Of a stretch of 64,000 nt of DNA, positions 1 through 64,000 are shown piece by piece. Under the pieces are notes generated by a model. The model was not told the origin of the DNA, made no database searches, and saw only the letters and a list, made by a program, of their open reading frames with translations. The stretch covers positions 1 through 64,000 of the forward strand of contig JARWMV010000009.1 of NCBI GenBank assembly GCA_030998015.1, in the 5' to 3' direction. Every line of letters begins with the position of its first letter. Positions within the stretch are counted from its first letter, which is position 1. The position numbers and the translations under genes are program-made. The stretch comes from Ceratorhiza oryzae-sativae. Its lineage: Eukaryota; Basidiomycota; Agaricomycetes; Cantharellales; Ceratobasidiaceae.

Positions 1-59
1 TCACAGTAGGCTAGTACAGGGGTACGTCTCAATCCTGGGTGATGAGGAAGAACTCAACC

Positions 60-570
60 TAATGTCAGAGCTACAACCTGAGCAGTAACGTCAAACACCT
101 AAGTGGTGATGACAAGCCTATGGGCAGCAATGCTGGAGGCTTTACTGACAACGTCTAAGGTGGGACATGCAGTGAGGGTGCGATAAGACGCGAGGAGGTA
201 GGGAAGTAGGTGCACTTGTCCTTAAGAGGACTGGGCAGGGACTATGGACTGGTAAGTCACACAGGTAGTAGAAGGGATACAACAGGAGGTTGAGTTCTGA
301 GGCTTAAGGCTCTCAGACTCTCCCTTATATATTCATGGCCGAGGCAGTACAAAGCAAATACCAGGACCAATAAGAAGCTAACAGTGCCACGTCACTACAG
401 AACATTCCGGCAACACCAAACATTGAGTCAACAACAACAGGGTCACGTGACATGAAGGTAAATAAACTGCATATATCTGAATAAACGGGACTTGTCCAAA
501 ACATTGTAAAAGGAGGTTATAAAAATATAGAAAATTCATAATAAAATCGTGCTCATGGTCTAGGCCATGA
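60..570. repeat. Dispersed repeat copy 1 (solo-LTR-like)
   Basis: First of three diverged direct copies. All share a stretch around AGGCTTAAGGCTCTCAGACT (here near 300-320), a following TCCCTTATATATTCATGG in copies 1 and 3, and an end in TCATGGTCTAGGCCATGACA (here about 554-573), which contains a short palindrome. A terminal ATGACA would fit the 3' end of an LTR of TGTCAT...ATGACA type, but no coding body or target duplication is visible. This copy keeps the most CpG and so may be the least decayed. The 5' limit is uncertain because the window edge is close. Confidence 0.6.
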
Positions 571-1549
571 CATCAACAATCTCCTTCTACATGAATTGGT
601 CACCAAGCTGCTTAGTTCTTGTCCAGTGCTCTTAAGCACAAGTAGACCTCTAAGCCTTCCTGTGTGTTGTTGCATCCTATCCCTTCACTGTGTGTCCCCC
701 TCCAGGTGTTGCAGCTCAACCTTAGGCCACTATAGCCCATAGGTCTGCCTTTGCCTCACCAGTGTTAGGCCTAAGTAGTTCATGTTGTTGGCTCTGACAA
801 AAGGCATGTCATGACCTGACACACATGTATTCACCACATAATATTTTCTCAATGTATTACATTTTTTAAGAACTTTTTCAAAACACACTTTCCTTTTATG
901 GGACAACTGTATCATGTGATTCACAGAATGTCCCAGACTGCTTACCAAGATGTATTTCAACTTTGATGTGAAATTTTGCAGCTCCACAGCAGCTTCTATC
1001 ACTTAGTGATGTGACTTGAAGATTGTATATAAACCAGGTCAAGCTCAACAAGGTCTCCTTACAAACTTGACTTCCTCATCAATACAAGTCTTGTTCATCC
1101 TTTACTCTCCACTTTGCAATATGTCACTGTTGCCTATATCCCCCTTGCCATTGACACCAAGTTGTCTACAGGCTATGCCTCTGTGACCCAAGACACCCAT
1201 GCCATCACTTGACTTGTCATCACTGACAAGGCACAAGAGCATGGCCAGGATTGATTCTCCAGAAACCTGAGCAGCTCTTGGTGGACCTTGTTGTATAAGG
1301 AACTTTGTGCAATGGGACTCAGGTGGTGGAATTTGGATCACACAAATTGCAGCAGTCCTGAGGCAGCACTACCACTCCTAGCATGCAGAGAACAAGCAAT
1401 AATAAACCAAGAGCTAAAGCAAGGATTAAGCACTTATAGCTGTTTGGGTTATTGTACACACAATTTAAGTACTCCTGCTGACATTTGGACTTGGTCATGA
1501 ACTTCTGGAGTAGAGGGTTGCATTTGCATTATTTGTATCAAGCACATAG

Positions 1550-2071
1550 CTGCCAGAGCTATGACCTGAGGAGATAACCCAAACATCTAAGTGGACAATG
1601 GGAGACCTATAGGCAATGATGCTGGAGATCTAAGTCACAATGTCAAGGGGTAAACATGCAACAAGGATGTGGGTTGCAATAAGACATGTGGAGGAAGACT
1701 TTAGTAAGGGCACTATGCTCTAAAGAGAGCTGGGCAAGGGCTGCTTGACTATGTGTCTCACAGGTAGTAGAGGAATACAACAGGAGGTCAAGTTCTGAGG
1801 CTTAAGGCTCTCAGACTCTCCCATACAAGTAGCTAATATCAAATACACCATGGTGCAAGACAACTATCATATGATATCAGAATGGTGCCATGTAACAGAA
1901 TATTCTGGAAGATACAAACAGAGTGTAAACAATAACAATGTCATGTGATCTCATGTAAGTTATTCTACACATATATTTGATTAAAACAAGACTTGTCCAA
2001 AATCATAAAAGAGAGAGGTATAAAATATAATAAAAATCATAATAATTTCTGTGTCATGGTCTAGGTCATGA
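1550..2071. repeat. Dispersed repeat copy 2 (solo-LTR-like)
   Basis: Second diverged copy of the repeat at 60-570, in the same orientation, matching through the AGGCTTAAGGCTCTCAGACT block near 1799 and closing with a variant of the palindromic end near 2053-2071. Its CpG sites are almost all TpG or CpA where copy 1 still has CpG. The stretch between copies 1 and 2 (about 575-1550) and between 2 and 3 (2072-3050) shows no gene I can support. Confidence 0.6.
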
Positions 2072-3059
2072 CAATAGCTCCCTGATCAAGGAGTTCAATA
2101 GTAATAGGTTTGGAGCACAAAACAATGCCTCCTGTCACAACCTGGTCTCTAGGCCTTGATGTGTACTCTTGAAGTACAGTTAACAAGGATGATACCTCCA
2201 CTTATAGTCCTAATCACTGGCTTGGGTTCACCACTTGGTGTTGCCTGGTTGTCTGCTAAGGCCTCCAGTTAAGGCCAGGCTGATGTGTGATTCCCTGAAT
2301 AGGGTTGTCATGCCACTTAGGTATCACTAAGTGGGTCTCAAAGCAGGAATGATGTATATGTCACTCAAGTGTGCAGCTTAGTGACTCATGGCTAGATGCA
2401 AAGGTTTGCACTGCCTCAGTAGGTGGGTGGCTAGATGTGCTAAGGCTGGCTTAAGCAGTCTCTATGGAAAGTGGTCACAAGGGACTCAGAGGTGAGACCC
2501 AGGAGTAGAAGGGGTGTTGAAAAGTTTAAGAGCAAGCTGGAGTTCAGTGTCTGGTCTCAGCTGTATTTATACTGTAGCTACATACAAGGCTGTACACTGG
2601 TTACACACAGCCAAGCACAGCACTTCATAGCCAAGGCAACAGGAGGGAGGCAAAGGAAGAAAGGGGAGTGGTGGCACACAGCCAAGCACTACCTTGAGTC
2701 TGTGTCATTAGGCTGTAAGAGGGTGGCTTGGAGGTGGAGCTGATTCTAAGAATAGACTAAGGTCCAGCCAGGCATAGCAAAGGCCAAAGTCTGTGACAAG
2801 GTCTGGCCAAGAAGAAAAGAGGGGAGAGAGATTTGAGGGTAGCTGTTGACATACATGTTGGACTGTCAATATGCATAGAGTCAAATGACAATGGAATAAG
2901 CAATAAATGATATGGTCACTCAGAAAACTAGGACTCCAGAGTTGAGTTGATAGGCAAAGCCAGTTTTTGTTTGACACTGTTCTGAGATTGTGACCACCAA
3001 CTTGAGGAAAAAGGGGGTTGCCTAAAGTGCTGTTCAAGGATTTGGCTATTTATTGTCAG

Positions 3060-3569
3060 AGCCAACAAGCTGAATGACAATGCCAAACACTTGTGAGGCA
3101 ATGGCAGATCCAAGGGCTGTAATGCCAAGGATCAAGACCATGACATCTAGAGGTGGACATGCAGTGAGGGGAGGTGTTGCAACAACATGCAGGGAAGTAA
3201 GAAGTGCACTTGTGCTAAAGAGCACTGGGCAGGAACTGATTGGCTTGGTGACCACTCAGGTAGAAGGTGGGATGTTCAACAGGAGGTCAAGTTCCAAGGC
3301 TTAAGGCTCTCAGACTCTCCCTTATATATTCATGGATGGCTGTACATATGAAATGAGAAGCTAGATGAAATTGTATGATACAAGGGATGGTGCCATGTCA
3401 ACAGAATATTCCAGAATACATCAACAATGGTCAACAACAACAAGGTCACATGACTCAGTCAATAATTCTACACATATATCTGAATAAACAGGACTTGTCC
3501 AAAAACTAGAGATAAATAAAATCATAATAAGTCAGAGTAAATCTGTGCTCATGGTCTAGGCCATGACAT
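3060..3569. repeat. Dispersed repeat copy 3 (solo-LTR-like)
   Basis: Third diverged copy, same orientation, with the AGGCTTAAGGCTCTCAGACT block near 3299-3318, the TATATATTCATGG segment next to it and the palindromic end near 3549-3568. The three copies sit about 1.5 kb apart. This could be a tandem array of a longer unit or three separate insertions; I cannot tell which by eye. Confidence 0.6.
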
Positions 3570-3836
3570 TTATGAAGCTTGCTACCAACTGGAAGTGACT
3601 CATTTTGACTAGTGACAGGGCCCCACATACCCTGGACCATCTTACCTTTTGATGTGTCAGAAAGGGAGAGTGGGTTGTTCTAATGCAAGCATTGATTTCT
3701 TGTGTCAATTGCAAACAAGACTAGACTAAACAGCAGTCTGCCAACTCTCTCTCAATCTAGAGCTAATCAAATAAGTTGCTCAGCAACAAGCCTAGATCAC
3801 AAATCAGGACTTGTCAATCACCTATAGCACCTACTG

Positions 3837-5981
3837 TGTTTAATCAAAACACATTGCTCAATGTGCCAGTGAAGCTATAGGATATATGATGGTCATCAGG
3901 GGAGTAAAACAGAGTGAAAAGAGCCCAAATGACCCTACCACAGACAGAAAACACCAAGCATGATTGCAGGTTATGTTTCATTACTGCTTTACATTTTTTT
4001 GGAATTTATGGGATGAGATACCACAGCAGAAACTGGCTGGGGGTGTGGATGGATAGTGTTGTGCATGTCTAAGTATGCATGCCATTAAACATGATATCTG
4101 AACTGCTGAATTTTTTAGTTGTATGAATTGCATTGGTGCAAGCAGATTGCACACTAACATGCCAAAATTGGTTCATCAATACAGAAGATATTGGCCAATT
4201 AGTTTAAGGAGGAGGATGTAACTTATGGGTGAATTCATATGACATTTGCTGGGCTGTATCTTACTGCTGAGTGATACAATTTTGACATGTGAGGGTGTGT
4301 TTGAACCATGCTAATAGTGTGCATTGTATGAGTATACTCACAAATCCAGCCTGCCATGCTATCATATTACAATTGCAACTAGAAAATTGAACACTTTTTG
4401 CATTGTGATGGGCTCATTGCCAAGACACTGCATCCTCTAAAGTTTACTGGTATATCAAATACACTTTGAGATATCACAGAAATTCTGCTTAATATTCAGC
4501 TGTGCTCAATGCATGCCTTAAACACAGTAATGCTCTATACTCATGATTAAGAATCCAAGTGACCCACCACTTGCCATTACCTGTACAGGAACTTTTGCCT
4601 CAGGTGTGCTGTGCCTTCAGTTTGACCAATTTGTAAATTAGAAGCCAAGAAACACATGTAAGCATTGGCTTGACATTGCTTTTCAAAATAGCATCTCATC
4701 CTTGTATGTCCCCAATTTTACCAGACTTTGTATGCATAAACTGCCTCAAGGCTACACCACTGAATTGCAGACAGTTCAATATAGCATCTTGTGAATTCTA
4801 TGGGGCTCTGCAACAGTGGAAGACCACAGATAGCCAACCTGTTAACCTGGCCAAAACTTCAGTGAGGATTGGATCTCCCCCAGAGGTCCACATGTGGAAA
4901 GCATCCCCTTTCTACAGGGTGCACAGTCACTCCAAATAGCATAGAGACACCCTACAGTGCATAGACAATTTTCTGCAGAGCACTATTTTTTCTCTCACAC
5001 AGTGCAGAGGTGTGCTCCATGGCACCAGGCATCTCTCTGCAGAGCATAGGGACATCCACAGAGAACCAGTTTTTTCCAACAGAGCAGAGTGCAGAGAGTG
5101 TGAACAGGGAACAAAGTCTCTCTGGAGCATAGGGATTCCCTACAGAGCAGTTGTGCTTTTTAGAAGTAGAAATTCAAGGGGATGTCCATACACCCCAAGC
5201 CAGTGTCTGCCATAGTATCCCATTGCATTAATTCCAAAATAATGTAATGCAGTAATATAATATTTCCTACAGTTGCACTTGGTGTTTTCTGTCTGTGCTA
5301 GTGGCTTTTGGGTAGTATTCAGTCAATTTCAGTCACCTGTCAACTATTGTATATTGTAAGGCTTCACTTGTGCAATGAGCAACAATGTACTGTCTTGGGC
5401 ATAATTCTGTCATAGTGCCAAAAGTGTTCAATTTTCTAGTTGTAATTTTAATATGACAGTGCAGAAGGCTGGATTTGTAAGTATACTCATTCAATGCACA
5501 ATATTAGCATGGTTCAAACACACCCTCACATGTCAAAATTGTATCACTCAGCAGTAAGATACAGCCCAGAAAATGTCATATGAATTCACCCATAAGTTAC
5601 ATCCTCCTCCTTAAACTAATTGGCCAATATCTTCTGTACCATTGAACTAATTTTGGCATGTTAGCTTGCAATCTGCTCTTGCCAATGCAATGCATACAAC
5701 TAAAAGATTCAGCAGTTCATATATCATGTTGAATGGCATGCACACTTAGAAATGCACACAACTATCCATCCACACCCCCAGCCAGTTTCTGCTGTGGTAT
5801 CTCATCCCATAAATTCCAAAAAAATGTAATGTGGTAATAAAACACAACCTGCAGTTGCACTTGGTATTTTCTGTCCACAGTAGGGTCATTTGGGCTCTTT
5901 TCACTCTGTTTTACTCCCCTGATGACCATTGTATATCCTACAGCTTCACTGGCATGTTGAGCAATGCATTTTGATTAAACA
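3837..5981. mobile_element. Large inverted-repeat (foldback-like) element
   Basis: Two arms of about 570 bp, 3837-4410 and 5405-5981, are close reverse complements. Both begin with TGTTTAATCAAAA at the outer ends and run through shared segments such as GGGGAGTAAAACAGAGTG and GTGAGGGTGTGTTTGAACCA. The roughly 1-kb middle has no transposase frame. A third partial copy of the outer part of the right arm lies inside the middle at about 5180-5395 as a direct repeat, so the element is nested or rearranged. This fits a non-autonomous TIR or foldback transposon. The whole element is almost CpG-free. Confidence 0.75.
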
Positions 5982-6579
5982 TGGTTAGTGCAGTGGCTCT
6001 GTCAATGGCCACCAGGAAACATGACAGTTTGAAGCTGAAGTCTCCATAAGGATTCACTTGATTTGGTGAAAACAGCTGTTGTCATTCCATGCATATAGGG
6101 ATACAACCAGTAGTAAAAAAACACCAAATCATCAGATACAAAAACCATCTTCAATACACACCACAAACAGCAACATTCCATATAAATATCCATAATATAG
6201 CTGAGCCTGGGGCAAGGACAAAGGCAGGGATCTAAGCTGACAATCCAGTGACAATTTGGTTATATAATGGTTGCTACAGACAGCAACAAGTATCCAATTG
6301 CATCTCCCATCCAGTCTAGGACGGGCAGGTCCTAGATAGCACACAGACCTCAAGCAGGCCAGACTTGAGGCAGTGCATACTTGCTCACGATACACAGGCA
6401 ACCCCTCTGCCACTGAGCCAGCAGTGACAGTTGGCCTAGGGGTCGTTCATGTATGCAGCGAGTAACTTTGGGAGGTGGAGAGGAGAGGGGGGGGGGTTGC
6501 TGCCTGCTGGGTATGCTTTGTGTCACTGGGGTATTCGGTTGTGCTCGTTGTCCCTGCAGAAAGTCCTGGCTATTTTCAG

Positions 6580-9110
6580 CTAAGCACCTTCTCCCTTCCG
6601 TCGAATCCTCATCTGGGCGAACCATTGGGGAGTTGAACGTGCCCGCCCAGCAGTTCCAACTCCATCACCCTCTCCACGTCCACCTGCACCTCCCCTCCCA
6701 CCACGACCACTAGCACCCCTCTTTCCTCCACTTCGTTCCTCGTTCCCCTCCCCAGATCCTTTTCCACTTCCACGATTGACGTTCCTCCTTCCTTTTTCAA
6801 ACCCAGCAGACCCCCCACCATTACCATCCCTCCTTCCGCCCTGAACTCGATCTGCTCGACCGTGGTTACCGGCCCGATCCCGAATTCGCCCATCCAATCC
6901 TTCATGCTGCTGTCCCCTGTTCTGAGACCCCGTAGTCGGAGCCCATCGGCTAGCCATGGCTCCGGAAGTCCAAGTGGCCGAGCGAGAGGCGCTGGACTCG
7001 GGTTGGCGAGGGGCTTCGTGTACTGGCTGAGCTGTTGGAGTTGGCTTTGGCGTTGGGGGTCGCACTGGTGCTGGCTCCAAAGGCGGCGGCGGCGGCGGCG
7101 CTGGCGATGGTGGCGGCAACGACGGCGGTGGTGGTGGTGGTGGGGAAGGCGGGGGAGGTAGGGGCGGTAGCGCCCATGGCCGCTCGTCGGCGTTCGCGCT
7201 ATCCCACTCGAGTCCAAGGTAGACCGTCGACCAGCTAAACCTGGCCGGTTTGGGTGGCCTTGGCTTTTGCGGCTTGCCAGGTGGGTTCGTAGTTGCCGAC
7301 TTGGGATCCACGTGTCGCTCGGCCTCCTTGCGTGGCGCACCAACCTTGGCACCGATGTTGAGCCGGATGACCTTGAGCCCAGGGGGGTCGGGTACAACCA
7401 GCGGTGGGTTCATGGACTCGGGGCTTCGTGGCCGCTCGACGATTCCAAGGCTGGGAGGTTCGGGTCGAGCCTCCTGAGCCATTCCAGCATCCAACAGACG
7501 AGTCTCCTCCGATGATCCAGGGACGCTTGGCAGGGTAAACGCGGGCTCGAGCTCACCAGTGAGTCGAGAGGTCGATTCTGGGCCTTCCACACCAAGGGAT
7601 GCTCGGGGAGGCTGGTTCAAGTCGAGATTGCCAGCCTCGGTTGGGTCCTCCGGTCGCTGGGTCAGCGCGTGGTCGCAAACCTCGGGGGTGTTATCCATGT
7701 CTTGCCCAGCCGATTCCTGCGCAGGTGGCTCGCCCATAACCGAAAGGCGTGGCTCGGTTGGCTCTCCGACTTCCTTTGCTGGTTCGGGCGATGCATGGTT
7801 TGATGGTGGCGCAAGCGGACCTGCCGCTCGCTCAGATCTATTGTAGCGGTCTAAGATATTCACAGTATCATAAGTAAACCGTGAGACGAATATATCTGGA
7901 ATGAGCTTGCCAACTGGGGACCTGCGCGCTCCAGGAACGTCGGGGGCTATGTGACGACAATGAATTAAGCACCGAAATCCGTCACACCCAAAGCCATAGC
8001 ACTTACCAAGACCCACATCAAGACACGCGAAGTCCAACACATACCGCAGAATGCCCACCGGGAATCGATTGTTGTCCTCGGATACGGAGTAGATCACTAA
8101 ATCGAAAGCTGAATGGTTAAGGCCATTAAATCAATCAAGAGTAGCCCACGCGATTAGCCAAAGCCGCTCACCCAACGATAACATAACCAAGCATCGTATG
8201 AATACCAACAGCTCGAACTGGGAAATGCCGACGGGAGATTGGACACCCTCTACAGAACTACACGGTAGTCTATAGGGACTTTCCATGTCAAAACTAGCAA
8301 CGGAGGGAAAGTAGAGGTGTCGATGTCCCAGGATCCTCGCGTCGTGATCACCAAATTCGGCATCAGGCGCGGCCATGGGAATGGGTGAGCCGGCAATGAC
8401 AGTCGAGCCTTGGGGCCGGGCAGTCCTAGGCGCTCAGGACGGGCCGGTAAAGTTAGGACCGGAAGAACCTTAGGCGCCGGCAGAGTCAGGAGATAAGGCG
8501 AGGCCGGAAGGCCGAGAATAGGAGGCGGGGCGGGGAGCGAGAGACGAGGCGTCGGTCCTGGGAGTGTGAGGAGGGGGATCGGCCCCGGGAGTGTAAGAAT
8601 GGGGAGAGGGGGGATACAAGTCCGATTCTCTCTTGGTCGAGAGCACCACCAACTGCTCGCACCGTTCCATGTGCACCAGCTGGTGGGAAGACTGGAGTGG
8701 TACATCGCATCACGCGCATCAAGTCGAGTGCGCACAACGGAGCTCAGGTTCATGGCCAATGCTGATACTTCATCGACAAGGCCGGTGATATGAAGAACCT
8801 TAGCGTGTACAATAGGAGATGAACACTGCCAAGTATACCGTGCGAGGGGCACTGCGTATGGTAATACGTCGGCAGGTGATTGAATCCGCAATACGTCTGT
8901 GACAAGACGCTGCGAGAGGGTGGGGTAATAATCGACAAGAGCGCTAGGGGTAAGCCACATCAGCGTATGGTCCAAGCCCCAGACGGCGACCAGCTCTTAC
9001 CTGGGAATGCCAGCGTGGACAACGGTCGAGAGTCGGACGTCGCCTATGAGGGTGTCCGAGACTCTTGAAACAACCGTTGAAAAGCCTACCAAGATCCTTG
9101 TGAAGTACAT
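6580..9110 (-). CDS. Unrecognised protein with polyproline and Gly/Arg-rich tail
   Basis: Minus-strand gene; I do not recognise the family. A plausible start is the ATG at 9110 (reading MYFTRILVGFSTVV). Introns supported by splice sites and phase lie at 8944-9000, 8680-8735 and 8109-8171; at least one more is needed around 8380-8640, where the frame changes. One hydrophobic stretch (FELLVFIRCLVMLSLAFD) suggests a membrane segment. The long last exon (8108-6580) holds a Pro/Glu-rich region, runs of Pro like those of formin or WASP proteins near 7000-7160, and a Gly/Arg-rich C-terminus. An LPGP-type minisatellite lies in the uncertain part. Upstream exons before 9110 are possible. Confidence 0.5.
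8400..8615 (-). repeat. LPGP-type minisatellite
   Basis: About seven imperfect units of roughly 24-30 bp read LTLPGP, LSLPAP, LGLPAS and similar in one minus-strand frame. The units are similar at DNA level as well (CTTACACTCCCGGG-like). That frame differs from the frames of the flanking exons at about 8640-8679 and 8172-8376, so the array is either an exon between two introns or sits in an intron. Copy number is likely to vary among strains. Confidence 0.55.
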
Positions 9111-11508
9111 GGTGTCTTCTGGGTCAATGGTCGGCGTACGAGGAACTAGAATAAGGTTTGAGGTCTTTTTATCTGGTACGCGGGTGCAAATTCGGGCATG
9201 GCTCGTGGCAGCGGTGGGCAAGCGCATACAGTCACGTGAGATGCGTCGACTCGCCCAAAAGTAGAAGTGGGTATATGCGAGCCCCTGCCGCGCGTGCTTG
9301 CGGACAATAGACATAGAGGAACCAGTCTGGAATCACTATCACATATGGGCCCAGGCCAGACTCTTGGCCATCCCCCGGAAAAAGAGACAAATATTTGTTT
9401 ATTCTGCAAGCCTTGCAAAATACTTAACCATGAGAAGGCGCTCAAAGTGGGCTATGACAGGCGCAAAATCTCTTCACCCAACATATCGGAGAGGCGTTCT
9501 TCCCCAAAATCCACTCTTCATAGAGATTTCTCATCTTATTCATCCTTCATGCCAGCATTTTATAAGGGGATAACGCGTTCTTGGGATTCTGTCTAATCTC
9601 AAGAGTCGAGGCTAACCTAAAGTGGAAGATTCAGCACCCGCTCGGTTGACGTGTAGCGCATTTATTTATCCATCATCCTTCACGTCAAAAAATACAGAGC
9701 TTACAACGTGGTTCAATGCGCATCTCCATAATTGTGTGGGCTCGTCCACCCGAATTGCTGATGCGGCGACCAAGACAACAATCAGAGAACGGTCTGTGCT
9801 GTAACCATCATTAATTTCAGGGAGGGGGGGAAGGGGCAGATTTCTCGCCCTAGTAAACTTAGTAGAAAGAATAGACAATATAAATACTGTGTACGGGAGC
9901 CGACTGGAGTACACATGGAAAATATCGCCCAAATAAGTTGAATTGAGCACGAACAGAAGCCAAACCATGCCCTCACTTGCACCATACAATCTATATAAAT
10001 CATTAATTCAAGTTGGTCACTTGAAATAGAAGTTTTACGATAAAGCTAGGCCCCTCGGCTATGCGTATTCCGTTCTCGATAGATTGGGGTGTATAGATCG
10101 AGACGTGCACGAATCTTGAGTCAGTATAAGCCACCATGCTCCAACGCACCTGCCGAGGGCACCCAAACGAGCGACTCTTCCTCGTGGATCGTAAGCTGGC
10201 AGTGAACCGACGAGACGCTGAGGGGCATCAACAATCCCAAGTGTGGGCACGTGATCGTGCGTGGCGACATGACGATCACATTGTGCCAGTCCTTATGGCC
10301 CGTGACGATATTGTTGCCCCACCCGCCGTGCCTCTCTCACAAGCTGCACCCGCACGTGAGACCCAAGTCAAACCCCTGGTGCACAGCCTCCCGCAATGGG
10401 GCTCTTTGACTTATGCCTTTGCCTGACCTCTGGCCGGCGTCGCCAACGACAACGCCAACTTGACCACACCCTCGACAAATGAGCATGAATCGGAACCAGT
10501 ATTCATTTCCCGGTTCAGCATTCAAACCTGAGCAAACAGCCCCATAGTCTCGTTTACGAACCTATATAGACACTCACCTTTTTCCCATCACGACGTATCC
10601 CGAGCGATGTTACCCAAATTACTCGGCGCTTTAGCCAGTGGCTCTTCTGGTTGACCCCCAGTTGTGCGTGGAGACAATCCCACCAATTTACTACCTGCTA
10701 ACACGAGGCCTAAAGATATATGCGCTTCCCATGAACATGAGCTTGGTCATTTCTCACAATATGCCCAGAAGTCGCCCAGCTCATTGTCTCCTGCCGCCCA
10801 GCCGGTCTTTGACAGCAGCCTCTCTAACTAACAGCGTGAAATCAAGCACGGTCCAAGATATTACCACCAAGGGGCTCGGACTAGAAGCGGTCAACCGCTT
10901 GAGGCATTTCGCCAAGCGCGCACTATGCGTGCGAAACTAACCCGAGCCAGCCATGCATGAACAACAAGCACACGGTTGTTGAACTCGAGATCGCCCCTCA
11001 CTCGTCCAAAAGGCCAATGGGCATAACCCCGCTCGCTACGGAATTGCTAGACACTGGCGGCAGCTGGACGTACCTTCATTGTCATTCCTCCCACATCTTT
11101 CCGTTTCGCAAACCTCCGGGTGACGTACCCGCGCTTCGGCTCCGGGCTTGTCGCCTGGCCGTCCGATATCTTCCGTGCCGCCGTATATGAGTAATATTTG
11201 AATAGGGGCATGGGCCACGATCATTCGATATCCGTTGGACTATGCTCTTTTGAGGTTCGGTAAAACTATTGGGATGCCCCGTGCCGGTGGCATCTCGTTT
11301 CAAGCGTCACTGCTGTCGCGGCGGATGATATAGCTCATTGTCGATCACCTTCACTCGTCATCCACCCATGCTGTTACTTACTCATCGTGGCTCATACTCT
11401 TCGCGTATATATGCAGCCGTTGGCGATCCTATCCTTCACCATCAACATATCTAGTCTCTGGGTCAAAAAGACAGTGTATTTTTATCCCCGTTTTCACACT
11501 CTGCCAGA
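9111..11508. other. Intergenic stretch before the OYE gene
   Basis: I see no gene I can support in these 2.4 kb. Short open frames occur on both strands (for example 10059-10525 on the minus strand and 10136-10426 on the plus strand), but they have no shared splice pattern or recognisable domain. A TATA-like CGTATATATGCAG near 11404, about 105 bp before the OYE start codon, may be its core promoter. Confidence 0.45.
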
Positions 11509-12905
<1,397 letters not shown>

Positions 12906-14166
12906 ATTCGTGTAGCATATATACCAGTGAAAATAAACTTTTAGCAATCTAGACAATGCATTATCTTTACGCTTTCATCAAATGTGTGATCCAAGGCAAA
13001 AAAGAATGGAGTGGCAGAATAGCACTCTAACGCTATTGGTGCTTGTGAATTTGGAGGGAAATTCGCGATTCAGAATGGTGCCTGGGCTTGCTCGACGTGC
13101 GAGCCTGGTTCAAGTGCCGTTTCGATCTGCCACAACCTGTCGCAGCTAGAATATGACTTTGTAAGACCGTTCGTGGGTGGATGCTGACTGACCAGCTCGG
13201 TTGTGTGTTTATTTTTGGTCCGTCGGCATCTAGTAGAATCACGATCTTGGTTGATAATCCAGAGGCAATTCTTGGGAATAGAACGGTGCCTCGCATGGTC
13301 GGTATTCTGACTATCCATATCTAGAGCCGTCTCTTTCCAGTATTAGACGGAGTCATACGGCGACCTGGAAGCGTGTGGCATAACCTACGGGCAATCGTTT
13401 AGTCGCGTCAGTCACCGCCACAATCAACCTTGCTTGACAGGATTATTCATTCCTGCCGATTGAGCCGTAGAGCAGCATGTTTTGGGAATGTATTCCCCGC
13501 TGGGGGTGCGGCAAGCTTGGTACCCTACCCTGCACAGGGCCGACTGTATCTGGATAGATCGATCCCCATCTCATAGTAAGCTCAGAACGAGCCGAGTTCA
13601 AGACGATCTTCACATCGTCACTCGGTCTGGTCTCCGCCGTTGACTCGAGCAGAGGTGGTGACTCTGGAGCCAGGTGAAACGGAGTTGTTGACCAGTCATT
13701 TGCAAACCTGTCATGAGTAACTTCGATCAATGCTTGGTCAGCACTCCGAGCAGAATGGACGCGGACCAAGACGGCACACGACTGAATTAACTCGGGTGCG
13801 TAGCGAGCTCAGTGGGCCCACTCGAAAAAAAAACATGACGAAAACGAGTCGCCATATCCACCCGGCTAGAACCTACCTGTCAGCCAAAACGGTTAGGATA
13901 GCCCATGTTTTGTGCTGCCGTTTGACGCCCTGGGTACGGTCAAAGTGCGGCTGATACAGGCAGCGGTTCGAGTTCCGAGAACCTACGGAATCCTTCCTTG
14001 CCGATAGCAAGGTGGAGGGCGAACATTAATCAATCCAGCAATGACTAATTTCAGTTGGTTTAGCTGGGGGCCTTAAAATGGAGTGGACCAATCCCCACAA
14101 GGTCGAACACTTTCCGCCCTTTACCTGTTCCACAACTCGGTGTAGACAGTGCTCAACCTCTCTGTC
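12906..14166. other. Intergenic stretch between OYE and MFS genes
   Basis: No gene supported. The open frames on either strand (for instance 13443-13769 minus and 13730-13954 plus) lack domain signals and splice support. The sequence includes the OYE 3' region and the MFS promoter. Confidence 0.5.
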
Positions 14167-16079
14167 ATGTCATCCTGTGAGTGACGTATTGTCTGTTGTC
14201 CGAAAGCCTTATCTGACATGTATGGTCCAGCCTCACAGGACCTTTCAAAACAGTCCGAGGTGTCGTCCACTGACGGATCAAAAGACAATACTTTGTCTGG
14301 CGACTCCCAACCGACGAAGCAGCCACTTAGGAAATTCGATTTTGGTTTCATCCCCATCCTCCCTCACCTGCGATATGACCCTGAGCGGCCGTTCCATTTC
14401 GGCTTGCCACTGAATCTATTTTTTGGGCTGGCCAGCACTTTGAGTGAGCATATTGAATTAACGAGTGCACGACTCTCGTCAGCTCATACGTTTCGATAGC
14501 CGTGGGCAACTTGTACTTTTGCCAGCCTATTCTCGGTATGTTGAATCTATCCATTTGCACAACTTGAGCTTATTATTTTCTAGTTCGGCTGGCCGAGTCT
14601 TTTGGCGTCTCGCATGAGGAAGTGACTATGATCCCGACTCTTACACAGTCAGGGTAAGCCGCCTTTGGCTCTCAGGATGTTACTTTCTGGGCCTAACATC
14701 CCACGTCGTGCTTAGCTATGCAGTTGGCCTACTCCTGATTAGTCCACTGGGCGACCTTGTTCGACGACGCCAACTCTTGCTCCTACTCGGGTGCCTCATT
14801 GGCGCATTCACCCTCGGCCTCGCACTCTCCCCCACAAACAAGATCTTCGCCGGCCTCTCTTTCCTTATGGGCATCTTTACTGTCGTCCCCCAGATCATGA
14901 TCCCGCTTGCCGCCGATCTCGCACCCCCGGAACGTCGCGCATCCGCTATCTCTATCGTCCTCTCTGGTCTCCTGCTCGGCATCCTCTTTGCCCGGGTCTT
15001 GTCCGGCATCATCGCCGAATTCACCAGCTGGCGTGTCATCTACTGGATCTCGACCGGTCTGCAGTTTGCAAACGTATTTGCGATGTGGTTGTTCGTGCCA
15101 GATTACCCCGCCAAGAATACTGGCTTGTCGTACTTTGGCATTCTGTGGACGATGGCGCGGTACGCTGTGACAGAGCCGGCGTTGATCCAGTGTTGCTTGG
15201 TCATTTTCCTGTCGTCGGCCGTGTTTGTCAACTTTTGGGTCAATCTGACGTTCTTATTGTCGGATGCGCCGTATCATTACAACACGTGAGTGCATCCTTT
15301 TTTTGAAACTGCCTATCCATGCTCATTCGTGGTGATAACAGTCTCGAAATTGGTCTCTTTGGTCTCGTTGGTGCTGCGGGGGTGATTGTCACACCCTTTA
15401 TTGGCCGCTTTGTCGATAAGCTCAACGGTTGGACTGCTACTCTCATCGCCATTCTCGTTGGCATTGTCTTCCAAGCTATCTTTACGGGCGCGGCAGGTAT
15501 CCACATCGCTGCAGTCATCATCGTTTGTTTCGGCAAGTCTATCTTTCCATTACTTTGTCAGCAAGAGATTTACCAGTCATTTTCTTTTTGCACAGGACTC
15601 GATGTAGCTGCACAGATGAACCAGGTCTCCAACTCGAGCCGTATATATGCGTGAGTTTAATATCCAGTCATTTGCTCGAGAGGCCTGGCCATCTAAAACT
15701 TCACCATAGGATAGAGCCGTTGGCGCGTGCACGGATGAATGCCGTGTTTGTCATATGCGTAAGTCGTCTCACTGCTGGGAATTTGATATCAGTCTGACTC
15801 ATGGCGCCTTGTTGCATAGATCTTCCTTGTACGTTTTAATCAACCGCTTGGCTAGAATGTGCATGTATATTGACAATTTTACAGGGACAAGTCATGGGAA
15901 CTTCAGTAGGAACCCGGGTCTACCTCAAATACGGCTGGCGATACAGCGGTGTTCTCGCACTTGGATTCCAAGGCCTCATGATCGTTTTCCTGATGCTCCG
16001 CGGTCCTCACGCTCCTCGAAAGCTTTGGCTCGGTTGGTCTCGCGAGAAAAAGGGCGCTGCCGGGGGCGACAAGGCATAA
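14167..16079 (+). CDS. Major facilitator superfamily transporter
   Basis: Membrane transporter of the MFS class, probably a drug or metabolite:H+ antiporter. Ten exons join in phase: 14167-14176, 14231-14443, 14500-14535, 14584-14653, 14716-15285, 15342-15532, 15596-15650, 15710-15758, 15820-15828 and 15885-16079, giving 465 residues with many hydrophobic segments. GDLVRRRQLLLLL after the second helix is the MFS motif A region, and APPERRASAISIVLSG resembles the loop and helix of bacterial AraJ-type exporters. The intron at 15533-15595 is GC-AG (GCAAGT donor), and one exon is only 9 nt. The alternative start at 14218 would skip the first intron. The gene converges on the NOS gene, with about 200 bp between stop codons. 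Confidence 0.88.
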
Positions 16080-16275
16080 AAGCTACTGGAGCCTGATGCG
16101 TTCATCGTCGATGGACTTTTCATAATCGCCGAACGATAGATTCTTGGCTCCATTTTGGAGATATAGTGCATATACCTCATGTATTGATAAGATATCTATC
16201 TTTGTTTTACTCATCGTCCCTTCAGAAATACCAAAGATTCAATTCAAAAGTCACCCAAGATTAGCTATATCTACA

Positions 16276-19200
16276 TCACTTGCTTTCAGCCTTGATATGA
16301 AGAATCGGATCCGTATCTGTTTTGCCCTTGGTATAAGTGTCCGCGAGCATTCGTCCCTCGCGCTTCAAGCGAGACAAGTACCCGCGCGTCTCCTCATCAG
16401 TGAACCCCTTGGCTTCCTTTACCAAACCAAACACCGTATCATGCACGCCATGTCCCATCTCATGACTACCGCATACATACAGCGCCGCACCCGAATCGAG
16501 CATCGAAATGACATCGCAAGCGTGCTCTGCGAGCAGATCCTGGACGTAGGTCTTGCTTTGACCGGCTTCTCGGGAATAGGCGATGTAGACGTGCATAAAG
16601 TCTGGCAACGTCTCCGAGCCGAGTTCGTCGTCGTATAGATGCTCGTGCCGCCCGCGGAAGCCGAAAAACGCGAGCACTTTGCCCGACTGGCCGCGGACGT
16701 TGGCGCGGCGCTGGACAAAGCCTCTGAATGGCGCCACACCGGTACCCGTCGCGACTAGGATTAGAGGGACCATTGGATCGGAGGGCAAGTGGAATTTGGA
16801 CCGTTGGACGCAAGCTTTGAAAGTGAGAGAGTGGAAACTGGCGACGGGACTGTGGATTAAGGAAGAGGAGACACGCCCTTTGTATAGTTCGGCCACGGTG
16901 AGTGCCACCGTCGCGGAGCCCCGAGAGGTCGATCCAGAAATGCTGAACACGCGGGGGCGTTTGATCGGTAGGAACGAAGAATGAGGCTCGCTTGCTCCAT
17001 CGTGGGGGTCGTCTTGATCAAGCGTATGGTATCTAGAGCTGTGGCCGTTGGCTGAGAGTCGGGAATGAGGCTTAATAATTCTTTAGTTGGTGGTGCGTGT
17101 AGATCGATGTAGTTTCGCAGCAGATCTCGGACGTTCTTTCCGTCGACTACCTATGTTTGGCTGCGTGAGCTGATAAATTTGCCATCCAAATTCGACTTAA
17201 CTTACCGTATCGTACTCAAGATTCAGTTTGTAGTATACCTCGAGCGCCTCGACGTTGGCTGTAATAGGCAGCAAGGTCAAATAATCTCCCTCCTCATAAG
17301 TCCACGCTTGACCATCCTTTCGCGCAAACTCGAGGTGGTAAACTGATCGATGTTCGGCACCAGTGGCATCATCGTCAAACAAGGCACGTCGTCCGACCAG
17401 TGTCGAGTCGACAAACTTCTCTTGCATACTACCCATGCTTGAGCCTAAAGGCTTCGATAGCGCATCGTTTTCTGGATCCAGGTCATTGCTTCGAGATACC
17501 AGAGTCTGTGTGCCGACTTCGATGGCGATAGAGAGCGCCCGAGTGAATTCTGTAAAGGCCGCCTCGGTCGTCCCTGCCGTTTCGTCCCCCTCACCCAGTG
17601 GCAGAATCCGGCTCCCTCCCAGGCGCTCTAGCGTCTCGTCTACCCATCTTGGGAATTGTTGATAGGTTTTCGTCCAGATAGAGTTACCAAGACCGAAGAC
17701 AGCAAATCGGACAGGGTTCGCGCCGACCCTCTCAAGGGGGCGTGGAGATGCTCCGAGATCGTTGATGTGCTCTGAGAATAAGCTTGCGTCGCTTGGTGCC
17801 TCGCCGTCGCCGAAAGAGGAGGTCACCACGATGAGTGTTCCGCTAATTTTGGTCAAATCCAAATCGTTGAGCTCCACAAGATTGTCTGCTACCTCCAGAG
17901 AGCGGGCATTGAGGTGATCATGAAGTCGGCTTGCGAAGCTGAGGGAGGAGCCAGTCTCGGTTCCGTAGGCGATCGTGATAAGGTTAGGATTCTCCGACTC
18001 GTCCAACGTTGGACTGAGATCGGTTTTAATGAGTGTTTTGCCAACTCGACGAAAGTACGTTTCCCAGCCTTCTTCCTAAGTATAGAAACATTTTATTCAG
18101 TCTGGTGTTCAGAAGTACTGGCGTGGCCGGACTCACCACAGGCAACAATACTGCGGGCTTGATTAAATAGTTGTACATTTCCTAATGGATGGCTTTAGCG
18201 AATAGGTGTTGAATCGCGAAGAGAGTCCCACCTGATGATAGACCTTCGTGGTGGAACCTCCAGTAGGAGGAACAATCCAGACCTGCATTGATGAAACGTT
18301 AGTACAAACACTCTCAACAGAAAATCAGTAGCTTACCCAGTCGCCCGGACAATGTCCTCGAACCTTCATTTCCTTCTCATAATACCGAACGAAGCTGTCA
18401 GAGGCACTAGAGGACATAATATCAGAAGACATCCCCCATAACAAGACGAGATCATACCTGTGATGGTCAACCATAGTGACCTTGGCGAGATCGTAGGAAT
18501 GTAGTACGGCTTGGTTCAGTTCTAGAACCGCCCGGTCCTATACAAAAGCATTGGGTACGTCTCAACTCGAATGGCCAAGACGAACCGACCTTCCATAAGC
18601 TTCGGTTAGAGAGTGGCAGCCCGAGACCGCGGCCAATCGCAGGGAGAACGTTGTACCTTTGCTCATCCGCCAGATCCCGAGTGGCTACCTCGTTACACAA
18701 GAACCAGCCTGTTAACGAGACAGGATTAGATCGATTCTAGTATTTCAAATCCCGACAATAACACTTACCACTGAAAGCGCAACATGTATAGTCGATGCCG
18801 CCGATGCTCAGCGTGAGGTTGCTCACCGCAGGATGGCTATTCCTATCATCCCAAGATGAGACGTAAGCACCTTCTCCAGGACACAATTCAAAAAGTGTTC
18901 ACGAACCATCGAAGACCCAATTCTTCAAACCAAGGCAGAGTTGGATGCGTAATTTTAACTTCGTGGATATTTTCTCTCGGGATCTCTTGCATCACCGGCT
19001 CGCCCTGACCGCCCCCTGGAACAACGATGATAGGGAGAATGTCAAATCGACCATATTTTGGCTGCCACCCAAGCTCGATTGCTCGGTTTGTGAGTTCGAT
19101 GTTCATTGGGTCGCCAATGATGGTCCCGTCTGACATTTTATACTACAAAAATGAGCACGTTTGGAAGTGTAGATAACATAAGGCACTCACTCCAGCATAT

Positions 19201-20200
19201 CTCATAAGTTGTGCGTTCCAAATACGGCCGCTCTCGAGACCAGGGAATTTTTGCGGAAATATGGTCGCTAATGGTGTATTAGCAATCTCATCCAGAATAC
19301 TAACCCAATCGAATACGAACTGGTTGGTTTGACGCGGCCGCCATTGTTAGCTATTTCAATATGCCGGAAACAGGCTTCTAGCATCTCTTCACCAGTGGTT
19401 ACGTTCCGGCAATCGATTGTATGCATGGTCGACCTGGGACTCTCGGTCGGCAAGACCCATGAAAGAATGGTTCAAACATACCATTGGCTTCGCATGATGC
19501 AACGGCGAGCGTTCCGCCATGCGGTTCGAACACCGAACGAGAGCTCATCGTAGGTGTGAGTGTAATACCTATTTGATCGTGAGTAATAATTATCAGAACA
19601 TGTGTTTGTACACACCCTTGCCGCCGGATATCGTTTTCTACCTCCTTGAGGCGAGCGAGGAGGTCGCATATTGGTAGCTTGTTCTCCTTGTAGAATTCCG
19701 CCAAATACTACGCATAACCGAATTTCACAAAGGGATAGCAGCCCAGGTTGAGTTCACGTACCTCCTCTGCTTCAGCCCATACCTCCTCCGAAGTCCGCTC
19801 CATTCCTCCCAGTGGCTCATCGTGTTTGACCATCATGCTGTTTAACATGTTAACCGGATCTAATTCAGATACCTATACAGGCGCTGACCTTCCGTGACAA
19901 ATATTCTCCTTGCATCCCATATTGTACGCTAATCATGCTCAGCATACGGGAGTGTGGTTGAGAGACATTGACTAACTGGTTGGCATTGAAACTGGATGCT
20001 GGTATTTTCCGTTGGCAAGATTCATCGTTTTTATGACGCCATCGGGCAGCTTGGGACCACCATGGTATTGTGGATAATCGCCCTGCAAACGGGATATCAG
20101 AGGCTGTTCATGGGAGTAGTAAGGTCCTTACCTTCATTGGTTTGCCACTCATGACTGGGCATTGTGATATTGCGGTTGCTACAGATGCAACTGGCGCCAT
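16276..20200 (-). CDS. Nitric oxide synthase (oxygenase plus reductase, full length)
   Basis: Converts L-arginine to citrulline and NO using NADPH and O2. Seventeen exons were traced from ATG 20200 to stop 16276 (about 929 residues). Oxygenase half: CX4C zinc motif Cys64/Cys69; haem-ligand Cys151 in [22 protein letters not shown] and GDPMNIELT; arginine-binding Glu233 in GWFLCNE; pterin-site Trp318 in WVWIVPP. A short linker (residues about 349-379) carries a basic, aromatic [14 protein letters not shown]. Then come the FMN domain ([15 protein letters not shown]), FAD motif RVFSISG, NADPH motif [10 protein letters not shown] and YVCG. The FMN domain lacks the autoinhibitory insert of constitutive mammalian enzymes, as in inducible NOS. 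One base appears to be missing near 16.97-17.05 kb, where the frame changes between ATALDT and FLPIKRP with no usable intron. Confidence 0.93.
16970..17055 (-). other. Frame break in the NOS connecting region
   Basis: Exon 17150-16276 is 875 nt and enters in phase 0, so it cannot end in frame. Upstream the frame reads [12 protein letters not shown] and ATALDT, as expected of the FAD connecting domain; downstream [14 protein letters not shown] lies in the frame one base earlier. No GT donor exists between them. A one-base loss explains the change. The connecting segment is also about 20 residues shorter than in animal NOS. Confidence 0.7.
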
Positions 20201-21289
20201 AACGGTCGTCCGGGAATATTGTGCTCAATAAAATCTAGATTCATTGGCTTTATACCTCGTAGAGATCCGTTGCCACGTGGAAATGAGCCATTCAGGCTGG
20301 CGGTTCGCCCTCAGAGCATTGCGTGAATTAGAACAAAATCAGATTCTGACACTTCACAGGCTTGCGTCAACAACTCTACTGAACCGGCGGATGAGCACGA
20401 GGCATTCCGGCGGTACAAAACGAGCCGCGGTAACTTGATGAACGGACATAAACTAGGTCTATCTCCCGGGCTGAGATAAGTAGACGAGTTGGTTGGCGAA
20501 ATGTAGCTCAGTTGGACAAGTTCGTGAGAGACAAGTTGTGTGCCTGGTGAGAACACCGTAAAGTATCGGATGATAGCTCCGCCAAATCCCGGGTTCATGG
20601 TTGGCTGCGGTATTTGATTCGTTGGGTCGGTTAAGCCGTGTCAACAGAACTAAGAGCTAACATTCTCTACCCGAGAGTAGGGCCGACGTGAGCTGAGATT
20701 CCGCCAGTCTATTTTCTTCAGAAGAATTAATGCGGCGCACGACATGCTAACAAACACTTCTCAGTTTTCAGCAGGCAAGTTCGGAGGGTGGGTAAGAGCA
20801 TGCACACAAATTGATCACGTGATTAGATTTCGTCCCAACCACTGGCAGGAACGAAAACGACATGTAATTGGTAATATTTTATCAAACCCGTCTGACCAAC
20901 ATGTGAGGCCGGTGTTTACGGTCTACAGAAACGTGATCATGTTAGAGAACAGCCACAAGTTTGCATGGATCGGAGATCATTCAAGGTTTCTCAATAATCT
21001 CGCACAGTGCCTGCCTGCGCAGCTCCGCAGTGCATTCGCCATATATCGAGGATTCCTCAAACCACGTGTGACCTTACCGACTCCAATCGAGAAGTCGAGG
21101 GAATCTTCCTGCCCGCATACACTTGCCACGAGTAATTTCGTTCACCATCCCAAGGCCTTTACACTTAGTCCATTGATACTGGTTATTGCCCGACCTAACC
21201 TGATAACAGTAGTCATTGATTGCAGAAGACGTCCAGATATGTAAACTTTGTCCAAGAGAAAACCTATTCAGAATCAAACAGATAGTGTT
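20201..21289. other. NOS upstream region
   Basis: About 1.1 kb between the NOS start and the 3' end of the Ser/Thr-rich gene, which points the same way. A 166-codon plus-strand frame (20744-21244) has no recognisable domain and I do not call it. A GATCACGTGATTAG palindrome at about 20814 contains an E-box-like CACGTG and could be a transcription-factor site for NOS. Confidence 0.4.
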
Positions 21290-22121
21290 CTACACCTCCC
21301 ACCACCACGTACGGCGGCGGAAAGGCGGTAGAGTAGAAGTTTCCGTAGCCTGTGAGGGACCAGGAATCAGAATATATATATAATAAAACATCTATGAATA
21401 TGCTCACAGTATTGGAGGCGGTCGCCGTTGTCGTAGCTGACGTTGTAATGCCTATCCCATCAGATGTTGTACTCAACGTCTCGGTCAACGAGCCTGTCGC
21501 TGTTGCCGAATTTGTGGCCGTGGTCGAGTCTGTGACGAGCGTCGAGCCAGTAGCCGAGGTTACACCTGTTGTCCCGGAATCCGTTGCCGTGGCCGAGTCG
21601 GTCGATAGTGTGTTTGTGCTCAATGTGTCGGTAGTGACCATACTGGTTGTGACCAGAGTGTCAGTGGTGACTGGAGTCGTGACACTATCCGTTATTGATG
21701 TGGCAGAGTCGGTGGTAACGATGGCCGACGTGGTCTTGAGTACCGAAAGCTATGCATCAGATATCCGCGTGGATGCGGTCAATATATGTTTACTCACCGG
21801 TTCCACGGAAGTCAAGCATACGGTGACCGTGGTAGTTTTTGTCGTTGTCGTCGTCTTTGTGACTGTCTTGGTCGATCCCGTGCTCGTCTGTGTTGTTTAA
21901 CTTTTAGTTGTTTGGTGAGCAAAAGCAACGATTGACCCACCTTGGGCACAAGCAATGTCAAGGTCTTTGTCACGAGCATATACTCATCGTCATTGGCACG
22001 CTCAGCCTGTGCAGACAGTTGATTTCAGCTAATCAGATAAAAAGTGTTATTCATCTACCAATTCAATACCAGTAACGCCCAGAGCAAGGAGCGCTATGAA
22101 GAGACCTAGACCTCTGCGCAT
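21290..22121 (-). CDS. Secreted Ser/Thr-rich mucin-like protein
   Basis: Unrecognised but well formed. The start ATG at 22121 opens a signal peptide (MRRGLGLFIALLALG), followed after an intron by AERANDDEYMLVTK and then a long Thr/Ser-rich region with strings such as TKTTTTTKTTTVTV and many TDS/TDT repeats, a typical O-glycosylated wall or adhesin-like stalk. Introns in phase end in AACACAG|ACG and GCATAG|CTT. If the last intron (donor GTGAGC at about 21405) is spliced, the protein ends at 21290 in a basic, Trp-rich tail; if not, the frame ends at 21264. No GPI signal is obvious. An 11-base G run lies just upstream at about 22166. Confidence 0.6.
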
Positions 22122-25100
22122 TGTGGCGTCCAATAAGCGAGACCGAGCCAAACCTTGACTGTGAGGGGGGGGGGGGACGAGGCCGAACGAATGTTCGATA
22201 CCTATTTATACCTACGAATCTGATGATGTATATATTTGTTTGTATCTGAATAAGGATAGTGGATGTTCCACAATGATAAGTTCGCCATCTTCTATGTGAT
22301 TGCGCAGCAACCGCATTGGATCGGACCGTCTCTTACACCACGTGATTGTGACGAAATACTCACCGTGGATTATATGCGTCTCTGTTTGTGGGGAAGGATG
22401 GTAGAAAACAAATGGGTATCAATAATCACCCGAATAGGAGAAAACCTGCATAAAATAATTTCGGGTGTGGTGCTATTAGATAAACACTCAAGCAATATAT
22501 GATTGAAAGGCTAAACTAAATCACCTCAGGACAGAAATATAGCGAGGATATCTAGCACATATGCGGATTCTATCAACCCCGATCATTAACAAGCGAGGCC
22601 ACTCAGGATGGGATGTTTGCAGACACGAATAGGCGATTATTAGGGGTTGCTCGGTTTCGCAAATCAAGCAAGACGACATCCGTCCAGGGAGAGAATGGCC
22701 TAGATCTGGTGAGCTTAATTATATGGTAGCACCATTCACACGTATTAAATAGTACTATACTACCTTGACACTAAATTCACTGCCTCACGGTCTTATCAGA
22801 CCGAACACTTCAGGGAATGACTCGATTTCGTATCCCAACAACATTTATGCTTTCATTCCAACCATTCTACTTGATCCCCGATCTGGCGGTGGACCGAGCA
22901 GATCCACCAAGGAAGCGCTGGTTACCAGAGGTTATGAGGCTATAGCCAGATCTTTAGCGGACCTTCCCACCGACGACCAATTTCGTCCTAGTTATTAAAA
23001 CCTGGGTATTTCGACCAGCCTGCCGCTGCTCTCGTAACGTTAAATACGGGGCGTGTTCCACGTGGGCTCTGCGGACGTCTTGTCACTCTCTCATCTATCA
23101 ATCATGAGATGCTCGGTCAGCCGGCCCCCACACCATTGTGCGCAATCCTAAAATCATGATCTATTTCTATTTCCATGCAGCAGCCCTTGGGATACCCGAC
23201 ACTTGAAGGTCCAGGTATACTTCAAAGCGATTCGAGACGGGAGGAGGGGTTATAGTAATTAATTGAGTTGAAACGCCACAGTCGATTTCAGAGAATCTCT
23301 ATGCGATTTCTGAGACCACGGGTGAGTTGTATATACAACCAGCTTCTATGCAGGGCCGACTGTTACTATTCACCAAAGTTATTACACCGAACCGGATCCT
23401 TACTCGACTAGAGTTCATGACACCAACTGTTTTTCTTACAAGACAGGTTCCGAGGTAGACCAATCACGTTCAAGGGGGCGAGCTAGGTAGAACCCTGCCC
23501 TATGAGTTGTCAGTATCATCACTCCGGTTAGATACCGGGGACACGAAGAGGGAGGTATCGTCTGCGTGGACAATTTTACCCCATCGCATGCATCTCGTCC
23601 ATCGGGTCATTTGACTGGCGAGACGAATCCGTTCTAGTGAGCAAATGATCGAGCCCCGGATTCATTTGGCTTGATGCTTAACCGGACACCAATCTGGCAG
23701 TTTCGAATAGGTGGTCGCGTTCGATTCCTCGGTCTATGGCAGGATGGCAGGAGGAGACAGAACGAGAAACGCCCGAGGTGGGATTTGATTGGCAGCAAAA
23801 GCTATTGTCAAGCAATCTGATCGAGGATTCGGTGGAAAAGACGCACGTAGTGATAAATTGAGTAGTGTGCATGAGTTGGTGGTTGGGCGTTGCAGATATC
23901 CAAGACCCTCGAGAGGACGATGCTGGACCAGGGGTATCCTATGGCCGATAAGGGGGCAGCATCTTTTATATCAACCTCACCAATTGTTCGACGTGACGTT
24001 TGTGAGGGATAGCTCACCAGCGACAGCCACGATCGCATATTTTGTGGGTCTGAATGAACGTCAGACGACAGCGGCGGCGAATGGCGTATGACCTAATAAC
24101 TAGATTGGCGGGATGAGCAAACGTTTGGGCGGAGGTGAGCGAGCCGCCAACCCAAACTAGTTGCGTGAGCGTTCGGTTCGATCTCGCCCTGAGCTATAAC
24201 CTCGATCGCTATCGAGAGGCTAGGATAAGTCATGAGCCACAGCTTGTCATAGACGCGTCCACTCTTTTGGCAGAGGAGCCATTGGACATGGCGTTGTGCA
24301 ACGGTGCTGGCTATTGCTATGGCTGGTCTGTCAGGAAGAGTGGCGCTCGAACCAACTCGCATGGCGGGGAGTATTGGACCCGCTTTCTGGAGAATGGTTC
24401 AGACGGGGCCAACGAGACTGATAACGGGTCATGAGTGGTGTGTTCTGCTCTGGCGGTGTGCATCAATCAAGGTGACAGCCACCAGCCGGCTCGTGATGAC
24501 TAAGCAGACAGGACGGCTTTGACGGCTCTGTGAGGGTTCCTGGCAAGTAGAAATGGCACCTTGCGATATACCAGAGGTTCAACTAAATTAAAACTAAGTT
24601 ACGTATCAATACATCATTCATGCACTTGGGGGGGGGGGGCGTTTGGAAACAATCAACAGAGAGGTGTAGCAAGTTCTCGACTTTGGCTAATTTGATTGGA
24701 CATCGAGTTGGCGTGACACACAAGAGTCAAAAGTGGGTACTATTGCTTTCCAAACCGGAGTTAATTCAAAATCTAGTGAGAGGAAGTTGACGTGGAGGAA
24801 TTGTAGAAACTTAACGATGGAAACTTCGTGTACCTGTACAGTCGACAGATCGTTGGTATTAGCATTCTAGCGTAGCTGCGCATATACTGAGTTGCTCTTT
24901 CTCGTCTACATGGGGACAGATACGTACAACAAGAAAGTTTTACACTTTGAGATTATATTAGAGGCACAATATGCGAACGAAACTTCGTGAGGGTGAATAT
25001 CAATCGATGGCTCTTGTTCATAACAGTTTTCATCAACCCCAAACACAGACTCGGGTTCGAGATAAATATTCCGAACAGACAAAAATACAATACTATGTGC

Positions 25101-25314
25101 TCTATGACCACCGCCGCAGTGCGAGAACGGAAAATAAAACATACATCTGCGACAGAGAAAGATAAAAGCTAAACATGTTGTGTAGCGACATGCGAACGGA
25201 TCGACTACCGGTGGACGAAGATCCTTAGCGGGACGTTCGGGGCTGATAGCACTCGGCCCATCGCTCTCCGAGATTTGCATCAGAATACTCAGTTTTAGCC
25301 AGCCTTTGTGGAAA
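22122..25314. other. Gene-free stretch of about 3.2 kb
   Basis: I find no supportable gene. Open frames are short, lack matching splice signals and show no domains. The stretch includes poly-G runs at about 22166 and 24630 and otherwise looks like decayed intergenic DNA. Confidence 0.5.
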
Positions 25315-28300
25315 TTATGGCATGAGTTCTGGGGCGGAAGAGCTGAGCACGCAGTCAGGAGGGACCCATATGAGCAGGTCACCGTCATATCTGATCCATC
25401 CATCATCGCAGAGTTCCCAATCATCCCGGGAGCTCTGTTTGATTTTTTGATCTGTGTTCAGCCCTCCACCTTGGACATAGTTGCTCAGCGTCTCGAGAAG
25501 TTGGTCCATCGTGACGGGTGCATGGTCGCAAGGATGATAGGGTGATGTCACTGGACGAGTCGTATGGACCAGACACGTACTTCTCCGTCCACGAGCGTGA
25601 TGCGACACACGAGCCACAACGTAAAAATATAATTTCCCTGACAGCCTCTCTGTGCTCCGTGAACGGTTCTCCTATCGGTTTACCACTGTATGCGTCCCAT
25701 AGTCGAACCGTCTTGTCCCAAGAACCAGAGGCAAAAAGCGAGCCATCAGGTGAGCATGCAACTGACATAACCTTTTCTGTGTGTCCCGTAAGTAGTTGAC
25801 CAATCTGTTGTCCAGTGAGTGCGTCCCAGATTCGTATAGTCACGCCATCCGAGACGGTAATAATACGGGTGCAACAAGGTGAATATGCAGCAGAACTGAC
25901 CCACCCAGTGTGTCCTGTGAGTGGAACAACATCCTTGGGCGGGTACGCAGACCATGCATGTACAGTCACGTCATCAAACCAGCCAACGAATTCATTGAGA
26001 TGGTCCATTTCTGGACCTGAAACTGACATGAGAGAATATTTATGTCTCTCCAGAGGTAAACTAATCACCTGGTTGTCGTATACAGGATAATTCCGTATGA
26101 TCTCATCTAAGAAATCAGGAGCAACTCGGAAGTAACCTGGCAAGTATACAGGAGACTGGCATATCTGTTGACTAGTATGGACATCCCAAATGTGTAAGGT
26201 TTCTCGATCCCAAAGCCGGCTGTATATGCAATATACCGGCTATTGGGTGACCAGGCGAATGTGCGGACAGCAGCTACTATTTGGGCAGTATTTTCCCAGT
26301 TCTTTGTACTATTTATGCATAACCCCGAGCGGACGAGTAGCTGCGTGCTAGGAACGCCCCATCAGGCGAGCAGGCCATTGAATTTAGATAGCCAATGTAA
26401 GGATCGAGCGGCGTCTTTTCCACAATCAGTTGCGTGTTCCAGATGTTGATATGACTCTTGGTCACATCGTTTGAGGCCAGGCGGGAGCTATCAGGAGAAT
26501 ACGCAAGTGCAGATATGGGGCGGGTTCTCTCGCCCCAATCCAGGGGCCCCACTTCTTCCCCACTAAACCCGTCCCAGATAGTTATTGAATAACCTTCAAT
26601 AAAAGTACCACCAGCAATATGTTTGCCATGAGGAGAATATATGATTGAATCCACACGTCCAGGTGGTTCGCGTATACCGAGAACACTATCGTAGAGCCAA
26701 TCACTTTGGTTATCCAACGATATCCCCTGCAGAATGACAGCTGCATCCCATTTTGCTATGTATTCGCCATTTGGGGCAATAAGTGCATTGGCAGGGGAGA
26801 ATAAGACTAAGAATGGCCGTGATGGATCGAGTCGTTTCTGAATCCAGAGCTTCATATCGATTGGTTCTGCGATCTCTTGACCTGTCCGCGTCTCCCAAAG
26901 ACGAACAACTTGAGCGTCAGACCCAGTAGCGATCAAAGCTCCATCTCGTGAGTATGCAACTGATGTAACCGTATTACAGTTGTTTGCTAAGATTTCGCCG
27001 TTCCCTTGAGTAATGTCCGTGTTCCAGATGCGTATGGTTCCGTCACTAGATCCAGAAGCAATGCGGCTTTCATCAGGCGAGTATGCAACAGAAAGGACAG
27101 CATCCGTGTGGCCTAGCATCGGTTGACCGACCTGCTGGCCGGTGCGGGCGTTCCAGACGCATATCGTTCCATCGTTAGATCCAGAGACAATAATTTTGCC
27201 ATTCGGTGAATATACGACCGAATTTACCTGCCCCGTATGCCGTTTGAGTGGTTGGCCGACAGGTTGCCCTGTGTATGCGTCCCACATGCATATAGTACCA
27301 TTCTCGTGACCAGAAGCCAGGTGAGCGCCATCGGGTGAGTATACGAGGCATATTACGTCACTGTCGGTATCAATAACAGCAATTTTGTGTATTCGTTGAT
27401 TCAAGGCAGTGCCCTTGATATCTATAAGCCCAGAAAAATGTTGGGCATAGCGTTTCCGTATTGGTCGATCTTTCGGCCATAGTGCCAGTCCAGATATGTA
27501 AATGTGAGGCGTGCTCTGTAGGACATTATTGAAGGCTAATATAGTAGTGAAGTCCACGGTATCTCGAATTAACTCCCTTGTCTGCATTGAGCAATCGGGA
27601 ATCTTTCATCGTGTAAGCATATTCATGTACCTCTCTGGCTCCAGTCAAGCGCTTACCTTTGCGCAAGATTGCAACGACTTCATTCCGTCGGATATAAAAT
27701 TCTTCAGGTTGATTATCTCTAGCCACAGTAGCAAACGAGTTGACAGGAAGCTTTCAAGGCGACCTAGGAGATGCTCCGACGATATCCCCGTATCAGGTGT
27801 GCACACCAGTAGCGACAGGCATAGTGCAGTGCATTCGATATTGCGTTCTTGACTTTTGTTTCAAGATCAGGGACATCTCTGTCGAATATGTACGATGATT
27901 CGAGACGACATATGTTGAATGGGGGGTCGGGCTTGTCAATCGCATCAAAGCACATTGCGGCCATGCGTACGTGGTGTATTTGAGGGCTACACCAGAACTT
28001 GCCGGATCGCTGCTCGCTCAACATATAGTCCGGGAACGACTCGTGCAGTGTCGTCACAATATTAGTCTTTTCGGCCAGATACAACACCGACATGAGCGGC
28101 CGCAACGCAGGGCGCAGCACATTTTGGAGGTCAAGGCCTGTGAGTTCCGCTATCGTATCGAGCGCGAGTGGCTCCTGTGCGCATATGATCGTATGAAGTA
28201 GTGTGGTCATACAATCTCGGTCCTTATTCGTGTACCTGCGGCTCTCGAACGCTGACCTGAGTACGGCGGTGTATATAACATCGATTTCACCATGGGTATC

Positions 28301-30033
28301 ATTCGTAGACGCCGACATATCCAGCACCTCACTGAGACGGCGGGTGCTCATAGAGAAGTTGTCCTGCCAAAATCGGACCAAGGTGGCTGCGTAAATGAAA
28401 AGAACGCCAGACCGCCCACTAATTGGTCCAGTTCGGAAGCAGATATGCTGATATTGGTGAGTTCAGTGGTCAAATATGTTCGTATATCTTCCTGCACAAT
28501 TGTTCGTCCGAGCTCGTGTAGCCTCATCTCGTCGCGCATACAACTGTTCCCTGGATGGCGCATTCGGTCAAGTATCTTTGGTTCAGGGCGGCTGGTGACT
28601 AGAAACTTCACAGGCAACTCGAGCCCATGAGTAAATATCGCCTGAAGAAGTCGGTCGACGCTATCTTCATCATGGCATTCGTCGAGCGCGTCTATCACTA
28701 TCACTCGATCGCAAGGAAATCGTCTTGTACCTCCTTCAGCGGAACAGCACAAGATCTTCAAACTGCTTCTCCAATGACTGGTTATGCGCTTCCGGATTTT
28801 CACCCAGCACCTCCGATAGAGCTCGGCGGAATGGACGAGAGAATAATGCAAGCTGATGCGATGGTTGGTATAATTTTTTTGACATCTCGGCAATCTGGGA
28901 GTTGACGAGAACAGAAAAAACTTGCGGCAAGCTTGCGGCTACGTTCCAGTTGTAGGCATGTACTGAATGCAATCGTAGTCTTGCCTGTGCCTGCCATCCC
29001 ATTCAGCCAGTATATTCTGTGCGCTTGGTCGCCATAAGTCCAGTCGTGCAGCTGCTGCAACACTTCGGCACGGGTATTGGCGGTACACGCGCGACGACCT
29101 ATTCCGTCCGCATCGGCGGAGCGATACATAGCAGCCGGAGAGCTTGGCAAATTTCTCAGTCGCATATTCTGTCACAAGATTGCTTTTAATGGTAGATATT
29201 TTGATAATATGTTATTCGCTTCTTACCGTCGTCTGCTCATCTACGATCCTCCATAGGTTCATGTCCGCTTTGACCTATGTCGTTTTGAGCTGGCATTATT
29301 CGTGGGACGATATCAGGAATCTTACCATTAATTGTCCAAGAGAGACCTGTATCTGACGATAGCATTTTAGGATCGTATCCCCGTCGCTGTTTGCTGCCGC
29401 CACTCGGTTGATCTTGCTTTTTGTCTGAACTTCCCCGATTCGCCCAAGTTCTCGAGCTATGCTCCTGAACGCCTCGTGAGTAAATCAGATTAAGATTTTG
29501 CGTGTGTGGCACATACTTGGTGACTCCTGTGATTGCGTCTGCCATCGCCGGGGGTATATCTCTATCGAAGCAGCGAGAGAGGTCATCGAACAGCGACTCC
29601 AACTCGGCGCATAGCCTGCGATACTCGTCTCGATCCTCTGCTTCACGCTGTGCGATGCGTTTATAAGCATCACCAAACTTGGGACAGAGGGCATGCTCAC
29701 TTCGATAAGTTCAATAAAGCATGTAATTCCGTCTACCGCTGACTTCAACGGCCCGAAAACGTCAGCAGTCTTGTTCAGAACTCGCTGAAACTGCTTGAGA
29801 CCGGGCCACTTCTGGAGCGTTGCATGAGGTTCAGATTGAGTGAGTTGCCCAGATGGACGTGCTTCATTATCCCATGCAGCCTGTGCGGCTGCCTCAGGAT
29901 TGGACTCGGGAATAGAATGAGGGTTGTGGGGATGTATGGAAACGGGGTTGACTTCGACACTGGTCTTCTTCGTGTTAAACAGGCCATGGAGTAGCTTGGG
30001 GCGTTTTGAGAGACGTTCACCGTTTTCCTCCAT
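25315..30033 (-). pseudogene. NACHT-WD40 STAND NTPase (NLR-like), frame-broken
   Basis: NLR-like signalling ATPase of the kind used in fungal self/non-self recognition. From ATG 30033: a low-complexity N-terminus, then a helical domain (LKQFQRVLNKTADVFGPLKS), a NACHT domain with Walker A GMAGTGKTT (near 28990) and Walker B VIVIDALDEC (near 28690), a helical stretch (LVRFWQDNFSMSTRRL onward), then about ten WD40 blades such as VAYSPDESRIASGSSDGTIRIWN between 27.4 and 25.6 kb, and a tail ending in LLIWVPPD near 25330. The frame changes without introns at about 28856, 28741, 28717, 28417, 26345, 26215 and 25605. Nearly all are one missing base, several in short homopolymers. Either the gene is decaying or the assembly has deletions here; the domain order is intact. 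Confidence 0.8.
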
Positions 30034-30425
30034 CTTGTGGAAATATTAGATTATTCGAATTATCGGGTGTCAGTTCGTTCCCAGGGGCTGGCGTGGTGGT
30101 GAAGCTATCGAGCGCCAGGCGTACATGCGGTGTGTGGATGGGAGGTCACGTGAGGCCAAATTTGGAATGGCCGCATCTCCATCGGGCACTTTCGTCCGGA
30201 CGAACTTGGCGCGGTTTACGCTGATCTGGATGCTGCGATGATCAATGGGCCGCATCCGAGTGGCCAACGCGCACGCTTCTGCATGACATATGGCTAGTCA
30301 GATGATCGGGCCCGCCGGCGGTTATCCCTTCGTATCGGCCGTGAGAAGGACAGAGCACGGTATAAATCAAAAGGCGCGATTCTAGGCAACCGTAAATCGA
30401 ACTTACCGCCCCTCCCAAATCCAAC
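30034..30425. promoter_or_regulatory. Divergent promoter between NLR-like and DHAD genes
   Basis: A 392-bp region separates the two divergent start codons, so both genes must start transcription within or near it. A TATA-like GGTATAAATC at 30359, 67 bp before the DHAD start codon, is the best core promoter candidate. I see nothing else in it. Confidence 0.45.
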
Positions 30426-33369
30426 ATGTCCACCGGAGACGTCAAAATGTTTGCGTATCATTTTCTGTTTGCGATCGACGTTTACCTTGTGTTTCGTGGG
30501 CAGTCACTCGAACCGGCGAGCATCGCCGACTCAAGCGGATGGCAAGCTCAACAAAATATCTGGTCTTTTGACTGAGAATCCGGCAAGTGTAGACAACCTC
30601 AACCGATTCGTTCATTAACCGTTTCGATTAGGCACAAGGCGGTTCGCAGGCAATGTGTATGTCGACCGTGGTTGTTTAGAGTGCCTTGGGTTTCTACTCA
30701 ACGACATACCCAGTGTACGCCGTCGGGCTTAATGAACAAAACATCACGAACCCTCAGGTTGGGATCAGCCCAGTATGGTGGGAAGGTAACCTCTGACTCG
30801 CCGTAGCCTATTTCCTAGTTGTGATCTGACACTGTATCATAGGCAACCCCTGCAATGCACACCTGGTCCGTCATGCATCTCATTCCTCGGGTGTAACATG
30901 CCGATATAGATTCCTTACAGCTGGAGTTGGCCAAAAAAGTGAAGGAAGGATGCGAGGCGGAAAACATGAACGGGTTCCTATTCAGCACGATCGGCGTTAG
31001 GTATTTATCCCTCTTAGCAATTCAGTGCGCGATACTAAAGGTTTTGCGCAGCGATGGAATAACAATGTCGACAGAAGGGATGCGCTATGTTCGTAACCTA
31101 TTAAACCATCTACGATCGAGCTATGTATATCTGACATATCCATCAGAGCTTACCCAGCCGTGATTTGATCGCGGACTCGATCGAAGCTGTTAGTAATATC
31201 ATCATATGGCTCTGACTTTTGCTAATTTCATGATATATCAGGTCACGATGGTATGTCCAAAACTCGCGACTATGAACCGACAGATCTAATTGCAATACCA
31301 CAGGCTCAGCACTACGATGGTAACATTTCACTTCCTGGCTGCGACAAAAACAGTACGTTGACTTACACTCACCTTCCGCTTGCACTGATCTACATTGGGA
31401 ACTAGTGCCGGGATGTCTGATGGCTGCGCTTCGGCATAATCGACCCACCATCCTCGTTTACGGTACGCTCCACCCCACTATATGCGCCAAACATAGGGTT
31501 ACATGGTATCACCAAATCAGGTGGCACGATCCAAGCTGGTATCCGACATGTCGACTGCCCTGCCTTGGGTTACAAGAAGGGCGGTACGGTGAACATTGCT
31601 GATGCGTTTGAAAGCTTTGGAGCGTGGAAGACCGGCAAGATCAGCGAGGAGGAAAGGTTCGACGTCGTGCGGCATGCGTGTCCCGGAGCGGGAGCCTGTG
31701 GCGGCATGTGAGTGGGATACTGGAATGGATGCGGGACGACGTTGATTGCATGCCTTTTAGGTATACTGCAAACACGATGAGCACAGTGCTAGAAGTCTTG
31801 GGCATGAGTCTGCCCTACTCTGCTTCGATTCCAGCGGTCTATCCAGGTAAGCCGAGGTTATGAGTTTATGGGATTAAATACGATATATGGGTCATGTAGA
31901 GAAGGCCCAGGAATGCTTCCGTGCTGCAAAATACTTGAAGAACCTCTTGGCAAAGGACATCAAGCCGAGGTATGGACTCTTAACCGAACGCTTTCGCGAA
32001 GATTCTCTAACGAAAATTATAGAGACATCATCACCAGAAAGGCGATCGAGAACGCCATCACCGTCGTAAACATTATTGGAGGCTCAACCAACGCTGTAAG
32101 GCTTAAATATGCTACATGTATACCGGGGATTAAATCATCCTTCCATCAGGTCCTCCATCTTCTGGCCATCGCTCGTTCGGGCGACATTCCCCTCACCATT
32201 GACGACTTCCAGACCATCTCCGATCGCACACCTTACCTCGCAGACCTCAAGCCATCTGGCAAATACGTGATGGAAGACCTCCATCGTGCAGGCGGCATTC
32301 CTGCGCTTCTGAAATACCTCCTGAACCACACCAACTTGATCGATGGGACGCAGATGACGGTCACTGGTCGGACTCTGGCCGAGAATTTGGAGGACGTAGA
32401 GGAAATGGCGTTTGGGGAAGGTGCTCAGCAGGTGGTTATGCCGATTGAGCGGCCGATTAAGAAGACGGGCCATTTGACCATTTTGAGAGGTAACTTGGCA
32501 CCCGGGTCTGCCGTGGCGAAGCTTACAGGAAAGGAGGGGCTTTTCTTCGAGGTATGTTCCAGGCATGAGAAAGGGCGACCAGGCTGTTGACTACGTTGTT
32601 CAATGAACGCAGGGTGTTGCCAAATGCTTCGACGTGTAAGTGAATTTCCAGTATGACGGAATATCGGCTTGCCGAACCCCCTTTGGGTTGTAGAGAGGCC
32701 GATTTCTATCCGGCGCTCGAGAAGGGCGAGATCAAGGCCGGGCAGGTTGTCATTTTCCGGTACCAAGGTCCAAAGGGGAGCCCAGGGATGCCAGAGGTGA
32801 TTTCGCAACCAAACTCTTTTCCTATGTCCAGTTTAGACCGTAACTAATTCGAAATTTAGATGTTAGGTATGAATTGTGTCACGCACTTGCTTCCCCCAAA
32901 ACTCTCACAGAAATTATTTCAAAGGGCCCACTGGGGCACTTATGGGCGCCGGGCTGGGAAACACCACTTGTTTGATCACTGACGGTCGGTTCTCTGGGGC
33001 ATCGAGAGGATTTATCATTGGCAAGTACAACTATGCGCACGTAGCCGACATATTGGCTCACTTTCCCATTAGGTCATGTTACGCCCGAGGCACACTTGGG
33101 TGGACCAATTGCGCTCGTCCAGGACGGCGATAAAATCACTGTTGATGCAGAAAAACGAACGATCGACTGGCATGTCTCCGAGGAAGTCCGCGCTTCTCGC
33201 CAAACAGCTCTAATGAAACAGGGTCCAAGGCCATATACTGTCAGGAGGGGGGTGCTGTTGCGATATGCGCGCGATGTAGCGGTATGGGAGTTTTGCAGTC
33301 CAGTCGCTACCAGAGTACTGATTATTCCTATGTATGTAGCCTGCAAGTGAGGGCGCCTACTGTGACTGA
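30426..33369 (+). CDS. ILV3: Dihydroxyacid dehydratase (DHAD)
   Basis: Fe-S enzyme that dehydrates dihydroxyacids in valine, isoleucine and leucine synthesis. I traced 22 exons that all join in phase to 595 residues. The Fe-S cysteines lie in GNPCN, PGCDKNMPG and [11 protein letters not shown]; other landmarks are [22 protein letters not shown]-type [10 protein letters not shown] and [17 protein letters not shown]. Two exons are tiny: 9 nt at 31242-31250 and 7 nt at 32860-32866. The intron at 33021-33072 is GC-AG (GCAAGT donor). The leader before the catalytic body is short (MSTGDVKIHSNRR), with no clear mitochondrial presequence although fungal DHAD normally works in mitochondria. It may be a second, non-housekeeping copy. 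The frame is intact. Confidence 0.93.
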
Positions 33370-33601
33370 AGTCCCAAACATCCGATGAGCCGTTAGTTTG
33401 TTTCGGGCTGTCGAAAAATAGGAATGAATGCCTGGTGATTGTCTCGGGTCCCGGTGTTCAATGAAAATGATATAACTATTGACTACGCATAAAGCCGCTC
33501 GTGTCGTCGCGCTAATCCACCACTTCTGTTGCGGTTAACACTACATATTTTCACATAAACCGGTGGTAAAGACAAGGTATAGCGCATATCGGATAACAAA
33601 G

Positions 33602-36600
33602 TTACATTATACCCTCAAGATCCGACGTATTCAGCTCGGGCCTGGGAACCTTGGGCGGATTTGGATGCACTGAAGGCTCCAAAACAATATAAACGCCTAG
33701 TTGATAGTGTCGCTCCAGATCTGAGGAAATATAACTTTCTCCAAACGCCTGAATGATATCGGCACGAAGAGAGTCAACTGATTCGACCATTTCTCGAAGA
33801 GAATCGAAATTCTGTAAAGCGTTCGGTTCAGAATGCCCAGGAGACATTTTCGGAATGAGCTTCTTGAATTTCTTCAACAGTTCGCTGAGGAGTCCAAGTT
33901 TTAGTAACTTAAATTACAGCTAAGCCAATCAAGTCCGTACCTGCATAAATTCATCCTAGCTTGAACCTTTTCAAGCTCCTCGTGTTGTACTTTCTGCAGT
34001 CGCTTCTTATTGGCATCCTTCTGCTTCTGTACGACACGTTCCAGCCCTCTAAGGTAAAGCAAAACGTGTGGCATGGGTCCAAGTAATATTTGCTCATGCC
34101 TGCGGAAGGCTTTTGCGTAAAGCAACGGACATTCGATCCCCTCTGCTTCTTTCTTGTATTCCTGGTGAAGCTTGCGAATTTGGTCATCGGCTGCCGTATG
34201 GAGAATCTTGGATCGGAGACGATATTGGGAATAGTATCGCCAGATAGTGCGCACGGCGAACCAAGCGGTAACACGCTGCCGGAAGTGGTATTTTCTGTAG
34301 CAAAATAGAATTCGTTTTCCTACGTCGACCTCTTGATCGGTCAGAGGACGGAGGGTCTGTGCTTTAGGAGCAGCTGCAAGATAGTTGATTTGGCTGGGAA
34401 TAAGCCCTGCGAAATTGTCTCCGGCAACGTTTTCTGGTGAGTTTTCGTCAAGCGCGTCGCTGTCCTCGATATTTTCCTCGCTCGGCCCAGAACGAAGGTT
34501 TGAGCTGGTGAGGTCTATCTTCGTCTGGCCCTGTACGAATGGCTTGGCCTCGGGATTTAAGGCAGTTCCGGTATTTTTGTTAGGCGAGCCTGTCAGTGAT
34601 AACAAAACTTGAAGGTCGGGTTTAATCTCGTTGTAAGCAATCTGCTTGACCCGCGTGTTGAAACGAGGTGGGCTGCTTGTACGATGGAAGAGGTAGACAA
34701 GTTGATCGGCGCCACGGTTGAGGGGCGAGCGGGTAAGAGCCCATTCCAAATCCATCCACGAGTCTGCACGGACAAATCTGTACACGAAGCGATGAGCAGC
34801 TAAGGTGGGATATGATGCAGACTAACGGGTGCATAGCTTGTTATGAATAACGCCTGAGCCAGTAAGCGAGCGTGCGATTTCGGCTCGGATCGTGTTTTTG
34901 GAGGCTGGGTTAAAACCAAGATTGTCCGCGACTAGAATAAACGTAAGTTAGGATCATGTGTCCACCATAGCCACTAACTCAGGATCAGTAGCCGACAGCT
35001 ATAGGTATGTTAGCATCTTATCGATCAAAAAGGTTGTTACTTGCATTCTTAAAATGTATATACTTCTCTGGAGCATACCGAGTGCACTGTTGAAGCCGAA
35101 CAGTGCTGCTCAGGGTTATTAGAGTTCATGAACAAAAATAACATCGAAGAACCTACTTGAGTTACTGGGTCTTCCATCTCCCCCGGGCTCGTAGGTACGC
35201 AAATACTCCAACGTTTTATACGATGTATCAAAGAAAACCTTCAAGTCACAGTTGTCTTGGCGTGGCCGAGGGACGTGAGATACAATATCCAGGGCCCAAG
35301 ATTGCGGGAGCTGCAACCCGTCGAAAATCCCAGGAACACCAGATTTCCATCTTCGCATTTGAACAATAATTTCGCGCCCAATAGATTCGAGCAAGTGGAC
35401 CAAAACGTTCGCTTCGATAAATATTGGTTTAAATACGACGTGGCTGCCATTGTGCAAAATTAGCAAGAGAAGCCACAATTGTCACTTTATTAACTCACCA
35501 TGTTGCAAAGACCACGCGCTTCAAGGCGTCGTTCGAACGACCCAAGTAAAAGTCAATGAAATGGTGTACAATGGAGCGGTCCCTGCCCGATATTCCTGGG
35601 ACGTGTACAATCAGATCCGGGTGCCATTTTACTAGTGGCATCGAATGGAGTCTAGGGCCGTACGTAGCAATACTTTGCGGATGAACTCGGTATGCAAGTT
35701 CCAGGCCCACAAGAACATCCGATACAAACCACCTAGGGAGGAGCCCAGGACGACCGGGGGAGAACTCGTGAAGGTATCGCTCACACCAACTCGAGATAAC
35801 ACTTGATGCGCGATTAAGTTCCCGGACTTTGGAGGGGTCTACGCATAGAGCATTTCCGAGTGGTGGGAAATGAGGTGATAGAACCTCATACAGCCGACGG
35901 GCCCACGTCCTGACCCCGCAGCGTGAGTGTTCGTAGTGCTATTTTAGAGGCCTTGCTTACCACTTGTAATTCTTATCTTCGATGAGCGTCTGGGATTGAT
36001 GCAGATGGATAATCAGGATTTGCAGAATATGTGCTCGCAACCTCTCATTGAAATGGAATTGTCGATCCTCCTCGGATAGGTTGAAACTATTGAGTTCGTG
36101 ACGGCCACAGCTCCCATGCCGACAGTTCCCAAATATGGCATAATCTGAACAAGGCTGAATATAACGAATGGAGCTAGCTACGCTATGCATCCCTTGTATC
36201 TCTGACTTTAGTTTGGCTAGTACGGTTTTAGTTGCAAGTCGAGTGATATCCAACTCGGACAGCATTACAGCTGTTAGTCCAAGAGCAAAAGGGGTTGGTT
36301 CAATATCTTCGACCATTGACTTCACGTTTCCGAACATAAGGGAGGATGAAAATAGCCAGAACTCTGATATTTCGGGTGAGTTGTCGTCCGGTGAACCCGA
36401 GGTTATATCTGCCTCCACGGGCTCAAACCCAAGAAGTCGCTGAGTGTTGAGGTGGGTTGGGTTGAAATCCCGAGCGAGGGCAGCCAGACCATTGTAATAG
36501 CTTAGGGCCAGGACCGAGTTGGACACAAATGTGGAGATATTGACGTTTTGAAGGGACGAAAGGTGCCGTGCGCATTGGCCAAAACAAAGCAAGGCCTCAG

Positions 36601-39600
36601 AAGATCGACCTAAGATTGCGTTGGATTGGGCCAGTGAGACGATTCGGTCCATCTTTTAGCGCTCAATGCAAGGAAAAGCTCCAGCTACATCGACCTAGCT
36701 TAGCAGCTACTAACTCGGACAGCGTTCGGACCCACCTGATGTGCGATGGACTCGTCCATTTCGCCCTGTCGAGTGACATCAAGTATTCTAGCAATGACTT
36801 AGCACCAGGATTGGCAAGCTGGGAATCAGTAGAGCAATATGGCAACGTCAACCATAATCCGCGAATAGCATGCAAAAGTGCCTGGTTGTGGTGAGCTCTA
36901 TCACTAGAAGCTGATAGCAACCGAACACATTCTAGGAGATCGCGCTCTTTGAGTGCAACATCTGCTGCGTCCCCGTAACGGTTGTGAAGCTCCAATACTC
37001 GAATGCGTGCGGAATCGAATCCGTAGTCGTCCATGTATTCCAGCTGTTCCTCAACATCTTCAAACAATTCGGCCGCTTTTCTGGACAACATTCGTAAATT
37101 TAAGCATCTCGCCATATCCATGCCCAACTTACTCGAGTTCGGACTTTCTCAAAAACTCCAAGCGAGCAATACCTACAATCTCTTCTGCAACGCCTTTCTG
37201 GATCTTGTTCTGTGATTCTTCACCACTTCGACAGCCTCAGTGAAGCATCCAGCACGGCGAAAATTCTTAGCGGCCAAATCAAACTCTTCAGCCGAAAGAA
37301 ATGCCTCGGCCGCTTGTTTCCAATTCTCCGCCTGCAAGAAACACTCTGCCGAGCGAAGATAGCAGGATGTTCGCTGTTTGCCTTTGGAACGCGAAGCACA
37401 GTGTAGGAAGTCTGTCGCCGCCTTGGCAAACGAGGCCTGAACCGACTGCCGATCAGCCGATTTTGAGAGCAAGAGTCGAGCATCTTTCCGTGCTTGGTAG
37501 GCGGCTGCAATATCGCGTTCAAGAGGCAATCCAGCTTTTTCGAAACAGAAAACAGCCTGAGGGTACAAACGCTTATTGAATAAGAGCCGGCCACTTTTTG
37601 CCCAATCGGCTTCAGTAGACGAGACTGGCATGGCTTTCAGAGATGGCATTCGACCTGATAGCCGCGCAACTCTTACCACTAAGCTGAGGCATGGGTCACT
37701 AGGCCCACACAAGCTAACAAGCCCTTTTTTGCTCCAGAATATCTAGTAATCGATAAGCGACAGCGTGCCGTGGAGAATCGTAAGATGCACCTTCATGGGC
37801 TCCGCCTGTTCGGACACATCCCAAATCCAACAGTGATTCCGCGCTCTAGTCAGCCCAACATATAAGTTCTTCAGTTCGGTACAAATGATAGCATGGCGTA
37901 TTTCGTCAAATCGAGGCACCGGGCCAACGTTGAACCCTTGCAGACCATGGAGAATAACTCGCCATGTAGAAGCCGCTGGGGTCGAGTCTTCGAAAAAATT
38001 ATACAAGAGAACGTCGTCGAACTCGAGACCTACGCGCGGAATGAGTCTCACAGAGCACAATTCTCGGTATCGGCCGCACCTTTGCTTTCGTAAAGAGTGA
38101 GGATTAGTCCAATTTCACCCACTTGGGCTCGCAACGCCTCACGAGCGGCCTCATTCCGGACGAGAATTACTTGTGAAGCGCCAAAATCGATCTTCGTATT
38201 GCTAAAAGGATCCTGGACGTTAGAAAGTATTATTCAAGCGGACGCATTGAATTGGCTCACGCCTCGCCCCTCAAGAACTGCTCAAATCGAACAACACCTC
38301 GGTCCCATCCGGAGAAAAAAATTGGCTTGGGTCCGTCTATCAAACCGGTTTCCTTATTTAGCTTATCAATCGAATATGGGAATAGTTCGGAGATAAGTTG
38401 GACGACAGAGCTAGCGCACTCCACAATCCCACCATGGCTCCGATAGTTAACAGCGAGATGGAAGAGAGTTGGATGGATGGGCTTGCGCTTGCCATAACGC
38501 ACAGCTTCATCTTGCTCCTATGGTTTCAATCAAGATAGATAGTGCGGAAAACAATAGCAGAACAAACCTCGAGGCGCCACAAACAGGCGCTCAGATCCTC
38601 GAATCGAAAGGAGCTTCCGGCTGATATTGTCTGTATAAAAAACCCCATCAACCTAGTGTCAAAACGCGTTCTATCCTCAGCCATACCTGAGCCGTGTCCC
38701 CAGCCATGAAAATTCCATGAGGGTTGCTGCTAAGACTACGAAGCACTAATCGCAAAGGTGAGTAAGCATGAGATCAAACTTGAACGTGGAACACTAACGT
38801 TTGACGTCGATTAGTAGATTATCCTGAGCCTGGGTCAATTTGATAGAAGTTAATAGCATAAATCGCCATAAATCTATCCGCATATACCTCATCCACATAT
38901 CTACCCGGGATGGACGTCAGCCAGAGAGCTCCGCCTACAAATTTGACTCCAACTGCATCCAAACTCACAGACAGTCCAGCTTGACGCCTGGAACCCTCCC
39001 ATTCATCGCGCTTATGAGCGCATGGGTTCTATCAAAGCATCGCTTAATTAAAATCCCCTGATGTGTAATTCCAGACCACATACCGCTCAGCAGCATCATG
39101 CCCCCCAAAAGCTTGCTTCCGCTTGCGATAAATCTCGTATAGATCGTACACTCGATCTCGTTGTGACGCAAATGATGATTTCCGGTGACTCAGGCTCGTA
39201 TATGCTTCTCGGCTAAGTGCTCCTGTCGTGGACTCTAAGGCTTCTTCTGACCCCTATATAGCCAACACTTAACATTCTATGATAGTCTGTTGAAAATGGC
39301 TAACCTCGATGATTCCTAGAAATTCGCTGTAAACTAATGCAGGGTCCAATCCTTTTGTAAGTCGATAGTCGAAATGGGGCCAGTATGCTGCCGCAAACAC
39401 CCTATCCCACTAGTTGTCAGACATATATGGCAACTGAAAGGTGGTACTCACTCAAACGTAACCGCAGCCCTCCTTGCTCGCTCGATGTCTTCTCGTAAGT
39501 CGACTGGCGAAATGTTGCCTGCATTAATATCATGTGTCTGCTCAACCTCGTCTTCTTGATCAAGATTAATCTTTTCATCGGCGATTTCCCGGATAGCAAA

Positions 39601-42411
39601 TCGCTGTTCTGCCGCAATATGTGCCTTAGTTCGTGCTAAACGTCTAAACTGCAGGCCAAAGTCTGCCTCAAGCAGGCTACAAAGCTGGATGAACCGTAGG
39701 TAATCAATCAAACTTGATCAAGAGCCTAACCGAACACAAACCTGGTCATATGTCAAAAATAGTGGAAAATGCCTATCTTCCAACATTGAATATTTAGGAG
39801 GGAGACCAAACGCTCCTGCATCTTCGTCATCCAGATCCGCGAGCACTTGCTCCTCGTCCTGTGGATTGCTGTGACCTGGCGTTGGTGATGAGGTGGAAAC
39901 AATGCTGTGGTAGTATTCTTGAACCCTTTGAGCAAGGACTCGAGACTGCGTCACAAATACTTGGCGCGGTTTTTTGAGTTCTGGCATTTCCTCGAATAGC
40001 TTCTCGATTCCAATCATCTAAACGCAGAGGTTCAGCCAAAATGCCTTCTAGCGCGGGTAGCTATATCAGACCTTGAACACAATGGTCGTTGTTTTGCCTG
40101 TGGGCAATCTCAGTAGCTTATTCAATTGCACCCAGGCTATTCCAACTCACCAGTACCGCTCCGCCCTAGTACTAAACAAGCTGATGAATGAGAGATAATC
40201 TCCTTCTCCTTGGGTCTATATGGCCGTATATTATTATTTGTCACAAGTTCCCTGGAGGAGAAACCTACGATACATGGAATACATGACTCGTGTCTGAGTC
40301 GCTCAAAATTGCTACATAATGTTAAATATCCACCCGATAGGTAGAAAAATGTGGGACATACAGTTGATCAAGGATTGAGACATTGGTATGAACTTTTCCA
40401 GTCTATTGCCGGTGAACTCTTTAGCCGAGACAAGCTCAAATTGGATCATAAACTTACGCGATTAGGGAATGCAGCTATCACATCCAAGTTAAACTCCCTC
40501 TGGAAGAATAGCTGAACTAAACTCACGTCCAGAAAATCTTTGTCCGTCATGCCCATCAGCTGAGGTTCATTTTTCACAGCATCAACCGGAATCTCGAAAT
40601 CTTCCTCATGCGGAAATTGTGCAGGCAGAGTGACATTTTGACCAGGTGCACGGTGTGTCACTCGGTGCAAACATCTAAAAGTTCAGATCAGTTAAACAAA
40701 AACACGGTGGATCGTCATTGTCCCAAACCCTTAGCTTACCTTCGTCGATATTCCTTCCCCCGGCGTTTGAGATGATAATGGGAAACGAGTGACCAGAGAC
40801 GCCCATCGAGTTGAGCGTGAGTATAGACACCGTATAGCTTGATGACTGATTCAGAAATGTTAGTGGCGTTATGAAGGAACAGCATTTTGCCTACTTTGCT
40901 TGTCGACCTATGCAAGCGATGGGTAAAAATAAGCACTCAAGCCAGCTTACTGAGACATTAATCGGCCGAGCATACCTTCGCGGCGACGTCAGTGTCGAGA
41001 TCGATCTGGTAAACGATGCGCAGATCCCTGGAGACCTTGGCTTCATAGATCGGGACTAAGAGACCATAAAGTGAGCGAGTAGATCATCTGGGGTCTCCTA
41101 ATCGACTGACCTTCCGTGTCCAGCCCGATAAGCTTCTTTTGGTTACTATCCGAGAAGAACCCTTGCGAAAGCTCCCTGTAACCATTATGCCCAAGGTGGT
41201 GGTCGCGATCAAACCTGTCAGCACTCATCCAGGTACGACTACCCCACGACTCACGTAATCTTTTTCCGCACCATTGCAAAGACATGACTATCTCCCTTTT
41301 GCATTTGTCTCAAATGAGTAACAGCACGACCAGATACGACGACAGTCCACGCGCCAAGCTCGCTCGAATTGTCGAAGTATTTGGCCGCGCCGAGTGGTCG
41401 GATATTAGGAAACGCGCTATCGTCTGGCGCCGCAACCGTTAAGGTTGGATCCGGAGTATTGGTTTCCGATGATGGAACGACGGATGAGGAAGCTGAGACT
41501 TCTGGAATAAGTTGAAGAGTTGTCTTGAATGCCAGGGCTTTCGCGTGGGCCACGAGCTCTGGGTTGGAGAACGAATCGAGAAGAATCTATTAAGGAACAA
41601 GTCAAACACATGGACCAGGGAAACCGGAACTGCTTGCCTTCAAAAGTTCTCGGAGACGGTTCAACAGACAAATTTCCGTGACGAATAGCTCTTCGGGACT
41701 GGTTGGAATATCAAAGTCAATCGCCGCGAAGAGCTTTGGATCGACCAAAGCTGTGTTCGCACGAGGCCGAGTGCTAGCAGCTTTACGGTCCTTCTGACTT
41801 TTCTTCTTCTTGAAAAACGGATCTTCCTCTTCGCTATTTGTGGATGAAACTGCCTTGAATGAGAAGTTGTCTAAAGTCCCTAACGCAGCAACGAAGTTCG
41901 GTATCATTCTGCATGCGTCTGTGACATTCCGTTCAACGAGGCTTGGAGGAAGCCGATTGAAGTAATGCCGGAACCGATCGAGGAGAATACTGCTGAGACT
42001 GTTTGCCCAACCAGCTCGCTCTTGGGGGAACGATCCAGAGCAGACTGCAAGGCGAACTTCTTCACGAATGTCTTCGTTGGCTACGTAGAAGTGAGATGGG
42101 TATAAAACTGTCTCAATCAAGTTGAACCACATACCCGTAATCAGAAACTCCAACAAATCTGGCGTCTGTTGCATGAGCAAAAAGCGCACAGCGTCCACAG
42201 GTTGGCCACACTCCCATATTTTCTTCAGCGCAAATTCAATCCACTCTTCTGGAGACTTGGAAACTTCTTCCTCTACGACTGGTTTCACAAGGCGACGAGA
42301 GAAGAGCGGAGAGGTTGGAGGTGGCGCGTCCGAGTTCGACCGCTTGTGCGCTCGGGGGCTTGGAGGTAGGATACGTTGAGCGTCACTTTTGCTACGCTTT
42401 TTACCGGCCAT
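33602..42411 (-). CDS. Giant TRANK1-like UvrD-family helicase
   Basis: Very large protein (about 2,200 residues or more) in many exons from ATG 42411 to stop 33602. Superfamily 1 helicase motifs are clear: Walker A GRSGTGKTTT near 40100-40165, Walker B VDEAQD near 38820-38890, motif III GDTAQTISAGSSFRF near 38620-38690, motif IV NYRS near 38450, motif V ESKGLEFDD near 38030-38090 and motif VI YVGLTRARNHCWIWD near 37820-37860. Both Walker motifs are interrupted by introns. The N-terminal part (SPEEWIEFALKKIWECG onward) and FEAK-type stretch IYEAKVSRDLRIVYQIDLD match the fungal TPR and ankyrin repeat-containing protein 1 architecture; the C-terminal half is TPR-like helices (NKRLYPQAVFCFEKAGLPLE). 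Substrate unknown. Converges on DHAD with 232 bp between stops. Exon borders in the middle were not all resolved. Confidence 0.85.
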
Positions 42412-44604
42412 ATCGTTGACTGAGAGGTTTCCAGATAGGTCGAAGGCAAGAGATCAGGTTGTGAATGTATGATGGTGGTGGATATAAGACGGCGCGAGAG
42501 TGGCAACTTTGAGCCACTGATCCTCAGGGTCCTCGCGCTAAGACACCCTTGCCCATCGGCAGTGACAAACAACCCGGTCGCACAATATCCCCGGATCAGT
42601 TTTGACTGAAGCTGTGACTCGCCTCCCATTCGTTGGTCGCGCAGTCGACGCAGCATAACTCTGGCGGACTCCAATGGAATTTGAAATCTTGCCTATGCTG
42701 GCTACCCCCTCTTGCTCAGGCCAGTCCAACCCCAAAGGCAAAACGAGTAAATTTTCGTCGACTATTTGACGTCTCAACGCATGGCCTTTCATATTAGCTT
42801 CTTCGTCTCACAGGGCAACTAGTTAGATGTTCAGACTAACCATACCAGGTTATGAGCAATCCAAAACGGTGACGGTTATAGTTTTCAGGAATCATTCAAG
42901 TTTCGCTCCCACTCTACTGGGGTAGATAAAGGCCGTTTCGGAAGGAGAGATCTCGTGCAACCAGAGTCGGAACGCATAGTTTTTGCCCCGTACAATGTTG
43001 AGAATCTGAAATTCAATCAAATTTGGAGGTGAAAAGCCAACGCGTCATCCGATGTCGTAAAGTAAATGATACTATTAAATGAAGGATTTCACTATGGTAG
43101 AGATTGTGTGGCCAAATGTTAACATAAATTCATAACTCCGGCGCACCTCGAATCCTCATTCGCCCATATGGGATTGTCTCAGCTCTCTCTTCACACACAA
43201 CAATTGAAATTTGGCAGGGATGTAACCATGATTGTGTAATTGAAGCAGTTGAGACCCCTGAAATAGATACGACAACTATCGAGATCCAACTCCATTGCCA
43301 CTACTTGAATCTCTTGAGGGATCGACGTCTGATATAGTGGTATCTTTGTACTCTAATACCTAGCATGAAGTTCAACTTCGAGAGGATGCCATACGATAGA
43401 ATTGAAATATTTCACGTATTCTTGAGGTAAGTACGAAAAGCGGGCCGTTGGGATTGACGCAGCCAGCTCATCTGATGTCGTGGCTAAGCATGGGGATTTG
43501 TGGCAACCCATCAAATCACGTGGTAATTAACTTCTCACGTGGCACTAGAAGTGTAGCCACCTGGAGCAACCGCATCCCGCGACCACCACCATCGAGCATG
43601 AGATGTTGAACGACCTATTTCCCCTGGTACTTTCCGGCCAACCATAATTCTATGTGGCTGAACGATCCATCCTTATCTTCTACTTTCTGCTACTCATTGG
43701 TTTCGACCATTTTGTCATGGCCGCCGAATGCGCGTTTGTGCCCCAGGCTATCTCAATTTTCTTTCTTGGATATGAAATATGATTGCTGACCATCAGTACA
43801 CTCCTCGGCCCCTATCATGATCTTCATGACGCTATGGAAAACAACCACTAGCAAAAACGCAACGTATTGATTTAATATCATCATTCTCTTGGCCGCTGTG
43901 ATGCTGCAACCTGGGATTAGACACATGGAGCGACTCCTTGGATAAGAGTTGGACACTTGAGTTTCTGGGAATTTTCTCTTCAGCCTTTCTCTGTTTAGCC
44001 ACTCCTATTTTTGACGTCATAATCCATGACGTCTCCGGGGGACGCCGCACTTCAATCACATATCCCTGGAGAAGACCCCCGACGTCTCAGACAGGTTCGA
44101 TCACACCATACGATGGTCGGATTCCGACCTCCGCCTCCACCGACCACGGCCCCAAAACGACGCATACAATCCAAGAACCATCCAACAAGGCTGATACGCC
44201 GACCTAGACTGAGATGAAAAACATACCCAACGCGTGGATTCCATGTAAACCTATACCTAACTCCGAGGAGGCAGTCTGATCTTTCTGTGCCCGCAGCATC
44301 AGGCTCATTCATACACGGATGCTAGTCAATGCGTTTACATAAATCGGTCCCGTAAAAGTACCCATCGCAGGATTCGTAGAAGGCCCAAGCTGCTACTGTG
44401 GCCCAGAAGGCGATCACATGCGCAAGTGCCGACCCGCCGCCACGCCAACCAAACCAATCCTCGCACGATCGTTGGGCCACGCGGGTCCGCGGCGCCTCGG
44501 GACGTACGACGTCACTCATGCGTTCATCACACTTCCCAATACGGATACACGGTATATATAGTCAGCCTGGACAGTCTGGCACGTTAGATTTTTGAACGAC
44601 AGCC
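42412..44604. promoter_or_regulatory. Divergent intergenic region, helicase and catalase
   Basis: A 2.2-kb region between the divergent helicase and catalase starts. No gene is supported; the minus-strand frames at 42285-42792 lack a domain or splice match and overlap the helicase start. A TATA box, GGTATATATAGTC at 44551, lies about 50 bp before the catalase start codon and is very likely its core promoter. Confidence 0.5.
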
Positions 44605-46509
44605 ATGCCTTCTGAACAAGTCTTCAACAACAAGGACGGTGCGACTTACACCACGTCCAACGGTGCACCATACGCCGAGCCATACGAGGCTCAGCGGATC
44701 GGACCACATGGACCGCTGCTCCTGCAAGGTATTCCTCTCACACACGTCACCGACCGAGTCTAACACGACACCCAGACTTTCACCACATCGACCTCCTCGC
44801 GCACTTTGACCGCGAGCGCATCCCCGAACGCGTCGTCCACGCCAAGGGCGCTGGCGCACATGGCTACTTTGAAGTCACGCACGACATTTCCGACATCTGC
44901 TCTGCCGCCATCTTCAACAAGGTCGGTAACCGTGCTCCGATCACCATTCGCTTCTCCACTGTCGGTGGCGAGTCCGGCTCGGCTGACACGGCGCGCGACC
45001 CCCGTGGGTTTGCGATCAAGCTTCGGACGGAAGAAGGCAACTGGGACTGGGTCTTCAACAACACCCCCGTCTTTTTCCTGCGCGATCCAGCCAAGTTCCC
45101 ACACTTTATCCACACCCAGAAACGCGATCCGCAGACAAACTTGAAGGATGCGGACATGTTCTGGGACTACCTCTCGCAGAACCCAGAGAGTATCCACCAG
45201 GTCATGATCCTCTTCGGTGACCGTGGTGTTCCAGATGGCCATATCGCCATGCACGGATACTCTGGCCACACTTTCAAGTGGATCAACGACAAGGGAGAAT
45301 TCAAATATGTCCAGGTTCACTGCATCGCAGAAAAGGGAACCAAGGTGCGATCTCATTTCGTCTTCGATCCTTGACGTCATACTCAGCGTCATTTCAGTTC
45401 TTGACTCAAGAGCAATCGGTGGAGCTTGCCGGAAAGAACGCCGATTATGCCACTCAGGACTTGTTTGAGGAGATCGAAAAGGGCGAAACGCCTACATGGA
45501 ATGTCTTTATCGTATGTCCTTTTTTCCATCCATGTCTCTTGATCTAACATTATGGCGACAGCAAACGATGACACCAGAACAGGCCGAATCTTTCCGCTAC
45601 AACATCCTTGACCTGACCAAGATCTGGCCTCACGATGAGTTCCCGCTTCAACCAGTGGGCAAGCTAGTTTTGGACCGCAACCCCGAAAACTACTTCAACG
45701 AGATCGAGCAAGTCGCGTTTTCGCCCTCGCATCTCGTGCCGGGCGTTGAACCCTCGGCGGATCCGGTTCTCCAGAGTCGGCTGTTCTCGTACCCGGATAC
45801 TCACCGACACAGACTGGGTGTGAACTACCAACAGATCCCGGTCAATGCGCCGTTGTGTCCAGTTGCAAACTTCCGTGGGTTTATATTCTTTTCTTTTTTT
45901 TCTTTTTGAGAGTGGACCGTTAATACAAATATGGATATTCAGAACGTGGTGGATTCATGAGCGTCATCTCACAAGGCGCGCGACCAAACTACCAGTCCTC
46001 GATCGCGCCGCTCACGTACAAGAAATCGCTTTCGACCGTTTCGCACGAGACATTTGTAGGGGCAGCCGTTTCGGACTTGAGCGAAGTTACCGAGCGTACG
46101 TTTATCTCCTTTCGTCGGCTCGATCGGATACTAACCCGAGATTACAGTGGACTTTGAGCAACCCCGCGCGCTCTGGCAAAAGGTCTTTGCGAAGACAAAA
46201 GGGCCCAAGACCGATTCGTCAAGAACGTGGCTGGCCACCTAGGCAGCGCCAAGAGTGCAGAGATCAAGGCTCGTCAACGTACGTTTATTCTACCTTCATG
46301 CTCGCCACCCTCCGCTTATCCTGCATTATAACTATAGTGGCGGTCTTTGCAGCAGTTGACCAAAACCTCTCTGACCGAATTGCCAAGAGATGGGCGTGCC
46401 GACCGTCAAACCGTTGCAGGTCAAGTCGGCATCTGAGGCTGTCAGGTTCCAGGCTGGCGCGACAAAGGGCCCAGTTGGTATCAACCGCGCGCATACCGTG
46501 CGTGTAAAT
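44605..46509 (+). CDS. Catalase (haem, small-subunit type)
   Basis: Breaks down H2O2. Exons in phase: 44605-44728, 44776-45344, 45398-45511, 45562-45874, 45943-46095 and 46148 onward. The active-site His is in [20 protein letters not shown], the essential Asn in [12 protein letters not shown], and the haem-ligand Tyr in [14 protein letters not shown]. The length fits small-subunit fungal catalases of about 500 residues, with no C-terminal flavodoxin-like domain. The 3' end has two apparent one-base losses. At about 46184 [11 protein letters not shown] is followed, one frame over, by [20 protein letters not shown]; at about 46387 the frame returns before [13 protein letters not shown]. As assembled, translation stops at the TAG near 46240 and loses the last 90 or so residues. 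A sequencing error is the simpler view. Confidence 0.92.
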
Positions 46510-46833
46510 TAGCATGACCCCACGAGATGGGATGTATTATTAGGTGTTTGTGAAAGCAATTGTATTGATTCTGTTGATTTATTTTGCCCAAGCGAGACTG
46601 GAACGGGAGCACCCCAGCCCGACAAGCATTTCTGGTTGGCATATAAGCCCGCCGATGAGCGGATTAGCCACCAGCATGATGCTTGGTCAGCAAACCGAAT
46701 CTGCGCGTAGCACGGGCGGGCATATTGGGCACTGGGACATCAGTGCCTGTTCGCATTATCCTCTGAAGACGGCAAGCCGCGTCATCCCACCTCCGCCACT
46801 GGTCCGGCATGCTCAGTTGCTGACTGAACAGGC

Positions 46834-46882
46834 TGTGGCTGTGACATGGATCCAGCGCGTTACCCGCGCGCATTTTGTCCTT
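46834..46882 (+). promoter_or_regulatory. GC-rich element upstream of SDR1, shared with SDR2
   Basis: About 48 bp nearly identical to a segment upstream of the second SDR gene: GTGGCTGTGACAT, then ATCCAGCGCGTTA and CCGCGCGC. It lies about 175 bp before the SDR1 start codon; TATA-like AATATATA at 46933 and ATATAAAAA at 46976 follow. It is conserved although the neighbouring intergenic DNA has diverged, which suggests a shared regulatory site, or simply the edge of the duplicated unit. Confidence 0.6.
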
Positions 46883-47057
46883 GTTCAGACTGGCCCGACC
46901 AAGCACCATTCCCCGACGGTTATCTTGGCCTAAATATATACCCCCAGCATCGGCATCCACTCGGGCAGGAAGAATATAAAAATCGAGCCTTCCGGGCGAT
47001 GGGGATTCAACAGCAACGAGAACAACTCACAGAGTTTCGAGGAAATTTGCTACAGCC

Positions 47058-48224
47058 ATGAGTCCCACACTTACTATGCTCAAAGGCAAGAAGATACTTA
47101 TTATCGGAGGCTCATCTGGTGCGCATACATTCATGTCCTTGGTTTAACTCGGGCTAACTGATATCGTACAACGATAGGAATCGGCCGTGCCGTCGCAGCC
47201 GCGTCTCTCGCACTAGACGCGTCCGTTGTTATCGCGTCCCCCAGGAAGCCAAGAGTCGATGCCGCCGTCGAGCTCCTCAAGAAAGATATTGCTGGAAAAG
47301 ACGGTGTCACTGTTTCGGGGGAAGTGGTCGATATTAAAAATTTCAAATCCCTCACAGAGTTTTTGACCAAGGAAGCACCGTTTGATCATTTGGTGAGTGG
47401 TTTATTGCTTCCTGGACCGATTTGTGGGGTTCTCAACCTGTTGGGGTTAGGTGATTACTGCTGGTGAGATTCCCGGCGGATTCCCGAAGCCACCAGCGGC
47501 CGGGGTCGATGTCAAAGCATGGGATATGAGCATGGAGTACGTACACAGCAGAACTTTCTTTTATATAGAGACCGACGTTTGTTGTTTAGCATGCGCTACT
47601 GGCCATTTATGAATGCTGGTGAGTGTGTGGATGTCTCCCAACTAATACAATGCTAACATTTTATATAAGCCAACCACATCTACCAGAACAACCTTCTTCG
47701 AGATGGCGGTTCGATCGTCTCCACGATCGCAGCCTCTGAGCTACGCCCATATTCCGGATTCTCATTCATCACAGGGGTTTTAGGGGCAGTTGCGGCGGCT
47801 ACTAGGCATTGGCCCTTGACATGAAACCCATTCGGTGAGTGTGCGACAAGACGCTATAACACACCGACTAAACTTTCCTCTCATCTAGGTTGAACGCCAT
47901 GTAAGAAATCCTAACTTCGTAAACTACCGACTCTGATAGCAGAGACTTGGCGTGTAGCTCCCCAGGCATCGTGGACACTGATATTTTCAGGGACATCCCA
48001 ACCGAGGTCCGCGACCATACATTCGAAGAATACCGCAAGAAGCTCCCTGTTGGTCATGTGGGCACGGCGGAGGAGCTTGCTGAAGCATATATATTTGCTA
48101 TGAAGGCGAGCAGCCTGTCTATTTCATTCCTCACTATAGAAACATCTAACGTTATCACGTGAATTAGTGCCAGTTTTTGACGGGACAAGTCATCACCGTT
48201 GACGGCGGGGGATTCTTGGTCTAA
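47058..48224 (+). CDS. Short-chain dehydrogenase/reductase-like protein (SDR1)
   Basis: Rossmann-fold NAD(P)-binding protein, about 255 residues. The cofactor motif IIGGSSGIGRAVA spans the first intron (exons 47058-47118, 47178-47392, 47451-47536, 47590-47618, 47670 onward). SPGIVDTDIF, GHVGTAEELAEAYIFAMK and FLTGQVITVDGGGFLV are typical late SDR motifs. The classical YxxxK catalytic pair is absent: the region reads YSGFSFITGVLGAVAA. One base appears to be missing at about 47805 (ACTAGGCATTGG here, ACTAGGGCGTTGG in the intact neighbour), so the assembled frame stops early. It is the upstream member of a tandem pair. Confidence 0.85.
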
Positions 48225-48936
48225 GCGCCTATTAACGAGGAATCGCTTGTACTTGGATACGAAGTAGTATCCAATCTGTGTTTAGAAATATGATGGTATT
48301 TGAGTATAGAGTGGATCTGTTTAGGCTATGGGAAACCTGTCACTATGGTTATCGCCGAGACATACCACTACAGGTCATGTCGTCACGAACTAATCTCCAT
48401 GAGACTACGTGAGGTACCTTCGCCATAAACTGACGATCTCGGAAGATATACATGTGTAAAAAATTCGCACAAACTGGACAGATGCTGGCAGCATATTCAG
48501 CGTTCACGCGTTGGCTAAGAACTCGACATAGCGGTCCATTCAATGAAACTGATTTTATCCCTACTCCGCATTCACCGCACTCCAAACTCATAGTGATTGA
48601 GACCTTGGTCCATTTCCGGTTGACTTGGCCAACCCCCGAATATCTAGCTAGCACGCGATAAGTCGGCCTGTCTAAAGATGCTTCTGAGTGCTAACTAGGA
48701 TGCTGGTAGCCCCAGCAGCCAGCGCCGCCTCGGATCTAGTGAGTGCTAGCTAGATTTCTGGGCTTTGGAGGAGTAACACTAATAGCTATTTTGAGCATTT
48801 GTGACTTGACGGTTACATAGTACGATTCCCAGAAGCATTCTGCCATCGGACAAACTACTCAGGTAGCTAACATTATGGTCGTATAGACGGACTTCGCGGC
48901 TTCCGGTGCCTTTGCCGAAATGCTTATTGATGCACA

Positions 48937-48986
48937 GTGGCTGTGACATTCATCCAGCGCGTTAGCCGCGCGCGTTTTCTCCTGTT
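48937..48986 (+). promoter_or_regulatory. GC-rich element upstream of SDR2, shared with SDR1
   Basis: The second copy of the element at 46834-46882: GTGGCTGTGACAT, CATCCAGCGCGTTAG and CCGCGCGCG, about 150 bp before the SDR2 start codon. A TATA box, ATGTATAAAAG at 49064, follows about 70 bp before the ATG. The rest of 48225-49134 shows no gene; an ATG-rich stretch at 48452-48661 has no recognisable domain. Confidence 0.6.
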
Positions 48987-49134
48987 TAGGACTCGCATCA
49001 ATAATCAAGGTTAGAAAAAAAAACATCAGGCCCGAAAATCTCGGTGTTGAGCAAGGAAAAAATTATGTATAAAAGACTAAAACGGCTCGACAGTCGGGAT
49101 ACACAACCCTCATATTCTTTACTGAGCTACAAGC

Positions 49135-50289
49135 ATGAGTTCTACGCTTACACTTTTGAACAACAAGAAGATTCTTGTCATTGGTGGCTCTTCCGGTAAG
49201 GCTGTGTCTACTTGAACTTTCAGACTAACTAGTGATTTGGGATGATAGGAATCGGTCGTGCTGTCGCCGCAGGGGCCCTCGCCCATGGCGCGTCCGTCGT
49301 TATCGCGTCTTCGAGGAAACCGAAAGTCGAGGCCGCTGTTGAACTACTCAAGAAGGGTATCACTGGAAAGGATGGCGTGACTGTTTCTGGAGAGGTGGTC
49401 GACGTTAGAGACTTCAACACTCTCACGAGCTTCTTGACAAAGGAAGCACCATTCGATCACTTGGTGAGTTACATTTTATTGGATCAGATATTGCTTGCTC
49501 AGACTTCGTCATAGATCCTAACTGCCGGTGAAATCGCTGGTGGATTCCCGAAAGCGCCTGAGGCTGGAGTAGATATCAAAACTGTGGATCTGACTATGAA
49601 GTAAGCACGAGCGAGTTTTTGCGGCAGACGGATCGTGACCTAGGGGATTTAGCTTGGGTTACTGGCCTTTAATGAATGCAGGTAAGTACTTTTTGCGCTC
49701 ACGTTAAATCGAATAGCATTGTTGTTTTCTGTTAGCCAACCATATCCACAAAAACAACCTTCTTCGGCCAGGAGGCTCGATTGTATCAACGGTAGCATCC
49801 TCTGTGACCCGCCCTTACCCTGGGCTAGCATACATCACGGGGGCCGTAGGGGCAGTTGCTGCATCCACTAGGGCGTTGGCACTTGATCTAAAGCCAATCC
49901 GGTGCGCGTTTCAATAAATAAATTCGACATGCGTACTCATAAATAGGTTTAGCTTGAATGCAATGTGAGCGCTTGCCCTGAGCTTAATTGCTAGCGCGAT
50001 CAACTGTGGTGACATGTTTAGTGCTGTCGGCATCGTCGATACCGACATATTCAAGGACTTTCCTACCGAAGTACGTGCTGGCATGATGGAAACCTACCGC
50101 CAGAAACTGCCAGTAGGCCACGTCGGGACCCCGGAAGAACTCGCCGAAGCATATATCTTTGCCATGAAGGCAAGTGCCGTACCTATATCGCAACACCACC
50201 ATAACTAACCTTTCGTATTCTTCGCTAACTAGTGTCAATTTTTAACTGGGCAAATTATTACTGTTGATGGCGGGGGTGTTTTGGTTTGA
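49135..50289 (+). CDS. Short-chain dehydrogenase/reductase-like protein (SDR2)
   Basis: Tandem paralogue of SDR1 with the same exon pattern (first exon 61 nt in both, split inside GGSSGIGRA) and an unbroken frame through the region broken in SDR1. Landmarks: VIGGSSGIGRAVAAGAL, ANHIHKNNLLRPGGSIVST, AGEIAGGFPKAPEAG, GIVDTDIFKDFPTEV and FLTGQIITVDGGGVLV. As in SDR1 the YxxxK catalytic motif is missing: the segment reads YPGLAYITGAVGAVAAST, with no Lys. So this subfamily either uses another mechanism or binds NAD(P) without classical dehydrogenase activity. The substrate is unknown. Confidence 0.9.
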
Positions 50290-51289
50290 GAGTCTGTAAG
50301 ATACAGCAGCTTTCATGCGATTTGAGGCGGTCCAAACACATCACAATTGATCCGTACGTTGTGAGGCGACATAACGGTAAACTACAGCAAAGATGACTTG
50401 GCTGATGCTCCAAATTGCTGCCACCCAACGGTGAGGGCGGACCATAATGCTGAATAAATATGAAGGGATGCAAGGTATTTCGACCTAGGTGTCTGGGTCA
50501 AATACCGTTGTATTTATACTACAAAAGAACGAGTGGCTACGCGTGCATACACGCTGACAAATAGAATGGAAAATACATTATTATTGAGTCATCAGCAAAA
50601 GCATGAATAAGAGAAAGCGGGAGACCAATACCCGTCCTTTAAACGACACTTAAACAGGCGAGAGCCAGCAGGGGTAAGCGTAGGTGTCGTGGCTCACGAC
50701 ATAAATGTGGCTCATACACAAGCAATGCATCATGCAATCTGGCTCGCTGACTGCATATGTCTTGTTTGAATAAAATAACTTTTGTCATTTTAGCTTGAGA
50801 TAAATAGCCACGACCGGTGGTGATCTCTAGACCACGACGATGATCATGATGATGAAATCCATTATTTGTATACCGCTAGCAGTCTCACAAAGAGCCAAGG
50901 TGCTGACTCGGCCAGATCACGAAGAGAGAAACCGGGTAACACCCTGCGCCGGGGGTGCAGGGAGAATGAGTGTAGCACGAAGAGAGACGCCTAAGGCGAG
51001 TCACATGGGGTGGAAGGTAATATTATGGCAAGGCACAGAGGGCGCAGTGACCGAGACACAGAAAAAAAAGGAGAGCAGAAGATAGGAGAGGGGCCCGCGT
51101 GAGGTTCGCGAGACAGGTCGGGTTAACCAAAAGCGTTATTTTGTTTGGTAAAAGCGTTCGTCTTCGAGGAATGATATAAGTTTCTCGATCCCTTTCTGCG
51201 TGCCGAGAATATGGGCAGGGTGAACATGTCTCCGCGGTCTGTAATGAACAGGTGGCGAAAGTCAGTGTAGTCAGGGCAATCTAGGAGTA

Positions 51290-51485
51290 CAGCAGAACCT
51301 CTTGATATGAAATGACGTGGTAAAGAAGCACGTCAAAGAATATAGCGTCGTTTTCGTATGGGCCACTTGTGTGAACCAAGACCGTGTCCCTGTCTAATAG
51401 AGTCCCCGCATTTTGCCACCATTCATAACACGTCAAAATTAGTGCCTTTTCAAAACCAGGGGTTTCAAATCAAGAGGTCTTACTG
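51290..51485 (+). mobile_element. Pogo-like MITE, copy 1 (196 bp)
   Basis: A 196-bp element flanked by TA dinucleotides, with terminal inverted repeats of about 25 bp (CAGCAGAACCTCTTGATATG at the left end, a complementary CAAGAGGTCTTACTG at the right). It is the reverse complement of the element at 58914-59109 and the same length. TA target duplications and CAGTA-like ends fit non-autonomous Tc1/mariner-pogo elements. It has no coding capacity. Confidence 0.85.
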
Positions 51486-52371
51486 TATATGCTGTAGGGT
51501 TTGAAGGGGGTCGCCACATGGGCAGTATGCATTCGGGTCTTTAGACTATACACTAAGGGAATTTGACGTGGAGAGTCCGCCTTCCATTAAATGGCTATGA
51601 ACCTAACAACGACTTTCGTTGATTAGTGGCATACACTTGACCAAACTTGGTTTTCGGGCCCCGTCCACATCAGCCGCGGCATATACTGAGTCACGGGTCA
51701 AACTTCAGCCGCGGCGCAACCCGTCCACAATTATTGAGTCAAGTATCACGCCCTCATCCTCGGACCTGTGAGGAACGAACACACTAGCTTCGTGCGCTTT
51801 CGCCAACAAGCCCTCAGACAGGGACGACATTCATTAGTATTGAATCTGCCATGCTAACTACTGCCAAGCACGCGTGGCATTGGTGACACGTGCGGGGCAG
51901 CAGGCAACAGCGCACCAACCTCGCGGCAGGTCGCAATTGTATCGGCTTCATTTAAATCGTGGTGGCCTTGTGTTTAAGGTCGACTTGTGGCTGGAACTAA
52001 CAAACTGAAAGATGAGAGCATAGCCGTTGGGCGTGTGAGCACCTGGCAGTTCGGCTGTTGATAATCTATTTAGCGATTAAGCAAGTTCGTGTGATAGATT
52101 CGACTCGGAATAAGTGCGCAAAGAGCTATTTGCGTCCAAAGGGCCTACTCTTGAAAGAGCTCGAAACAGCGTCTCAGCTACAGGCAATGGATCGAGATAG
52201 AGAGTGATGTTAGTAGAGCAGGGAGTTTTGGCAAAGGTCCGAGCGGTTGGCTGTCATCGGTGCTATCATTTGTAGAAACAGGTGTAATCCGCCAGGCCTT
52301 CTTGGTCTCCAACACCGAGAAGCTTTGGGGCTGTGAACCCTGCAGCCGAACGCAGCAGGCCTTTCCTTAAC

Positions 52372-52412
52372 CTCCACCTCCACCTTCACCTCCACCTCTA
52401 CCTTCAACTCGT
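52372..52412. repeat. CCTCCA-type simple repeat
   Basis: About 40 bp of imperfect CCTCCA/CCTTCA hexanucleotides. The minus strand would read an acidic and basic KVEVEV string, but there is no gene context. Confidence 0.6.
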
Positions 52413-53091
52413 TATGCTGTGTCTATGTCCTAGTAGTCGAACCAGATGGGCGATGCCTTGCAAAGAGGGGTGCGAACGGCAGTATGCTGCTCTTCGTGTC
52501 TTTTAGCTTTCGCTATAATCCCTTGTTGCGCGGGCTGAATTTGTAGGCTGAGGCTTTCCCTCTCGTTGACGAGCATATTCGAGAAACATTATGCACATAT
52601 TTTAGTGATACATGTATCGTGATTTTATAGTACTACGGTACGCATGCTCTCACCTTCCCTCGAAAGTATCGTACAGACACGCTAAGTAGATTGTGTGTTC
52701 GAGGCTCCCGGCGCGCAATTCCGATCACACTCACTTTCAACAACCCACCTCGCCCCTTCCCAGACTGGATCTCTCATTTCAGTGGAGCCTCTTGGTCTAC
52801 TGCACTACCTTGCCTCCCTCGATACCATTAACGACTGAAGTTCCCATTATCTTTGGATACCTCGTCGCCGGACCGGAGCCAATTCAGCCACGCGTTTGAA
52901 CCTTACTAGTCTCATGGGTCACGCGATTGCTTCAAGCGCCAGTCTGTGGCATGTGATATTTAGAAACGAAGAAGGGAGAAGCAAAACTGGAAGAACTGTG
53001 ATAGAGAAAGAAGTGACAGAGCATTTCAGCTCCTGGAGCAGTGGGTCAGCGAACTGTTCTACAAAAATTTGGATCGTGCGCACTTTGAGAG

Positions 53092-53656
53092 TCATTCATC
53101 GACGAACTGATTGTCGGTTTCGGCCTCAAGATCAAGACCCAGGTATCCCTTGAATAGCGGAGACTGCTCGACCTGAGCATTGTTGGCGAAAGCGAACTCA
53201 GGAGTTTGTTCTGGTGCGTCCTCTTGCGGGGGAGGGGCGCCCTCGAGAACGGCCGCTGGGATATGATCCGGATCAACTGTGGCCATCACTTCGCCATGCA
53301 AAAGCGCATCCGCTGCCTCTGGTAGAAGGAATTCGGGTTCAGGCGATGGGACGACGGATTGAGGATTTGCCGAGTTGGGATCGAGAGCACTTGCGTTCTC
53401 TCCTACTGGAGTTTCCTGCAGGGTGGAGTGTTCGACAGGATTCGAGCTAGGATGCGTCAGGTTCCATGTCTGCGGAACAAGAAGGCGAAGGGGTCACCCG
53501 AGATGCAGGTATGGATGCAGGACGGATGGGAAGCCAAGGGAACACGGAGGTGCGCAAGCGGAGAGGTGCGAAACGGTATTGGATGGGCCTGTTTGGGAAT
53601 TGAATGCCGACTCACCCTTGGACATGGATGGCTGCGTGTTCTGCGTTGTTGGACAT
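53092..53656 (-). CDS. Small acidic, Pro-rich hypothetical protein
   Basis: The last exon (53469-53092, 126 codons with stop) follows a good acceptor (TTCCGCAG) and encodes an acidic, Pro/Glu-rich, disordered chain ending FKGYLGLDLEAETDNQFVDE. A likely 5' exon starts at ATG 53656 (MSNNAEHAAIHVQG) with donor GTGAGT at 53615. The simple join leaves the phase off by one, so a small exon is missed, the start is elsewhere, or a base is missing. I do not recognise the protein. Confidence 0.4.
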
Positions 53657-53732
53657 TGCAGGAGTATCTACTATTGAACTGGATTGCGGCAGTCTGAAGC
53701 AGGGCGGTCGTTGATTCAAGGCGGCGTCCTTG

Positions 53733-54212
53733 CTACATCATCCTTTTTCCCTGGACCGGCGGCGCAACGCCAACAACCTTTCCGTCACGAGTCGGTTCGA
53801 CTGGGATAAAAGGGAGGCATGTGCGCAGGCCAAATCGGAAAGGCTGGGAGCCTCCATCGCACTTGGTTCTCCATACAAATGGAATATTTCCTCCGCCATC
53901 CCAAATTACTTCATTTTTTAGAATACGCGCGTGGTCTGTCAAACGCAATCTCCGTAATAATCGCATTTGAAGATGTTCAATTTTATATAATGCCACATTG
54001 TCCTGGATAGCTTGCATGCAAAATGTCACGGTTTGAACGATCACATCTTCTTGGCGGGACAACCGTATCCATGTTGCGAACCGCTCGGAATCACATTGGA
54101 ACCCAAACACCTTCTGGTCTGGAGTCCCAGGGCGGCAAACTGGCATGATCAAAGGGCGGAACAACCTGTTTTGGTACAACACGTTGCCTTTTGCTCTCAG
54201 GGTCTCTGTCAA
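53733..54212 (-). other. Unrecognised 160-codon open frame
   Basis: An open minus-strand frame of about 160 codons, ending in a chain rich in charged and aromatic residues (PFIPVEPTRDGKVVGVAPP). It may be an exon of a gene extending upstream, where neighbouring frames (for example VARIICVPNKDTIDFDRDPE near 54200-54260) are also open, but I could not build a consistent splice chain and see no domain. Confidence 0.3.
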
Positions 54213-54336
54213 AGTCGATCGTGTCTTTGTTTGGGACGCATATAATGCGGGCTACAGGTACGGTGTATGATGATGTAGACGGGCAACAAGTGCCGTTTAC
54301 ACTCCCCAAAGGCAAGCACTGGATCATCCAGTTCAT

Positions 54337-57071
54337 TTCGGAAATTCTCCCCAGCCGCTGCAGCCCTGAACTAAAATAGCAGATGCCATTCCATAGGGGG
54401 CTTGAATTCCTGTGTGGGGTGCCGAAGTCTCCCCGAAAAGGACATGCTTGTTGATTTCTATCAGAGGGACGAGCGAATCGGACTAGGTAGCGGTTTGCAA
54501 TTCATCGCTTGTTCATGAGCTTGTGTGCCCTGAACGGAATCGAGGCGTTAGGTTGTTTTGAGAATATTCTGGGAATAAATCACGCGAATTGCCTCGAGGA
54601 GCCACATGCTCACGATGAATTGTCCATCGCAAGGCGAGTGGCCCAAATAATATATGTGCGACCTGTTCCGCTAAAGCGTCTCGTCTTGAGGAGGTCCAAT
54701 ACGTCCGCTTCCTATTACCATGCCCGTGGAGTAACATATCGGCAAGAATGGCTGGATGGTGTTCAAAACAAGAGTGCATAATACAGTGCCGAGGAAACAT
54801 GCGGGGACAGCCATCGAGCCACTGGTGGATGCACTGCACCCCGTTACCTTTGGACCTCTCACACGAGACATATAAATTCATCCACATCAACATTTCAGAT
54901 TTGAAAGTCCGGTGATTCGCCACCAGTTCTATTGTGTGCTAGCACTGACGTTTACTTCTGAGTCATCTGACCTGTAGAAGTACTAATCGAGTGTCGTGTA
55001 CCGAGCTCATATCATGTATGCATCCTACTGCCACCCGGAGGATCATGGACATTCCCGTATATCCGCACCACATGAATATTGAAATGCAAAACTGTCTAGG
55101 CTGCAAAGTCTGATTATCCGGTCGACTAAACAAGAACTGGAGTGTTGCCGCTTAGGGCCACCCACCACATTGTCGTTGTCTTCTTTCCCGCTTCGATGTC
55201 AAGCAAGAGGTGGGCGCTTGTTTCAGGTCGTGCATATAATTGGGTATTGAAAATGAATTTTCTAACGGGATGTATTGTTACAGGACACAGAGGACGAGGT
55301 ATCCTGTCTGTGGATGACATGGGGAGCTCTGGTGGCGCGCATAGGTACTACCGGCTGACCTCACGGTTCCCGAAGCGTCCGAATCCCAACGGGAAACAGT
55401 CAACCCATAACGACTCGGGCTTCACGTATGTCTTCCCATGAATGTGTTGAGAGTGACTTCTGATTATGCGATTGCCAAGCCCATAACGGACAAGTGGTGG
55501 GTTCGGCGACCGCTATTCATACTGCGGATGAAAAGCAGCCTTGATTCGCATCGGATGCCATTTTCCCTGCATAGCGCAGCCCAGGAGAATGGTCCGGATA
55601 TCATGGTGCCTTTATTGGTCGCGATGCTGGGGGATCGATCGATATCACATAGCGGTTGGGAGAGAAATGTATTACGGAACCCACAACGTAGCATCTACCC
55701 ACCAACATGAACAGCTTCACCGCCAACTACACTTGTACTCCGTGACGATAATACTGTTAAGATAAAACTCCCGGTCAGTAGGTAAGGATCTAACCCGGAG
55801 CGGCCGGCTGGATCTCAAACGGAGCTTCTTTTAACAATGATGTTTCGGCGTGGGCCAGGGTGTCGCTGGCGAACCTCCCGGCTGGGGGGCGTCATGTCTG
55901 GCTTTGCGGCGTCGAGCATGGCGTGGTCCTATTCGCTTCTGTAACGCTCACCACGGCGCGACGACAAGTCCCCATGGCGGGCGTAGCTCGCAGTCTTTTA
56001 TGCACTAGTTCTCGACCATGCGTGGGTTGGAAGCCTGGCGAGTTTGGTCGCGGAACATAGCTACCAAGAGCTTAGATCCCACCGTTGGGTCCTATCCCAG
56101 CCCCAGCCACCACCCAGACCGCTCGGGTGGGCCGACAAGGTGTCAGGAATGCCCAAGCACTACAGTTCTGGGCGCCGTGGTGATCCAGGACGCGTCAAAC
56201 TAATCCACCACCCCCGGGGAGCCGAGTATGAGCCCCCCCTCCCAACGTTGGATTTGACCAACATGCGAGGTGTGTAGCCCCCCCCCCGAATGCGTCATGC
56301 TTATTGAGCAGCCAAAAGACCTTCACGTGTTAGGTCTGGAACCAGCGACTTTTTGGGCCTTGCCCTTCACTTTCACCCTCCACTGCACACGCAGTCGTTA
56401 AACCAACATTCACCAACGTTCGAAGTGGGCAGTTGGGTTAGCCGAATATTTGCTGTTCTCTCTGTCATGAAAGCCTGGCTGACTACCACTTATCTTAACT
56501 GCGCGCTTCCAGCCAATGAAAAATACAACTCTTGTCGCCTGTTCATACTACCGTCTCAAATCCAGCTCGCGCGCCGCTTTGTGATACTGGACGCCCTCAA
56601 TTCTACCAAGTCCTGTCCGACTGAATGCTGGCACTATTGAAATCCTTGGAATCATCTTGAATGCAAGTGCTTGCTCTGGACCTCAGGCTTGAGATTTCAG
56701 CATTATCCCCAATCGGTTTTGGATGGACTCAATTTTGTCCCCTTTACCTTTCTAGGATCTTTTGTCGAAATTTGACTCACTAGTAACGCATCGGGATAGC
56801 TGATTCGATACCCGAAAGCCGATTGCCAGGGTTCTGGAAATATTGCCTCGATGCATGCTCTTCCTGGCGGTTGGACAGCGACCTCCGATATTCCGAAGAG
56901 GTGGATTCATTTACGTCATCGACCCTCAAAGTTGGAAAACATAAACGTTCACAAAATGACTAGACACCTAATTGTACAAATGGCCCACGCCTGAATCCCT
57001 TCGACCTAATCGCCTTACTTAGTTCAGTAAACTGGTAGATGATCGGTCGTCGTCACATACCTCCGGCATAA
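54337..57071. other. Stretch with no supported gene
   Basis: Open frames up to about 136 codons occur on the minus strand (54513-54923) and about 100 on the plus strand (55142-55441), without domains or consistent splicing. They may be remnants of decayed genes. A run of ten C at 56278-56287 and other short C runs occur near 56.2 kb. Confidence 0.4.
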
Positions 57072-57796
57072 TCACACCTCTTCCTCACTATCCTCTTCTT
57101 CCTCAAAACCAATATGCTTCGACCCTTTTAGGGAGCCATTAAGAGGTGAGGCGATATCAGGATTCCCAGCAGCTGCTGGTATGCCTTCGACTATGAGCAA
57201 CATCGGCTCAAGCACGGGTTCTACCGCGTCCTCAGCGGGCGCAACCACAGGCTCAGGCTCAGGCTCTTGCCCAACTCGTGCTCCTATTGATCCCGGTGAT
57301 TCCGAGGGATCATTGTTGGCAGTCTGGACCATGTGCGCCGCGGGTTGCGAGGGACCTTGGTCTTGATGTGAGCCAAGTTCGTCACCGGTAGATCGACTTC
57401 CAGCCGCGGCGGAAACTTCAAACTCCGAGGAGTTCTGCGATGAGGTAGTTTTGCTGCGAAGGCGGTAGTAGGAGGACAAATTGGACGATATAGAACGAAT
57501 CGAACGCGAAGTTGGATAGGTCGGAACAGAGAGTGCATGAGTTGGATAAGCTTTTACTGTACGCAAGTCCAATTAAACAATGACCTACCTCTCTGCATCG
57601 CCTGTTGCGTGATTTGGGCTTCCTTGTCCGACCATTTTTGCGTATAAATCTCGTGGTGAAGTGATTTATTGCGAAGCTGGTGAGTTGGGATGGAGGGGTC
57701 AAATACCCGCCTTATGTAATTATCACATGTGGCGCTCACGGCTGCTCTTTCTAACTCACCCCTTCTCGTTGTAGTTTGCCCGACGTGTGAGTGCAT
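57072..57796 (-). CDS. Small hypothetical protein with acidic tail
   Basis: Two exons, 57796-57589 and 57556-57072, join in phase across a 32-nt intron (GTAGGT...TACAG) to give 230 residues. The N-terminal part is polar and basic (SLHHEIYTQKWSDKEAQ), the middle is Ser/Thr-rich, and the C-terminus is very acidic (EEEEDSEEEV) after a Pro/Glu repeat (QEPEPEPVV). I do not recognise it. An intron of 32 nt is unusually short, so the model is only moderately sure; the start could also lie upstream, since the frame stays open to 57955. Confidence 0.5.
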
Positions 57797-59630
57797 TATA
57801 AGAAGAAGAAAAACGCGAGTGAGGTTGCATGGCCATGAACCATGGTTAGAGCATTCATACCTATCGTGACCCAGCGGATGAATCTCGGTGGGTTGGGCCG
57901 GCACTCTACGATTGAACGCCTTGCAGCGAGCAAGGCTGCCCCGATGAAGAAACATTCATACTATACAGTACTATCGACAAGCTTCCCTTGTTTGGTTCGG
58001 AATTATCTCGCGGCCGAACGGGCGGCCAGAACTCGGAACACGAAGATGGGATAGAGTATGTGCATACTACGTTTTCACAGTCTTATGATAGGTACCGAGC
58101 TCATGCACTAGTAGCTGTAAATAGCCACGATGGCTAGAGGCCTAGTTCGCCATAATGAATACGCGACTCACTTGTTAGCTATAAAAAAAAATATAGTATC
58201 ACGTTTTAGTTGGTCATTAATACACGATACTTACGCGGCCGTTTGTTCCGGTACCAGATTTCTGAAGGAAGCTAGATGGATAACGCATCTGTTATTTATT
58301 TGTGCGTATGGACCTTACGAAGAGGTACTATTAAGCTGGGGTAATCGGATGGAGATGGCGTTGGTATTCCTTATTTGATGATTGGGCATTGGGAGACGAG
58401 AAAGTGCCCGAAAAGGCATCCATTCTATGCCGAATAATGACACCAATGGTTTCTTCCATTTGACAAGGTATTCCTTGAACTGCGCTCCTCACTATCAAAG
58501 AGTGCCCGGCATCAACATGAGATAGTAATAAGACAGAACGCACAGTTAGTGGGTGTCTTCCTAAGCTAAGGCTGGATAAGGTCGAGCTAAAGACTTGATA
58601 ATTACTTCTCGAAGCGGTATATGACTGATGAAAACATGACGTCATTTAGACTTCGGCTAAAGGGAAGCCAACTAGCGCACTTGTACAAACCCCACCTTTG
58701 GCAAGGAAATGGGATTTTAATGGCGGCAATGTCCAAATAGCTATTTCTTCTATATGCACGAGTCGCTCGCCGAGAGTGCATGCATTGCTAAATATTGATT
58801 GATGTTCGACCCAAGCGTTTGACCTTATTTTAAGTTTCAGGGACGGCCCCGGACTTGAGTCGTCAACATACTTCCCCTGGCTGGACGCAACAGCAGCGTT
58901 TTTGGGTGAATTACAGTAAGACCTCTTGATTTGAAACCCCTGGTTTTGAAAAGGCACTAATTTTGACGTGTTATGAATGGTGGCAAAATGCGGGGACTTT
59001 ATTAGACAGGGACACAGTCTTGGTTCACACAAGTGGCCCATACGAAAACGACGCTATATTCTTTGACGTGCTTCTTTACCACGTCATTTCAGATCAAGAG
59101 GTTCTACTGTATATACAAAGACGTTACTTGTCATTGTGGTTTGCCAAGCCGTGCATGATGCAGGACCTTAGACGTCTTCTGTTCAGTCCAAGGTGCGTCT
59201 GGTTTTAGGAATATTTCAATGCTATAGTTACACGCCATGTCGGCGAAGGTTTTTTGTTCCCCAGACTTTCCACTTTGAGTTTTAATGAATCAGTGGTGTT
59301 CGCAACATAGCCGGGGCTCGCCTCATTGTCCCCTAGCTTCCGAATAAAAAGGCCTGTGCTTCATTGCTGAACTGCCTCGAGGTCTCCTTGCTTCGCAGTG
59401 ACTATGACTGTAACCATTGTCCTCAATCCAGATTTTCAAGGGTTAGAAGATACCCTTAAGTATGCCTCAAAATGTTGTCCAACGTGCATTGCCGTCACCT
59501 ATCAAGAAAACAGGACTTATAAACCTTTCGCCCACAAGCAACTCAAGCTCATGACCAGCACCGTCGCCCAAGGATTCAAAATCCCGCTCAGTCATTCTTC
59601 TCCGGATGATCCTTAGGTTGGACTGTTCTT
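57797..59630. other. Gene-poor stretch with second MITE
   Basis: No gene supported. It holds the MITE at 58914-59109. A plus-strand frame at 59398-59616 precedes the adenylation-domain relic and may belong to it. Confidence 0.4.
58914..59109 (-). mobile_element. Pogo-like MITE, copy 2 (196 bp)
   Basis: Inverted copy of the element at 51290-51485, flanked by TA (58912-58913 and 59110-59111). Its ends are CAGTAAGACCTCTTGATTTG and the complementary CAAGAGGTTCTACTG. The length is again 196 bp and similarity is high throughout, so both copies look fairly young. Confidence 0.85.
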
Positions 59631-60525
59631 GGCTCCAAAGCTATACCAGGTCGTAGTAACTTTGAGCATGCTAGCCGCCGAAGCATCTTACGCAGCGATT
59701 GCACCCAATATTGAACCGACAAACCTTGGCGTTATGTTGACTCAAACTAAGCTTGGAGTAATCGTAACCGACTCCGACCAGTATCCTCAACTCAATTGGC
59801 TACTTCAACAAGCGGATTGTCCCGCCAGCGTCACAATCCTCATTATGTCTTACCTCCACGATTTCGATTCCTGTTCGTAACCCAACTAGCTTCACTCTCG
59901 GAATGGCCGAATTCCAGCATATGTGATGCCTTCGTCGGATACTACAGGTGATGGGCAAACTCCTATACAAGAACCACAGTTTTAACTAATTTGGTTCAGC
60001 CCAAGGGGCTCATCACATCTCGTTTGGCCGTGTTGACCTACTGCGCCAGTGTGAATAAACTGTACCAAACGAATAGCTCCGATATGTAGGTTTGTCCTGC
60101 AACATACACTTTCGATTCCTCAATTGACGAGCTTTTCTGCACCATAGGCTTGTTTGCGTATGCATTGGTCCATCCTAATATCTGTGCATCGAGCTTGAAG
60201 TTGGCACAAGCACTGTGATCCCGCCCGCTGGTGCGCTCACAAGCTTCAGCTCGTACCCGAGCTTTCTGAACGCATCAGGTGTCACGACTCTGGCTATCGC
60301 CCGTGCCCTCTGGTGCCAATTCACACATTACTTGGTGCATGGGAGTCGCGATTTACTGCCTTCTCTAAGAGTGGTTGTATCGGAGAGGAGGGTGAGATAA
60401 GATCCCGAATAATTCGTGATCAGGCCCAAATATCCAGCGCGGTCCCACTATTCAATCAACGGCTCGGATATTCGGGGATCACAGCACTAGTGACGCTTAC
60501 GCGTAGTTATATACTCGAGCCTTGA
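59630..60525 (+). pseudogene. Decayed adenylation-domain (NRPS-like) relic
   Basis: Weak but ordered similarity to an AMP-binding A-domain in several frames. First, VVVTLSMLAAEASYAAIAPN with LGVMLTQTKLGVIVTDS resembles the early LLAxLKAGAxYVPLDP region. Then FSSYPSFLNASGVTTL and PSLRVVVSE resemble the loop before the GGE motif. Last, VPLFNQRLGYSGITALVTLTR resembles the A5 motif NxYGPTE. Stops and frame changes separate these blocks and the catalytic TSGTTGKPKG motif is not visible. I read it as the remnant of an adenylate-forming gene. Confidence 0.4.
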
Positions 60526-60529
60526 TGCC

Positions 60530-61349
60530 AACGCTTTGATTCAAGGTCGGGAGCCATTTGTTTGCGCCCTTCTGTATGCCGCCCGCTTCGGCTTAGCGAT
60601 CTGTTGTTCAGCTGTTTAGATCTGCCAATCTCGGATCAAAATCCTTGTTACGCCTTATCTCAGAATCATTGTACCCAAACCCCCGGTATTTGTTTTACTC
60701 GGCCTATGATTCATAGAGGATTTGGCTCACCGATACCCGCGAGTTGATCGTCGTATCGCACCCATTAGTAGTGAAGAAGATGAAGTTAATTATTTTAAGA
60801 AAATGACTATGTTTTTTTACGTGCAAAAGGGTAGCAAATTTTGTGGCACGGTATAGTTGAGGGATGTACAGCCTTGACGGGATACTTGTACCAAGCCCCA
60901 AGAGGCCAGGATTAGAAATTTGACTAGATAAAATCTTCCGCCTAACTCAATCGTTGAGCCCTTCTCGGTCAATGTGCCCCTATGTGCCCGATAGAGGAAG
61001 GTTACGCGTTGCCTGAATGGTTGTTGTCAAGGCGTTGGCCACAATGGAGCTAAGCGCCCAGATGACATAACCATTTGATGCTATGCATGGCGGTCCGACT
61101 TGCTCACAACCCCCATCTTCCCATCCGCCACCCCGGCCGCCTGACTGCTGGGGCCTCATTTTTCACTCTCCATCAAACGGAAGCTTTCGAGTGGCAACGT
61201 CCCCCCTAAATCTTATTGATTATCCTTACCTTTGCCATCTACTCTGGTTGCCCGACCACCAGCGTTTTCCACTCTGAAAGCTTGATACAGGAACTTGTTA
61301 ACCCCCACCCGAACCTTCGTTTTTTATTCTTTATCTGTCCCACGTACGA
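60530..61349. other. Intergenic stretch before the F-box gene
   Basis: No gene seen. It holds the promoter region of the F-box gene but I find no clear TATA box. Confidence 0.5.
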
Positions 61350-62730
61350 ATGCTGAAGTACATCAGGCGCCTGGTGGGTCATATCGCTCTCCCCTTCGCT
61401 AGCGCCACTCATCCATTCCTTTAGCTTCTTAAACGCAGAAGAACCACCCCTCCGGATTCCATTACCAAACTTCCCATCGAGATCCTACTCTATATTTTCC
61501 AAACATGTTCCCCTTCCGACATTGTCTCCTTGATTCGAGTCAACCGCTACTTTTACGAATCACTTCAACCACTTTTGTTCGAGACAATCAACTATCATTC
61601 CGAAAAGTCTTGCAAACGGAGCATCGCAGCTTGCAACCTCATAATAAACAAACCATCCCTAGGCAAAGCGGTGCTACGATTCGACCCTGCTGGGAGCCAC
61701 TTTAAACGTCAGACCGAGCAGGTCGAACGGATATCTCAAATACAAGCGAAGGCCCTTGCGCTCATGCCAAACTTGACGGACTTGAATATCTGGGGGAAAT
61801 CTATTCTTCCTCAGCACCTGGCTCAAATCGCGTATAAACCCACTGCACCCCAGCTCAGGAGGTTGACGCTGATGCAGGTCATTCCAGAAGAGTACATGCC
61901 GATTATACCAGTCCTCGTGCGCGCCCATCCCATGCTTACGGAGCTTCGGCTATGGCCGACATTACGAGCGGACCAATTTTCGGACGCCGCACCAGGGTTC
62001 TCTCTCGACAGGAGTGATGCGCCCAGGCTGAGGAGTTTTACCGGATCGCTGCCCGTTCTTGGGAACCTGCTGCAGGACAAGGATTTGCCAGAACACGAGG
62101 CAATCATTCATGCCACCATCGCCTCGCCGATCCTCCTACATGAAAACTTTGAAGCGCTGGAGGTGCTGAAGGCACGAGGCCGTTCATTGAGATCGTTTCA
62201 GTGTCATGTGGTCGTTGCCAATTGGCATGCGATGGAGGTGATAGCCAACGCGCTGCCCCAGCTCGAGATTTTGAAGTTGCACGTATTGGCGAACTTTAAG
62301 AGAGATCGGTTTATGAATTTTATAAATCAGGTGCGCCTTGATCTCGGTGTCAATTCAGTTTTTATTTATATATTCACGGAACGAGTAGGTTGAAGGTTTA
62401 GAGCACTTTACGAAACTTCGCGAGCTGCATTTAAATTCTCGAGACGTTACCGTTCTCCACCGTACCGCATTCCGGAAAAAGGGCGCCGAGTTGGAAACTA
62501 TATTGCGTTTCAGTGAACAGTGCCCGTCTCTGGAGGTGATCACTATGCCGCCTTACCGGCGGTGGGTTCGAGGCGACGACGAAAGTTGGAGCCTTCTTTC
62601 GGGTCGAGAGCTGCATGAGCATATCAGCTTCGTCAAGACACAACTTGGCCAACCAAACGACGGGCAATTGGGTCGGAGCCAGGTGCGATCCGATATGTCA
62701 GAGGAGTCTTCAACAGCCAGGAGCCCGTGA
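61350..62730 (+). CDS. F-box protein
   Basis: Likely substrate receptor of an SCF ubiquitin ligase. Three exons in phase: 61350-61373 (MLKYIRRL), 61425-62330 and 62389-62730, giving 423 residues. An N-terminal F-box is clear: KLPIEILLYIFQTCSPSDIV followed by RVNRYFYESLQPLLFETI. The remainder has loosely repeated leucine-rich strands (LPNL-, LTELRLW-, LEVLKA-, LEILKLH-like), as in the many F-box proteins of agaricomycetes. The start is set by a short first exon, since the second exon is closed by a TAG upstream. Substrate unknown. Confidence 0.85.
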
Positions 62731-63783
62731 CCTGGAAATTGTGATCAAAGTGCGCATGCTTTCATTAATCTTTTATTACTGGCTGCTATTATGAGGCTCG
62801 CTTCCAATCCCTGTATCCTGTTATGCCATGCGGTTCTATTCATCGGTCTTGCTGTTTTCCTGTATCCACATCCACTTGCTCTTATGCGTATATTCGCTAA
62901 TCGTTACGTCTCGATTCGCGCGTGGCTAATGCATCAGCCAGTCCTTGAGCGTCCATGGCTGGTCCTACATGGGTAAATCCGATCTATCAAGGGGGTGTGG
63001 AATCAAAAGACGATCGGTGACTTGCGTTGAAGATTAAATCCGATGACGGCGTTTGATACGTGGGGGAGCAGGTAAGATTTCCTCGACAGTGCGGGGAAGG
63101 CAGCGAAGGGCGACAACACATATGAAATCTCAGCCAGTAGACTAAATCAACGTAATCTGATGCCAGACTTCGTTAAGTAGCCTCGGAGCCGCAACCCCAG
63201 AGAAGCCCGCTCACTGTGGGGTCACCACCAGGGTTCACACAGAACACTTTGTCCAGGCAAAACCGAATTTCCTGGCCTTCGAGCCGAGGTTGGAAGTCCA
63301 ATCTTCCGCAATTTGGACTAGGGGTTGTCAGGATCAAATAGAACTTGAGTTCTCGTCTATGTTCAAAAATAGATGCTTGACCGTTCATGACACACAACAA
63401 CCTACGAGGCTCCACTTGAGCTGCCTAGCTACGCTACCAAAATGCACACAGTACCTCAACCAATTTGCCGTGTAGCCGGTGTTTATACCTATTCTGATTG
63501 ATGCACGAAACAACCAACAGCCTTGGCTTCAGAACCCGTAGGACCAATTTGATGAACAGACTGAATGGCTCCAGCACAGTTCCTGAATCTATACCCCACG
63601 ACGAATTTGTCTGCCGGTTCTCACTCCATCTCCGGTGGCGCCTAGCCGATTGTGGGACGACCCAAGCGGATTCGATACTACGGGTCGGTTGGAAATCCAT
63701 CGAGGGCTCGATATTCGACAGTTATATATCCTGGATCGCTGTTCTTGGCCGCGACCGTTGCTCGATTTCTCACCCCGCACTCG
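62731..63783. other. Intergenic stretch at the right end
   Basis: No gene supported. A TATA-like GTTATATATCC at 63720, about 60 bp before the next ATG, probably serves the gene at the edge. Confidence 0.45.
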
Positions 63784-64000
63784 ATGTGGCCGACATTCAA
63801 GACTGAGCATCCGGTCGAACAGCATCCAGTCCGTGATGGGGACATGCGCCTGGCGACCCTGGCGTTTGGGTTTACGGTGAGTTGTCTTTTTCATTTTCAT
63901 TTTTCGAAGGTAGCGAGGGTTGACAATGGCGTATTATGACGTTTATAGATCGGTTTTGGGTATTTTGTAGGTTGGCATGCGATCAGGCAGACGAGAAAGA
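63784..64000 (+). CDS. Small membrane protein, partial at window edge
   Basis: Starts at ATG 63784 (MWPTFKTEHPVEQHPVRDGD) and reads on to LATLAFGFT; a GTGAGT donor at 63877 and an acceptor GTTTATAG at about 63949 join it to IGFGYFVGWHAIRQTRK, making one membrane segment. The rest is outside the window. I do not recognise the family. The frame is open upstream of the ATG for about 40 codons, but the TATA-like site there argues for this start. Confidence 0.5.

Follow-up and report, generated by a model that had tools for sequence, protein, structure and literature searches.

A single-copy nitric oxide synthase gene in a fungus of the Ceratobasidiaceae with a shortened FAD/connecting region and an apparently missing calmodulin helix

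The 64,000 nucleotides of Ceratorhiza oryzae-sativae DNA analysed here (the window) contain one nitric oxide synthase (NOS) gene, and its identity as a NOS oxygenase is unmistakable. With a probability of about 0.7 we regard it as a genuine, single-copy NOS of a member of the Ceratobasidiaceae that belongs to an Agaricomycete clade and encodes a working enzyme of the kind outlined in the Discussion. The calmodulin helix appears to be missing in the NOS proteins of this clade, as judged from linker sequences and a predicted structure.

Results

Structure of the gene

The gene is located on the minus strand between an ATG at 20200 and a final stop codon at 16276, and homology-guided GT-AG splicing resolves it into 17 exons separated by 16 introns of 47-64 nt, all 16 with GT-AG borders. 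This splice model confirms the strand, the extent and the exon number of the initial annotation. The reading frame stays open through exons 1-16, which account for 735 residues. The initial annotation had also proposed a profile search with NOS oxygenase models, and the spliced protein, translated in the frame entered from exon 16, matches PF02898 with residues 88-441 (E 5.2e-140) and, in addition, Flavodoxin_1 (E 2.9e-22). NAD_binding_1 is matched by a separate open reading frame at 16276-17082 (E 1e-15). The proposed fused NOS of a basidiomycete is thus seen as far as the oxygenase, the linker and the FMN domain are concerned, but the NADPH part is only found in a second frame. A chance match is not an issue because the closest protein among the matches listed, from Ceratobasidium sp. 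AG-Ba, is named NOS and is 91% identical over 96% of the query. The matches P0001-P0005 share 82-91% identity with the window protein, and every one of them carries the name nitric oxide synthase in one source or more. Across the genome assembly (48.8 Mb, 253 contigs) the locus in the window is the single NOS oxygenase locus, and the DNA of the reductase part is also present in one copy.

Ligand positions were assigned by aligning the protein with nNOS and iNOS chains of solved structure, and we take the zinc, haem, substrate and pterin positions to have the roles established for mammalian NOS (Table 1). The zinc CX4C pair (C64/C69) and the haem ligand Cys151 had already been named correctly, because both align with solved NOS. 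In contrast, two residues had been misplaced: residue 233, taken as the arginine-binding Glu, is a Met, and residue 318, taken as the pterin Trp, is a Thr. The aligned substrate Glu is E330 and the aligned pterin-side Trp is W413/W415. Therefore, the pair of haem Cys and substrate Glu expected of a NOS is present, with the Cys as originally numbered and the Glu at 330 instead of 233.

Table 1. Coordinates of the NOS gene and its parts in the window
Feature	Position	Strand	Basis
NOS gene, 17 exons	16276..20200	-	splice model, Pfam, orthologues
Exons 1-15, N-terminus and oxygenase domain	18137..20200	-	splice model, Pfam
Zinc CX4C motif, C64-C69	19897..19914	-	exon-table count, alignment
Haem ligand Cys151 codon	19499..19501	-	exon-table count, alignment
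Substrate Glu330 codon	18689..18691	-	exon-table count, alignment
Pterin-side Trp413 codon (Trp415 in the next exon)	18337..18339	-	exon-table count, alignment
Exon 16: end of oxygenase, linker, FMN domain, start of FAD domain	17206..18075	-	splice model, Pfam
Haem-FMN linker, residues 450-477, 28 aa, without basic 1-8-14 pattern	17980..18063	-	alignment distances, motif count
Exon 17, frame entered from exon 16, relatives-like for 59 residues	16974..17150	-	alignment to relatives
Site of reading-frame change	16971..16974	-	alignment to relatives
Exon 17, other frame: FAD RxFS motif, NADPH domain, C-terminal tail	16276..16971	-	Pfam, alignment to relatives

An MFS transporter gene at 14618-16079 on the plus strand (PF07690, E 9.8e-22 on 14618-15286) adjoins the NOS gene on the opposite strand, and Ser/Thr-rich open frames of low complexity are present at 21264-21900, just past its 5' end. 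The window also contains two adjacent frames filled with WD40 repeats (25424-27605, minus strand), a dihydroxy-acid dehydratase (ILVD_EDD, 31808-32587, plus strand), a catalase (44616-45371, plus strand; PF00199, E 5.8e-100) and an F-box protein (61425-62390, plus strand). The GC content is 0.41-0.43 in positions 1-6000 compared to about 0.45-0.57 elsewhere in the window.

A change of reading frame in exon 17

The gene had been described as full-length, but the two halves of exon 17 are found in two different frames. From its start at 17150 the exon resembles the relatives for 59 residues in the entered frame, with 55 of 66 aligned residues shared with P0001, and past 16974 the homology is lost. 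From 16971 onward the NADPH half follows in a different frame, and it agrees with P0005 at 203 of 231 residues. Because of a stop in the entered frame the literal product comprises 832 residues and ends ahead of the RxFS motif and the NADPH domain. All five of P0001-P0005 continue through the break point in the alignment, as do P0006 and P0007 when inspected by eye, although these relatives are gene predictions, some of which miss other stretches. In the relatives the FMN, FAD and NADPH domains are thus encoded in one continuous frame, whereas the NADPH half of the window gene is in another. The NOS of Dendrothele matches the first frame of exon 17 weakly (7 of 31 residues).

An intron does not seem to explain the break. 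Merely two bases separate the conserved stretches, so that no GT-AG intron fits when the sequence is read by eye. A longer alternative intron within exon 17 would keep the frame solely by removing a conserved segment of 16 residues. The site is outside any long homopolymer. To control the quality of the assembly, the genome was searched for HSP70 (22 matches) and Cpn60/TCP1 (46 matches), together 26,067 matched bases. Three places, chosen for overlapping or abutting neighbouring matches, were read, and the remaining ones were judged by their table coordinates. A one-base, intron-free frame change was found in an HSP70 gene on contig C11, presumably BiP-like, and another in a Cpn60/TCP1-type gene on contig C17, presumably a CCT subunit, where it coincides with a run of five A. 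At the third place, on contig C239, apparently an ordinary intron had been read through, without a change of frame. As a side observation, Cpn60-type exons with equal scores and spacing are found on G000:C14 53354-54945 and G000:C29 159394-160985, which perhaps represent two haplotypes retained in the assembly.

Because two chaperone genes elsewhere in this assembly have similar breaks, an assembly error is the likeliest cause of the break in the NOS gene. It is quite probable, though not proven, that the frame change is such an error; otherwise the gene would have been broken recently. In the latter case the isolate would make at most an oxygenase-FMN protein of 832 residues without an NADPH domain, and no self-sufficient NOS. 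The sequence as given reads in this way, and the position of the break outside a long homopolymer is in line with it as well. However, a broken gene is unlikely given that a second lesion is not seen: all introns are canonical, the frame is open on either side of the break, and the NADPH half has stayed closely similar to that of P0005. In addition, the window branch in the oxygenase tree (0.034) is about as short as the branches of the relatives (0 to 0.03), and the two chaperone genes with comparable frame breaks also speak against it.

Relatives and phylogenetic position

Ceratobasidium belongs to the Basidiomycota, Agaricomycetes, Cantharellales. Apart from the AG-Ba protein, the closest sequences among the matches listed are from Ceratobasidium sp. 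394, Rhizoctonia solani (two records) and Ceratobasidium sp. 414, and the oxygenase is 95% identical to that of Ceratobasidium sp. 428 over 343 columns. P0001-P0005 resemble the window NOS in domain order, the short linker and the FAD/connecting region. They differ from it in being continuous through the point of the frame change, and several of them are imperfect gene models. Two NOS proteins are on record for Ceratobasidium sp. 414 (P0005 and P0007), compared to one locus in the genome of the window. As predicted, P0007 lacks the stretches with the haem Cys and the substrate Glu, which perhaps reflects a poor gene model.

The oxygenase tree (59 rows) is unrooted and was computed from a set without ascomycete, Physarum or choanoflagellate NOS. 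Within this set the window sequence groups with six Ceratobasidiaceae (100/99), and Dendrothele and four metagenome proteins are the next to join (100/100). The sister group, which is not firm, consists of Basidiobolus and four metagenome oxygenases (92/88). Nineteen animal rows together with two metagenome rows are separate (100/98), and so are the bacterial rows (100/99). The tree gives no support to a recent transfer from animals or bacteria, and it places the window NOS, which had been called animal-like, outside the animal clade. The Dendrothele bispora NOS (P0012), from the Agaricales, belongs to the same clade as the window NOS (100/100) but shares just 46% identity with it over 88% of the query; its linker has 33, its FAD/connecting region 80 and its tail 4 residues.

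Such genes had also been thought to be rare and patchy in fungi. This is true only in part because several Ceratobasidium and Rhizoctonia records, Dendrothele and unnamed metagenome proteins have the gene. The orthologues in the Ceratobasidiaceae are already named NOS, and this kind of gene is therefore not new, while a limited literature search revealed no study of Ceratobasidiaceae NOS. The NOS of Dendrothele is already in print, according to a passage in PMC10073611, and NOS genes or proteins of Inonotus obliquus and Flammulina velutipes are cited in a part of PMC10889981. Ascomycete NOS were not recognised among the matches listed in our three sequence searches; sections of PMC4160249 report them from Aspergillus oryzae, Colletotrichum and others. 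The 556 residues of P0193 from Basidiobolus ranarum comprise a NOS oxygenase and, after it, the first part of an FMN domain, and it could be possible that this is a second fused NOS, outside the Dikarya. Other domain arrangements are also found among the matches. P0013 from the snail Bulinus truncatus contains two tandem copies of the NOS oxygenase in one protein, and the metagenome proteins P0161 and P0225 have NOS oxygenases fused with a GGDEF domain (PF00990).

Linker and autoinhibitory insert

Distances between domains were measured between anchors in an alignment that comprised 13 members of the clade and 110 further NOS. From the latter, P0013 and all matches beyond P0120 or shorter than 1000 aa were dropped, except for six that were added by hand. 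The last Trp of the oxygenase and the FMN anchor are 32-33 residues apart in all 13 clade members, compared to a median of 47 in the other NOS (range 32-54, at least 45 in about three quarters). Linkers of less than 38 residues are present in seven of the 110, five of which we regard as gapped or partial rows because they are gapped at the anchor Trp. The gap at the place of the autoinhibitory insert amounts to 37 in the seven Ceratobasidiaceae rows (relatives) and 28-34 in the other six clade rows. Elsewhere it is 29 in two iNOS, 35 in one insect NOS, 71 in an nNOS and 74 in an eNOS. The short linker and the missing autoinhibitory insert, both part of the initial annotation, are thus confirmed by the anchored distances.

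As a simple rule devised here, linkers were searched for a basic 1-8-14 hydrophobic pattern. The pattern is present in none of the 14 clade linkers including that of the window, whose net charges are between -4 and +2, but it does occur in 83 of 99 long linkers from the other NOS, where the median charge is +12 (11 of the 110 have short linkers and were left out). By this count the calmodulin site of inducible NOS is not recognisable in the clade linkers. Because the 16 of 99 that fail the rule include several iNOS-type rows, the absence of the pattern alone does not prove that the helix is missing. The predicted structure of the Rhizoctonia solani orthologue P0003 (94 rows, mean pLDDT 83.1, pTM 0.51) has a short helix at 448-455 followed by coil, and the confidence drops below 50 at 462-472, where the calmodulin helix of the animal enzymes is located. 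An earlier model of this type built from 9 rows (pLDDT 52) was set aside. The C-terminal tail past the last aromatic residue is 2-18 residues long in the clade compared to a median of 30 in other NOS.

A calmodulin helix between the haem and FMN domains is the mark of an animal-type NOS. None was recognised in the window NOS, which is thus not classed as animal-type. Animal inducible NOS share the oxygenase fold, the ligands and the absence of the autoinhibitory insert with the window NOS. They differ in forming a separate clade, in the calmodulin pattern, and in an FAD/connecting region of 138 (two rows) versus 96 residues. Inducible NOS retain the calmodulin helix, as a passage in PMC7400543 also describes. 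The enzyme had been predicted to behave like inducible NOS, which holds for the insert gap but apparently not for the calmodulin helix, and since the clade seems to lack what iNOS keeps, calmodulin independence is the better prediction.

It is improbable that calmodulin acts via another site and that the enzyme is regulated by calcium. According to a passage in PMC4778047, a fungal NOS-like activity involves calcium ions, but the pattern is absent from every clade linker and the linker charges are far from those of other NOS, observations that cover the linkers alone.

The FAD domain and structural likeness

The FAD/connecting distance is 96 residues in the Ceratobasidiaceae and 80-82 in the other clade rows compared to a median of 145 in other NOS. 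The Pfam profile FAD_binding_1 fails to reach the cut-off in P0001, P0003 and P0008 and narrowly exceeds it in P0012. Because the RxFS-type motif and the NADPH fingerprint persist in the clade alignment, with 49-65 fewer residues between the anchors than the median, we would read the FAD domain as shortened and not as lost. A fungal NOS shown in part of PMC7400543 has apparently lost the FAD domain, as judged by profile, and a derived FAD domain in fungal NOS, with Dendrothele named, is mentioned in a section of PMC10073611.

In a Foldseek search with the P0003 model, Synechococcus syNOS is the top match over the whole length, with a TMq of just 0.33 and a large rmsd, and the oxygenase domains of iNOS and nNOS come next with an rmsd of about 2. 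By sequence score, human nNOS (8t1j) ranks ahead of syNOS. The cyanobacterial enzyme works without calmodulin. Its linker (9q05 and related entries) is likewise short, about 28 residues by hand count on the alignment, but its N-terminal part is far longer and the match begins only at residue 477 of 1468.

Biopterin supply and possible targets of NO

The genome contains a gene for GTP cyclohydrolase I and one for PTPS. The latter is split into three exons that match profile positions 2-38, 36-68 and 70-120, of which the second scores below the curated cut-off. One Guanylate_cyc match is present in the genome. An exon-by-exon search, which can miss split domains, revealed neither a globin nor the HNOB domain of soluble guanylate cyclase above threshold. 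Some bacterial NOS serve nitration. Together with the lack of a receptor-domain or globin match above threshold, this would be in agreement with an intact protein whose main product is not used for NO signalling but, for example, for the supply of NO from arginine for nitration or detoxification. Such a role is nevertheless highly improbable, considering that the canonical NOS ligands are retained and that no biosynthetic partner was recognised among the 20 window frames scanned with Pfam.

Discussion

Taking the gene as an intact NOS interrupted by an assembly error, the enzyme would be a homodimer with a zinc tetrathiolate that binds haem (Cys151), L-arginine (Glu330) and tetrahydrobiopterin. 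Electrons would pass from NADPH via FAD and FMN to the haem, where arginine would be oxidised to NO and citrulline. Having neither a calmodulin helix nor an autoinhibitory insert, the enzyme should need no calcium/calmodulin for the transfer from FMN to haem, and the NO output might be set by expression and substrate. Activity, dimerisation and calmodulin independence of the window NOS are what we infer from its sequence and its relatives.

In a wider sense, there is perhaps an even chance that the Agaricomycetes have a NOS lineage of their own, separate from both the animal and the bacterial one, in which the machinery for zinc, haem, arginine and biopterin is kept while calmodulin helix and autoinhibitory insert are missing and at least a third of the FAD/connecting region is trimmed. 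These would be compact, calcium-independent enzymes with their electron transfer gated otherwise.

The source of NO in fungi is disputed. In Neurospora, according to part of PMC4948021, knock-outs of NOS-like genes did not lower NO, and in Magnaporthe, as stated in a section of PMC4778047, the candidate proteins could not explain the NO. A lineage with an unmistakable, single-copy NOS and two genes of the biopterin pathway would permit a clean gene-removal test. Should these enzymes turn out to work without calmodulin, the clade would provide a compact eukaryotic NOS that reveals which control elements are dispensable.
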